Origin: Defluviicoccus sp.
GTDB lineage: Bacteria; Pseudomonadota; Alphaproteobacteria; MPNO01
NCBI GenBank assembly: GCA_028820505.1
Contig: JAPPIT010000115.1
Location: forward strand, 1-64,000
Reading direction: 5' to 3'
DNA: 64,000 bases
Shown: one piece after another, positions 1-64,000 of the stretch
How the letters are laid out: the number at the start of each line of letters is the position of its first letter
Position numbering within the stretch: position 1 is the first letter of the stretch
Position numbers and translations under genes: made by a program
The notes under the pieces: generated by a model
Database searches by the model: none
What the model was told of the DNA's origin: nothing
Seen by the model: only the letters and a program-made list of their open reading frames with translations

Positions 1-299
1 TACCGTAGCTAAAGGCGGGTTTCAAGAGGCGTCGATGTGGGTGCAAGCCATTGTGCTATAGGGAATAATCATGGAAATGTCGCCTCCTGCGTCCTAGAGG
101 CATCTCAAGGGTACTCATGTCCAGATATCCGAAAATTGGTGTCAATTTAAGTGCCGCCGATATCGACGCCCATGCGCCAACCGGACAGGCGCGGCCGGGC
201 GCCGCCTTCGTTTGCGTCTCCATTTTGCATGCGGGGCTTATACTCCGTATGGAGAGGAGACTTAATCGTCATGTCGCGCTGGGACGGGAGGATCGCGCC
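1..299. other. Leader region without a convincing gene
   Basis: The ORF track extends the first gene back to 117, but the translation before base 300 does not resemble the UbiD family and has no ribosome binding site at 117 or at the in-frame ATG at 249. A TATACT hexamer at 239-244 could be a -10 element for the downstream gene, but I see no matching -35. Nothing else is recognisable. Confidence 0.4.
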
Positions 300-1613
300 A
301 TGCGCGACTATCTGGACAGTCTGAGAGCCGCGGGAGACCTTGCGGTCGTCGCCCGCGAGGTCGACCCCAAGCACGAGCTGGCGGCGGTCACCGCCGCGTT
401 CCAGGAACGGCACGACGGCGCCATCCTGTTCGAGAACGTGCGCGGCGCGTCGATGCCGGCGGTCAGCAACGTTTATGGCAGCCGGCAGCGTCTCTGCCGG
501 CTGATCGGTGCGCCGGACCTCGCCTTCTGCCCCTCCTGGAGCCGCCTCGCGGCGCGGGCACCGGAGCGCGCGCAGCTGAAGCGGGTGGCCGGCAATCGCC
601 GCCGGGCGGCGCTCGCGGACCTGCCGCAGCCGACCTATTTCGAGAAGGACGCTGGCCCCTATATCACCGCCGGGATTCTGCTTACCGAACATCCGGAGAC
701 CGGGATTCCCAATCTCTCCTTCCATCGCGCCATGCATGTCGGCGACGGGGAGCTGCGCATCCGCATCGGCACCAGCCACGACCTGTCGCGCTATTTCCAG
801 GCGGCGGAAGCCAAAGACCGGCCGCTCGAGGCCGCCATCCTGGTCGGTGCGGCGCCGGAGGTCTTTCTCGCGGCCTGCGCCTCGATCCCGCCCGATGCCG
901 ACGAGCTGGCGGTCGCCAACGCGGTGGCGGGCGGGCCGATCGCCGTGACGCCGTGCGAAACCATCGGCCTTGCGGTGCCCGCCGACAGTCAGATCGTGAT
1001 CGAGGGGCGTATCCTGCCCCACGAGCGCCGGCCGGAAGGGCCGTTCGGCGAGTTCATGGGCTATTACGTGCCGCGGGAAGACAACCACGTCTTCGAGGTC
1101 ACGGCGGTCACGATCGCCGACGACCCGGTCTACCACGCGCTGGTCTGCGGGTCGCCGGAAGACCTGATCCCGCTGGAGACCGCCATCGCCGCCAAGATCT
1201 ACCGGCACCTCACAGGGCTGCTGCCGGGCATCGTGGACGTGTCCTGCAATCCGCAGCTGCTGAACACCGTGGTGAAGATCCGCCAACGCTACGAAGGCCA
1301 CGCCCGCCACGTCCTGCTCGCCGCCTTCGGGGCGCATCCGGATTACAGCAAGACCTGCATGGTGACCGACGAGGACGTCGACATCCACGATCTGAACGAT
1401 GTCTGGTGGGCGTTCGTCACCCGCGGTCGCGCCGATACGCGCAGCCTGGTCGTGCCGGACATGCCGGGCTTCTATCGCGACCCACACCGCGACCACTGGG
1501 GCCGCCTCGGTATCGACGCCACCAAGCCCTTCGGGCGCGAAGACGAGTTCGAGCGCAAGAGAATCCCGGGCGCCGGCGCGATAGACCTTGCGGACTATGT
1601 CGGCCGCCGGTGA
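300..1613 (+). CDS. UbiD family decarboxylase
   Basis: UbiD-type enzymes use prenylated FMN to add or remove CO2 on aromatic or unsaturated acids; the substrate here is unknown. The protein (437 aa from this start) carries the family signature RRPEGPFGEFMGYY at about two thirds of its length and the conserved MTDEDVDIHD segment near the C terminus. I chose ATG 300 because GGGAGG lies about 10 bases upstream and homology begins at MRDYLDSLRAAGDL; the track start at 117 adds 61 unrelated residues. The next gene starts inside its last codons, so the two are translationally coupled. No ubiX-type prenyltransferase is visible in the window, so the cofactor must be made elsewhere. Family assignment is firm, substrate is not. 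Confidence 0.88.
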   Translation: MRDYLDSLRAAGDLAVVAREVDPKHELAAVTAAFQERHDGAILFENVRGASMPAVSNVYGSRQRLCRLIGAPDLAFCPSWSRLAARAPERAQLKRVAGNRRRAALADLPQPTYFEKDAGPYITAGILLTEHPETGIPNLSFHRAMHVGDGELRIRIGTSHDLSRYFQAAEAKDRPLEAAILVGAAPEVFLAACASIPPDADELAVANAVAGGPIAVTPCETIGLAVPADSQIVIEGRILPHERRPEGPFGEFMGYYVPREDNHVFEVTAVTIADDPVYHALVCGSPEDLIPLETAIAAKIYRHLTGLLPGIVDVSCNPQLLNTVVKIRQRYEGHARHVLLAAFGAHPDYSKTCMVTDEDVDIHDLNDVWWAFVTRGRADTRSLVVPDMPGFYRDPHRDHWGRLGIDATKPFGREDEFERKRIPGAGAIDLADYVGRR

Positions 1614-2427
1614 TCTCGCGCCGGCGGCGTTGCGCGCGGCGATCCGCCGGGGCGACTGGACCGGGCCGACCGCCGGAGCCGTACGCGGCTATCTGCAATG
1701 CAACCTGGCGATCCTGCCGGAAGGTTTCGCCCGGGGGTTCGAGAGCTGGTGCCAGGCGAATCCCGGAGTCTGTCCGCTCGTCGCGGTCGGCAAGCCCGGC
1801 GATCCGCGTCTTCCGTCCCTGGGCGGGGACATCGACCTGCGCACCGACTTGCCCGGCTACAGCGTCTTCCGCGGCGGGAGGCCGGGCGGGCATGTCCTGG
1901 CGATCGGCGATCTGTGGCGGGACGATTTCGTGGCGTTCGCCTTCGGTTGCTCGTTCTCCTTCGAAGGCGTGCTGCTTGGGGAAGGCGTCGACCTGCGCTA
2001 TCTGGCGCGCGGCGAGCGCGAGGCGATCTACCGGTCGAGCCTCGAAACAACGCCTGTCGACGGGTTTTCCGGGCCGCTGATCGTCTCGATGCGGCCTCTT
2101 CGCCCGGTCGACGCGATCCGTGCGATCGAGGTGACGGCGCGCTATCCGCTGGTCCACGGAGCGCCGGTTCACATCGGCAAGCCCGAGGCGATCAGGGTCG
2201 ATCCGGACAGGCCGATGGAAACGCTGGGCGGGATCAGCGTGGCCGACGACGAACTACCCCTGTTCTGGGCCTGCGGCGTGACCCCGCAGCTTGCTATCCG
2301 GCGGGCCGCACCGGATATCTGCATCACGCATCGCTCGGCCCATATGCTGGTGACCGACATTCCCGTGGACACCTTGCGCGACAGGACGCCCGAGGACGGG
2401 CTGACGCCCGGCTCGGGCGGGTCGTGA
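1597..2427 (+). CDS. DUF1445 (UPF0317) family putative hydro-lyase
   Basis: The 276-aa product matches the DUF1445/UPF0317 family, generally annotated as putative hydro-lyase and including D-glutamate cyclase-type proteins. Diagnostic stretches are GDWTGPTAGAVRGYLQCNL near the N terminus, DIDLRTDLPGYSVF, FGCSFSFEGVLL, GPLIVSMRP and FWACGVTPQ in the last quarter. Length is normal for the family. ATG 1597 (MSAAGDL) is preferred over 1588; either start overlaps the 3' end of the UbiD gene by about 17 bases or more, implying one transcript. Pairing with UbiD suggests a shared small-acid pathway, which is inference. The actual substrate cannot be read from the sequence. Confidence 0.85.
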   Translation: MSAAGDLAPAALRAAIRRGDWTGPTAGAVRGYLQCNLAILPEGFARGFESWCQANPGVCPLVAVGKPGDPRLPSLGGDIDLRTDLPGYSVFRGGRPGGHVLAIGDLWRDDFVAFAFGCSFSFEGVLLGEGVDLRYLARGEREAIYRSSLETTPVDGFSGPLIVSMRPLRPVDAIRAIEVTARYPLVHGAPVHIGKPEAIRVDPDRPMETLGGISVADDELPLFWACGVTPQLAIRRAAPDICITHRSAHMLVTDIPVDTLRDRTPEDGLTPGSGGS

Positions 2428-2503
2428 ATTTGACCGGCCTGGTGCGTGCTCCGCGCCAAGACGACAGATCTCCGCACATTTCGGCGCGTCGATCTCCTCC
2501 CAG

Positions 2504-2530
2504 TGGAGTGGGCCCCGAGGGCCCACTCCA
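2504..2530. terminator. Perfect 12-bp hairpin between convergent genes
   Basis: The arms TGGAGTGGGCCC and GGGCCCACTCCA are exact reverse complements around a 3-base loop. It lies 77 bases after the DUF1445 stop and between convergent genes, so it probably ends transcription from both sides, although neither side has a T-tract. Confidence 0.5.
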
Positions 2531-2536
2531 ATCGGA

Positions 2537-2560
2537 CCAATGTTTCACGTTAAACATTGG
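2537..2560. promoter_or_regulatory. parS-like ParB binding site candidate
   Basis: The 16-mer TGTTTCACGTTAAACA at 2541-2556 differs at a single base from the widely conserved chromosomal parS consensus TGTTTCACGTGAAACA. The palindrome continues outward on both sides (CCAA and TTGG), giving 9-bp arms. It lies in a convergent intergenic gap with no coding constraint. A chance palindrome or second terminator hairpin is the alternative. Confidence 0.45.
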
Positions 2561-2639
2561 ACGGCCCCAACCGCCGGGAATATCGAGGCCGTCACCCCGT
2601 TCTTGAGACCGTGAAACCGGTGTCACGGGCTTCGTGCGG

Positions 2640-3863
2640 CTATCCGTCCCGCATGTAGCCGGCGGCGACCGTCTCCGGCAACCGGAACAGGCGCCGCGCG
2701 GTCCCGCCCAGAATCCGGCGCTTGTCGGCGTCCGCGAGGATCGGGAGGTTCGCGACCGCCCCCGGCAGATCCATGTCCGACGCCGGGTAGTTGGAAGCGT
2801 AGATCAGGCTGTTGGGCGCATCGATCGCGCGGTAGGCCGCCGCCAGCGCGTCCTCACGGTCCGGCATCTCGACCGGGTTCGACGTGTAGTACATCTCCCG
2901 CATGTATTCGCCCGGAAGGCGCGTCAGCGACGGGCACTCCGAGCTCCGCATGCGGTACTCGTTGTCGATCCGCATCATCAGCCACGGCACCCAGGAGATC
3001 CCGGAGTCCATCCAGATCACCGGCATGCGGGGAAACCGCTCCGGCATGCCGTTCACCACCCAGTTGGTGCAGTGGACGATGTTGTACCATTGCTGCGACA
3101 GCGCCTTGACCGCCATGAACCTGCTCACGGTGCGGAACAGCGGGTCTTCCCAATCGGTCCCGCCGTGGAACGCGATCGGAAGGCCGGTTTCCTCGATCGC
3201 GGCGTAGACCGGCATGTAGGCATTGTCGTGGACCGATTTCTCGCGGAGCGACGTGACCTGGAAACCGGCGATTCCCGGATGCCCGGCATAGGTCTCGACC
3301 GTCCGAAGCGCGTCGCCGGGCGCGCTGAAGGGCAGCATGATCCAGCCGAGCAGCCGCGGGGACGCGGGCAGGACCCGTTCGGTCAGCCAGCGATTGTAGG
3401 CGCCCAGCACGCCCGCCTCGACCTCGGGTTGGGGGTGGAGGCCCATGATCTGCAGGCCGAACGGGGACAGCGCGGCGACGTCGATCCCCATAGCGTCCAT
3501 CGCGCGCAGCGCGAGTTCGGCGGCGCGATGGGCGTCCTCTCCCGGCGTGGTTTCGAGGCGGCGCAGGATATCGCGGACGATGCGGCCGCCGACCTCGTGA
3601 TAGGCGACGCGGTCGAGCGGGAACCGCGCCGCCTGCCGGGCCGCGCCCTGGGCGCTCCGGGCGAGCTGCCGCACGATGGGGTCCTCGATCAGCGGGATGA
3701 TCTCGAGGATCGATTCCTTCTCGTAGACATGCGCGTCGGCGTCGATGACCAGCATGTCGTCGATTCCGGCCTCGGCCTGGCGGCGCGCATTGGCGAGATG
3801 GTCGCCGGTGTGAAAGGTCTCCGCGGTCAGGCCGGGCGCCCGTCCGCCGCCTGGAATCTCCAT
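2640..3863 (-). CDS. Amidohydrolase_2 (TIM-barrel) family protein
   Basis: The sequence fits the amidohydrolase_2 group, metal-dependent TIM-barrel hydrolases and decarboxylases related to ACMSD. Seen: VIDADAHVYE near the N terminus, IAFHGGTDWED mid-protein and LIYASNYPASD followed by RRILGGTARRLFRL at the end. I start at the ATG giving MEIPGGG (407 aa), because the track start lies within the upstream SDR coding end; an even later start at MLVIDADAHVYE is possible. Oddity: the usual SDYPH metal or catalytic motif of this family reads SNYPA here, losing the Asp and the His. It may use other ligands or have lost activity. It sits 25 bases after the SDR gene on the same strand. Confidence 0.8.
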   Translation of the reverse strand: MEIPGGGRAPGLTAETFHTGDHLANARRQAEAGIDDMLVIDADAHVYEKESILEIIPLIEDPIVRQLARSAQGAARQAARFPLDRVAYHEVGGRIVRDILRRLETTPGEDAHRAAELALRAMDAMGIDVAALSPFGLQIMGLHPQPEVEAGVLGAYNRWLTERVLPASPRLLGWIMLPFSAPGDALRTVETYAGHPGIAGFQVTSLREKSVHDNAYMPVYAAIEETGLPIAFHGGTDWEDPLFRTVSRFMAVKALSQQWYNIVHCTNWVVNGMPERFPRMPVIWMDSGISWVPWLMMRIDNEYRMRSSECPSLTRLPGEYMREMYYTSNPVEMPDREDALAAAYRAIDAPNSLIYASNYPASDMDLPGAVANLPILADADKRRILGGTARRLFRLPETVAAGYMRDG

Positions 3864-3888
3864 TGCCGGATATCCCGCGTCGCCGGGT

Positions 3889-4677
3889 TCAATGCATCGA
3901 CTGGCCGCCATCGACGTTGATGGTCTGGCCGGTGATGAAATCGGAGCCCGCCGACATCAGGAACATGACCGCCCCGACCAGATCGTCGGGATATTGATGG
4001 CGGCGGATGATACGCCCGGGCGGCGGTTCGTTCCTCTGGGCGTAGTCGCCGGAGGAAGCGACCTGGGTGTCGCTCAGCGTGAAGCCGGGGGTGATCGCGT
4101 TGACGCAGATATTGTAGGGGCCGACCTCGGTGGCGAGCGAACGGGTGAGCCCGATCACGCCCGCCTTGGAGGTCGAGTAGTCGAGCCGGTTGGGCGAACC
4201 CAGCCAGAACCGGCCGGACGAGATGTTGACGATCTTGCCGCCGCCCTGTTCCCGCATCTGCGGCACCACCGCGCGGCAGCAGACGAAAATGCCGCGCAGA
4301 TTGACCTCCATCACCCGGTCCCAGCGCTCGACGTCGATCTCCATCCAGTCGCCGCGCGGCAAGACGCTCATCAGCGAGGCGTTGTTCAGCAGCCCGTCGA
4401 TCCGCCCGAAGCTGTCGATCGCGGTCCGCGCCATGCGCTCCGCCTGATCGGCGTCGCTGACGTCGGTCGTGCACGCCACCGCCTCGCCGCCGGCGGCCAG
4501 GATCGCCGCGACCGTGTCGTCGTTGGCCTCGGCGTCGATGTCGGCCACCACCACCTTCGCGCCGGCCTCGGCCATGCGTTCGCAGTAGACGCGGCCGATC
4601 CCCTTGCCGCCGCCGGTGACGACGATCGCCCGGTCCCTGATGCTGAGGAGAGATGCGCTTTCGAAGCCGTCCGTCAT
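3889..4677 (-). CDS. Short-chain dehydrogenase/reductase (SDR)
   Basis: A 262-aa classical SDR. The Rossmann motif TGGGKGIG is at about residue 21, NNAS at about 92, the catalytic Ser lies in NISSG, and the YSTSK motif supplies the catalytic Tyr and Lys. It ends in the usual VDGGQSMH tail. The acidic residue in VVVADID after the second strand suggests preference for NAD(H) over NADP(H). It precedes the amidohydrolase by 25 bases and follows the small membrane protein gene by 64 bases, so it probably belongs to a catabolic set with them. The substrate is an unidentified alcohol or ketone. Confidence 0.9.
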   Translation of the reverse strand: MTDGFESASLLSIRDRAIVVTGGGKGIGRVYCERMAEAGAKVVVADIDAEANDDTVAAILAAGGEAVACTTDVSDADQAERMARTAIDSFGRIDGLLNNASLMSVLPRGDWMEIDVERWDRVMEVNLRGIFVCCRAVVPQMREQGGGKIVNISSGRFWLGSPNRLDYSTSKAGVIGLTRSLATEVGPYNICVNAITPGFTLSDTQVASSGDYAQRNEPPPGRIIRRHQYPDDLVGAVMFLMSAGSDFITGQTINVDGGQSMH

Positions 4678-4741
4678 GTTCGCTCCGCCATTTGAAGTGC
4701 GGCGGGATTATTCCCGCTCGAAATCGTCCGTGTCGAGGCCG

Positions 4742-5089
4742 CTAGGGACCGAACGTGCGGTAGAGCCAGGCGGCGATCTCTCCCTCGAGCGGGAAGGAGA
4801 GCATGCCGAGCACCGAGTACCCGAGCAGCCAGGGCATCAGGTAGAAGCGGATCATGTAGAAGAACCAGGCGACATAGAGCGGCACCATCGCCTCGACCAG
4901 GAATCCGGGGGTGATCGGACGGAACAGGCGGATGATCGGATCCGTCATCATCACGAATACCCGCATGAAGAAGAACGGCGAGTTCGTCGGCAGAAAGATG
5001 TTCATCCCGAAACGGCCGATCAGCGTCCACATGATCGCGCCCAGAACGTAGTCCTGGACGACCGCCCAGATCGGAAACGCCCCGCTCAT
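4742..5089 (-). CDS. Small integral membrane protein, YggT-like
   Basis: The 115-aa product has three or four hydrophobic segments: around 10-30, a segment MRVFVMMTDPIIRLFRPITP that recalls the YggT family (membrane stretch followed by TDP..R..RP), around 65-85 and around 88-100. I am not certain of the family. The gene starts just downstream of the terminator that closes the symporter operon, so it needs its own promoter or read-through. It is followed by the SDR gene on the same strand, 64 bases on. Possible roles include a small transporter subunit or membrane anchor; none is supported directly. Confidence 0.6.
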   Translation of the reverse strand: MSGAFPIWAVVQDYVLGAIMWTLIGRFGMNIFLPTNSPFFFMRVFVMMTDPIIRLFRPITPGFLVEAMVPLYVAWFFYMIRFYLMPWLLGYSVLGMLSFPLEGEIAAWLYRTFGP

Positions 5090-5121
5090 TCACCGCCCCT
5101 CGCCGCGCGCCGCGCGCAGGA

Positions 5122-5158
5122 TAAAAGAAATCGGGGGCGGAACAAGGTTCCGCCCCCG
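5122..5158 (-). terminator. Rho-independent terminator of the symporter operon
   Basis: A perfect 12-bp stem (CGGGGGCGGAAC / GTTCCGCCCCCG) with a 3-base loop is followed on the - strand by ATTTCTTTTAT. It lies 25 bases after the stop codon of the SSS gene and is the best intrinsic terminator in the window. Confidence 0.9.
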
Positions 5159-5182
5159 CTGCAAGTCAAGGACCGTTGGAGA

Positions 5183-6994
5183 CTAGTGCGAAGCCTCCAG
5201 GATCGTGGCCCCGCTGGGATCGCGGGTATTGTCTACCAACTGCTGGACTTCCTCGTCGGGCGCCGGCGTCATCAGGCTGACGACCACCATGGCCACGAGG
5301 CTGACCGGCATTCCGATGATGCCGAACCGCAGATGATTGAGACCGAGCCACGTCTCGCCGGTGGTGTAGGTCCACCAGAGATAGATCGACCCGGCTCCGA
5401 AGCCCAGGACCATGCCGGCGATCGCGCCGGCGGTGGTTGCCCGTTTCCACCAGACCCCCAGCACAAGGGGGAAGAACAGGCCCGAACAGGCGAAGCAGAA
5501 GGCCCAGGCGACCGCTCCCAGGATACCGGTTAGCTGGAAGCTGGCGACGATGGCGCCGAGCGCACCGATCACGATCAGCAGCACGCGGGCGACGATGAGG
5601 CGCCGCGCGGTGTCGGCCTTCGGATCGATGATCTTGTAGTACAGATCGTGGCTCAGCGCGTTGGCGATGGCGAGCAGCAGCCCGTCCGCCGTCGACATGG
5701 CGGCCGCCATGCCGCCGGCCGCGACCAGACCCGAGATCACATACGGCAGACCCGCGATTTCCGGCGTCGCCAGAACCACGATGTCGGGCCGCATGAAGAA
5801 CTCGTTGATCTGCAGGATGCCGTCCTTGTTGCCGTCCGTCACCGCGAGCATGCCCACCGATGCCCACTGCTTGATCCATTCGAGATTTTGCACTTCCTCG
5901 ATCGACTTGCCGATGATGGCGGTCGCGAGGTTCGGATCGAACAGCTGCAGCTTGGTCAGCGTGGCCAGAGCCGGCGCCGTGAAGTACAGCAGGAAGATGA
6001 AGAACAGCGACCACGACACGGAACGCCGCGCCGAACGGACGGTCGGCGTGGTGAAGTACCGCATCAGGATATGCGGCAGCGACGCCGTGCCGGCCATCAT
6101 GCAGAGCGCCAGCGTGACGAACTGCCAACTGTAAAGCGCGCTGTCCGCGGGCCCGTTATGGAGCGTGGTGACGATTTTCACCCCTGCCACCTTCTCGACC
6201 GCCGCGGTGCCCACACCGAGCAACGGCTCGAGCTCGGTGATCCGCGCGACGGCCTCGCCATAGGTGAAGTGCGGGATCACGCCGAAGCCCTGCGCGTTCG
6301 ACATCCAGATCACCGGGATCAGGTAGGCGATGATGAGCACGATGTACTGCGCCACCTGGGTCCAGGTCACCGCCCGCATCCCGCCGAGCATCGAGCAGAG
6401 CAGGATGCCCAGAAGGCCGAACCAGACGCCGACCTCGAACGGGATATGCAGCGCGCGCGCGGCGATCGTCCCGGTCGCGTTGATCTGCGCCGTCACATAG
6501 GTGAACGACGTCACGACCAGGATGATGACTGCGATGAAGCGCGCCCAGTTCCCGCCATACCGCGTACCGATGAAATCCGGCACCGTGTAGCAGCCGAACT
6601 TCCGCAGGTAGGGCGCGAGCAGCGAGTTCACGAGCACGTAACCGCCGGTCCAGCCGACGACGAACGCGAGGTAGCCGTGGCCGCCGAAATAGATCCCGCC
6701 GGCCAGCGCCACGAAGGACGCGCCGGACATCCAGTCCGCGGCCGTCGCCATCCCGTTGAACACGGGCGGTACCTCCCGACCCGCGACGTAATAGGCCGAC
6801 ACCTGCATGGTGCGCGAGAGCCAGCCGATGCCGGCGTAAATGGCGACCGTGAAGATGACGAACAGGATGCCGATCGTGTCGGCACCGAGTCCCAGCTGCT
6901 CCAGAATCGCCATCAAGATGATGAAGACGACGAATCCGCCGGTATACAGGCCGTATATCTTCGGCAGATTGTCGATGAAGTTCCCTTTGAACAT
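5183..6994 (-). CDS. Sodium:solute symporter family protein (large subunit)
   Basis: A 603-aa polytopic membrane protein of the sodium/solute symporter (SSS) superfamily, closest in organisation to the acetate/monocarboxylate ActP-type members that pair with a DUF4212 subunit. Supporting stretches are YYVAGREVPPVFNGMATAAD and WMSGASF in the first quarter and about 13 hydrophobic helices. A soluble-looking insert with DGNKDGILQINEFF, resembling a Ca-binding EF-hand loop (DGNKDGILQINE), lies between helices around residue 380. The gene follows the DUF4212 gene by 11 bases and is closed by the strong terminator at 5122-5158, so the two form a bicistronic operon. The substrate is likely a small carboxylate, by family only. 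Confidence 0.9.
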   Translation of the reverse strand: MFKGNFIDNLPKIYGLYTGGFVVFIILMAILEQLGLGADTIGILFVIFTVAIYAGIGWLSRTMQVSAYYVAGREVPPVFNGMATAADWMSGASFVALAGGIYFGGHGYLAFVVGWTGGYVLVNSLLAPYLRKFGCYTVPDFIGTRYGGNWARFIAVIILVVTSFTYVTAQINATGTIAARALHIPFEVGVWFGLLGILLCSMLGGMRAVTWTQVAQYIVLIIAYLIPVIWMSNAQGFGVIPHFTYGEAVARITELEPLLGVGTAAVEKVAGVKIVTTLHNGPADSALYSWQFVTLALCMMAGTASLPHILMRYFTTPTVRSARRSVSWSLFFIFLLYFTAPALATLTKLQLFDPNLATAIIGKSIEEVQNLEWIKQWASVGMLAVTDGNKDGILQINEFFMRPDIVVLATPEIAGLPYVISGLVAAGGMAAAMSTADGLLLAIANALSHDLYYKIIDPKADTARRLIVARVLLIVIGALGAIVASFQLTGILGAVAWAFCFACSGLFFPLVLGVWWKRATTAGAIAGMVLGFGAGSIYLWWTYTTGETWLGLNHLRFGIIGMPVSLVAMVVVSLMTPAPDEEVQQLVDNTRDPSGATILEASH

Positions 6995-7005
6995 GGCGGT
7001 CTCTC

Positions 7006-7278
7006 CTATCCCTCTGTCTCGTCGCCGGAGAGACCGGCGTCTGAGTCGATCTTGTCCTGCTGCCAGTTCTGGTAGAAGATCAGCACGACAAAGATGATCA
7101 GCGACCCTTGGACTGCGAGATAGTAGCCCAACGGGAATCCAATGAAGGATATCTCGTTGAGGCCCTTAGCGAACCAGTGCACCAGGAGGGAGAAAACGAA
7201 CCAGATGGCCAGTACCAAGATCGTGAGGTTTCTGGTCCTCTCCCAGTGGCGCGCCCGCTGGCCTGACGAATCGGACAT
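7006..7278 (-). CDS. DUF4212 protein, small subunit of SSS symporter
   Basis: This 90-aa protein has two transmembrane helices and the DUF4212 hallmark GFPLGYYLAVQGSLIIFVVL. Proteins of this family are encoded directly before SSS permeases and are regarded as their small subunit; that arrangement is seen here, with 11 bases between the genes. The N terminus begins with a short charged segment (HWERTRNLT) before helix 1. It opens the operon, with its leader in the divergent gap towards the 7443 gene. Confidence 0.9.
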   Translation of the reverse strand: MSDSSGQRARHWERTRNLTILVLAIWFVFSLLVHWFAKGLNEISFIGFPLGYYLAVQGSLIIFVVLIFYQNWQQDKIDSDAGLSGDETEG

Positions 7279-7326
7279 GCGTCACCATCCTTTTGACGTC
7301 TGTGGTAAAGCGTTCCCCTCATAGAG

Positions 7327-7361
7327 ACCCGGCCTTGTCGAAAGGCCGGGTGCATAGCACC
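7327..7361 (-). promoter_or_regulatory. Leader hairpins upstream of the symporter operon
   Basis: A perfect 10-bp stem (ACCCGGCCTT / AAGGCCGGGT, 7327-7351) overlaps by three bases a second hairpin (GGTGC / GCACC, 7349-7361), so the two cannot form together. A TTGACA hexamer on the - strand at 7394-7389 could be the -35 of the operon, but the -10 at the right spacing is poor. An attenuator is possible but there is no clear T-tract. Confidence 0.3.
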
Positions 7362-7442
7362 GGGAACGTTCGCACCGTGCGGGAAAAGTGTCAAGATAAA
7401 GACATGCGGCGCTGCCGGACGACCCGTCGAACAACCCCCTAA

Positions 7443-8090
7443 ATGCTGTCGCTGCTCGCTCGCCTCCCGGGCCCGTTCAAGAGCATCGCCGAGCGTTTCG
7501 ACAGGACGCCCATCGACTCCGTCGAGCGATTGAACCGCTTTGCCCGGACCCGCGCGTCGTACGTGGCCCAGACGGCCCTTTTCGACTACCTCAAGGCACG
7601 CATGGGAACGCAATTCCGCGAATATTTCATGGACGACGAATTTTCGCGGGCGATTCACGATTCGTCGGTGAAGGTATTCGTGTCCAGCCTGTCGGACCTG
7701 ACGGTCCATGTCGTGGCGGTGGTGGCGGACCGGCAGCGCCTTCCGCGCCCCGATTCGGAGGCCATGGCGCGGCAATGCTTCGATCGCGGGATGCTCGACG
7801 GCCTGGCCGACGTGGACGGCCGGAAGATACCTGCGGACGCCCGAAGCCGCTTCGACCGGAGGCTCCGCGAGACCGACTGGCGGGAGGCCGCCGCCGGCGA
7901 CGCGGCCTTTGCACTCAGCCCGGCGGACCTGGTCCGGCACGCGCCCGTGATCGACGAATTCAAGCAGCTGGACCGCGGGATCGTCGCGACTTCGGTCGGC
8001 CACAAATGGCGACAGGTCCGCACCGCATTCCGCGACCGGGCGGTTCCGGAGCGGATCGCAGCCGACTGGCGGGCCGGCTCCGGTGCCTAG
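7443..8090 (+). CDS. Conserved-looking protein of unknown function before ettA
   Basis: I do not recognise a characterised family. The 215-aa product is soluble, Arg/Asp-rich and without signal peptide or membrane segments. The first third is helical ([23 protein letters not shown]), the middle has a hydrophobic strand region ([21 protein letters not shown]), and the end is charged. Its stop overlaps the GTG start of ettA by 8 bases, which suggests translational coupling with a ribosome-associated ATPase. Codon use looks native. A role linked to translation is only inferred from position. Confidence 0.75.
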
Positions 8091-9765
8091 CCCGCAATAT
8101 GTCTACGCGATGCGCCGGCTCGGCATGAGCTACGGCGGCGGACGGGATGTGCTGAACGACATTTCGCTCGCCTTTCTGCCGGGCGCCAAGATCGGCGTGC
8201 TCGGTCTCAACGGCGCCGGAAAGTCCACCCTGCTCAAGATCATGGCGGGGCTGGAGACCGGATACCGCGGCGACGCTTGGGCCGACGATTCGATCCGCAT
8301 CAGCCATCTGGCCCAGGAACCCGAACTCGACCCTTCCAAAAACGTGCTCGACAACGTTTCCGAGGGTGTCGCCGAAACGCGCGACCTGCTGGCGCGATTC
8401 GAAGCCGTAAGCGCCCGCTTCGCCGAACCGCTCGACGACGAGGCGATGAACGCCCTGATCGAGGAGCAGAGCGCGCTCCAGGAACGAATCGACGCCGCGG
8501 ACGCCTGGGATGTCGATCGCAAGGTCGAGATCGCGATGGACGCGCTGCGCTGTCCGCCGGGCGACACGGACGTAGCCACGCTGTCGGGCGGCGAGCGGCG
8601 CCGCGTCGCGCTCTGCCGGCTGCTGCTGGGTCGGCCCGACCTGCTGCTGCTCGACGAGCCGACCAATCATCTGGACGCCGAGTCGGTCGCATGGCTGGAG
8701 CGCTTCCTCCACGACTATCCGGGCACGGTCGTGGCGATCACCCACGACCGTTACTTCCTCGACAACGTTGCCGGCTGGATTCTCGAGCTCGACCGCGGCC
8801 GGGGCATCCCCTGGCAGGGCAATTATTCCTCGTGGCTGGAACAGAAGGAGCGGCGTCTGGCCCAGGAGGAGAAGAGGGAATCGGCGCGTCAGCGGACCCT
8901 GGCGCGCGAGCTCGAATGGATCCGCGCCACGCCGAGGGCGCGCCAGGCGAAGAGCAAGGCGCGCATCGCCGCCTACGAGGCGCTGCTCGCGGAAGCCAAC
9001 GACCGGGCGCCGGAGACCGCCCAGATCGTCATACCCCCGGGGCCCCGGCTCGGCGATCTCGTCATCGAGGCGCGCGGCGTGACCAAGGGGTACGGCGACC
9101 GCGTGTTGATCGACGGCCTGGACTTCAGGCTGCCGCCGGGCGGCATCGTCGGTGTCATAGGAGCGAACGGCGCCGGCAAGACGACGCTGTTCCGCATGAT
9201 CGCGGGCGCCGAGACGCCCGATTCCGGAACTCTGCGGATCGGCGAATCGGTGGTGCTGGGCCATGTCGACCAGTCGCGCGACAGCCTGGATCCCGACAAC
9301 TCGGTGTGGGAAGAAATCGCGGAAGGCGAGACGGAAGTGTCGATGGGCGCCCGCAGGATGCCCTCGCGGGCCTATGTCGGCGCGTTCAACTTCCGGGGAC
9401 CGGATCAGCAGAAGAAGGTCGGACAGCTGTCCGGGGGCGAGCGCAACCGGGTGCATCTCGCCAAGCTGCTCAAGTCGGGCGCGAACGTGCTCCTGCTGGA
9501 CGAACCCACCAACGACCTCGATGTCGACACGCTCAGGGCGCTCGAGGATGCGCTGGCCTCGTTCGCCGGATGCGCGGTCGTGATCAGCCATGACCGTTGG
9601 TTCCTCGACCGCGTCGCGACCCACATGCTCGCCTTCGAGGGCGAGGGCAGGGTGGTTTGGTTCGAGGGCAATTACGAGGACTACGAGGCGGATCGCAGGC
9701 GTCGCTTGGGCGACGAGGCGGAGCGGCCCCGCCGCTTCAGGTACAAGCCTCTGGCGCGCGATTAG
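8083..9765 (+). CDS. ettA: Energy-dependent translational throttle protein EttA
   Basis: ABC-F protein that binds the ribosomal E site and gates early elongation according to ATP/ADP level. Two nucleotide-binding domains are complete: Walker [10 protein letters not shown] (about 46) with signature LSGGERRR and DEPTNHLD, and a second GANGAGKTT (about 362) with LSGGERNR and DEPTNDLD. The linker between them ([18 protein letters not shown]) and the order of motifs match E. coli EttA closely, and 560 aa is the expected length. The start is GTG 8083, since [11 protein letters not shown] aligns with the EttA N terminus (FVYTMHRVG). It overlaps the upstream unknown gene and converges on mlaC. Confidence 0.96.
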
Positions 9766-9786
9766 CCTTTTCGTCCCCTCGCGGGG

Positions 9787-10428
9787 CTATTGCCGGGGGC
9801 CGGTCTTGTCGCGCAGCATGGCCAGCAACCCGTCGACCTTGCCGCCGGACGAACGGATCGCGGCGGCGAACTGGTCCCGCTGCGTGACGCTCATGCTGAT
9901 CCCGTCGACGATCACGTCGACGATGCGGTACCCGTGCCTGGTTTCCCGCACCCGCCAGCCGATCCGGATCGGCGGCCGGCCGCTGCCGGGGTCGACCTCG
10001 GACTGGACCAGCTGATCGCGTTTGCTGATCGTCACGACGCTGGTGACGCGCAGCTTGACGCCACCGAGATCCCGGAAGCGGTTGGCGTAGGCGAGAACGA
10101 GAAAATCCTCGAACAGGCGCCGGTATTCCTTGCGCTGATCGGAAGAGGCGACGCGCCAGTAGCGGCCGAGCGTGAACCGCGCGATGGTCCTGAGCTCGAA
10201 GGTCGCGGTCAGGATGTCCCGAAACGCCGTCGCCCGCTGCTCGTCCGTGACCTCTTCCGCGTAGGAGGTAAAGACCCTGTCGGCGGTGCTTCGGATGAAG
10301 GCCTCGGCCCCGTCGGCGACCGCCGGCGGGGCGGCCGTCACCAGCAGCGCGGCCGTCGCCAGCAGCGCGGCCCAGGGGCGGCGCAAGATCCTATTGCGCC
10401 GGTGGGCGGGCGGGTTCTTTCTCTTCAT
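9787..10428 (-). CDS. mlaC: MlaC-type phospholipid-binding protein
   Basis: Periplasmic carrier that shuttles phospholipids between the outer-membrane MlaA complex and the inner-membrane Mla ABC transporter. The sequence (213 aa) starts with a basic segment and a hydrophobic signal peptide ending near APPAVADG, followed by the Tol-Pal/MlaC-like domain (FRDILTATFELRTIARFTLGRYW, VVDVIVDGISM with a one-residue variation). I chose ATG 10428 since AGGAAG lies about 9 bases upstream; the track start lies far inside mlaA. Its start overlaps the end of mlaA by 38 bases. The mlaFED genes are not in this window. Confidence 0.88.
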   Translation of the reverse strand: MKRKNPPAHRRNRILRRPWAALLATAALLVTAAPPAVADGAEAFIRSTADRVFTSYAEEVTDEQRATAFRDILTATFELRTIARFTLGRYWRVASSDQRKEYRRLFEDFLVLAYANRFRDLGGVKLRVTSVVTISKRDQLVQSEVDPGSGRPPIRIGWRVRETRHGYRIVDVIVDGISMSVTQRDQFAAAIRSSGGKVDGLLAMLRDKTGPRQ

Positions 10429-11281
10429 CCTCAAGCTCTTCCTCATCGGCGGGAATATCGGGGAGCGGCGGCAGGTCCGGTTCGGCGCCGTTCCTGATCG
10501 CGTCGCGACGGTCCTGCCGATAGAGACTTCGAACCGCTGCATAATGGTCGACCGATGTCTTCTCCAGATCGTTCAACAATTCGTAATTTCTTGCCCGGGC
10601 GTCAACGATCTCGGCGCCGAGGCGGGCATAGTTGAATTTCTCGTAACGGAGATAGGTCCAGGGATCGGCGAAATGGTCGACCACCAGCCCGAGCGCGTCC
10701 CGTGTGCTGGAGGGGCCCAGGAACGGCAGCATGATATAGGGCCCTGCGTCGGCCCCCCAGACCCCGAGCGTCTGACCGAAATCCTCGTCCCGCCTGACGA
10801 ATCCCATTTCGCCGGCAACGTCCGACGTGCCGGCGAGGCCGATGCTGCTGTTGATCAGGAACCGCAGCAGCGTCTCGCCCGCATGATCGACGTCGCCCTG
10901 CAGCACCGAGTTCAGAAAAACCACGGGACTGCCCAGATTCTGGAGGAAATTTCCCACCCCTTCCTGCACCGGTTCGGGAACGGTCTCCTTGTAGACGTAG
11001 GCGACCGGCTTGAGGATGTACCGGTCCGCCTCGATATTGACCGCGAAGACGACGCGGTTGAGCGGTTCGAACGGATCGTTGGTCTGCCTGAAACTTTCGA
11101 GCGCTTCGGGATCGTCCGGCGGCGGGGGCGTGGCGCAGCCCAAGGGCCCCAGACTTCCGAGGCAGAGCACGGCGATCAGGACCCGTGCGGGGCCTCCGAG
11201 ATCAGGCGTTCTTGTCAGCCGCACGCGTCTTCCGAACCCAAGATTAACGCCATCCGCGCGTTCGGTTTCGAGCAACATCAT
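10391..11281 (-). CDS. mlaA: MlaA/VacJ family outer-membrane lipoprotein
   Basis: MlaA removes misplaced phospholipid from the outer leaflet of the outer membrane. The sequence shows a lipoprotein signal (VLCLGSLGPLGC, lipobox LGPLGC), then the family hallmark NDPFEPLNRVVFAVN, followed by the conserved PYIMLPFLGPSSTRDALG motif. The C terminus is an acidic EDEEKEPARPPAQ tail. The annotated ATG 11281 gives 296 aa; it lacks a good ribosome binding site and leaves a long n-region, so a GTG start closer to the signal peptide is possible. It forms an operon with mlaC, which overlaps its 3' end. Confidence 0.9.
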   Translation of the reverse strand: MMLLETERADGVNLGFGRRVRLTRTPDLGGPARVLIAVLCLGSLGPLGCATPPPPDDPEALESFRQTNDPFEPLNRVVFAVNIEADRYILKPVAYVYKETVPEPVQEGVGNFLQNLGSPVVFLNSVLQGDVDHAGETLLRFLINSSIGLAGTSDVAGEMGFVRRDEDFGQTLGVWGADAGPYIMLPFLGPSSTRDALGLVVDHFADPWTYLRYEKFNYARLGAEIVDARARNYELLNDLEKTSVDHYAAVRSLYRQDRRDAIRNGAEPDLPPLPDIPADEEELEDEEKEPARPPAQ

Positions 11282-11490
11282 GCCGGTCCAAGGGTCAGCT
11301 CCCGATCGGGTCCGTCGGCGGCCGACCGGCCGGCGCCGGACGCTGCTTCCCCCGAAGCGCGCCGAAGTTAATCCCGCGCATGGACGATTTCCAGTGTGCC
11401 CGCTCGTCTCTGAGATGCTTTCGCCAGCATGTTGCACAAATGTCACTATGCGTGCCGGTTTCCCGCGCCGGACGAATCGCGCTGCATATC

Positions 11491-11496
11491 TATAAT
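11491..11496 (+). promoter_or_regulatory. Candidate -10 box of the metF-metH operon
   Basis: A perfect TATAAT lies 33 bases before the metF GTG in the divergent mlaA/metF gap, inside an imperfect inverted repeat GCAT-N7-ATGC. There is no recognisable -35, so an activator or other sigma contact would be needed. I saw no fold typical of a SAM or SAH riboswitch. Confidence 0.35.
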
Positions 11497-11528
11497 GCGC
11501 GAACGGAGGGTCGGGAGACAGCGGGCAG

Positions 11529-12440
11529 GTGTTGGAATTGTCTTGGAGTACGGCTCGCAACGCGCCGCTCGTGTCCTTCGAATTCTTCCCGCCCCGGACA
11601 GAGGAGATGGAGGCCGCGCTCTGGTCGACCATCGAGCGGCTGGCCCCGCTGGGACCCCGTTTCGTCTCGGTTACCTACGGCGCCGGGGGCGCCACCCGCG
11701 ACCGGACCCACGCCACGGTGACCCGTATCGAGCGCGACACGGGGCTCCGCGCCGCCGCGCACCTGACCTGCGTCGCGGCGACCCGCGCGGAAGTCGATGC
11801 CGTTGCCCGCCGGTACTGGGACGCCGGCATCCGGCACATCGTCGCGTTGCGGGGCGACCCCCCGAAGGACGCCGGGCGCTACAGACCCCACCCGGACGGC
11901 TATGCCTTCGCCGCCGACCTCGTGGACGGGCTCAGGCGCGTGGCGGATTTCGAGATCAGCGTCGCGGCCTACCCGGAGGTGCATCCGGAGGCGCGCAATG
12001 CCGCAGCGGACATGGACAACCTGAAACGGAAGCTCGACGCCGGAGCCACGCGCGCGATCACCCAGTATTTTTTCGAAGTCGAGACCTACCTCCGCTACCT
12101 CGACCGGGTCCGCGCGGCCGGGATCGACGTGCCAGTGGTGCCGGGCATCCTGCCGGTGACCAACTTCGCCCAGGTGAAGCGTTTCAGCGCGATGTGCGGC
12201 GCGACGGTGCCGGTGTGGATGGCGGATCTCTTCGAAGGGCTCGACGAGGATCCGGAAACCCGGAAACTGGTCGCTGCCTCCATCGCCGCGGAGCAGTGCC
12301 GCGCGCTGCAGGCGGCCGGCGTGGACGAGTTCCATTTCTATACCCTCAACCGGGCGAACCTGACCTATGCGATCGCCCGCATCCTCGGCCTGCGCCCCGG
12401 ATCCGGCGATGTCCGGATCGAGGCGGATCCGGCGGATTGA
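11529..12440 (+). CDS. metF: Methylenetetrahydrofolate reductase
   Basis: Reduces 5,10-methylene-THF to 5-methyl-THF with FAD, supplying the methyl group used by MetH. Seen: VSFEFFPPRTEEME at the N terminus with the catalytic Glu region, SVTYGAGGATRDRT, ALRGDPPKD, AITQYFFEVETYLRY and EFHFYTLNRANLTYAI, all typical of MetF; 303 aa is normal. The start is a GTG, with GGGAGA about 12 bases upstream. The stop is 9 bases before metH, and the two genes clearly form a methionine-cycle operon. Confidence 0.96.
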   Translation: MLELSWSTARNAPLVSFEFFPPRTEEMEAALWSTIERLAPLGPRFVSVTYGAGGATRDRTHATVTRIERDTGLRAAAHLTCVAATRAEVDAVARRYWDAGIRHIVALRGDPPKDAGRYRPHPDGYAFAADLVDGLRRVADFEISVAAYPEVHPEARNAAADMDNLKRKLDAGATRAITQYFFEVETYLRYLDRVRAAGIDVPVVPGILPVTNFAQVKRFSAMCGATVPVWMADLFEGLDEDPETRKLVAASIAAEQCRALQAAGVDEFHFYTLNRANLTYAIARILGLRPGSGDVRIEADPAD

Positions 12441-12449
12441 GCGGTACCA

Positions 12450-16229
<3,780 letters not shown>

Positions 16230-16233
16230 CGCC

Positions 16234-16728
16234 ATGGCCGGGATCGAGGCCCCGATGGAGACGTTGCGCGAGACCGTCCGCGGGGAGTGGACCGATTACA
16301 ACGGACACATGAATCTCGCCTACTTCGTGCTCATCTTCGACCTGGCGACGGACAGCTTCTATTCCAAATTCGGGCTCGGCGAGGATTATCGCGGGCGCAC
16401 CGGCCACTCGACCTTCGCGGTGGAGAGCCACACGAACTACCTTGCCGAAGTGCTGGAGGCCGCCGCCGTCCGCTGCACCACGCAACTCCTCGGGTTCGAC
16501 GAAAAACGCATGCATTACTTCCACCGCATGTATCGCGAGGACGACGGCGTGCTCGCCGCGACCATGGAATTGATGGCCGTCCACGTGGATCTTGCGGTCC
16601 GCAGGGTCGCCCCGATGCCGGACGATATCCAGGGCCGGCTCGGCGAGGTTTTCCTGGCTCACGCCCCGCTGGATCGTCCGCCCCAGGTCGGGCGTGTCAT
16701 GCATCTCGGCAACCCGCTCCGCAAATAG
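16234..16728 (+). CDS. Hotdog-fold acyl-CoA thioesterase
   Basis: A 164-aa 4HBT-type protein. The motif EWTDYNGHMNLAYFVLIFDLATD at the N terminus is characteristic of the thioesterases related to betainyl-CoA thioesterase and the fused C-terminal domain of carnitine dehydrogenase. The Asp in this segment is the likely catalytic residue. It starts 4 bases after metH and may be read through from that operon, though no metabolic link to methionine is obvious. The exact acyl-CoA substrate cannot be assigned. Confidence 0.8.
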   Translation: MAGIEAPMETLRETVRGEWTDYNGHMNLAYFVLIFDLATDSFYSKFGLGEDYRGRTGHSTFAVESHTNYLAEVLEAAAVRCTTQLLGFDEKRMHYFHRMYREDDGVLAATMELMAVHVDLAVRRVAPMPDDIQGRLGEVFLAHAPLDRPPQVGRVMHLGNPLRK

Positions 16729-16768
16729 GGATTTGCGGCTGCCCGGCTGGCGGGCTACATGTTCGACC

Positions 16769-17269
16769 ATGTTCGCAAGGTGGCTTGTCACGCTTTGCGT
16801 CGTCGGAGGCGTCGCGGGCGCCGGAACGGCACAGGCGGAGTGCGCGGATCCCGGAGAGCCCGGCGTCGACTGGAGGCGTTGCATCCTGGATCGGCAGGAT
16901 TTGCGCGGGCTCGACCTCGCGAAGGCCAAGCTTCGCGATGCGTCCTTCAACCGCGGATTTCTGGACAAGGCCAGCCTGGCGGGGGCGGACGCCTACCGGG
17001 CGAAGTTCCTGAGCGCATCGCTGACCGCCGCCAGGTTCGACGGCGCGCGGCTGGTCGAGGCCGATTTCACCAAGGCCGATCTCAGCGGCGCGTCGCTTCG
17101 CAAGGCGGACCTCAGGCGGGCGCGGCTGTTCCGGGCCATCCTCAGGAACGCCGATTTGAGCGGCGCGAAGCTGCGCGGGGCGGATCTGCTGAACGCGGAT
17201 TTCACCGGCGCGACATGGGTCGACGGCAAAAGGATCTGCGCGGAAGGGTCGATCGGCAAATGCCAGTAG
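16769..17269 (+). CDS. Secreted pentapeptide-repeat protein
   Basis: A 166-aa protein starting with a clear signal peptide (WLVTLCVVGGVAGAGTAQA) and continuing with about twelve A(D/N)LXX-type repeats, for example GADAYRAKF, KADLSGASLRKADLRR and NADLSGAKLRGADLLNADF. Such repeats form a right-handed beta helix. The track start at 16592 lies inside the upstream gene; ATG 16769 is the only start that exposes the signal peptide. Two N-terminal Cys (about residues 22 and 36) and two C-terminal Cys (ICAE, GKCQ) could form disulfides in the periplasm. Function unknown. Confidence 0.8.
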   Translation: MFARWLVTLCVVGGVAGAGTAQAECADPGEPGVDWRRCILDRQDLRGLDLAKAKLRDASFNRGFLDKASLAGADAYRAKFLSASLTAARFDGARLVEADFTKADLSGASLRKADLRRARLFRAILRNADLSGAKLRGADLLNADFTGATWVDGKRICAEGSIGKCQ

Positions 17270-17299
17270 GCGCGGCGGATACGTAACCACGACGGATCG

Positions 17300-19114
17300 A
17301 TGTCAGAGCGGGCTGCATCCGATCCAGAACCGGCCGCAACGCCGGCAGAGGCGAGGCCGGTGCGTCGGATCCAGCGTATCGCGCGGTGGCTGCGGGCCGA
17401 ACCGTTCCTTTCCCTCGTTCTCGCCGCCCTGATCGGCTTCGCCGGGGCCTATTGCGCGATCGGGTTCCGGGAACTCTATCTTGCCTTCCAGACCGTTGCG
17501 TTCGGCACCGACGCGGACGCGCTGGTCGCGGCGATCGGCAGCCTCCCGGCGTGGCAGATCGTCGCCGCGCCGACCGCCGGGGGGCTCCTGGTAGGGCTTT
17601 TCTACCGCTTCGTCATGCCGGGCAGGCAGCCGCAGGGCGTGGCCGACGTCATGGAGTCCGCCGCGTTCCGGTCCGGCAGGATGGATTGGCGGGCGGGCCT
17701 GGGCGCGGCCTTCGGCAGTGCCGCGTCGATCGGAACCGGCGCGTCCGTCGGGCGCGAAGGCCCCGTCATTCATCTGGGCGCGAGCCTCGCCGCCTTCGTC
17801 GGCGGGCGGCTCCATCTGTCGCGGTCGCAGATGGTCACCCTGCTCGGCTGCGGGGTCGCGGCGGCGATTTCGGCTTCGTTCAACGCGCCGATCGCGGGCG
17901 TGTTCTTCGCACTCGAAGTGGTGATAGGCCATTACGCGCTGAGCGCCTTCGCGCCGATCGTGATCGCCTCCGTCACCGGAGCGATCATCGCCCGGATCCA
18001 TTTCGGCGACTTTCCGGCCTTCATCATCCCGGACCGCGCGATCGTCTCGTTCCTGGAGTTTCCGGCCTTCCTGCTGCTCGGTCTCGCCAGCGGGCTGGCC
18101 GCGATCGCCTTCCTGCGGAGCGTGGAGCTCACGCGGGGGGTCGTTGCGAAGATTCCGGCGCCGGTCTGGTCGAAGCCCGCCGCGGGCGGTCTGATCGTCG
18201 GGCTGATCGCGCTCGCCTTTCCGAACGTGCTGGGGGTGGGCTACGGCACCACCGACGCGGCGTTGCGCGAACTCATCCCGTTCTGGACGCTCGTCGCGCT
18301 GCTGGTCGCCAAGACGGCGGCGACGGCGGTCTCGCTCGGCTCGGGCTTCGGCGGTGGGGTGTTTAGCCCGTCGCTCTTCATGGGCGCGATGCTGGGCGGC
18401 GCGTTCGGGATCGTCGCCGCTAGCGTCTTCCCCGAGCTGTCCTCCGGTCACGGCGTCTATACGCTGGTCGGCATGGGCGCGGTCGCTGGCTGCGTGCTCG
18501 GCGCGCCGATCTCCACCACCCTGATCGTGTTCGAGCTTACCGGGGACTACGCGATCACCATCGCTGTCATGGTCGGGGTCGCCGTCGCCTCGCCCCTGAC
18601 CCAGGCGCTGCACGGGCGGTCGTTCTTCGAATGGCAGCTGCTCACCCGCGGGATCGCCATCAAGGGCGGGCGCGAGCGGGGCCTGCTCGACGCCATCCAC
18701 GTGAGCGACCTGATGACCGAGCGGTTCGTCGCCGTACGATCGCGAGCGGACATGGCGCAGGTCCGGGAGCGCTTGCTGCGCGCGCCGCACGGGCAGCTTT
18801 TCGTGGTGGACGGCGAGGGCCGTCCGGAAGGCACCATCACCCTCCGGGATTTATCGAGCTACGCCTTCGACACGTCCGACGACGACCATCTCACGGCGGG
18901 CGAGGTCGCGCGGCCCAACCCGCCGGTAATCCGTGCCGGGGAGACGATCGAGAAGGCGCTCGCCCAGATGCTCCAGACGGGAGAGGAGCATGTCGGGGTG
19001 CTGGAAGACGGGGACGGCGGCCGGCTGGTGGGCGTCGTCCACGAGGTGGACGTAACGCTTGCCTACAACCGCGCGCTCATGGAGGCCCGGCGCGAGGAAC
19101 GCGGCGAAGGCTGA
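17300..19114 (+). CDS. ClC chloride channel/antiporter with CBS domains
   Basis: A 604-aa ClC family protein moving chloride or other anions across the inner membrane. The three selectivity-filter stretches are recognisable: GASVGREGPVIH (gating Glu in GREGP), GSGFGGGVFSPSLFMGA and a downstream filter region. The membrane domain ends near residue 450, followed by two CBS modules (IHVSDLMTERFVAV and the LFVVDGEGRPEGTITLRDL region, then EHVGVLEDGDGGRLVGVVHEVD), which in this family bind adenine nucleotides. It ends 6 bases from the convergent protease-like gene. Channel versus proton-coupled exchanger is not resolved. Confidence 0.93.
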   Translation: MSERAASDPEPAATPAEARPVRRIQRIARWLRAEPFLSLVLAALIGFAGAYCAIGFRELYLAFQTVAFGTDADALVAAIGSLPAWQIVAAPTAGGLLVGLFYRFVMPGRQPQGVADVMESAAFRSGRMDWRAGLGAAFGSAASIGTGASVGREGPVIHLGASLAAFVGGRLHLSRSQMVTLLGCGVAAAISASFNAPIAGVFFALEVVIGHYALSAFAPIVIASVTGAIIARIHFGDFPAFIIPDRAIVSFLEFPAFLLLGLASGLAAIAFLRSVELTRGVVAKIPAPVWSKPAAGGLIVGLIALAFPNVLGVGYGTTDAALRELIPFWTLVALLVAKTAATAVSLGSGFGGGVFSPSLFMGAMLGGAFGIVAASVFPELSSGHGVYTLVGMGAVAGCVLGAPISTTLIVFELTGDYAITIAVMVGVAVASPLTQALHGRSFFEWQLLTRGIAIKGGRERGLLDAIHVSDLMTERFVAVRSRADMAQVRERLLRAPHGQLFVVDGEGRPEGTITLRDLSSYAFDTSDDDHLTAGEVARPNPPVIRAGETIEKALAQMLQTGEEHVGVLEDGDGGRLVGVVHEVDVTLAYNRALMEARREERGEG

Positions 19115-19120
19115 AGCGCC

Positions 19121-20131
19121 TCAATAGGACGGCGGCTTCCTGAACCAGCTCATGCGGTCGATCGAGCGAATCCTGATGTCGGTCGGCCGGTTGCCGCGAA
19201 GCACGCTGAGCGGCACTTCGACGCCGGCGGGACCCAGCCCCCACAGCGCCCGGTAGTAGCCGGGCAGGCTCGAAACCGCCTGGCCGGCCACGCCGAGCAC
19301 GAGATCGCCGGGCTTGAGCCCGGCCCGGTCGGCGGGCCCGCCGCGCGGAACCCGGGCGACGAACAGCCTGCCGTGGATCTCCTGCGGGTAGAGGCCGAGC
19401 CACGGGCGCGACGGCCGGGCGGCGCGGCCCTCGGCGATCAGGTCGGCGAGGATCGGTTTGAGCGCGTCGATCGGCACGAACATGTTGCCGGTGAGCGGTT
19501 CGTTTTCCTCCGCCGCGTCGGGCACCATCAGGGAGCCCACGCCGACCAGCTTTCCGTCCCCGTCGATCAGCGCGGCACCGCCGAAATGCGGGTGCGCGGG
19601 CGCTGTGAAGATCGCCTTTTCGAGCAAGTATTCCCACCAGCCGGCGAAGTCCCGCCGCGAAACGACATAGGCGCCGATCGCGGCGTTGTACCCGCCGGCG
19701 CTCGCCACCACGACCTGGCGGCCGCGGGCCAGCGGACCGGACGAGCCGATGGGGATGGGCGCCACACCCAGCGGACGGGACGCCCGCACCAGCCCGAGCC
19801 CGGTTTCGTGATCGTAGGCGAGGACGTTTGCGGACACGCGCCGCGATCCGCCGACGCTCAGCTCGATCGAATCGGCCTCGAGGATCAGGTAGCCGATCGT
19901 CAGCACCAGACCCGCATCGTCAATGACGACGCCGCTGCCCTGGCGCTTCGTGCCGAGCGCGGTCGCGGTGCGCGCCTCGGCGGGCACCTTGCTTTCCAGC
20001 CCCACCACGGCGGACAACGGATCGGGAGCGGACGGCGGCTCCGCCGCCGCGGCCGTCCCCGCCGCCATCGCGGCGAACAGGACATAAACCAGGGAAATTC
20101 TGAAACAGTACAGAGCGCGTCTTCGGATCAT
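19121..20131 (-). CDS. DegP-like S1C/PDZ protein without catalytic triad (pseudoprotease)
   Basis: A 336-aa exported protein with signal peptide (LVYVLFAAMAAGTAAAAE), a trypsin-like fold and a C-terminal PDZ domain (FVARVPRGGPADRAGLKPGD). The fold is shown by GSGVVIDDAGLVLTIGYLIL and the AYDHETGLGLVRA stretch. The active-site positions are replaced: the usual LTNHHV His region reads LTIGYLI, the DLAL-type Asp region reads ETGLGLV, and GNSGGPL reads HFGGAAL. It is therefore probably a binding or scaffold protein, not a protease. The track start (944 aa) is a reading-frame artefact across uvrD; ATG 20131 is the one before the signal peptide. Confidence 0.82.
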   Translation of the reverse strand: MIRRRALYCFRISLVYVLFAAMAAGTAAAAEPPSAPDPLSAVVGLESKVPAEARTATALGTKRQGSGVVIDDAGLVLTIGYLILEADSIELSVGGSRRVSANVLAYDHETGLGLVRASRPLGVAPIPIGSSGPLARGRQVVVASAGGYNAAIGAYVVSRRDFAGWWEYLLEKAIFTAPAHPHFGGAALIDGDGKLVGVGSLMVPDAAEENEPLTGNMFVPIDALKPILADLIAEGRAARPSRPWLGLYPQEIHGRLFVARVPRGGPADRAGLKPGDLVLGVAGQAVSSLPGYYRALWGLGPAGVEVPLSVLRGNRPTDIRIRSIDRMSWFRKPPSY

Positions 20132-20251
20132 GGCGGCAACTCCGTTCTGCGGCTCGCTCCCGTTATATGGGAAGAAAAACCGCACCGGGCAACGCCGCAG
20201 GCGGCCGCGAATCGGCCCCGATCGGGGCGGGTTCGGCTGGTATGATGAGCC

Positions 20252-22484
<2,233 letters not shown>

Positions 22485-22501
<17 letters not shown>

Positions 22502-23393
22502 GGCGGAAGCGCAGGGTTGGAGTATCGAGTTCGTCGTCGACGCGGACGGCGAAGCGGGCGGGCTTGCGCCCTTCGAGGCCGCGCTGGACGATCCCGCGGA
22601 GCGCGCGGCGGTCTCCCGCTTCCGGGACGGGGAGGGACAAGGCTGGAGGTTCCGCTCGGTGAGGGCGTCGCGACCCGACGAGGCCCAGCTTCGTTCCCGT
22701 CTCGCCATCGCCGCCGCGGTCACCGGCGTGCAGGCGTCGTCGCTGTCGGTTTTGCCGCTCCCCGCGGTGGATTGGATCGCCGAGGTGAACCGCCTGACTC
22801 CGCCGGTCTCGGCGGGCCGGTTTTTCGTCCGCGGGAGCCATGTGACGGGGGACACGCCTCCCGGACGCATCGGGATCGTGCTGGACGCGGGGCGGGCGTT
22901 CGGCACCGGATCGCACGAGAGCACGCGCGGCTGCCTGCTTGCGCTCGGCGCGATGCCGCCGCCGGGAGACGGGAGGATCCTCGATCTGGGGACCGGTTCC
23001 GGCATCCTCGCCATCGCCGCGTCGAAGCTGTGGCGGCGGCCGGTTCTCGCGGCCGACATCGACCCCGTTTCCGTGGAGACGGCGAGAGAAAACGCGACGC
23101 GGAACGGCGTGGGCGCCTTGGTGGAAACATGCCGAAGCCGGGGCTTCTCGAACCCGCGACTGCGCGCCCGGCCGCCTTACGCCCTGATCCTGGCCAACAT
23201 CCTGGCGGACCCGCTGATCCGGCTTGCGCCCGCCGTCGCGCGCTATCTCTATCGAGACGGGCGGGCGGTCCTGTCGGGTCTGCTGCGGGAACAGGAAGCG
23301 GACGTCGCGGCGGCCTACGAGTCGGTGGGGCTTCCGATCCGCGACCGGCATCCGATCGATGCGTGGACGACGCTGGTCGTGGGGCGCGGATAA
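22485..23393 (+). CDS. prmA: Ribosomal protein L11 methyltransferase
   Basis: SAM-dependent enzyme that methylates ribosomal protein L11. The N-terminal substrate-recognition half is poorly conserved; the catalytic half shows AFGTGSHEST, the SAM motif LDLGTGSGILAIAASK, AADIDPVSVETARENA and the family-specific LILANILADPLI. Length of 302 aa is normal. The best start is an uncommon TTG at 22485, inside the last codons of uvrD; no in-frame ATG or GTG lies near it, so translation is probably coupled to uvrD termination. Confidence 0.92.
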
Positions 23394-23460
23394 TCCCGGC
23401 GTTGCATTCGCCGCGGCAACGCTGCATAGCCTTCGGCATCGGGACTGAACGGGATTCGGC

Positions 23461-29214
<5,754 letters not shown>

Positions 29215-29220
29215 GGCCGC

Positions 29221-30045
29221 CTAGAACACCCAGTCGAAGGCCCGCGTCAGAAAACCGCGCTCCTCGGGCTTCGGCAAGGAACCTCCGCCGACCAGGGCGT
29301 AGCTGTCAACATACCACTCGCTGCCGGGGTAGTTGTGCCCCAGCACGGCCGCCGCCTTTGTTGCCTCGTTCTTGAGGCCCAGAGCGAGATAAGCCTCGGT
29401 GAGGCGGTGCAGCGCCTCGGGAATGTGGGTGGTCGTCTCATAGATCTCGACCACACGACGAAAGCGCCGGATCGCGGCGAGATAGTGGCCGCGCGTCAGA
29501 TAGTAGCGCCCGACATCCATCTCCTTGCCGGCGAGGTGATCGCGGGTGAGGTCGATTTTCAGCCGCGCGTCGCGGGCGTAGGACGTTTCGGGGAAGCGGC
29601 GCACTACTTCCCGCAGCGCGGCCAGGGCCTTCTCCGTGTTGAGCTGGTCCCGCACGACGTCCGATATCCGCTCGTAAAAGCAAAGCGCGCGGAGGTAGTA
29701 GGCGTAGGCGATATCGGAATTGCCCGGATGGAGCTGGATGAAGCGGTTGAGCGCGAGGACCGCCTCGTCGTAGTCGGTCGCCTGATAGTGCGAGAAGGCC
29801 GCCATCAGCGACGCCTTGACGGCCCACACCGAGTAGGGGTGTTGCCGCTCGACGTCGTCGAAACGCTCCGCGGCGCGGGTGTACTGCTCATTGCGGAGCG
29901 CGTCGACGGCTTCGTTGTAGAGTTCCTGGACCGGCCGCTCGACGTAGCGCTCGGAGTCCTTGTCGTCGCTCCCGCAGGCCGAGACCGCCAAAGCCGCGAG
30001 CAGCACCGCCACGATCCGGGCTAAGCGATCCGGTGAAAGCGACAT
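29221..30045 (-). CDS. bamD: Outer membrane assembly lipoprotein BamD
   Basis: Essential subunit of the BAM complex that inserts beta-barrel proteins into the outer membrane. A lipoprotein signal peptide ends in LAVSAC (Cys about residue 23), followed by TPR helices typical of BamD (VQELYNEAVDALRNEQYTRA, DDVERQHPYSVWAVK, FIQLHPGNSDIAYAYY, RRFPETSYARDA). The length of 274 aa fits. It separates lpxC from recN, a common alphaproteobacterial order, and has a plausible promoter of its own at 30098-30125. Confidence 0.95.
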   Translation of the reverse strand: MSLSPDRLARIVAVLLAALAVSACGSDDKDSERYVERPVQELYNEAVDALRNEQYTRAAERFDDVERQHPYSVWAVKASLMAAFSHYQATDYDEAVLALNRFIQLHPGNSDIAYAYYLRALCFYERISDVVRDQLNTEKALAALREVVRRFPETSYARDARLKIDLTRDHLAGKEMDVGRYYLTRGHYLAAIRRFRRVVEIYETTTHIPEALHRLTEAYLALGLKNEATKAAAVLGHNYPGSEWYVDSYALVGGGSLPKPEERGFLTRAFDWVF

Positions 30046-30097
30046 TGACGGCCGCGGATCCTCGTTCTGGGCTGCGCGTTGTGCGCGACGGGCGCGC

Positions 30098-30125
30098 AGT
30101 CTAGAGCATTTTCGCGTGCTGTCGA
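30098..30125 (-). promoter_or_regulatory. Candidate sigma70 promoter of bamD-recN-ligA
   Basis: On the - strand, TCGACA (30125-30120) and TAGACT (30103-30098) are separated by 16 bases, giving 5/6 and 4/6 matches. The predicted start would leave a leader of about 45 bases before bamD. Confidence 0.35.
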
Positions 30126-30165
30126 CCCGGACGACGGGCGTGCGGCCGGCCGACGGGAACCGTTC

Positions 30166-31080
30166 TCAGCCGACCGCGGGGACAGGCCTGGGAACGCTCT
30201 CTCCGTTCGTCCCCGGCGGAATGTCGCACCACGCCCAGTTGTCCTCGTCGGCGAACATGGCATGCAGAAGGTCGTGGTTGGCGGCGTGCCCCGACTTTAC
30301 CGCGACGATCCGGGCCAGGATGGGCGCGCCCGCAAGGTAGAGATCGCCGACGCAGTCCAGGATCTTGTGGCGCACGAACTCGTCGTCGAACCGGAGCCCA
30401 TCGCTGTTCACGACACGCTGGCGGTCGATGGCGATGGCATTGTCGACCGACGCGCCGAGCGCGAATCCGGCTTCGCGCAAACGGTCGACCTCGTCGACAA
30501 ATCCGAACGTCCGCGCCGGCGCGATGTCGTCGACAAATGCGCCGTTCGCGAGCGCGATCGACATTTCCTGACAGTCGATCACCGGCGAATCGAACTCGAT
30601 CCGGAAATCGATGGAAAAGGCGTCGGCGGGCGTCATCGAGATGCAGGCCTCGCCACGCTCCACGGTCACCGGCTTGCGCAGGCGGATTGCACGCCTGGGG
30701 GCGTCCTGCTCCTCGATGCCGGCTCGCTCGATCAGTTCCACGAACGGGGCTGCGCTGCCGTCCATCGCCGGGATTTCGGGACCGTCCAGCGTCACGACGG
30801 CGTTGTCGATCCCCATGCCGGCGAGGGCGGCCATCAAATGCTCGACCGTCGCGACCGTGACGCCGTGCCGGTTGCCCAATACGGTCGACAACCGGTTATT
30901 CACCACGTGCGCAAGATCGCAGGGAATCTCACCCGTTCCCGGCGCCACATCGGTTCGCCGAACCCGGATGCCGTCTCCAGGGGACGCGGGATGCAGCGAC
31001 ATCGCAACGTCGACACCGCTATGGAGACCGATCCCGCTACAATGAACCGTACGCTCGACCGACGCCTGGTTTGCCCGCAC
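30166..31080 (-). CDS. lpxC: UDP-3-O-acyl-N-acetylglucosamine deacetylase
   Basis: Zinc amidase for the committed step of lipid A synthesis. Seen: HCSGIGLHSG near the N terminus, TVEHLMAALAGMGIDNA (first Zn His), the HKILDCVGDLYLAG segment (His/Asp ligands) and KSGHAANHDLL (catalytic His). From the chosen start the protein has 304 aa, the usual length. I place the start at GTG 31080 (VRANQASVERTV) because AAGGAGG lies exactly 5 bases upstream; the track start at 31122 would place this ribosome binding site inside the gene. A strong hairpin precedes the site. Presence confirms a lipid A-producing Gram-negative. Confidence 0.96.
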   Translation of the reverse strand: MRANQASVERTVHCSGIGLHSGVDVAMSLHPASPGDGIRVRRTDVAPGTGEIPCDLAHVVNNRLSTVLGNRHGVTVATVEHLMAALAGMGIDNAVVTLDGPEIPAMDGSAAPFVELIERAGIEEQDAPRRAIRLRKPVTVERGEACISMTPADAFSIDFRIEFDSPVIDCQEMSIALANGAFVDDIAPARTFGFVDEVDRLREAGFALGASVDNAIAIDRQRVVNSDGLRFDDEFVRHKILDCVGDLYLAGAPILARIVAVKSGHAANHDLLHAMFADEDNWAWCDIPPGTNGESVPRPVPAVG

Positions 31081-31105
31081 ACACCCCTCCTTATTCACGC
31101 CGTTC

Positions 31106-31132
31106 CGACGCTGCCCCCGCAAGGCAGCGTCG
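31106..31132 (-). promoter_or_regulatory. Hairpin in the ftsZ-lpxC gap, next to the lpxC ribosome binding site
   Basis: The arms CGACGCTGCC and GGCAGCGTCG are perfect 10-bp complements around a 7-base loop. It lies 13 bases upstream of AAGGAGG of lpxC and has no T-tract, so it may be a weak ftsZ terminator, an mRNA end protector or a leader element for lpxC. The rest of the 239-base gap holds a 12-bp palindrome CAACAATTGTTG (31235-31246) and a small hairpin (CGAGGA / TCCTCG). Confidence 0.4.
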
Positions 31133-31319
31133 AACTCTCCCTAGGCGGACGCCATTTCAGGTTGTGTTGCGGCGTTGCCTACCCGAACCGTCGGACAACG
31201 TCTGTTTACCCGCCCTCGGCCTCCCGTGGCAATTCAACAATTGTTGCAGAATGTTACCATCCCGAGGAGGAAAGTCCTCGCATCGTCGACGACTTGGGGT
31301 TGAACGGCGTCCTATCCCT

Positions 31320-32921
31320 TCAGTTTGCCTGACGCCTCAGAAACGCCGGAATGTCGAGCAGGTCCTCGTCGCTCACGGCGCCCGGCGCCGTGGACGCCGG
31401 CTCTACGCCCTCGAACTCCGGCTGCCGGGGCGCAGGGGATGCCGCCGCCGCACTATTCTCCCGGGAAGCCGGTTTCGCCGCCTCCGCCGGTTCGGGGGCG
31501 GGAACCTCCGCCGGCGCGGGGTTCACGGGCGCGGGATTTTGCTGCTTTCGGGATTGACCCACACCCGCCATTCTTTCCAACAGGCTCGGGCGGCGGCGCA
31601 GTTGCGGCGACCGCTGGGGCTTCTCGACGGCGCGCTCGGTCGCGGCCCGCATGTTGGAATCCGCCACCAGGGACCTGTCGGCCGGCTCTTCTTCGGCGGC
31701 GGGCTCCTGCGCGCCTTCGAAGAAGGTCTCTTGTCCCGCGGCGCTTTCGACTTCCGCCGCCGGTGCCTCCGCCCCCTCCATCGCCGCGGCATCGCCGTCC
31801 GCGGGACCCTCGCCCGCACCCGCCGAAGGCGGATCGTCGATCGCGTGCGTCGGCTCCGCGGCGATATCCGGCGTCGGCTCGGGGACCGGCACCGGCGGGA
31901 GCTGGGCCTCGGCGTCGGGCACAACGCTGAGAACCGGGCGCGGTTGGACGCTCACGTCGGCATCGATCCCGGTGGCGACCACGGAGACCCGCATCCTGCC
32001 TTCGAGCACCGGATCGAGCGTGGAGCCGAAGATGATGTGGGCCTCCGGATCGACCTCGTTGCCGATGCGGTTGGCGACCTGGTCGACCTCGTACAGGGTC
32101 ATGTCGGGCCCGCCGGTGATGTTGATCAGCACACCCCGCGCGCCTTTCATCGACACCTCGTCGAGCAGGGGATTGGAAATCGCCGCCTCGGCGGCGTCTT
32201 TGGCCCGTTCCTCGCCGTCCGCCTCTCCGGTCCCCATCATCGCCTTGCCCATCTCGCCCATCACCGTGCGGACGTCGGCGAAATCGAGGTTGATGAGCCC
32301 GGGCACGACCATCAGGTCCGTGATCCCCCGCACGCCGGAGTGCAACACCTCGTCCGCCAGGGCGAAGGCATCGGCGAAGGTGGTCTTTTCGTTCGCCACG
32401 CGGAACAGGTTCTGGTTGGGGATAACGATCAGCGTGTCGACATGCTTCTGGAGCTCCTCGATGCCCGCCTCCGCCACCCGGGACCGCTTGCTGCCCTCGA
32501 ACTGGAAGGGCTTGGTGACGACTCCGATCGCCAGGACCCCCTGTTCGCGGGCCAGGCGTGCGATAACCGGGGCGGCCCCCGTGCCCGTGCCCCCGCCCAT
32601 TCCGGCGGTAACGAACACCATGTTGGCGCCCGCCAGATGCCCGGCGATCTCGTCGAGCGTCTCCTCGGCCGCGGCCCGCCCGATATCCGGTCGCGACCCG
32701 GCGCCGAGCCCGTGCGTGATATTGTGGCCGAGCTGGAGCTTGCGCTCGGCGAGGGACTGCACGAGCGACTGGGCGTCCGTATTCGCGACGAGGAACTCGA
32801 CGCCGGTCAATTTCGCGTTGATCATGTTGTTGACGGCGTTTCCCCCGGCGCCGCCGACGCCGACAACCAGGATCTTGGGCTTCGTGGAGTCCGTTTCGGG
32901 TACCGAAAGATTGATCGTCAT
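31320..32921 (-). CDS. ftsZ: Cell division GTPase FtsZ
   Basis: Tubulin homologue that forms the Z ring. The start ATG 32921 ([11 protein letters not shown]) has AAGGAG seven bases upstream; the track extension beyond it is spurious. The GTP-binding core (about 15-320) shows [28 protein letters not shown] (tubulin signature) and the T7 loop [11 protein letters not shown]. After it comes a linker of about 190 residues rich in Pro, Ala and Glu, then the conserved C-terminal peptide [11 protein letters not shown] that binds FtsA and other partners. The 533-aa length is large compared with about 380 in E. coli, as is common in alphaproteobacteria. Confidence 0.98.
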
Positions 32922-33019
32922 GGGTGTCTCCTTCCTCCCGAAACGGGGCGTCCCGGGTGTTGCGTTCGAACCGGCCGTTCTGCTCCATGGCTCGACCGGG
33001 TTTGGATGTCGTTCACGGC

Positions 33020-34261
33020 TCAGATGCTTTCCTTCAGCCACTGCCCCAGCCTGCCCAGCCGACCGGTCCGCTCCGCGGTTCCGCGAATCGCGATATCGGT
33101 CTCGCCTCGACGCTGCGCGGCGAACCGCAGGAGCCCCGCCGCGGTGGAAAAGGCGGGCCCGCTGACCGCATCGGCGAGCCCGGCGATGGACATGGGGCGG
33201 CCGAGCCGGACCTTCTTGTTCAGGACCAGGGCCGCGACTTCCCGTGCCCCGGCGAGCTGGCTCGCGCCGCCCGTGAGCACCAAGCGCCGGCCGGCGAGCT
33301 TTCCCATCGGGCTTTCGTCCAGACAGGCCTTCACCCGCTCGAAGATTTCCTCCAGCCGGGGCCGGATGATTCCGACGATCAACGACTTGGGCACGTGATT
33401 GGGCTGGTTGCGGTCTTCCTCGCCCACCAGCGGCACGTCGATCAGCGCGTGCTCGTCCGACGGCGAGGGAAGCGCCGAACCGCAGAGCAGCTTTATGCGT
33501 TCCGCATGCAGCAGGGACGTCGTCAAACCGCGCGCGATGTCGCGCGTGACGTGGTCGCCGCCGATCTGAATGACTTCGGCATGGACCACCTGGCCGCCGT
33601 AGAACACCGCGACGTTGGTCGTGCCGCCCCCCATGTCGACCACGGTCGCACCGAGATCGATTTCGTCTTCGACTAGGCACGCGAGACCCGCCGCATAGGG
33701 CGAGACCACGACGTCCTCCACGTCGAGGTGACACCGGGCGACGCAGGTGATCATGTTGCGAAGCGCGGCGGCCTCGGCGCTGACCAGATGCATGTCGACG
33801 CTGAGGCGCTGGCCGTACATCCCGCGCGGGTCCTTGATGCCGCTGCTGCCGTCGATGTGGTGGGCGACCGGAATGCAGTGGATCAGCGCGCGCTCGGCGT
33901 GGCCGTTGTGTTCGAGCCCCTGCCCGTAGATCCGGCGGAGATCGGCGTCCCCGACCTCGTGGCCGTCGATTTCGACTTCCACGCTGAGGTTTCTGGAGTT
34001 CGGGCGACCGGCGGACGCGTTGATGACGACGCCGTGCAGCCGTTCGCCGACGCGCTCCTCGGCGGCGCTGACGGCGGTCAGGATCGCGGCCTCGGCGGCA
34101 TCCATGTTGACGATCGCGCCGCCGCGGACCCCACGGGAAGCGTGATGCCCGACGCCCAGCACCCTCACGTCTCCGGGAGCGCCGGACTCCGCCACCAGAC
34201 AGGCGATCTTGCTGGTGCCGATATCGAGCGCTGTCAGCACGCCGCTTCTTGGCTTGGCCAT
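33020..34261 (-). CDS. ftsA: Cell division protein FtsA
   Basis: Actin-like ATPase that tethers FtsZ to the membrane. Features: [15 protein letters not shown] (phosphate 1), the 1C subdomain around residues 85-165, [17 protein letters not shown] (phosphate 2), [14 protein letters not shown] (adenosine motif) and the C-terminal amphipathic helix [12 protein letters not shown] that binds the membrane. It has 413 aa from ATG 34261, which overlaps the ftsQ stop in a TGATG. A 98-base gap with the ftsZ ribosome binding site separates it from ftsZ. Confidence 0.98.
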
Positions 34262-35082
34262 CAGCGCCCCTCCTCTTTCATGCCGGACTCCGGAACGGGG
34301 GTGACCACGACCCGGCTGGGTATACGGAGGTCGATCGTGGAGATGCGTCTGGCCAGCAGCGCGTGTCGCCGGTCGAGCCGGGCCAGCTCGCGCCACGCCG
34401 CCGCCGGCTCCGCCTCCGGCAGCCGCACGTCGATGCCGTTGTCGATGCGGACGTTCCAGCGCCTGCCGCCGACCTCGATCAGGGCCCGCACCCGGCGTTT
34501 CAGGTCCGGCTCGCGCCCGAGCATTTCGAGAATGGGCTTGGCGCGCTCGGGCTCCGACCGGGCCACGACCAACGGCAGGTCGGCGTACCGATGCAGAGCC
34601 CGCTCGGCGATCACCGCGCCCTCGTCGTCTATCAGCCGAAATCGGCCGTCGCGCTGCCAAAGCGCGAAGGGGCGCCTCTCCTCTATTTCGATGAACACGG
34701 TGTCGGGAAGACGAACGGTGACGCGGGCGCGCCTGATCCAGCGGTTGCGCTCGAGGCTCGCGCGGATCAGGTCGGTATCGAGCCCGAGGGTTGGGGTTCC
34801 CAATTCGAGCGCCGAGGCGGCGAGCACGGTTTCCCGGGGAACCCGCTCGCGTCCGACCAGCAGAACCTCGCGGAGCCTGAATCCGAGGGGCGCGGACGCC
34901 TCGATGGCCGCGGTCCTGACACTCTCCGCATAGTCTCCGAGCGACCCGGTCCGCCAAATCCAGCCCGCGCCACCGAGGACGACCGCCAGAAGCACCGCCG
35001 CGAGGGCGGTTTTCGCGGCGCGTCCCGGAAACGGGCGTCGAGCGGAAGCCCGCCTGGGCGCATTGCGGTCTAGGCGTCGCAT
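34261..35082 (-). CDS. ftsQ: Cell division protein FtsQ
   Basis: Divisome scaffold linking early and late proteins. The 273-aa product has a basic cytoplasmic tail ([17 protein letters not shown]), one transmembrane helix ([18 protein letters not shown]), the POTRA domain ([20 protein letters not shown]) and the beta domain with [19 protein letters not shown] 35082 overlaps the end of ddl by 13 bases. The last residues end in an unstructured GMKEEGR tail and the stop overlaps the ftsA start. Confidence 0.95.
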
Positions 35083-35987
35083 GCGGCGTGCTCCACCATC
35101 CAGCTCACCAACGCGGGGAAATCGATTCCCGCATGGGCCGCGAGTTCTGGCACCAGCGACATCGGCGTCATTCCGGGCTGGGTGTTGACTTCGAGCAGAT
35201 AGACCCCCTCGGCACCGCCGGCCGCGTCGTCGTATCTCAGGTCGGCGCGGGAGACGCCGCGGCAGCCGAGGGCCTTGTGGGCTTCGACCGAGAAGCGCAT
35301 CGCGGTGTCGTAGGCATCGGCGGGAATCGGCGCGGGGATCAGGTGTTCGGTGGCTCCCTCGGTGTATTTGGCGCGGTAGTCGTAGAAGCCGGCGAGCGGG
35401 CGTATCTCGGTGACGCCCAGCGCGCGCTCGCCCATGACCGCCACGGTGATTTCGCGCCCGGGCACGTAACGCTCCACCATCACCGTGTCCCCGTATGCCC
35501 ATCCGTCGGCGGCGAAACAGGGATCGGACCCCTCGGTAACGACGGTGACTCCGAGGCTCGATCCTTCCCTGAGAGGCTTGACCACGTAGGGGCGAGGCAG
35601 GGCGTCGCCCGAGACCGCGGCCGACCGGCTGACGATGACATGCTCGGCGCAGCGGATGCCGGCGCAGCCGAACAGGCGCTTCGCCATCGGCTTGTCCATC
35701 GCGAGCGCCGAGGCGAGTACGCCGGAATGGGTGTAGGGAATCTCTAGAAGGTCCAGGATCCCCTGCACGCGGCCGTCCTCTCCGAACGGGCCGTGCAGGG
35801 CGTTGAAAACGACGTCCGGGCGGGGTTCGAGCGCGGTGGCGATCGCACGCGGATCGCGGTCGATGTCGACCGTGCGCGCCTCGTAGCCCGCTTCGTGGAG
35901 CGCGGCCGCCACGGTGCGCCCGCTGACCAGCGAGACTTCGCGCTCGCCGGACCATCCGCCCATGAGCACCGTGACGGATTTAGCCAT
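35070..35987 (-). CDS. ddl: D-alanine-D-alanine ligase
   Basis: ATP-grasp enzyme making the D-Ala-D-Ala dipeptide for MurF. Seen: VLMGGWSGEREVSL at the N terminus, FNALHGPFGEDG, VVKPLREGSSLGV (ATP-binding loop), FYDYRAKYTEGATEHLIPAP (omega loop) and LLEVNTQPGMTP (Mg ligands). The Tyr in the omega loop indicates D-Ala rather than D-lactate use. The 305-aa length fits DdlB-type enzymes, normally placed within dcw clusters as here. It overlaps murB by 8 bases. Confidence 0.97.
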   Translation of the reverse strand: MAKSVTVLMGGWSGEREVSLVSGRTVAAALHEAGYEARTVDIDRDPRAIATALEPRPDVVFNALHGPFGEDGRVQGILDLLEIPYTHSGVLASALAMDKPMAKRLFGCAGIRCAEHVIVSRSAAVSGDALPRPYVVKPLREGSSLGVTVVTEGSDPCFAADGWAYGDTVMVERYVPGREITVAVMGERALGVTEIRPLAGFYDYRAKYTEGATEHLIPAPIPADAYDTAMRFSVEAHKALGCRGVSRADLRYDDAAGGAEGVYLLEVNTQPGMTPMSLVPELAAHAGIDFPALVSWMVEHAACDA

Positions 35988-36912
35988 GGGCCGGCTCCCG
36001 CGCGGCGCCGACGCGGCGGATTTCCCATGCGAGCCGGATACCGGTCGCGGCTTTCACCCTGTCGCGCACCTCCTCGCCGAGATCTTCGAGGTCGGCCGCG
36101 GTGGCGCCGCCGGTGTTGACCAGGAAGTTGCAATGGAGGGGCGAGACCTGCGCACCGCCCCGGGTCAGGCCGCGGCAGCCGGCCTCTTCGATCAATTCCC
36201 AGGCGCTCCTCCCCTGCGGGTTCTTGAACGTGCTGCCGCCGGTGCGTTCCCGGATGGGCTGGTCCTGGTTGCGGGCATCCGCGATTTCCGCCATCAGCGC
36301 GGATATCGCCGCGGGCGATCCCGCCTCGCCCTGCAGCAGCGCTTCGGTAAAGGTCCAGTCTTCGGGCACCGCGCATTCGCGGTAGCCGAAACCCAGCTCC
36401 GCCGCGTCTAGCCGATGCGTTCTTCCCGTTCTGTCCAGCGCTTCGGCGGAGACGACGGCGTCGCCGATTTCCCGGCCATAGGCCCCGGCATTCATCCGGA
36501 GCGCACCGCCGATCGTGCCGGGAATGCCGCTCAGGAACTCGAGACCCGCGACGCCGGCGTCGCGCCCTTCCCGTGCGACCGTCACATCCATCGCAGCGGC
36601 TCCCGCCCGTATCCGCGTTCCGTCGTGGACGACCTTCGAGAATGGTCGGCCCAGGCGAATCGTCACCCCCGGGATGCCGCCGTCGCGAACCAGCAGGTTG
36701 GAGCCGACTCCGATCACGGTCACCGGCACGTCGGCGGGCAGCCCTTCGAGAAATCCCGCCAGGTCCTCGCGATCGGCCGGCTCGAACAGGATTTCGGCCG
36801 GTCCGCCGACGCGGAACCATAGCGACCTGGCCAGCGGCACGTTCCGGCGCAGCGAACCGCGCACGTCCGGCAGGGGGCCGATCGTCCGGGTCGGGGTTGC
36901 GGCCTCAATCAC
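35980..36912 (-). CDS. murB: UDP-N-acetylenolpyruvoylglucosamine reductase
   Basis: FAD enzyme completing UDP-MurNAc. Motifs: [32 protein letters not shown] (FAD binding), [24 protein letters not shown], the catalytic Ser in [10 protein letters not shown] and the C-terminal EIRRVG. At 310 aa it is a type II (short) MurB as in most alphaproteobacteria. It overlaps murC by 8 bases and ddl by 8. Confidence 0.97.
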
Positions 36913-38362
36913 GGCTCGGCCCCGCGTTTCCCGTGGCCGCGACCGCGGGCTCTTCGGCCAGGATCTCCGAAAGCCTCCCGGGCAGGGAATTGGCCCAGGA
37001 GGTGATATTTCCCGCGCCCAGACAAACGATCATGTCGCCGGGCGCCGCAAACCCGGCAAGCAGCGGGGCGAGCGACTCCGGGGCCTCGAGCATCTGCACG
37101 TCGCGATGTCCGCGCGCCTGGAGGCCGGCGACCAGGGCGTCGCGGTCCGCGCCCTCTATCGGTTCCTCGCCGGCCGGATAGACGTCCGCGACGACGACGG
37201 TGTCGGCGTCGTTGAAACAGGTGCAGAACTCTTCGAACAGGTTGGCGAGTCTGGAATAGCGGTGGGGCTGCACCACCGCGATGACGTTGCCGCGACAGCT
37301 GGCCCGCGCGGCACCGAGGACGGCGGCGATCTCGACGGGATGGTGGCCGTAATCGTCGACGACCGTTATGCCGGCGACCTCTCCGGTCCTGGTGAAGCGC
37401 CGCTTGACCCCGCCGAAGGCCGCCAGGGCAGCCCGGACGGTCTCGTCGGCGATTTCCATCTCGATCGCGATGGCGATCGCCGCCAGGGCGTTCAGGACGT
37501 TGTACGTCCCGACCATGGGCAGAAACAGGCCGGGGAGGGTCCGTTGCCGTCCGCTCGACCGGTCCGCGACCTCGACGTCGAAACGCGAACCGTCCGGCCC
37601 GATTTCGATCGCGCTGGCCCGGACATCGGCCTGCGGGCTGACACCGTACGTCACCAGGCGGCGGTCCGGGACATCGCCGATCAGCCCCTGAACCTCCGGG
37701 TGGTCGATGCAGAGCGCGGCGAAGCCGTAGAACGGGATGTTGGCGACGAACGATTCGAACGCCCGGCGCAAATCGGCGAAGGAGCCGTAAAAATCGAGAT
37801 GTTCCGGATCGATATTGGTGACGACCGCGACGGTCGCCGGAAGCTTGACGAAGGACCCGTCCGACTCGTCGGCCTCGACGACGATCCACTCTCCTTCGCC
37901 GAGGCGGGCGTTGGTGCCGTAGGCGTTGATGATTCCGCCGTTGATGACGGTCGGATCGAGGCCGGCGGCTTCGAGCATGGCGGCGACGATGGACGTCGTC
38001 GTCGTCTTGCCGTGCGTCCCTCCGACTGCGATCGACCATTTGAGACGCATGATCTCGGCAAGCATTTCCGCGCGGCGCACCACGGGAATCATCCGCGCGC
38101 GTGCCGCCGCGATCTCGGGATTGTCGGGGGCGACGGCCGAGCTCGCGACCACGACCGTCGCGTCGGCGAGATTTCCGGCGTCGTGGCCGATTCCGATGTC
38201 GATGCCCAGCGATCGCAGCCTGAGCACGTTCGCGCTGTCGGCGATGTCGCTGCCGCGGACCCGGTATCCGAGATTGTGGAGAACCTCGGCGATGCCGCTC
38301 ATGCCGATCCCGCCGATGCCGACGAAGTGGATCGTTCCGACCGAGAGCGGGAGGGTTCTCAT
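36905..38362 (-). CDS. murC: UDP-N-acetylmuramate-L-alanine ligase
   Basis: Adds L-Ala to UDP-MurNAc. The 485-aa sequence from ATG 38362 starts with the UDP-binding [18 protein letters not shown], followed by the ATP loop [31 protein letters not shown] and [10 protein letters not shown], which distinguish MurC from the other ligases. The track version starting at 39496 reads through murG in another frame. ATG overlaps the murG stop by 4 bases. Confidence 0.97.
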
Positions 38363-39480
38363 GCCGCCCACCTCGGCGCGCCGCCGTTCGCGCGGGCCAG
38401 CGCGTGCACCCGGTCGGCGAGGCGCGCGGCCGAATCGGGTACCGCCCAGCGGCGCGCCGCGTCCGACGCATCGGCGAGAAGGCGGGGGGTCCGTAGAAGG
38501 GTCTCGATCCGCCCGGCCAGGGTTTCCGCGGCGAGGTCCATCTCGGTCATCACCCAGGCGGCACCGTGGCGTTCGATCTCGCGCGCGTTGCGATGCTGAT
38601 GGCCGCCCGCCGCGCGCAGGAAGGGTATGAGGACCGCCGGGCGCCCGATCGTGGCGAGCTCGGCGATCGTCGACGCGCCGGCGCGCGAAATCGCCAGCGA
38701 CGAGCCGGCCATGCGCGCGGGCAGGTCGCCGAAGAACGATGCAACCTCTGCGGGTATGTCGAGTCGACGATAGGCGGTGGTCACCCGTTCCACGTCCTCC
38801 GGCCGTGCCTGCTGGACGATGCGGAGACGGCTCCGAAGCCTGCCGTCGACCGCGGCGATCGCGGGAGGCACCAGATCGGACAGAATCCGCGCTCCCTGGC
38901 TGCCGCCGACCACCAGCAGCGAAACGGGTCCGTTGTGGTCCGTAGGATCCGGATAGGGGGCCCCGGCGAGGGCCGCGACCGCCTCGCGAACCGGATTGCC
39001 GGTCCTGACCAGCTTGGGCAGATCCTCGACGCGGACGCCGTGGACTTCCTCGAACGACGTGGCGATGGCGGACACCCGGGGCGCCAGCGCGGCGTTCGCC
39101 CGCCCGAGCATGGCGTTCTGCTCGTGGATCATGCTCGGGACGCCGGCTCGCAGCGCGGCGAACATGGTGGGGAGGGTGGGATAACCGCCGAAGCCGACGG
39201 CGGCCCTCGGCTGTATCCGCGCGAGCAGACGGCGCGCCTGCAGCCACCCGTAGCACAGCGTCATCACCCCGCGCGCGGTGCCGCGAATGCCGCCGCTCAC
39301 CTGACGGGCGGCGATGCAATGGACGACGGCTCCGGCGCCCGCCTCGAACCCGGCGCCGCGGCCGTCGGTGACGATCGCCACGTCGTGACCGTGGCGCCCG
39401 AGCTCGCGGGCAAGCGCCGCGGCCGGGAACATGTGCCCCCCGGTTCCCCCGGCTGCCAGAACGACCGGACCCTCGTTCAT
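38359..39480 (-). CDS. murG: Lipid II synthase (GlcNAc transferase) MurG
   Basis: Adds GlcNAc to lipid I on the inner face of the membrane. The 373-aa GT28 protein has [12 protein letters not shown] at the N terminus, [29 protein letters not shown] and the UDP-GlcNAc site [11 protein letters not shown] with a conserved GHQ turn ([10 protein letters not shown]). Start ATG 39480 overlaps the ftsW stop by 4 bases. The long track ORF upstream is a shadow of ftsW. Confidence 0.97.
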
Positions 39481-40598
39481 CGCCGTTCGTCCCCAATGCG
39501 CCGCCTGGTGAGGGCGAGCAGGAGTCCCATCGCGAAAGCCACAGCGATCAACGACGATCCGCCATAGGAAATGAAAGGAAGCGTCATCCCCTTGGCCGGC
39601 AGAAGCCTTAGCGAGGAACCCATGTGCACCACCGCCTGCAGTCCGAACTGGACCGCGAGTCCGGCGACGGCGACCATCACGAAGAGATTGGTTTCGCGGA
39701 GAGCGTGGGAGAGCCCCCGCAGCACCACGAAGGCGAACAAACCGAGGATGATGAGGCAGGCGACGAGGCCGAACTCCTCGCCCGCCACGGCGAAGATGAA
39801 GTCCGCATGACCGTCGGGCAGCACGCTCTTGATCGTGCCCTGACCGGGCCCGCGGCCGAGGAGGCCGCCGTTCATGAACGCCTGGAGCGACGTATCGACC
39901 TGGAAATTGTCGCCCGAGCTGGGATCGAGGAAGCGGTTTACCCGGCTGGCCACATGCGGAAGCAGCGCATAGGCCGCGACCGCCATGGCCCCCGCGCCCG
40001 CGGTGAGCGCCGCCGCCCACGGCAGCGACAGCCCGGCGATCAGGAGTTGCACGTACCAGGCGATCAGGATCACCGTCGCCATGCCGATATCCGGTTGCAG
40101 GAAGAGCAGGCCCAGGACGAGCACGACCAGAACCGTGGCCATGAGCCCCATCCTGGCGCTGCCGGTCTCGCGATACTGCGCGAGCAGCCAGGCGACCACG
40201 ACCGCGCAGGACGGCTTGACGAATTCGCTGGGCTGGACCGACAGCGGTCCGAAATCGATCCAGCGTCGCGCGCCCTTGGTTTCGGCGCCGAGTATGAGGG
40301 TCGCCGCCACGCCCGCCACGGCGAGCACGAGAACCGCGGCGGAGAGCCAGCGGGTGGGTCCGGGCGACAGGAGGGAGACGCCGAGCAGGACGGCGATGGC
40401 CAGCGGCAGATAGGCGATGTGGCGCCAGACGAGGTGATACGGATCGAGCTGGAGGCGCTCGGCCACCGGCGGGCTCGCCGCGAGCACAAGAAGCACCCCG
40501 ATCGCGAGCAGCAGGGTGAGCGCGGTCACGGTCCAGCGGTCGACGGTCCACCACCAGCGGCCCAGAACGGACGTATCGTTTCGGGCGAACGCGGTCAT
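39477..40598 (-). CDS. ftsW: Peptidoglycan polymerase FtsW
   Basis: SEDS-family glycosyltransferase that polymerises lipid II at the septum together with FtsI. The 373-aa protein has about ten transmembrane helices; seen are [26 protein letters not shown]-type [11 protein letters not shown], the large extracytoplasmic loop with [18 protein letters not shown], and [16 protein letters not shown] 40598 gives a short cytoplasmic tail and overlaps the murD stop by 4 bases. Confidence 0.97.
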
Positions 40599-41968
40599 GG
40601 TACGCGCTCCCCGAGACTCTCGACGGCGGCGCGGAACGCATCGCCGCGCGCGGCGAAGGACGGCCATTGGTCGAACGAAGCGCAGGCGGGCGACAGCAGT
40701 ACCGTGGCCCCGGCGGGCCGCTCACGCTGCGCGTCGCGATGCGCGGCGTCGAGCGCGCGTGCGAGGTCGCCGCAGCGTTCGACCGGCGCGCGGCCGCCGA
40801 TCTCGTCCGCGAATGCGGCCTCGGCTTCGCCGGTCAGATAGGCGCGGCGGACCCGATGCAGTTCGGGGAGCACCGCCGCGAGACCGTCCGCCTTCGGCCG
40901 GCCGCCGGCAATCCAGTAGATCGCGCGGTAGCAGACCAGGGCGTTGCGGGCCGCTTCGGCGTTGGTGGCCTTGGAGTCGTTGACGTAGCGGACCCCGCCG
41001 ATGAAGGCGACGGTCTCCTGGCGGTGCGGCAGGCCGGGATAGGTTGCGAGCGCCGCGGCTGCCTCGGCCCGGGACAAGCCCAGCGAGCGGGCCGCAGCAA
41101 AGGCCGCGGCGGTGTTCTCGTGGTTATGGGCGCCGGGCAGGGTGTCGATGCGGGACAGGTCGGCGACGGGGCGATCGTCCTCGAACAGCGTGTCGTCGAG
41201 CACGGAGACGCCGCCGTCGACGCGACGTCCCACGGCGATCGGCACGAGGCGCCACCCGCCCCGCCCTTCCAGCTCGACGAGCACGGCGCGGCTCGCGTCG
41301 TCATCGGTACCGACGATGGCGACCTGTCCCCCGCCCGGCCTGTCGCGGAATATCCGCCGTTTCGCCGCGACGTAGCCCGCCAGATCGCCGTGCCGGTCGA
41401 TATGGTCGAGGCTGATGTTGAGGAGGACGGCGGTGTCGAACCGCATCCGGTCGATCAGGTCGAGCTGGTAGGACGAGCATTCGATCACGTAGATGCCGTC
41501 TCGACCCAGGGCGGGAAGCGAAAGCGCGGGCGGGCCGAGATTGCCGCCGACGGCGACCGTGCGGCCGGCTTCCGCGAGCAGGTGTCCCAGCAGCGCGGTG
41601 GTGGTCGACTTTCCGTTGGTGCCGGTGACGCCGACCATTCGCGCGTCGGGGACCGCCTCGCCCAGCAGTTCGATATCGCCGATGACGGGGCAGTCGGCCT
41701 GCCGGGCGCTGCGGACCACGGGATGCGGCTCGGGATGGGTCAGCGGGACGCCCGGGCTCAGCACCAGCGCGTCGAGACCGGGCCACTCCCAGGCCGCCGG
41801 TTCGCACAAGTCGATTCCCGCAGCGGCCCCGGCCCGGCGGGCAGCCGGCGCATCGTCCCATGCAACGACCGCCGCGCCGCTGTCCCGGAGGGCGCCCGCC
41901 GTCGCCAGCCCGGAGCTGCCGAGACCGAAGAGGGCGAGAGTCTGATTGCCGCGCGAGGGAATTCGCAT
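40595..41968 (-). CDS. murD: UDP-N-acetylmuramoylalanine-D-glutamate ligase
   Basis: Adds D-Glu to UDP-MurNAc-L-Ala. The 457-aa protein has ALFGLGSSGLATA at the N terminus, the ATP loop VTGTNGKSTTTALLG, NISLDHIDRHGD and YVNDSKATNAEAARNAL, the last being the MurD-specific Lys/Asp region. It is separated from mraY by 4 bases and overlaps ftsW by 4. Confidence 0.97.
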   Translation of the reverse strand: MRIPSRGNQTLALFGLGSSGLATAGALRDSGAAVVAWDDAPAARRAGAAAGIDLCEPAAWEWPGLDALVLSPGVPLTHPEPHPVVRSARQADCPVIGDIELLGEAVPDARMVGVTGTNGKSTTTALLGHLLAEAGRTVAVGGNLGPPALSLPALGRDGIYVIECSSYQLDLIDRMRFDTAVLLNISLDHIDRHGDLAGYVAAKRRIFRDRPGGGQVAIVGTDDDASRAVLVELEGRGGWRLVPIAVGRRVDGGVSVLDDTLFEDDRPVADLSRIDTLPGAHNHENTAAAFAAARSLGLSRAEAAAALATYPGLPHRQETVAFIGGVRYVNDSKATNAEAARNALVCYRAIYWIAGGRPKADGLAAVLPELHRVRRAYLTGEAEAAFADEIGGRAPVERCGDLARALDAAHRDAQRERPAGATVLLSPACASFDQWPSFAARGDAFRAAVESLGERVP

Positions 41969-41972
41969 CGGA

Positions 41973-43061
41973 TCAGCGCAGCTTGAGGGTGGACAGCCCG
42001 GCCAGCGCGAGCACCGCCGCGATGATCCAGAACCGTATGACGACGGTCGATTCCGCCCAGCCCTTCTGTTCGAAATGGTGGTGCAGCGGCGCCATGCGGA
42101 AGATCCGGCGCCCGGTGAGCCGGAACGAGACCACCTGGACGATGACCGACACCGCTTCGAGCACGAACAGCCCGCCGATGATGACCAGCACCAGCTCGTG
42201 CTTGGTGATCAGGCTCACCGCGGCCAGTGCGCCGCCCACGGAAAGCGCCCCGGTATCGCCCATGAAGACCATCGCCGGCGGCGCGTTGAACCACAGGAAG
42301 CCGAGCCCCGCGCCGACCAGCGCGCCGCAGAACACCGCGAGCTCGCCGGCGCCGCGGACGTAGTGGATTTGCAGATAGTTGGAGAAGACCGCGTTGCCGA
42401 CGAGGTAGGCGATCAGCGCGAAGCATGCGGCGGCGATCAGCGCCGGCATGATCGCGAGACCGTCGAGGCCGTCCGTGAGGTTGACCGCGTTGGACGTTCC
42501 GATCAGCACCAGCACCGCCCAGGGGAGGAAGAACCAGCCGAGCGGAACCAGCACTTCCTTGAGGAACGGCACGGTGAGCCCCATCGCGAGCGGCCCCGCC
42601 GTCGCCCGGGTCATCCAGTACGCGGCGACCGTTCCGACCGCGATCTGGGCGAGCAGCTTCATGCGCGCGGACATCCCGCCGCTCGACCGTCGGCTCACCT
42701 TGAGATAGTCGTCGACCAGACCGATCGCGCCGAAGCTCAGGGTCACGAACAACGCGATCCACACATACTGGTTGGCGAGATCGGCCCAGAGCAGCGTCGC
42801 CACCAGTATCGTCGAGAGGATCAGCACGCCGCCCATCGTCGGCGTGCCCTTCTTGGTCAGCAGGTGCGACGGCGGCCCGTCCTCGCGGATCGGCTGGCCC
42901 TCGCCCTGCCGCAGCTTGAGCCAGCGGATGAGGCCGGGGCCCAGGATCAGCGACAGGGCCAACGCGGTGACCGCCGCGCCTCCGGTCCTGAGCGTGATGT
43001 AGCGGATCAGGTTCAGGAGGCCGCCGTCGTCGGCGAAGGGAAGGAGCGCGTTGTACAGCAT
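41973..43061 (-). CDS. mraY: Phospho-MurNAc-pentapeptide transferase
   Basis: Makes lipid I by transferring phospho-MurNAc-pentapeptide to undecaprenyl phosphate. The start ATG 43061 gives [29 protein letters not shown], the standard N terminus, and 362 aa; the track start adds 18 residues from the gap behind murF. Motifs: [16 protein letters not shown] (catalytic Asp pair), [13 protein letters not shown] and [11 protein letters not shown]. Ten helices are evident. Confidence 0.97.
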
Positions 43062-43074
43062 GCCGGCGGCGCCC

Positions 43075-44496
43075 CTAGCTTCCCGCGGCCACGGCCTGCC
43101 GCGCGTCGACGGCATCCAGAAGCCGCGCGACGACGAGGTCCATCCGACTCGCGTTCGAGCCCTTGACCATCACCACGTCGCCCGGACCGACCGTCTCGGC
43201 GGCGGTGCGCGCCAGCGCCTCGCCGGTCTCCGCGGTCGCGCCCCGCATGCCGGCCGGCAGCCGGTCCAGCACCGCACGCATGTCGCCCGCCGCCATGACG
43301 GTGTCGACGCCGCTCTCCACCAGCGGGGCGGCAAGACCCTCGTGAAACGCCGCGGACTCGGGCCCGAGCTCCCGCATCGGACCGAGGATGGCGATCCTGC
43401 GGCCCGCGCCGCGGGGCGGAACCCGACCCAGGGTCTCGATCGCCGCCCGCATGGAGGCCGGGTTGGCGTTGTAGCTTTCGTCGATCAGCGTAAACGTCCC
43501 GCCGGCGCAGGAGACGCTGTGCGGTTTGCCGCGTCCCGGCAGCGGCGCGAGGGATCGCAGGCGCGCGGCGGCTTCCTCCGCATCCGCGCCGAGAGCCTCG
43601 ACCGCGGCAAGGACGGCGAGAGAATTGAGCACCCAGTGCCGGCCGGGAAGCGCCACCCGGTAGGCGATCCGGCGTCCGCAGATCTCGGCGGCGACGTCGC
43701 TGCCCTCCTCGTCGAACGAAACCTCGCGGGCGGCCGCGTCGGCGTCGGAAAGGCCGAACGAAACGATGCGAAGGTCGGGTCGGCGGGCCGCCGAGGCGCG
43801 CAGACGATCGAAGAACATGTTATCGCGGTTGAGCACGCAGGCGCCGCCCGGCTCGACGCCCGCGAAAATCTCGGCCTTCGCGTCGGCGACGGCCTCCAGG
43901 GACGGGAAGAACGCGATATGGGCGGCCTCGACATTGGTGATGACGGCGACGTGGGGGCGGACGAGGCGGGAGAGCGGCGCGATTTCGCCGGCGTGGTTCA
44001 TGCCGACCTCGAACGCGCCGAACGCGGAGCCGGGAGGCATTCGCGCGAGCGACAGGGGAACGCCCCAGAGGTTGTTGTAGCTGGCGGCGCTGGCGGAGAC
44101 CTCGCCCTGGCCGGCCAGCGCATGGCGCAGCGCTTCCTTCGTGCCGGTCTTGCCGGCGCTGCCGGTGACCGCCGCGACGCGGGCCGTGCTGCGGTCCCGT
44201 CCCCTGCGCCCGAGCGCGGTCAGTGCGTCGAGGGTGTCGTCGACGAGCAGAAGCGCCGCGTCCGTGCCGATGCCGTCGGGCCGGCGGTGCACGACGGCGG
44301 CGGCCGCTCCCGCGGAGAGAGCGGCCCCGACATAGTCGTGGCCGTCGTTCTCGGGACCCCTTATGGCGACGAACAGGTCGCCGGGATCGGCGGTCCGGCT
44401 GTCGATCGACACGCCGGACGCCATCCAGACGCCGGTCGCGCTGCCGCCGGTGACCTCGGCCGCTTCGGCGGATGTCCAGAGAGGGGTCCCGTTCAC
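43075..44496 (-). CDS. murF: UDP-MurNAc-tripeptide D-alanyl-D-alanine ligase
   Basis: Adds D-Ala-D-Ala to the UDP-MurNAc-tripeptide. The 473-aa protein has [18 protein letters not shown], the ATP loop [18 protein letters not shown] (SAGKT instead of NGKT, as is usual for MurF), [10 protein letters not shown] and [16 protein letters not shown]. The start is a GTG at 44496 in a GTGA overlap with the murE stop; the longer track ORF is spurious. A 13-base gap leads to mraY. Confidence 0.96.
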
Positions 44497-45962
44497 GCGC
44501 CCACTCCCCCAAGCGCCCGCACCGCCTCGCGCACCGTCTCGGCATCGTCGAACGGGCGCGTGATGCAACCCGCGATCTGCCCCGTCTCGTGCCCCTTGCC
44601 GGCGACGACCAGCACGTCTTCCGCCGCGAGCTCCGCGATGGCGGTGCGGATCGCTTCGCCCCGGTCGCCGATCTCGATCGCGTCCGGGCATCCGGCGAGG
44701 ACTTCGCGCCGGATCGCGCCGGGGTCCTCCCCGCGCGGATTGTCGTCGGTGACGACGACCCGGTCGGCGAACCGGGCGGCCGCTTCGCCCATCAGCTGCC
44801 GCTTGCCTGGATCCCGGTCGCCGCCGCATCCGAAAACCGCGACGAGCGCCCCTGCGGCGTGGGGCCTCAACGCCTGCAACGCGTGGATCAGCGCGACCGG
44901 GGTGTGGGCGTAGTCGACGAAGATCGCGGCGCCCGTCGGGCTGCGTCCCACGGGCTGCATCCGCCCCGGCGGCGCTTCGAGCGTGCCGAGGGCGTCGATG
45001 GCGGCGCACGGGTCGTCGCCTCCGCCGACGACGAGACCCGCGGCGCAGAGCGCGTTGGCGATCTGGAACTCGCCGATCAGGCCGAAACGCTGCCGGCGGG
45101 TTTCGCCGAACGCGACGAGGTCCCCGACTTGGCCGTGGGGATCGGGCTCCACGGAGACCAGACGCAGCTCCCGGGCGTTGCGGCCGTAGTCGATGATGGG
45201 GCAGCCGCGCGCCCGGCAGGCTTCGGCGAGGAGCCCGTATTCCGGGCTGTCGGCGTTCAGCACGGCGGTGCCGCCCGGCGGGAGCAGCTCGTCGAACAGC
45301 CGCAGCTTGGCCGCGCGATAGGCGTCGAACGAAACGTGGTAATCGAGGTGATCGCGGGACAGGTTGGTGAAGCCGGCGGCGGCGAGCCGGAGGCCGTCGA
45401 GGCGGGATTGCGCCAACCCGTGGCTGGAGGCTTCGAGCGCCGCGCGTTCGACTCCCGCCCCGGCGAGCGCGGCGAGCTCGCGGTGCAGCGAAACGGGGTC
45501 GGGCGTCGTCAGGGCGCCGGCGCGGCGGCCCGACGGTCCGACGACGCCGAGCGTGCCGATCGCCGCCGCCGGCAAACCGATGGCGCCCCAGATCTGGCGG
45601 GCGAAAACGACCGCCGAGGTCTTGCCGTTGGTCCCCGTGACCGCGACGCAGGTCTCGGGCCGCTCGGGGTAGAAGCGCGCGCAGATCTCGGCGAGACGGC
45701 GGCGCGGCGCGGCGTCCACCACGACCTGCACCCGACCCGCGACGGCGTCGGCATCGGTCGCCTCCGGTACCAGGATCGCGGCCGCGCCGCGCGCGGCGGC
45801 ATCGTCGACGAAATACCGGCCGTCCGTCGCCAGGCCGGGCAGCGCGGCGAACAGGAATCCGGGACGGACCTCCCGCGAATCGCTGGTGACGCCCGTGATC
45901 TCGACATCGCCCGCCCGCGGCGAGCCGGGCATGTCGGGGCCGAGAAGGTCAACGAGACGCAA
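44493..45962 (-). CDS. murE: UDP-MurNAc-L-Ala-D-Glu:meso-diaminopimelate ligase
   Basis: Adds the third residue of the stem peptide. The 489-aa protein has SDSREVRPGFLFAALPG, the ATP loop VTGTNGKTSAVVF, LTTPDPVSLHRELAAL and the specificity motif DNPRGEDP; the DNPR form marks meso-diaminopimelate as substrate, not lysine. It overlaps ftsI by 14 bases and murF by 4. Confidence 0.97.
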   Translation of the reverse strand: MRLVDLLGPDMPGSPRAGDVEITGVTSDSREVRPGFLFAALPGLATDGRYFVDDAAARGAAAILVPEATDADAVAGRVQVVVDAAPRRRLAEICARFYPERPETCVAVTGTNGKTSAVVFARQIWGAIGLPAAAIGTLGVVGPSGRRAGALTTPDPVSLHRELAALAGAGVERAALEASSHGLAQSRLDGLRLAAAGFTNLSRDHLDYHVSFDAYRAAKLRLFDELLPPGGTAVLNADSPEYGLLAEACRARGCPIIDYGRNARELRLVSVEPDPHGQVGDLVAFGETRRQRFGLIGEFQIANALCAAGLVVGGGDDPCAAIDALGTLEAPPGRMQPVGRSPTGAAIFVDYAHTPVALIHALQALRPHAAGALVAVFGCGGDRDPGKRQLMGEAAARFADRVVVTDDNPRGEDPGAIRREVLAGCPDAIEIGDRGEAIRTAIAELAAEDVLVVAGKGHETGQIAGCITRPFDDAETVREAVRALGGVGA

Positions 45963-47667
45963 GCCTCCGGCTCCCTTCCTGGGCCTTTACGACCTCGAGT
46001 TGCATTCGACGCTCGATCTGCCGGGACCCTTCGTCGACCGGCTTGACCCCGAGCAGCGGGCCGATTCGGGCGACCGTCCTGCCGACCACCGGCGCCGCGA
46101 CCCATCCGCCGGTGGCGTAGCCACGGGTCTCGCTTGTGCCGCGCGGCCGGTCGAGCAGCGCGAGCACGACGTAGCGGGGCCGGTGCATGGGGAACGCGGC
46201 GACGAAGGAGGACAACAAGCGCTTCTCCCTGTATCCGCCCTTCCCCGCCTGTTCGGCGGTGCCCGTCTTGCCGCCGACGAGGTAACCGGCGGCCGCGGCC
46301 CTGGAGCCGGTTCCCTCGGCCACGACGAGCCGCATCAGGCGGCGCATCTTGTCGGACGTGGCGCGGGACAGCACCCGTTTGCCCTCCGGGCGCGCCTGCG
46401 GCTCGCGCTTGAGCAGGGTCGGCGCGTGAAGCGTTCCCCCGTTGACGACGGCCGCGACGGCGCTGGTGAGGTGGAGCGGTGAGACGGCGACCCCGTGACC
46501 GAACGAAACCGTCATGGTGTTGATTTGGCGCCAGCGGCGGGGAAACAGCGGGCGGCCGTTCTCGCCGATCTCGACGGGCGTCTTTCGAAACATTCCGAGA
46601 TCGGCGAGGAAGCGCCGCATCCTCTTGCCGCCGACCGCAATGCCCAGCTTGGCCGCGCCGATATTGGACGAATAGATGAAGACCTCCGGAACCGTCAGCA
46701 CCCGGGCCTTGGCATGGAAATCGCGGATCGTGAACCTGGCGATGCGGATCGGCCGGGTCGCGTCGATCCGGTCGGAGAGCGTTACCGCGCCGGCGTCCAG
46801 CGCCAGCGCGGTGCTGAGGATCTTGAAGGTCGAGCCCATCTCGTAGATGCCGAGCGTCGCCCGGTTGAAGCGCAGCTCGGCGCTCGCGGAATGCGCCCGG
46901 TTGGGATCGAAGTCGGGCAACGACACAACCGCGATCAGCTCGCCGTTCGCGGTGTCGAGCACGATACCGGCGGCGCCGACCGCGCGATGCCCGGTCATTG
47001 CCCTGGAGAGCTCGTTCCTGAGCACGTGCTGGACGCGTATATCGATGCTGAGGGAAAGCGAGCCGCTGCCTTCCCGGAGCTTGGTGTCGAATTGCCGCTC
47101 GATCCCGGCCAGCCCTTTTCCGTCAGGATCGGAAAACCCGACCACGTGCGCCGCGAGTCTTCCCATCGGATAGACCCTGCGCTGGTCCGGCTCCAGCACG
47201 AGGCCGGGGATCCCAAGGCGGAGGATCGCGTACTGCTCGTTGGGGGTCAGATGCCGCCGCAGCGAGACGTAGCGCTTGGCGACGCGCAGCCGCTCGGCGG
47301 CCCGTTTGCGGTCGAGGTCGGGCAGGACCTTCGCCAGCGCGTTTGCCGTCGCGTCGGCGTCGGAGATCCAGGCCGTGTTGGCGTAGAGCGCGGCGGTTCC
47401 GAGGCTGACGGCGAGGACGACGCCGTTGCGATCGGTGATCTCGGTCTTCGCGGCCGCGCCGCGCGCGATCTGGGTCGGCGGCGGGTCTCTCGGCTCGACG
47501 CCGGCCTGCAGCACCGCGACGTCGAACAGCCGGATGCCGATCGCGACGAAGGCGGCGGACAATACGGCGCCGGTCAGCAGAAGCCGGCCGCGCCCGACTT
47601 CGATCGCCCGCTTGCGGTCTCCGTCGAACCGCATGTCGGCGCCGCCATAGCGTACGCGATCGGTCAT
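45949..47667 (-). CDS. ftsI: Septal transpeptidase FtsI (PBP3)
   Basis: Class B penicillin-binding protein that crosslinks septal peptidoglycan together with FtsW. A single N-terminal helix (LLLTGAVLSAAFVAIGIRLF) is followed by the dimerisation domain (EITDRNGVVLAVSLGTAALYAN) and the transpeptidase domain with GSTFKI (catalytic Ser), YSSNIG and VGGKTGTAE. The length of 572 aa is typical. It overlaps ftsL by 4 bases and murE by 14. Confidence 0.97.
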   Translation of the reverse strand: MTDRVRYGGADMRFDGDRKRAIEVGRGRLLLTGAVLSAAFVAIGIRLFDVAVLQAGVEPRDPPPTQIARGAAAKTEITDRNGVVLAVSLGTAALYANTAWISDADATANALAKVLPDLDRKRAAERLRVAKRYVSLRRHLTPNEQYAILRLGIPGLVLEPDQRRVYPMGRLAAHVVGFSDPDGKGLAGIERQFDTKLREGSGSLSLSIDIRVQHVLRNELSRAMTGHRAVGAAGIVLDTANGELIAVVSLPDFDPNRAHSASAELRFNRATLGIYEMGSTFKILSTALALDAGAVTLSDRIDATRPIRIARFTIRDFHAKARVLTVPEVFIYSSNIGAAKLGIAVGGKRMRRFLADLGMFRKTPVEIGENGRPLFPRRWRQINTMTVSFGHGVAVSPLHLTSAVAAVVNGGTLHAPTLLKREPQARPEGKRVLSRATSDKMRRLMRLVVAEGTGSRAAAAGYLVGGKTGTAEQAGKGGYREKRLLSSFVAAFPMHRPRYVVLALLDRPRGTSETRGYATGGWVAAPVVGRTVARIGPLLGVKPVDEGSRQIERRMQLEVVKAQEGSRRLASR

Positions 47668-48032
47668 CGCTCATCCCTCCCGGAACTCGCGGAGACTTTC
47701 AGCGGGTCCGGCAAAGGCGGCAGCCAATCGGGATCCAGGCCGACGAACCCGGGCCGCGCGGCAAACGGCAGATCGGACACCCGCATCGTTTGCGCCGCCT
47801 CCGGCACGCGAAGGTCGAGGTGCCGGCGCGCCAGCGCCTCCAGCCGCCCGGGCCGGTTGAGATAGCTCCATTCGGCGCGCAACACGTGCAGCGCCTCCTG
47901 TTCTCGCGCGAGGTCGCGGTGGATGCCGGCGAGCCGGTCCTCGAGATCGTGAACCTCGGTCCCGACGACGATGGAAGCCGCGCCCATCGCCACGGCGAGG
48001 ACGGCGAACAGCACGGTCGAGCCTTTCCTCAT
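47664..48032 (-). CDS. ftsL: Cell division protein FtsL
   Basis: Small bitopic divisome protein that acts with FtsB and FtsQ to activate FtsWI. The 122-aa sequence has one N-terminal helix (TVLFAVLAVAMGAASIVVG), a coiled coil (VHDLEDRLAGIHRDLAREQEALHVLRAEWSYL, read in two parts) and the alphaproteobacterial FtsL hallmark LNRPGRLEALARRHLDL. Sequence similarity in this family is low, so the call leans also on its place between rsmH and ftsI with 4-base overlaps on both sides. Confidence 0.92.
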   Translation of the reverse strand: MRKGSTVLFAVLAVAMGAASIVVGTEVHDLEDRLAGIHRDLAREQEALHVLRAEWSYLNRPGRLEALARRHLDLRVPEAAQTMRVSDLPFAARPGFVGLDPDWLPPLPDPLKVSASSGRDER

Positions 48033-49000
48033 CCCGCCCTCCCGTGGGCTGTGGGGGTTTCCGTCCGCTCCGCGGCGCGCAACCGGGCCGACCGGGCGCG
48101 CGGGTTCGCCGCGACCTCGGCGGCGCTGGGGCGGGCCGCGCGGCGCCCGAGCAGGCGAAACCGCGCGGACCGCAAGGCCGCGTCGGAATCGGGCGCATGG
48201 CGGGAGGGCCGCGGGCGCGCATCCGAGCGTTCCACCAGGAAGCGCTTGACCGTGCGATCCTCGAGAGAGTGAAAGGTGACGACGGCCAGCCGTCCGCCCG
48301 GGCGGAGCAGCGTCTCGGCCGCGTTCAGACCGCGCGCGAGTTCGCCGAGCTCGTCGTTCAAATAGATGCGAAGCGCCTGGAAGGTTCTGGTGGCGGGGTC
48401 GATCCGATCGCGTCCGGCGCCCCCCGCCTGCCCGACCGCCCGGCGGACGATCCCGGCGAGCGCGCCGGTCCGCTCGATCCGGGCCTCGCGGCGCGCGTCC
48501 ACGATGGCTCGGGCGACCCGCCGGGCGCGGCGTTCCTCGCCGTAGTCGCGGATGATCCGCGCCAGGTTCTGCTCGGGCTCGCCGTTGACCACGTCGGCGG
48601 CGGTCCGCCCGGTCGAGGACATGCGCATGTCGAGCGGACCGTCGGCGGTGAACGAAAAACCGCGCTCGGCGGAATCGAGCTGCATCGAAGAGACGCCGAC
48701 GTCAAGCGCCACGCCGTCCACCCCGTCGATCCCGCGCGCCGCCAGGAGCGGCACCATGTCGCCATAGCAACCGGCGACGAACAGGAAGCGGTCGGCATAG
48801 CGCCGCCCGAGGGCCGCCGCCGCGGCCGCCGTCGCCGGGTCACGGTCGATGCCGCAGACCCGGCACCGGGCGCTGTCGAGGATCGCGCGGCTGTAGCCGC
48901 CCGCCCCGAACGTGCCGTCGACATATATCGCCCCGTCGCGCGGCGCTATCGCGGCAAGCACCCGATCGAGCATCACCGGCTTGTGGGCGGCTTCGGTCAT
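48029..49000 (-). CDS. rsmH: 16S rRNA (cytosine-1402-N4)-methyltransferase
   Basis: Methylates C1402 in the 16S decoding site. The 323-aa protein starts at ATG 49000 (MTEAAHKPVML); motifs are YVDGTFGAGGYSRAIL, GIDRDP, DLGVSS-type LDVGVSSMQLDSAERGFSF, LDMRM and VVTFHSLEDRTVKRF. The track extension upstream is a shadow of mraZ. It overlaps mraZ and ftsL by 4 bases each, as second gene of the dcw operon. Confidence 0.97.
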   Translation of the reverse strand: MTEAAHKPVMLDRVLAAIAPRDGAIYVDGTFGAGGYSRAILDSARCRVCGIDRDPATAAAAAALGRRYADRFLFVAGCYGDMVPLLAARGIDGVDGVALDVGVSSMQLDSAERGFSFTADGPLDMRMSSTGRTAADVVNGEPEQNLARIIRDYGEERRARRVARAIVDARREARIERTGALAGIVRRAVGQAGGAGRDRIDPATRTFQALRIYLNDELGELARGLNAAETLLRPGGRLAVVTFHSLEDRTVKRFLVERSDARPRPSRHAPDSDAALRSARFRLLGRRAARPSAAEVAANPRARSARLRAAERTETPTAHGRAG

Positions 49001-49467
49001 GCGCCGCCTCCGTTTTCGATGCGCCGGCGCAGCGCGTCGATCGCCCGGTCTTCGTGGTCTCGGAACGCCTCGGGCGCCCAGATTTCGAACCGGTTGCCGC
49101 GCCCTACAAAGGTCGCCCGGTCCGAGATACCCGCGTGGTCCGCCAGTGCGGGCGGGATCACGATGCGGCCCTCGCCGTCGAAGGGCAGTTCGTGGGCCAT
49201 AGCCATGATGGTCTCGAACACGCTGTCGCCGCCGCCGAGCAGGACCCGCTCGAAGTCGTCGCCCTCCATGGACCGGCTCAGGTGTCTGCTGTTGAGCTGG
49301 TAAAACACGTCGCGGCTGAAGGCGTCGATCGCGTGCTGGCGCAAAGAGCGATAGACGACAAGCCCCGCGAAGCTCGATCCCGCGAGCGCCGCGCGGAAGG
49401 GCGCCGGAACCGAGACGCGCTTTTTCCGGTCGACCTTGTTCACGTATGTCGACAGAAACGCGGTCAA
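48997..49467 (-). CDS. mraZ: Transcriptional regulator MraZ
   Basis: DNA-binding repressor of the dcw cluster in several bacteria, forming a ring of AbrB-like SpoVT folds. The 156-aa sequence shows the two tandem repeats: KVDRKKRVSVPAPFRAAL in the first half and FDGEGRIVIPPALADHAGI in the second, each with the DxxxR pattern that binds DNA. It is the first gene of the - strand operon. Candidate binding boxes for it lie 85-130 bases upstream of its start. Confidence 0.95.
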   Translation of the reverse strand: MTAFLSTYVNKVDRKKRVSVPAPFRAALAGSSFAGLVVYRSLRQHAIDAFSRDVFYQLNSRHLSRSMEGDDFERVLLGGGDSVFETIMAMAHELPFDGEGRIVIPPALADHAGISDRATFVGRGNRFEIWAPEAFRDHEDRAIDALRRRIENGGGA

Positions 49468-49550
49468 ACCCTTCCCTCCAAGCCGTCCATGGCGCGGTCG
49501 CGTCGCTCACGACCGGCGCCCCACGCTCGACCTGCCGGACTCCGGCAGTA

Positions 49551-49596
49551 ATGGGACAGACTGCCCTATCATGGGATAAGATGGGTGTCAATGGGA
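49551..49596 (-). promoter_or_regulatory. MraZ-type operator boxes over the mraZ promoter
   Basis: On the + strand, ATGGGA occurs at 49551, 49571 and 49591 and ATGGGT at 49581, that is, on an exact 10-base grid with one degenerate position (CTGCCC at 49561). MraZ is known to bind TGGGN repeats separated by 5 bases, which gives the same 10-base step. A TTGACA on the - strand (49591-49586) sits inside the array and could be the mraZ -35; the -10 region at 17 bases (TAGGGC) is weak. The boxes point away from mraZ. Confidence 0.7.
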
Positions 49597-49725
49597 AGAA
49601 TGGCAACACTTAATGCAGAACTTTATTGTCAATCGTTATAAGAAAACGGTTCTAACGCACGAGACTCGCTGGGAAAGTCGGCATCCGTGGGGTCACGGTC
49701 GAGAGTGGCCTGATAATTTGTCTCA

Positions 49726-49747
49726 ATTATGTTCTTATTATGTTCTT
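49726..49747. promoter_or_regulatory. LexA box (GTTC-N7-GTTC) within tandem 11-bp repeat
   Basis: ATTATGTTCTT is repeated twice without a gap. The repeat creates GTTC-TTATTAT-GTTC at 49731-49745, a perfect match to the direct-repeat LexA box known from alphaproteobacteria such as Rhodobacter and Caulobacter. It lies 264 bases before mraZ and 200 bases before the Mo-hydroxylase operon. Confidence 0.55.
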
Positions 49748-49855
49748 TATCGGGCGTTTTATCCGCCGGAACGACGCCACCAGGGCGGCAATTGTCCCGC
49801 CCTCCATAATCGCCCGACCGGCCCGCGCCTTTTCCGTTCGCCATCACGAATTTTC

Positions 49856-49884
49856 TTGGCGGGGTCGCCCTTCGGCGATACGAT
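49856..49884 (+). promoter_or_regulatory. Candidate promoter of the Mo-hydroxylase operon
   Basis: TTGGCG (49856-49861) and TACGAT (49879-49884) are separated by 17 bases. The first codon at 49945 would follow a leader of about 54 bases with GAGGGAG as ribosome binding site. Confidence 0.45.
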
Positions 49885-49944
49885 TTCTTATGGATACCCG
49901 GCCCGTCAGCTGCGCGGGAGCGGGATTTCGATGAGGGAGACGTC

Positions 49945-50673
49945 ATGACCGAGAACCGTCACGACGAGGCGCTGGGGCTCGAAGCCTTCGAATTCCCCCC
50001 GGACCCGGCAAACGACTTCGAATGGGTGCCAGCGACGCCCGAAATCGCGGGCGAGCTTGACCAGCCGCCGGAGGCCGATTGGCGGACCGCCGGCACCACC
50101 CGCCGCGCGTTCCTGCGCGGCGTCGTCTGCTCGGGCGTCGCCGTATCGGCGTCGGCCTACATGTTCACCGTGCAATCGGGCGAGGCGCGCGCAGCGGTGC
50201 GCGGCGTCGAACGGCTGATCTCGCTGAACGTCAACGGCAAGACGCGGCGCGTCGACGTGCCGCCGAACGAGACGCTGGCCCAGACGATCCGCTACAGGCT
50301 CGGCCTGACGGGGACCAAGATCGGCTGCAACCGCGCCGAGTGCGGCGCTTGCACGGTGCTCGCCGACGACACGCCGATCTATTCCTGCTCGACGCTGACC
50401 CATCAGGCGCGGGGGGCGAGAATCACAACCGTCGAAGGCGTTGCCGCGCCGGACGGCACGCTCCATCCGGTGCAGCAGGCCTTCATCGATGAGCTCGGAC
50501 CGCAATGCGGCTTCTGCACGCCGGGCCAGGTGATGGCGGCGGTCGGGCTGCTCAAGAAGAACCCCAAACCCACCGTGGACGAGGCGCGCCGCGCGATGTC
50601 GGGCAATCTCTGTCGATGCGGCGCCTATCCACACTATCTCGCCGGCGTCATGCGCGCGGCTGGGAGGGCGTAG
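49945..50673 (+). CDS. Tat-exported [2Fe-2S] subunit of molybdenum hydroxylase
   Basis: Small iron-sulfur subunit of a xanthine-oxidase family enzyme. An unusually long N-terminal tail of about 50 acidic residues precedes the twin-arginine signal TTRRAFLRGVV (Arg53, Arg54) and a hydrophobic stretch, so the holoenzyme is probably exported folded. The ferredoxin-like cluster is bound by Cys128, 133, 136 and 148 (GCNRAECGACTVL, YSC) and the second cluster by Cys188, 191, 223 and 225 (CGFCTPGQ, NLCRCGAYPH). The organisation resembles E. coli PaoA (YagT). ATG 49945 has GAGGGAG upstream. It is the first of six + strand genes, with 3 bases before the Mo subunit gene. Confidence 0.93.
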   Translation: MTENRHDEALGLEAFEFPPDPANDFEWVPATPEIAGELDQPPEADWRTAGTTRRAFLRGVVCSGVAVSASAYMFTVQSGEARAAVRGVERLISLNVNGKTRRVDVPPNETLAQTIRYRLGLTGTKIGCNRAECGACTVLADDTPIYSCSTLTHQARGARITTVEGVAAPDGTLHPVQQAFIDELGPQCGFCTPGQVMAAVGLLKKNPKPTVDEARRAMSGNLCRCGAYPHYLAGVMRAAGRA

Positions 50674-50676
50674 ATC

Positions 50677-53091
50677 ATGGCATACACACTTCTCGGCAAG
50701 AACTTCACCCCGCCGGACGTCCGCGCCAAGGTCACCGGCGCCGCGAAGTACTCGGAGGACTTCCGTGCCGACGGCATGGTGTTCCTCAAGACCTTCCCCT
50801 CGCCGATGCCGCACGCGAAGGTCAAGTCGATCGACGTCTCGGCCGCGAAGAAGATGCCCGGCGTCGTGGGCGTCATGCTGCCCAGCGAGATCAAGCAGCC
50901 CAAGGATGCGGGCCACGCGATCCTGACCTCCTACCCGGTGTTCGTCGGCCAGCCGATCCTCGCGGTCGCGGCCGAGACCGAACAGCAGGCGGAAGACGCG
51001 ATCCAGGCGGTCAAGGTCGATTTCGACCCGCTTCCCTTCGTCACCGATCCGCTGGAGAGCCTGCGCCCCGACGGTCCGAACGCCCTTGTCGGCGGCAACG
51101 TCGCCAACCGGCGCGGCGTGAAACTGCAGGAGATCAAGTGGACCGGCAAGGACTTCGCCGAGGCCGGCGACGACAAGCTGCCGATGGGCAAGGCGGCGAC
51201 GGTATGGAGCTTCGGCGACCTCGAAGCCGGCTTCGCCAAGTCCAAGGTCGTGGTCGAGGAGTCCTTCGTCAGCGCGGCCAACGCCCATCACGCGATGGAA
51301 CCGCGCTCGGCGGCAGCCTATTGGGAGGGCGGCAAGTGCCATGTCTGGGGCTCGACCCAGTCCTCGTCCTTCGCCATTCCGAGCCTCGCCAAATACATCG
51401 GAATCAAGCCGACCGACCTGAACCTGGTCAGCGAGTTCTGCGGCGGCGGGTTCGGCGGCAAGGCCTATTCCTACCCGCTGATGGCGCTGCCGGCGCTGAT
51501 GTCGAAGAAGCTCAACGGACGCCCGGTGCTGATGCGGGTGAGCCGCGCCGAGGAGTTCATCAACGGTTCGGCGCGCGCGGCGTTCCAGGGCTGGGTCAAG
51601 ATCGGCTTCGGCGCGGACGGCCGCGTGCTGGCGGTCGACAGCTACATCGTTCAGGACAACGGCTCGACCGCCGGGTTCTGGGACTTCCAGAACTTCGGCA
51701 TGGCCACGTCGGTGATCCTGCAGCCGGAGGCCATGCGGTTCCATGGCATCCCGGTGCTCACCAACACCCCGCCCAAGGGGGCGCAGCGCGGCCCGGGCGA
51801 GAACCAGACGGCCAACATCCTCGAGCCGCTCCTCGACAAGGGCGCGCGCGAGCTCGGCATCGACCGACTGGCGCTCCGCCTCGTCAACGCGCCGGGCGGC
51901 GGGCCGAACGGCAAGATCGGGCCCAAGCAGGCGCCGCTCACCAGCGCCTATCTGAAGGAGGGGCTGGAACAGGCCGCCGCCAAGTGGGGCTATGCCGAGA
52001 AGATCAAGCAGACCGGCAAGCAGGCCAACGGCAAGATCCGCTCAGTCGGCATCGGCCAGGCCTATCACGCGGCCGGCTACAACGGCTTCGACGGCATGGT
52101 GCGGATCACGCCGGACGGCAAGCTCCACATCCACACCGGCGTCGGCAATCTCGGCACCTATTCCTACGCCGCGACCTCCCGCGTTTCCGCCGAAGTGCTC
52201 GGCTATGACTGGAACAACACGGTCATCGAGCGCGGCGGCACGCTGAAGGCGATGCCGTTCAATATCGGCCAGTTCGGCTCCAACACCTCGTTCACCATGA
52301 CCCGGACCAACTACGCCGGGGCGATGGACGCCAAGCAGAAGCTGCTGGAGATCGGCGCGGCGATGCTGGGCGGCAAGGCCGACGACTACGAGCTCAAGAA
52401 CGAGCGGGTGGTGGCGAAGAGCGGCTCGGGGTCGATCAGCTTCGCCGACGCGGCGAAGAAGGCGATCGAGCTCGGCGGCAAGTATTCCGGCCACGAGGTC
52501 GACGAGAAACTCAACCCGCTGACCAAGGCGGCGGTCGGCATGATCAAGGGCACCGGCCTGATCGGCGTCGCCAAGGACAAGCTGCCCAAGAAGGGGGTCG
52601 TTCCGGCGCTTTCCGCAGCGTTCATCGTGATCGAGCTCGATCCGGAAACCGGCAAGGTCGACATCCTCGACTTCATGGGTGTCGCCGATGTCGGCCAGGT
52701 GCTGCATCCGCAGGGGCTCGATGCCCAGATCCGCGGTGGCGCGGTGATGGGGATCGGCCTGGCGGCGATGGAGCGCTACATCTACGACCCGGCCTATGCG
52801 CGGCCCAACGCGATCGGGTTCTACCAGGCCAAGCCGCCGACCTATCTCGACGTGCCGGCGGAGTTGGCCTCGCTCGCCGTCGAAGGGGCGGTGGACGAGC
52901 AGAACCCGGTCGGCGCCAAGGGGATCGGCGAGCCGGTCCAGGGCTCGGCGTCGTCGGCCTATCTGAGCGCGGTCTCGGATGCGCTGGGCGGCCACATGTT
53001 CAACCGGGTCCCGGTGGTCGCGGACATGATCGTGAACGTGGTCGCGAAACAGCCGCAATCCTACAAGCCGTTGCAGGTCAACAACCAGTGA
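50677..53091 (+). CDS. Molybdopterin-binding catalytic subunit of molybdenum hydroxylase
   Basis: Large subunit (804 aa) of the xanthine oxidase family that binds the Mo-pterin cofactor. Seen: the N-terminal a/b hammerhead (VRAKVTGAAKYSEDF), CGGGFGGKAYSYPL, the cofactor region GAQRGPGENQTANILEP, GVGNLGTYSYA and the C-terminal GAKGIGEPVQGSASSAY, in which Glu is the catalytic base. It has no signal of its own and presumably leaves the cell bound to the Tat-tagged small subunit. It carries neither the CoxL active-site loop AYRCSFR nor an obvious xanthine dehydrogenase pattern, so the substrate, likely an aldehyde or N-heterocycle, is open. Confidence 0.92.
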   Translation: MAYTLLGKNFTPPDVRAKVTGAAKYSEDFRADGMVFLKTFPSPMPHAKVKSIDVSAAKKMPGVVGVMLPSEIKQPKDAGHAILTSYPVFVGQPILAVAAETEQQAEDAIQAVKVDFDPLPFVTDPLESLRPDGPNALVGGNVANRRGVKLQEIKWTGKDFAEAGDDKLPMGKAATVWSFGDLEAGFAKSKVVVEESFVSAANAHHAMEPRSAAAYWEGGKCHVWGSTQSSSFAIPSLAKYIGIKPTDLNLVSEFCGGGFGGKAYSYPLMALPALMSKKLNGRPVLMRVSRAEEFINGSARAAFQGWVKIGFGADGRVLAVDSYIVQDNGSTAGFWDFQNFGMATSVILQPEAMRFHGIPVLTNTPPKGAQRGPGENQTANILEPLLDKGARELGIDRLALRLVNAPGGGPNGKIGPKQAPLTSAYLKEGLEQAAAKWGYAEKIKQTGKQANGKIRSVGIGQAYHAAGYNGFDGMVRITPDGKLHIHTGVGNLGTYSYAATSRVSAEVLGYDWNNTVIERGGTLKAMPFNIGQFGSNTSFTMTRTNYAGAMDAKQKLLEIGAAMLGGKADDYELKNERVVAKSGSGSISFADAAKKAIELGGKYSGHEVDEKLNPLTKAAVGMIKGTGLIGVAKDKLPKKGVVPALSAAFIVIELDPETGKVDILDFMGVADVGQVLHPQGLDAQIRGGAVMGIGLAAMERYIYDPAYARPNAIGFYQAKPPTYLDVPAELASLAVEGAVDEQNPVGAKGIGEPVQGSASSAYLSAVSDALGGHMFNRVPVVADMIVNVVAKQPQSYKPLQVNNQ

Positions 53092-53113
53092 CGGGCGGAA
53101 CGGAGGCAGACCA

Positions 53114-54103
53114 ATGACCGACTATATGCACGCATTCGACCTCTACACGCCCGCGAGTCTGGCGGACGCGGCGAAACTGCTCGACGAGCACGGCAAGGAC
53201 GCCTGGATCGTCGCCGGCGGCAAGGACAGCTTCGACTGGTTCAAGGACCGGCACAAGCAGCCCAAGGCGGTGGTCGACGTCAGCGGGCTCAAGGAGCTCC
53301 GCGGCATCCGCGACGGGGGCGATCACGTCTCGATCGGCGCGGCGACCACGCTGACCGAGATCGAGGAGAGCAAGCTGCTGCGGGACAATTTCCCGTTGCT
53401 GGTGCAGGCCGCCGCCAAGGTGGCGAGCCCGCAGATCCGCAATTCGGGCACCATCGGCGGCAACGTTTCGCAGGACACGCGCTGCACCTATTACCGGGAC
53501 GGGTTCCCTTGCTATCGCGCCGGCGGCAACAGCTGCTACGCCAACACGCCGACGGCGATGAACCGGGAGCATGCGCTGTTCGAGGCGGTGCGCTGCGTTG
53601 CGGTGACGCCGTCCGATACGGCGCCGGCGCTGGTCGCGCTGGAGGCCGAGATGGCGATCTCGCGCGGCGGCAAGGTGCGGACGGTATCGGCGGAGAAGTT
53701 CTTCATCGGGCCGGACGTCGACATCACGCGGATGACGGTGCTGGAGGCGGGCGACATCCTCACCGAGATCCGCCTTCCGAAGAAGTGGGCCGGGGCCAGC
53801 TCCTATTTCGAGAAGGTCGCCGACCGCGAGACCTGGGACTTCGCCCTGGTCAGCATCGCCATGGCGGCCAGAACCGAGGGCGGCATGGTGAAGGACGTGC
53901 GCGTCGCCTGCGGCGGCGTGCAGTGCACCCCGAGGCGGCTGACCGAGGTTGAGGATCTGATGAAGGGGGAGAAGGCGGGGCCCGAGCTCGAAAAGCTCGC
54001 CAGGCGGGTCGCGGCGCGGGGCGCCAAGGCGCTCAACTTCAACCACTTCAAGATTCCGCTGATGGGCAACCTCGCCGCCCGCGCGGCCAGATCGCTCGCC
54101 TGA
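53114..54103 (+). CDS. FAD-binding subunit with [4Fe-4S] insert
   Basis: Medium subunit (329 aa) of the same enzyme. The FAD domain shows WIVAGGKDSFDWF and SPQIRNSGTIGGNVSQDTR; directly after it Cys124, 133, 141 and 161 occur in CTYYRDGFPCYRAGGNSCYA and RCVAV. The same Cys pattern binds a [4Fe-4S] cluster in the PaoB (YagS) subunit of E. coli aldehyde oxidase and, in another form, in 4-hydroxybenzoyl-CoA reductase; most CoxM-type subunits lack it. The C-terminal domain (TRMTVLEAGDILTEIRLP) is normal. It starts 22 bases after the Mo subunit gene. Confidence 0.92.
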   Translation: MTDYMHAFDLYTPASLADAAKLLDEHGKDAWIVAGGKDSFDWFKDRHKQPKAVVDVSGLKELRGIRDGGDHVSIGAATTLTEIEESKLLRDNFPLLVQAAAKVASPQIRNSGTIGGNVSQDTRCTYYRDGFPCYRAGGNSCYANTPTAMNREHALFEAVRCVAVTPSDTAPALVALEAEMAISRGGKVRTVSAEKFFIGPDVDITRMTVLEAGDILTEIRLPKKWAGASSYFEKVADRETWDFALVSIAMAARTEGGMVKDVRVACGGVQCTPRRLTEVEDLMKGEKAGPELEKLARRVAARGAKALNFNHFKIPLMGNLAARAARSLA

Positions 54104-54107
54104 GCGC

Positions 54108-54254
54108 ATGGAGGTCTTCCGCTTCTCGAAGAACGTCTGGGGTCAGGAGATGCTGGTGGGCATGTCCTGGGACCTGCTCTGGGTCCCGGTCGCGGCGGCG
54201 TTCGCCTGCATCGCGGCCCACCAACTCCTGCGGTTGGCCTTCCGGCGGAGCTGA
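54108..54254 (+). CDS. 48-aa single-helix membrane protein (not in ORF track)
   Basis: A short ORF in the gap between the FAD subunit and the cytochrome gene: ATG 54108, stop 54252-54254. The product starts MEVFRFSKNVWGQEM and has one hydrophobic helix (DLLWVPVAAAFACIAAHQLL) with a basic end (RLAFRRS). It starts 4 bases after the FAD subunit stop and ends 15 bases before the cytochrome start. Position and shape suggest a small membrane subunit that anchors the hydroxylase or holds the cytochrome, but no family is recognised. The hydrophobic pattern and tight fit argue against chance. Confidence 0.6.
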   Translation: MEVFRFSKNVWGQEMLVGMSWDLLWVPVAAAFACIAAHQLLRLAFRRS

Positions 54255-54269
54255 GTAACGCTCGCAAAC

Positions 54270-54845
54270 ATGTCGGGAAGCGGGGCTGACGACATTCGGC
54301 ACAGGTGGCCGGACCGTTCGTTCCACTGGACGATGGCCGTTCTGGCGATCATCCTTCTCGGGACCGCGTTCCTGCCGGTGCTGGGGGTCCGTTTCGACTG
54401 GGTCCCGATCCACTGGATATCGGGCGTCCTGCTGACGGCGGCGATCCTCTTCCACCTCTACCGCGCAGTCCTGATCCACGGCATCCGGTCGATGATGCCG
54501 ACCGGCCACGATCTACGGGTGGCGCTCGGGCGGACGCCGGAAGACGGCACCGTCAAGTACGACCTCTACCAGAAGCTCTACCACTGGTCGGTGGCGGCGA
54601 CGATCCTCGTGCTCGTGGTCTCCGGCTGCCTCATGCTCGCCAAGATCGACACGCCCCTCTGGCGCCGCGACCCGTCGATCATCTCCGACCGGGACTGGGG
54701 CGTGGTCTATGTCTGCCACGGGGCGGCATCGCTGGTGCTGATCTTCTTCTTTATCCTGCATATCTATTTCGCGTTCCTGCCCGAACACCGAAGACTTCTG
54801 GCCGCGATGGTGCTGGGCCGCGAGACCTGGAGACGAGGTGCATGA
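54270..54845 (+). CDS. Cytochrome b561-type membrane subunit
   Basis: A 191-aa protein with four helices (about 17-37, 46-66, 104-124, 148-170). His residues placed inside helices as expected for two b haems are H19 (FHW), H48 (IHW) and H62 (FHLYRA), H105 (YHW), H150 and H164 (LHIYFAF); this is the pattern of the formate dehydrogenase gamma/cytochrome b561 group. Following a periplasmic Fe-S/FAD/Mo enzyme, it most likely takes its electrons into the quinone pool. ATG 54270 lacks a strong ribosome binding site. Its stop overlaps the next gene in ATGA. Confidence 0.88.
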   Translation: MSGSGADDIRHRWPDRSFHWTMAVLAIILLGTAFLPVLGVRFDWVPIHWISGVLLTAAILFHLYRAVLIHGIRSMMPTGHDLRVALGRTPEDGTVKYDLYQKLYHWSVAATILVLVVSGCLMLAKIDTPLWRRDPSIISDRDWGVVYVCHGAASLVLIFFFILHIYFAFLPEHRRLLAAMVLGRETWRRGA

Positions 54846-55216
54846 GCGAGACAATCCGGGGGCATATCGAGCGCATCGAGGAAGCCTACGAGTTCATGCT
54901 GGCATACGCGGCGCAGGGTCGCAGCGACGAAGGCGCCGGTCCCGACGGGGCGCATATCCGGACCTTCCTGAGCCAGTTCGACGAGGCCGCCGCCGCGATC
55001 GTCGAGGAGCTCGACACGGTACCCGGCGCCGCGGACGAGGCCGCGGTGGTCCTGGCCGCCCTGAAGGCGGACTCTGCAATCGTGTCGTCCGTCCTCCGGT
55101 CGATGCTCGCGCGCGACAACATCTCGTCGGAGGTGGTGGACAACGCGAACGGGCTGATCTCGGTCCGCGCCTACCTGACGGGCCTGTTCTTCCTCGACAA
55201 GGCCCTGCTGCCCTGA
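54842..55216 (+). CDS. Helical protein of unknown function ending the Mo-hydroxylase operon
   Basis: A 124-aa soluble protein, almost entirely helical and acidic (IRGHIERIEEAYEFMLAYAA, FDEAAAAIVEELD, NANGLISVRAYLTGLFFLDKALLP). It has no signal peptide, Cys or metal motif. ATG 54842 is in a 4-base overlap with the cytochrome gene, so it is a true member of the operon; the longer track entry is in the frame of the cytochrome shadow. It might be an assembly chaperone for the enzyme, which is inference from position only. Confidence 0.7.
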   Translation: MSETIRGHIERIEEAYEFMLAYAAQGRSDEGAGPDGAHIRTFLSQFDEAAAAIVEELDTVPGAADEAAVVLAALKADSAIVSSVLRSMLARDNISSEVVDNANGLISVRAYLTGLFFLDKALLP

Positions 55217-55226
55217 GGCGTGCCGT

Positions 55227-55302
55227 CCCTCGATACGGCGCCTGCGGCGCCTACTCGGGATGAGGGTTCTTTCTGAGGCCGCTCCAGCGGCGTATCGAAG
55301 GG
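55227..55302. repeat. Palindromic intergenic repeat (REP-like)
   Basis: CCCTCGATACG at 55227-55237 returns as CGTATCGAAGGG at 55291-55302, enclosing two hairpins (GGCGCC/GGCGCC and GCCGCT/AGCGGC) and the piece CTACTCGGGATGAGG. This closely resembles dispersed palindromic elements frequent between genes in alphaproteobacterial genomes. It separates the + strand operon from the 3' end of rnpB and probably works as a two-way terminator. Confidence 0.7.
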
Positions 55303-55306
55303 CGGC

Positions 55307-55682
<376 letters not shown>

Positions 55683-55714
55683 GGCATCTAACGTGGTTTG
55701 GGAACGGCGCGGCG

Positions 55715-56401
55715 TCAATCCGGATCGCGCGCGACCGCGCCGATCCGCGCCATGGTCCCGGGGTCGAGCCTCCCGTCGCAACGGGACGGGAGAAAGCGTC
55801 TCTGGAACGCCGCGAGCACGGCGGCGAAGCCTTCCGCGTCCTCGCAGAACCCGTAGCCGATGCGGGCGAGCGCCGCGCGCGCGCGGTCCGCGTCGGGCTC
55901 CGCGGAGTCCTCCCCCCCGCCGGGCCAGTATGCGAGCCCCTTCGCGGCGAGCCGCCGCCACGGGAAGAGCTCCCCCGGGTCCCGCTTGCGCAGCGGCGCC
56001 ACGTCCGAATGTCCCACCACGCGGGCGGGATCGATGCGCCGTCGTTCGCAGATGTCGCCGAGCAATCGCTCGAGCGCGTCGAGCTGGGCTTCGGGAAACG
56101 GGACATAGCCGAACTCGTGCCCGGGATTGGCGAGCTCGATCCCGATCGACCGGCCGTTGACGTCCGCGTCGCCGGCCCAGGAGGCAACGCCGGCGTGCCA
56201 CGCGCGCCGCCCCTCGTCGACGAGACGATAGACCGCGCCCGCCTCGTCGATCAGGTAGTGCGCGCTCACCCCGGAGGCTGGATCGCACAGACGCGCGAGC
56301 GCTGTCTCCGCGGCGGGCATGCCGGTGTAGTGGAGGACGACGAGGTCGACGGGCATGCCGGCCGGCCGCATGCCGTGGTTGGGCGACGGCCGCTCGATCA
56401 C
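55715..56401 (-). CDS. AmpD-type N-acetylmuramoyl-L-alanine amidase
   Basis: Amidase_2 domain protein that splits the bond between MurNAc and L-Ala, used in recycling of peptidoglycan. Zn ligands and active site: VLHYTGMP (first His), IGIELANPG (Glu), VGHSDVAPLRKRDPGELFPW (second His and the Asp/Lys pair). The C-terminal 70 residues form a small helical peptidoglycan-binding-like part (FAAVLAAFQRRFLP). I prefer GTG 56401 (VIERPSPNHGMRP), the standard beginning of this group; the track ATG 56461 and a later ATG are alternatives. No signal peptide, so cytoplasmic. It lies just upstream of rnpB. Confidence 0.9.
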   Translation of the reverse strand: MIERPSPNHGMRPAGMPVDLVVLHYTGMPAAETALARLCDPASGVSAHYLIDEAGAVYRLVDEGRRAWHAGVASWAGDADVNGRSIGIELANPGHEFGYVPFPEAQLDALERLLGDICERRRIDPARVVGHSDVAPLRKRDPGELFPWRRLAAKGLAYWPGGGEDSAEPDADRARAALARIGYGFCEDAEGFAAVLAAFQRRFLPSRCDGRLDPGTMARIGAVARDPD

Positions 56402-56495
56402 GCGCGGACGGCTCTGGCGGCAGGCACGAAAGGCCGCGCGCCGACAGAGGCGCGCGGGCAACCCGCGCCGGAATGAGTCCTGGACGCTGTCTCGA

Positions 56496-56714
56496 TCAGG
56501 CGGCGCTGCGGCGCGGTGCCGCGTCGCGCCGGCTCTCGGGCTCGCGATAGGCCATCTTCACGTGGGCGGCGCAATAGGAGAAGCCTTCCGAGGTCTTCCG
56601 GCCGCAGAAGTGAAACTCCTCCGTACCGGGCTCGCCGTAAGGCCACTGGCACGTCCGGTACGGGGACGTCTTGCTCACCCTCAACAGTGAGACGAGTTCG
56701 GATCGGTCCGACAT
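56496..56714 (-). CDS. Short GcrA-family protein, C-terminal sigma-interacting region only
   Basis: A 72-aa protein whose core, CQWPYGEPGTEEFHFCGRK followed by GFSYCAAHVKMAY, corresponds to the Cys-rich C terminus of GcrA, a cell cycle regulator that works with CcrM methylation and binds sigma70 through this region. The DNA-binding N-terminal half of GcrA (WTDERVELLKKLW type) is missing. Cys22, Cys37, Cys48 and His51 could bind a metal. ATG 56714 fits a promoter 31 bases upstream; the track start at 56807 lies before that promoter. The gene is alone between the ABC operon and ampD. It might modulate sigma70 without binding DNA. Confidence 0.75.
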   Translation of the reverse strand: MSDRSELVSLLRVSKTSPYRTCQWPYGEPGTEEFHFCGRKTSEGFSYCAAHVKMAYREPESRRDAAPRRSAA

Positions 56715-56744
56715 TCTTGCGTGTCCTAAGATTGGAACGCGCGA

Positions 56745-56773
56745 TAGATATGGTCGGCACTTCCCAACGTCAA
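56745..56773 (-). promoter_or_regulatory. Candidate promoter of the short GcrA-family gene
   Basis: TTGACG (56773-56768) and TATCTA (56750-56745) on the - strand are 17 bases apart and would start transcription about 24 bases before ATG 56714. The same gap holds a 14-bp palindrome (56836-56849) close behind the ABC ATPase gene. Confidence 0.5.
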
Positions 56774-56852
56774 GATTCGCGGCGCCAATACTGGCGGCCT
56801 GCGTCAATTTGTTGCATTTGGCGCAGGCAAACCCGCGCGGCCGGCCGCGATG

Positions 56853-57935
56853 TCAATTGAGGCGGGCGCCATCTCCGGCATCGAACAGATGCAAATTGGC
56901 GGTGTCCAGCGCCACGTGGATCGCATCGCCGGCGGCGACCGGAAGGTCCGGATCGACCTTGGCCACCATGCGACGCGCGCCGCCATGGTCGAAGAACAGC
57001 AACGTGGTGTCGCCGAGCGGCTCGATCAGGCTGACCGTCGCGGGCGTCGCACCCTCCGTGTCGGCATCGACGACCAGCACGTGTTCCGAGCGCACGCCGA
57101 GCACCGCGCCGCGCCCGGCGAGGCCGGCGTCGACCGACGCGTCGAGCGGGACGGCGAGGCCGGTGCCGCGAAACTCGATCGCGCCCGCCGCCGCCTCGAC
57201 GGTGCCGTCGAGGAAGTTCATCGTCGGGATCCCGAAGAAGCCGGCGACGAAATGCGACGCGGGGCGCCGGTAGATTTCGAGCGGTTCGCCGACCTGCTCG
57301 ATGCGGCCGTCATTCATCACCGCGATCCGGTCGGCCATGGTCATCGCCTCGGCCTGGTCGTGGGTGACGTAGACGAAAGTGCCGCCGAGCTGCTCGTGCA
57401 GGTGCTTGAGCTCGGTGCGCATGTCGACGCGCAGCTTGGCGTCGAGGCTGGAGAGCGGCTCGTCCATCAGGTAGACGGACGGGTTTGTGACGATGGTGCG
57501 CGCGAGCGCAACGCGCTGCGCCTCGCCGCCGGAGCACTCGCCGGGCCGCTTGTCGAGCAGCGGGGCGATGTGCATCGCCTCGGCGGCCTCCTCCACGCGG
57601 CGCCGGATCTCCCCGGGATCGACGTGCTTGACCCGGAGGCCGAAGGCGATGTTGTCGAACACCGTCATGTGGGGGAACAGCGCGAGATCCTGGAACACCA
57701 TGCCGAGCCCGCGCTCGCCGGCCTCGGTATGGGTGACGACGCGGTCGCCGATCACGACGTCGCCGCCGGTCGGCTCGACGAGCCCGGAGATCATGTTGAG
57801 CGTCGTCGTCTTGCCGCAGCCCGACGGGCCGACCAGGATCAGGAACTCGCCGTCGCGGATTTCCAGGTTGATTCCCTTGACGGCGGCGAAGCTGCCGAAC
57901 TCCTTGACCAGATCCTTGAGCACGATACCCGCCAC
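56853..57935 (-). CDS. ABC transporter ATP-binding protein, MalK/UgpC type
   Basis: A 360-aa ATPase of the CUT1 carbohydrate-type importers. Walker A VGPSGCGKTTTLN, Q-loop MVFQDLALFPHMTV, signature CSGGEAQRVALAR (Cys replacing Leu in LSGGQ), Walker B VYLMDEPLSSLD and switch His in YVTHDQAEAM. The C-terminal TOBE/MalK regulatory domain starts at about 235 (FFGIPTMNFLDGTV). It is the last gene of the SBP-permease-permease-ATPase operon, 27 bases after the permease gene. The substrate may be a sugar, polyol or glycerol phosphate; this cannot be decided here. Confidence 0.94.
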   Translation of the reverse strand: MAGIVLKDLVKEFGSFAAVKGINLEIRDGEFLILVGPSGCGKTTTLNMISGLVEPTGGDVVIGDRVVTHTEAGERGLGMVFQDLALFPHMTVFDNIAFGLRVKHVDPGEIRRRVEEAAEAMHIAPLLDKRPGECSGGEAQRVALARTIVTNPSVYLMDEPLSSLDAKLRVDMRTELKHLHEQLGGTFVYVTHDQAEAMTMADRIAVMNDGRIEQVGEPLEIYRRPASHFVAGFFGIPTMNFLDGTVEAAAGAIEFRGTGLAVPLDASVDAGLAGRGAVLGVRSEHVLVVDADTEGATPATVSLIEPLGDTTLLFFDHGGARRMVAKVDPDLPVAAGDAIHVALDTANLHLFDAGDGARLN

Positions 57936-57962
57936 GCGTCGCTCCTTTCCCGCGCGCCGCCG

Positions 57963-58904
57963 TCAGCGGCGCATCATGCCGAAGCTGAAACCCTTCACCA
58001 GGTGCTTCTGGATCAGGATTCCCATGATCACCACGGGCACGGTGATCACCGTGCCGATCGCCGCCTGCGGCCCGTAGAGCCGCCCTTCCGACGCGCTCTG
58101 GTACTTGTTCAGCAGCACCGGCAGGGTCGACACGTCGGGATGGGTCAGCGTCAGCGCCAGCAGGAACTCCCCCCAGCTCAGGATGAACACGAACAGGAAG
58201 GTCACCACCATGCCGGAGGCGACCAGCGGCAAGACGATCTTGCGCAGGGTGTAGATGCGCCCGGCCCCCATCAGCCGGGCGGCGTGCTCGAGCGTGTAGG
58301 GCACCTCTTCGATGAAGCTGAGCATCATCCAGATCACGAAGGGGAGCGTCACCGTGGTGTAGAGCGCGCTGACCCCGGTGCGCGTGTCGAACAGGCTGAT
58401 CCGCGTATCCAGCAGCGTCTCGGTCGCGAACGGCACCATGATCGCGTAGTACATCAGCAGCGGGATCGCGATGACGATGGGCGGGATCATGCGCACCAGC
58501 AGGACCATGTGGCGGAAGGTCGATCCGCCGACGTTGAACCGCGAGATGGCATAGGCGAGGAAGGTGCCCATGAAGAGCGCGATCAGCGAGGAGATCGAGC
58601 AGATCAGCACCGAATCGAGCAGCGAGCCCCAGATGTTGAAGGGCTGCTCCGTCGCCTCGCGCGCGACGCCCGCCGCCTGCACGTCGAAGGTGAAGACCTG
58701 CTCGTAGTTCTTGAGCGTCGGGTCCTGCGGCAGCCAGTTGGGCGGCCAAGTGACCCATTCGCCGGAATCCTTGAACGACGTCTGGATCATCCAGTAGATC
58801 GGGAACATGATGATCGCGCCCCAGCCGATCAGCACGGCGTGGCGCAGGACGGTGCGGCGCCGGCGCGTCCGGCCCGCCGCCCTGCCCGCGACGGCGGGGG
58901 TCAC
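57963..58904 (-). CDS. ABC transporter permease, MalG-like
   Basis: Second membrane subunit of the importer (313 aa, six helices). The start is GTG 58904 in a GTGA overlap with the stop of the first permease; the long track ORF to 59810 reads the first permease in a wrong frame. The EAA loop that contacts the ATPase is EHAARLMGAGRIYTLRKIVLP. The stretch MIQTSFKDSGEWVTWPPNWLP after helix 1 is typical of MalG-type subunits. A longer than usual loop between helices 3 and 4 (VPFATETLLDTRISLFDT) is noted. Confidence 0.93.
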   Translation of the reverse strand: MTPAVAGRAAGRTRRRRTVLRHAVLIGWGAIIMFPIYWMIQTSFKDSGEWVTWPPNWLPQDPTLKNYEQVFTFDVQAAGVAREATEQPFNIWGSLLDSVLICSISSLIALFMGTFLAYAISRFNVGGSTFRHMVLLVRMIPPIVIAIPLLMYYAIMVPFATETLLDTRISLFDTRTGVSALYTTVTLPFVIWMMLSFIEEVPYTLEHAARLMGAGRIYTLRKIVLPLVASGMVVTFLFVFILSWGEFLLALTLTHPDVSTLPVLLNKYQSASEGRLYGPQAAIGTVITVPVVIMGILIQKHLVKGFSFGMMRR

Positions 58905-59872
58905 GACGCGCGCTCCCGGTCGAGCCGCGTGCGCTCGCGCATCATCAGCCAGATGCCGGTGAAGATCAGCGTCGAGAACAGGATCAGGAGCAGCATCGAC
59001 GCCGCCGCGCCGAAGGCGAACTTGTTGAACTGCCAGACCTGCTCCCACAGGTAATAGGCGACCGTCTGGGTCGAGGTGCCGGGCCCGCCGAAGGTCAGCA
59101 GCACCACCGGGTCGAACAGCTTCAGCGCCTCCATCGAGCGCACCACCACCGCGATCACGATCACCGGCTTGAGCAGCGGCAGCTCGACCCACCAGAAGGT
59201 CTGCCAGCGCGAGGCGCCCATCACCCGGGCGGCGTTGATGAGCTGCGGCGGCAGCGCTGAGAAGCCGGACAGGAAGATCAGGAAGGTGAGCGAGGTCCAC
59301 TGCCACACGTCGGCCAGGATGATCGCCCACTGCGCGGCCAGCGGGTCGGACAGCCAGCGGATGCGCGGGTCGATGCCGAGTATCGACGTCAGCGGCAGCA
59401 GCAGCTGGTTGAGCGGCCCGTGGTCGATATAGATCATCGAAAAGTTGTATCCGACCACCACCGGCACGACCATCATCGGGATCAGGAAGACGGTGATGTA
59501 GATGCGGCGCCCGCGCACCACCCGGTGGACCAGCATCGCCAGCAAGAAGCCGATGACGAGCTCGAACACCACGGCGAAGCCGGCGAAATAGAAGGTACGG
59601 CCGAGCGCCGCCCAGAACCCGGTGTCGGACAGCACCGCCTCGTAGTTCCTGAAGCCCGACAGGTAGGCCTGCTCGAACGGTCGGTTGGCGCGCCAGCGCA
59701 GGAAGCTGATGTAGATGGTCAGCAGGAACGGGATGATGATGACCAGGATGAACGTGCCCTCGACGAGCACGAACGGAATCCAGCGGAACACGCGTTCCTG
59801 CGACAGCCACGCGCCCAGCCGGGCGAACGGGCCGTTGCGTGCGCGTATCTCCACTCCGCTGAGCGCGGTCAT
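58901..59872 (-). CDS. ABC transporter permease, MalF-like
   Basis: First membrane subunit (323 aa). Helix 1 is VLVEGTFILVIIIPFLLTIY; the EAA loop is NAARVMGASRWQTFWWVELP and the C terminus has the MalF-type GPGTSTQTVAYYLWEQ. It overlaps the second permease gene by 4 bases and follows the binding protein gene after an 80-base gap with a strong hairpin. Confidence 0.93.
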   Translation of the reverse strand: MTALSGVEIRARNGPFARLGAWLSQERVFRWIPFVLVEGTFILVIIIPFLLTIYISFLRWRANRPFEQAYLSGFRNYEAVLSDTGFWAALGRTFYFAGFAVVFELVIGFLLAMLVHRVVRGRRIYITVFLIPMMVVPVVVGYNFSMIYIDHGPLNQLLLPLTSILGIDPRIRWLSDPLAAQWAIILADVWQWTSLTFLIFLSGFSALPPQLINAARVMGASRWQTFWWVELPLLKPVIVIAVVVRSMEALKLFDPVVLLTFGGPGTSTQTVAYYLWEQVWQFNKFAFGAAASMLLLILFSTLIFTGIWLMMRERTRLDRERAS

Positions 59873-59901
59873 CGTCGACTATGCGTCCCCGGCGGGCAGC
59901 C

Positions 59902-59931
59902 GCCCGGACGACGGAGTTCCGCCGTCCGGGC
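59902..59931 (-). terminator. Stable hairpin between binding protein and permease genes
   Basis: GCCCGGACG-A-CGG pairs with CCG-C-CGTCCGGGC (12 pairs, one mismatch, 4-base loop). There is no T-tract. Such hairpins behind binding-protein genes usually partially stop transcription or protect the upstream mRNA, so that the binding protein is made in excess. Confidence 0.6.
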
Positions 59932-59952
59932 CGCCGTTACACGGGATCCGGG

Positions 59953-61425
59953 CTACAGCTTGTCGATGTAGAGCCCGGCCGCGACGCCCTTGCGCCACGC
60001 CTCGATCTGCTCCTTGCGGCCGATATCCTCGGTCACGCCATTCCAGCCCTTCTCGATCCGCTTGGCGGCCTCTTCGGGCTTGATGTTGCCGTTCATCACG
60101 TCGGCGAGGTTGTTGTCGAGGATCTTCATGTACTCGTAGTGACCCTCGATATAGAGCAGCGACGTGGTGTACTTGGCGTTCTCCAGCGTGGTGTCGAGGA
60201 ACTCCTGAGAGAACTTCTTGAGGATGCCCGCGTCGCCCTTGTTGGCCTCGCGGAACGGGTCCCAGAAGCCCTTGGGATGGGCGATCGCCCGGTTGCCGAC
60301 CGACGGGCTGGTCAGCCACTGGATGAACAGATAAGCGAGCTCGGGATGGTCGCTGTAGGCGTTGACCATGTAGCTCGTGCCGGCGGCTTCCGCGGCGCGC
60401 CGCACCGGCTTGCCGCCGGCGTTCGTCGCCGGGATCACGCAGGGAAGCTGCTTCTGCTTCACCACGCTCTTCGGGTTGGCGTTGCCGTAGCCGAAGATCG
60501 ACGGGAACGACATCACCGAATAGGCTTGGCCCGAGCCCCAGAACGGATAGATCTGCGGCGTGCCCCAGCCCTGGATGTCCTTGGGCATGTACTGGACGAT
60601 CGAGGAGAACGCCGCGATCGCCTTCGTGCCCTGGGCCGAGTTGACGCGCGGGTTCATGTCCTTGTCGAACAGGAGCCCGCCGAAATAGGCCGGGAAGTGG
60701 CGGTGCGAGAAGTTCACCGACCGGTATCCCATCGCGCCGTAGAGCGGCTTGTCGAACTTGACGCCCCAGCGCGTCTGGCCGGCCTCGGTGTGGAAGAACT
60801 TCGCCTGCTCCTCCCAGTCCGCCATGTTAGCCGGGCAGCCGAGCTCCTTCCCAGTCGCTTTCTTGAATTCCTCGCGCGCCTTCGGGTTCTCGACGATGTC
60901 CTTGCGCAGCACCAGGATGATGTGGTCGCCGTCGAGCACGAAGGAGTACTGCTTGCCGTTGTAGAACTGCTGCGCGATGAAGGCCTCCGGCACGCCGGAG
61001 AAGTCGGGCTTGTACTTCGCCGCGTACTCGTCGAGCGGCTTGAGCACGCCCGCGCTCGCCGCGTCGGGTTGGGTGTAGGGGAAGTCGTTGAACATGTCGA
61101 AGGCGCCGGTCTTGGCGACCGCCTCGCCCATCACCTTGCTCGGAATGTCGGTGTAGCCGAGCGGCTCGGCCTTGATCGCGACCCCGGTCAGCCCCTGCCA
61201 CTCCTTCGCGAAGTCGGGGAAGGAGTTGCGGTAGAGCGAGTTCAAGAGAATGTCGAGCGTCGGGTTCTTCAGCCCTTTGGCCTTGACATAGGCCTTCGCG
61301 CCGTCGATGGCGCGCTGCGCCACCGGCCCGTATTCGGCCGCGGTCGCGGCGCCGGCCGCCAGCAGCAACCCGGCGGCGCACGCGGCCGCGAGCGGCACGC
61401 GGAACGATACTCGGTCGATTCGCAT
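59953..61425 (-). CDS. ABC transporter extracellular solute-binding protein
   Basis: Periplasmic binding protein (490 aa) starting with a clear signal peptide (RVPLAAACAAGLLLAAGAATAAEYG). The mature part is of the large family 1 type with EWQGLTGVAIKAEPLGYTDI, the hinge region QYSFVLDGDHIILVLRKDIVE and LFIQWLTSPSVGNRAIAHPKG near the C terminus. It is first in the four-gene importer operon. Family 1 proteins bind sugars, polyols or sn-glycerol 3-phosphate and others; the ligand cannot be named. Ribosome binding site AAGGGGG lies about 10 bases before ATG 61425. Confidence 0.92.
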   Translation of the reverse strand: MRIDRVSFRVPLAAACAAGLLLAAGAATAAEYGPVAQRAIDGAKAYVKAKGLKNPTLDILLNSLYRNSFPDFAKEWQGLTGVAIKAEPLGYTDIPSKVMGEAVAKTGAFDMFNDFPYTQPDAASAGVLKPLDEYAAKYKPDFSGVPEAFIAQQFYNGKQYSFVLDGDHIILVLRKDIVENPKAREEFKKATGKELGCPANMADWEEQAKFFHTEAGQTRWGVKFDKPLYGAMGYRSVNFSHRHFPAYFGGLLFDKDMNPRVNSAQGTKAIAAFSSIVQYMPKDIQGWGTPQIYPFWGSGQAYSVMSFPSIFGYGNANPKSVVKQKQLPCVIPATNAGGKPVRRAAEAAGTSYMVNAYSDHPELAYLFIQWLTSPSVGNRAIAHPKGFWDPFREANKGDAGILKKFSQEFLDTTLENAKYTTSLLYIEGHYEYMKILDNNLADVMNGNIKPEEAAKRIEKGWNGVTEDIGRKEQIEAWRKGVAAGLYIDKL

Positions 61426-61483
61426 GATCGTTTTCCCCCTTCGGTTGTCGGAACGGGCTTTGGCCCTTGTTCTTGTTCTCCCG

Positions 61484-61513
61484 ATTGTCGGCGGTGCGGC
61501 CGACGGTTGTCAA
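61484..61513 (-). promoter_or_regulatory. Candidate promoter of the ABC importer operon
   Basis: A perfect TTGACA (61513-61508) is followed after 18 bases by GACAAT (61489-61484) on the - strand; transcription would begin about 50 bases before the binding protein gene. Confidence 0.5.
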
Positions 61514-61544
61514 ACATGCCGGCCGCACGGACGGGGCGCCGGGC

Positions 61545-62282
61545 TCAGCGCAGCCCGCGCTGTTTCCGGATCGTGTCCCAGGCCGCGTTGATCGCCGCCA
61601 TGCGCTCGGTGGCGATCTGGACGAAGTCTTCCGGCATGCCCTGCGCGGTCAGTCGGTCGGGGTGGTTCTCCCGGGTGAGCTTGAGCCACGCCGCGCGCAC
61701 CGTCTCGTCGTCGGCGTCGTGGTCCACGCCGAGCACGGCATAGGGGTCGGACTTGCTGTCCCCCTCGTGGTTCGCCCGGATCCGCCGGTAGGTGGTCTCG
61801 TCGAAGCCGAAGATTCCGGCGACCCGCTCCAGATAGTCGAGTTCGGCCGGATGGAGCACCCCGTCGGCGTTGGCGATGTAGAAGAGCGCGTCGAGCAGCT
61901 CCTCCAGCACCGCCGGGTTGGCGGCGAACATCGTCGCGACCTGGCGGGCATAGGGCTCGAAGCCGCGCGCATCCTTGCGCGCCTGATCGAACACGCGCCC
62001 GACATTCTTCATCTCCTCCGGCGGCACGTGGAAGATGCGCCGGAAGGCGGCGATCTCGTCGCGCGTCACCCTGCCGTCGGCCTTGGCCATCTTGGCGCAG
62101 AGCGCGATCACCGCGATGGTGAAGGCGATCTCGCGGGTGGCGGCCCGCCCGTCGCCCCCGTCCGGGGACGCCCGCATCCGGTCGACGGCATGCCCCGCCA
62201 CCGCGCCGAGCAGCGCGCCGATCGGCCCGCCGAGCGCGAACCCGGCGGCGCCGCCGATGATCTTCCCCCAGATGCCGGCCAT
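61545..62282 (-). CDS. djlA: DjlA-like co-chaperone (TerB plus J domain)
   Basis: A 245-aa protein with a glycine-rich N-terminal segment (IIGGAAGFALGGPIGALLGAVAG) that can insert in the membrane as in DjlA, a TerB-like helical domain (ALCAKMAKADGRVTRDEIAAF, FYIANADGVLHPAELDYLERV) and a C-terminal J domain (PYAVLGVDHDADDETVRAAW with the HPD motif in RENHPDRL). It would bring DnaK to the inner membrane. In many alphaproteobacteria this gene lies directly beside the AmpD gene; here the ABC operon and the GcrA-like gene lie between them. Confidence 0.9.
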   Translation of the reverse strand: MAGIWGKIIGGAAGFALGGPIGALLGAVAGHAVDRMRASPDGGDGRAATREIAFTIAVIALCAKMAKADGRVTRDEIAAFRRIFHVPPEEMKNVGRVFDQARKDARGFEPYARQVATMFAANPAVLEELLDALFYIANADGVLHPAELDYLERVAGIFGFDETTYRRIRANHEGDSKSDPYAVLGVDHDADDETVRAAWLKLTRENHPDRLTAQGMPEDFVQIATERMAAINAAWDTIRKQRGLR

Positions 62283-62457
62283 CGGGCTCCTCTCCGCGCG
62301 GGCAATCTAGCACCGGGTGGGCCCGGGCGGAATCGGGTTGGATCGGCTGCACCCGGTCCATCGTTCCCTCCGTGCTCCGCCCGTGGGACGCCGGACCGGC
62401 GCCGGACGTCCCCAGTGGCACTTCCGAGCGAACCGGAAAGACTTTACTCTCGCGCCA

Positions 62458-63387
62458 ATGGCGAGCGAATCCGTCGTCCTCTACGAAAACCTGCGCAGCT
62501 GCAGCTACACGCCGTTCTATCTGGCACAGCGGGCCGGCCTGTTCGAGGCCGAGGGTCTGGAGGTCGATTTACGGCTGTCGCCCGCTCCGCCGGAGACCGC
62601 CCAGGGGCTGATCGAGGGGCGTGCCGACGTCTCCTTCGGCGGGCCGATGCGGGTGATGATGCACCACGACGCCGCCCGCGCCCGCGGCGAGGAGAGCCCG
62701 CTGGTCTGCTTCGCACAGATCGTCGCCCGCGACCCGTTCATCCTGGTCGGCCGCGCAGCCAACCCGCGATTCCGCTTCGCCGACCTGATCGGGCCCCTCG
62801 TCGGCGTCGCCACCGACGTGCCAACGCCCTGGATGCTGTTGCATGACGATCTCGACCGCGCCGGCGTCGATCCCGCCGCGGTGAGGCGCGTGATGGATGC
62901 CCCGATGGCGGACAACGCCGCGGCGCTGGCGCGCGGCGAGATCGACGTCGTGCAGGTTTTCGAGCCGCATGCCGAGGCCCTGGTCTCGTCCGGGCGCGGG
63001 CATTTGTGGCACCGGTTCTCGGTGCGCGGGGACATCGCGTTCACGACCTTCTACACGACCCGGCGTTTCGCCGCGGAGCGGCGCAATGCGTGCCTAGCTC
63101 TGGCCCGCGCGATGGCCGCTTCCCTCGCCCGTCTGCACGCCGCGGATCCCGCCGAGACCGCGGCCCTGATCGGCCCGTCCTTCTTCCCGGACCTCGCGCC
63201 GGCGAGCCTCGCGCGGATCGTATCCGGATACCGCGAGGCCCGGCTCTGGCCGCGCGGGATCGCGCTGCCGGCCGCCGCCTATGCCCGTCTCAAGGCCGCC
63301 CTCCTGGCGGGCGGGCTGATCGCGTGGGACGTACCCTATGACGAGGCCGTCGATGCCGCGCTGTGCGAAACGGGAGCGCCGTCATGA
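62458..63387 (+). CDS. NMT1/THI5-like substrate-binding protein without signal peptide
   Basis: A 309-aa protein of the NMT1/SsuA/THI5 periplasmic-binding fold: SYTPFYLAQRAGLFEAEGLEVDL at the N terminus, GRADVSFGGPMRVMM, GVATDVPTPWMLL and DVVQVFEPHAEALV. No signal peptide or lipobox is present; the in-frame stretch back to 62317 (track start) is not signal-like either. It may be cytoplasmic, or an enzyme-like or regulatory member of this fold. Its TGA overlaps the start of the following oxygenase gene in ATGA, so both are made together. No permease or ATPase follows within the window. Confidence 0.85.
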   Translation: MASESVVLYENLRSCSYTPFYLAQRAGLFEAEGLEVDLRLSPAPPETAQGLIEGRADVSFGGPMRVMMHHDAARARGEESPLVCFAQIVARDPFILVGRAANPRFRFADLIGPLVGVATDVPTPWMLLHDDLDRAGVDPAAVRRVMDAPMADNAAALARGEIDVVQVFEPHAEALVSSGRGHLWHRFSVRGDIAFTTFYTTRRFAAERRNACLALARAMAASLARLHAADPAETAALIGPSFFPDLAPASLARIVSGYREARLWPRGIALPAAAYARLKAALLAGGLIAWDVPYDEAVDAALCETGAPS

Positions 63388-64000
63388 GCGGGCGAATCCC
63401 GGCCATCGACATCGCGCCGTTTCTCGCCGGCACCGGCAAGACGTCGGTCGCCCGGCAGGTGGCCGAAGCCTGCGAACGGATCGGCTTCCTCGTCGTTTCC
63501 GGCCACGGCATCGAGGCGGCGGTCATCGAACGCGCATTCGAACGCTCCCGGGCCTTTTTCGACCGGCCGCGCGACGAAAAGGACCGGTGCCATCCTTGCG
63601 GCCGTGCCCGCCAGCGGGGGTTCCACGGTTTCGCCACCCGCGGCCTCGCCTACACCCTGGGCGAAGAAACGCCGCCGGACTTGCGCGAGACCTATTTCCT
63701 CGGACCCGTCGACGACCACCGCGCCCATTTCGCGAACCTGCCCGAGGCGGCGGATGCCTACGCACCCAATATCTACCCCGACTTCCCGGCCGGCACCGCC
63801 GAGGCGTTGATCGCGATCTACCGGGCATACGAACGGCTTTCGGTCGACCTGCTGCGCATCTTCGCGGTGGCGCTGCGCCAGCCCGAGGACTATTTCGCCG
63901 GATCCGTCGTGCGCCATTTCAGCATTCTTTCCAGTCATCACTATCCGCCGCTGCGCGAGACCCCGAGACCGGGGCAGCTCAGGACCGGCGCGCATACCGA
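63384..64000 (+). CDS. 2-oxoglutarate/Fe(II) oxygenase, isopenicillin N synthase-like (partial)
   Basis: The gene runs off the window after 205 codons and is absent from the ORF track because it has no stop here. Start ATG 63384 gives MSGRIPAIDIAPFLAGTGKT, then the DIOX_N-type segment ACERIGFLVVSGHGI and FFDRPRDEKDRCH, RGFHGFATRGLAYTLGEE. The last residues RTGAHT are the start of the HxD iron motif; the Asp and second His lie beyond the end. Members include isopenicillin N synthase, ethylene-forming enzymes and 2-oxoglutarate hydroxylases. Role unknown; coupled to the NMT1-like gene. Confidence 0.88.
   Translation, partial: MSGRIPAIDIAPFLAGTGKTSVARQVAEACERIGFLVVSGHGIEAAVIERAFERSRAFFDRPRDEKDRCHPCGRARQRGFHGFATRGLAYTLGEETPPDLRETYFLGPVDDHRAHFANLPEAADAYAPNIYPDFPAGTAEALIAIYRAYERLSVDLLRIFAVALRQPEDYFAGSVVRHFSILSSHHYPPLRETPRPGQLRTGAHT

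Follow-up and report, generated by a model that had tools for sequence, protein, structure and literature searches.

GcrA has two domains, through which it connects sigma70 and DNA methylation with the cell cycle of alphaproteobacteria. The window analyzed here, a 64,000-nucleotide stretch from a Defluviicoccus sp. genome, contains a 72-aa open reading frame (MSDRSELVSLLRVSKTSPYRTCQWPYGEPGTEEFHFCGRKTSEGFSYCAAHVKMAYREPESRRDAAPRRSAA; Table 1) that resembles only one of these, the C-terminal sigma-interacting domain (SID). This raises the question of whether the frame is a genuine gene, and what such a domain would do without its DNA-binding half.

A conserved gene for a stand-alone GcrA domain

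A sequence-only reading of the locus had described a stand-alone GcrA C-terminal domain with a cysteine-rich core, from which the DNA-binding half was missing, and profile searches agreed on both points. The Pfam GcrA profile (PF07750) matched the protein with an E-value of 4.8e-17 (63.2 bits, cut-off 26.9) at positions 98–153 of 155 only, which is the C-terminal third of the profile, and the NCBIfam GcrA equivalog matched at positions 114–156 of 173 with 47.6 bits, far under its full-length cut-off of 280. The core, as seen in orthologue alignments of 8 and of 13 sequences, carries three cysteines and one histidine (C22, C37, C48, and H51), with CE replacing CG in one member from family f133. 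A short N-terminal segment, kept within each lineage in the alignment of short forms, occupies the place of the GcrA HTH and linker.

The protein is predicted to adopt the SID fold. An AlphaFold2 model based on a 13-row alignment reached a pLDDT of ~80 in the core, with a mean of 66, which is a low overall confidence. Its best Foldseek match in the PDB was 5yix_B, the C. crescentus GcrA SID bound to sigma70 domain 2 (probability 1.00, rmsd 1.5 over 37 columns, 46% identity, E 5e-3), followed by 7ye1_G and 7ye2_G, also with a probability of 1.00, although the E-values of the three were only 5e-3 to 2e-2. In GcrA, residues 108–173 form the SID, which binds sigma region 2 (PMC7403470, a review).

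A frameshift or an assembly error might have hidden an N-terminal HTH, but none was found. Searching up to 1.5 kb of DNA 5′ of 14 short genes with four GcrA DNA-binding domains (tblastn) gave a best E-value of 0.1, with 3e-29 for the positive control, and the ABC importer gene upstream ends at 56853; a hidden HTH or frameshift was therefore rejected. An assembly error is excluded because the same architecture occurs in five assemblies of the genus. The protein thus matches the family profile and, in its predicted structure, the C-terminal SID fold, while lacking the N-terminal HTH. As the HTH is absent from both the short ORF and, in every reading frame, the upstream DNA, we classed the protein as a SID-only paralogue rather than as a GcrA orthologue.

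Table 1. Features at the short-gene locus (window coordinates).
Feature	Position	Strand	Remarks
SID-only GcrA paralogue, 72 aa	56496..56714	(-)	ATG start; stop codon at 56496-56498
Short N-terminal segment, residues 1-14	56673..56714	(-)	AlphaFold2: predicted helix 4-13, low confidence
Conserved core CQWPxGxP...F..CG..T...YC..H, residues 22-51	56562..56651	(-)	invariant alignment columns
C-terminal tail, residues 64-72	56499..56525	(-)	AlphaFold2: predicted disordered
Shine-Dalgarno-like AGGA	56724..56727	(-)	from sequence and upstream alignment
Invariant block CATATCTATCGCGCGTTCCA	56733..56752	(-)	unchanged in all five genomes of the genus
-10-like TATCTA	56745-56750	(-)	inside the CATATCTATCGCGCGTTCCA block
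-35-like TTGACG	56768..56773	(-)	TTGAC in 5/5 genomes
GANTC site (GAATC)	56774..56778	(-)	directly next to the -35-like element; present in three of the five genomes
Downstream neighbour: N-acetylmuramoyl-L-alanine amidase (PF01510)	55718..56398	(-)	neighbour within the genus only
Upstream neighbour: ABC importer ATPase	56853..57935	(-)	ends 138 bp before the short-gene start

The same frame, with the same start, was present in all five genomes of the genus, which are Defluviicoccus-like MAGs, at 86–99% protein identity; judging from isolate names, some of these MAGs may be sponge-derived. Divergent pairs had a dN/dS of ~0.05–0.1, with dN at ~0.05 and dS at ~0.6–0.9 between two sub-groups of the genus, and the short gene is under purifying selection.

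As far as each contig retains them, the flanking genes are also the same across the five genomes, with the ABC importer upstream, and the amidase and RNase P RNA downstream. The neighbours of the short gene differ in each lineage that carries it, however, and so provide no functional context; a conserved operon partner was rejected on the same grounds. Elsewhere in the window, a class A RNase P RNA gene (280 bits) lies downstream of the amidase gene at 55304-55681 (-), and three consecutive xanthine-dehydrogenase-type molybdenum hydroxylase genes were recognized by eye at 49945-54103 (+).

Distribution and origin of the short forms

The sequence-only reading had also suggested a survey of short GcrA-family proteins and their neighbours, which recovered SID-only proteins of 69–81 aa in four lineages. 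Besides the genus of the window, they occurred with 69 aa in family f3, which belongs to the same order (L074-L077), and with 73–81 aa in f78, a family of another order, where genus g216 had intact copies in five of eight genomes and one further partial match (L078-L081, L119-L123). The fourth lineage was family f133, where proteins of 73–74 aa were found in 49 of 60 sampled genomes, counting match rows with E below 1e-29. Most of these 49 genomes also encoded a GcrA of ~160 aa; the genomes whose loci we saw are small, at ~0.9–1.6 Mb and 24–28% GC. No other clear SID-only frame was present among the matches listed for class-wide samples of about 385 genomes each, and an 83-aa frame in one genome (G407) retains part of the HTH. 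Scanning genome contigs with the single 72-aa protein as the query returned no match, whereas an alignment query did detect the relatives. The short gene is limited to neither this genome nor its genus.

The reading had further advised looking for a full-length gcrA, and one is present: in this genome of 5.49 Mb and 228 contigs, a single GcrA of 120 aa is encoded apart from the short gene, on contig C97. The DNA-binding half of this GcrA is of the typical kind, with 61.7 bits to 5yiu. In similarity to the C. crescentus SID (5yix_B), however, the short protein scored 44.7 bits and the resident GcrA only 23.8 bits. All sampled resident GcrAs of the order share this diverged SID, with a branch length of 2.0; its pattern among them is CRWxxxxPGRxGLxICGKTxQPGRxxCAEH (L001, L029-L051).

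A tree was built from 72 SID sequences and 51 columns, and so has limited resolution. In this tree, the short forms of the window genus, f3, and f78 formed one clade (support 100/99), nested among ordinary full-length SIDs and apart from the resident GcrAs of the order, with a clade branch of 0.76. Those of f133 formed a separate clade; an AU test did not reject a single origin for all four lineages (p 0.35), nor does the tree demonstrate one. Given the position of the clade apart from the resident GcrAs, the short gene did not arise by recent truncation of the local gcrA, an origin that we rejected, and is probably an old paralogue of GcrA. The short forms of the clade carry the signature SP[FY]RTCQW and other invariant residues particular to them. 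A full-length-type GcrA relative at L087:3-695 (+), on a very long branch, also has the SPFRTCQW form of this signature. Viral contigs, phages, and plasmids yielded no SID-only relative, so that a phage or plasmid origin found no support.

Promoters and candidate regulators

The short gene had further been credited with its own promoter, placed so that only the short form could be made. The placement stood up: the promoter-like sequence lies inside the TTG-extended frame, and a transcript starting there could make only the short form. The two elements are separated by 17 nt in the window copy (TTGACG to TATCTA), and in the upstream alignment the arrangement TTGAC-18 nt-TATCTATCGCGCGTTCCA is kept in all five genomes of the genus. 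A strict scan for the sigma70 consensus, however, did not call this sequence, and the case for a separate promoter consequently rests on conservation, not on consensus.

The GAATC at the -35-like element, found in three of the five genomes, made CcrM a candidate regulator. However, no RAMA domain of the CcrM type was found in four genomes of the genus rated 100% complete (G000, G001, G003, and G004), although other families of the order have one, as seen in four of four further genomes tested. In the genome of the window itself, three proteins matched PF01555, none of them looking like CcrM and all without its DPPY motif. Allowing for the caution that MAGs require, the genus thus seems to lack the usual GcrA/CcrM methylation circuit, although it keeps its full-length GcrA. 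Control of the window copy by CcrM through GANTC was therefore dismissed, and it cannot be taken for granted that the short protein competes with GcrA at promoters that are methylated in this genus.

A different regulator came into view in the other lineages. In the upstream regions examined in f78, two copies of TGCRNYGCA, or of a version differing in one letter, lay around the likely promoter at a distance of exactly 20 bp. Such tandem boxes were found at two of the four short-gcrA promoters of f3, with one box at the third and none at the fourth. Among 20,000 dinucleotide shuffles, 0 to 13 matched the tandem arrangement. When 13 genomes were scanned with a strict tandem pattern, seven sites were recovered: one at the short gcrA of G012, three at MaoC/PhaJ-like genes, one at a citrate synthase gene, one within a coding sequence, and one close to the end of a contig. 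With the pattern written backward as a control, the same genomes gave no site. The MaoC/PhaJ-like genes preceded by this rare arrangement belong to three f3 genomes, and the citrate synthase gene to one (L113, L114, L116, L117). Boxes also occur near the phasin genes of the same genomes, and PhaR-family genes were found in six of the seven genomes tested. In S. meliloti, the core of the PhaR motif is YGCRNYGCR, and the gltA promoter contains it (PMC12542648).

The palindrome of the PhaR/AniA regulon, known from phasin and gltA promoters, thus also occurs in short-gcrA promoters of f3 and f78, where control by PhaR would be a good inference from these motifs. The window genus, unlike promoters of the regulon, has no such box within 200 bp upstream of the short gene, and PhaR control of the window copy was rejected for this reason. 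As the boxes are likewise absent from the f133 promoters and from one f3 member, and single in another, PhaR control is not general. In the portions of the open-licence literature that were covered, no paper naming both GcrA and PhaR was found.

Putative action on sigma70

From the predicted fold and sequence, we tentatively propose, with a probability of roughly 0.45, that the short protein is a free ligand of sigma70 region 2, docking at the GcrA site and acting as a competitor or dose-setter of GcrA. With no anchor on DNA, the free SID would bind the housekeeping sigma70 where full-length GcrA does, on domain 2, and with this site occupied, GcrA-dependent activation would be reduced or re-tuned. 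It would be made from its own promoter, and each lineage would have its own cue. The PhaR-type boxes of f3 and f78 imply that more of the short protein would be made once storage polymer has drawn PhaR away, while the window genus would rely on a different promoter. An anti-activator of GcrA is thus plausible, its inhibition being putative; sigma70 binding, competition with GcrA, and PhaR control are all steps that we infer. The strong divergence of the resident SID speaks against the competitor role, as the short protein and the resident GcrA may not share one site.

By analogy to Crl or the RbpA SID, the short protein could instead be a DNA-independent sigma70 cofactor, which binds sigma region 2 and stabilizes the holoenzyme or the open complex at many promoters without opposing GcrA. 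We consider this rather unlikely, although it is almost as attractive as a competitor because the short SID departs less from the canonical form than the resident SID does, being the nearer of the two to that of C. crescentus. Sigma region 2 is the route taken by GcrA, Crl, and RbpA alike, and Crl acts without contacting DNA (PMC6917491), while the RbpA SID by itself partly activates (PMC7403470). The near-universal presence of the short gene in f133 would also fit a cofactor. In C. crescentus GcrA, on the other hand, the DNA-binding domain belongs to activation (PMC6917491).

More doubtful still is a re-targeted SID fold, which would bind another sigma factor, another surface of RNA polymerase, or an unrelated partner, helped by the N-terminal segment and SP[FY]RTCQW. 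The long clade-specific branch, the invariant residues specific to short forms, and the conservation of the N-terminal segment within each lineage are consistent with such a change, but the core CxWPxGxP...FxxC...YC..H and the predicted fold are retained. Finally, although half of the known domain architecture is absent, a truncated gcrA remnant near loss, or a mis-called frame, is effectively excluded by the purifying selection, the invariant promoter block, the spread across four lineages, and the separation of the clade from resident gcrA.

Competition with GcrA for sigma70, the reading we prefer, sets the short protein beside several known systems. The C. crescentus cell-cycle regulator GcrA (PF07750; 5YIX, 7YE1, 7YE2) has an HTH at residues 1–45 and a long linker, both of which the short protein lacks, and the short protein is encoded by a gene of its own in a genome that encodes full-length GcrA as well. 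Crl, a sigmaS-specific activator of gammaproteobacteria, is alike in its possible mode of action, as a small protein on sigma region 2 without DNA contact, but it belongs to an unrelated family and targets sigmaS, as has been demonstrated experimentally, whereas sigma binding by the short protein is putative. The RbpA SID of Actinobacteria is similarly a module that binds sigma region 2 and is partly activating alone, but it is also of an unrelated family and usually sits in a larger protein that has a basic linker and a core domain as well. GcrA homologues of phages and plasmids are likewise family genes outside the resident locus, but the annotated proteins that we looked at are longer, with, for example, 203 aa in phage Ssp-JY42 and 173 aa on pSymB. 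No description of a SID-only GcrA paralogue was found in the titles, abstracts, and passages covered of the open-licence literature, which is weak evidence of novelty.

In its broadest and rather speculative form, the stand-alone GcrA SID would be a widespread small sigma70 cofactor or antagonist, controlled in some lineages by PhaR as a sensor of carbon storage, and the storing of polymer would then directly re-tune the sigma70/GcrA cell-cycle transcription program. A natural SID-only paralogue alongside full-length GcrA in several lineages, among them a genus where CcrM was looked for and not found, offers a ready test of the sigma-binding domain alone, and the PhaR-type boxes hint that carbon storage may be linked to the GcrA/sigma70 transcription system in a way not described so far.
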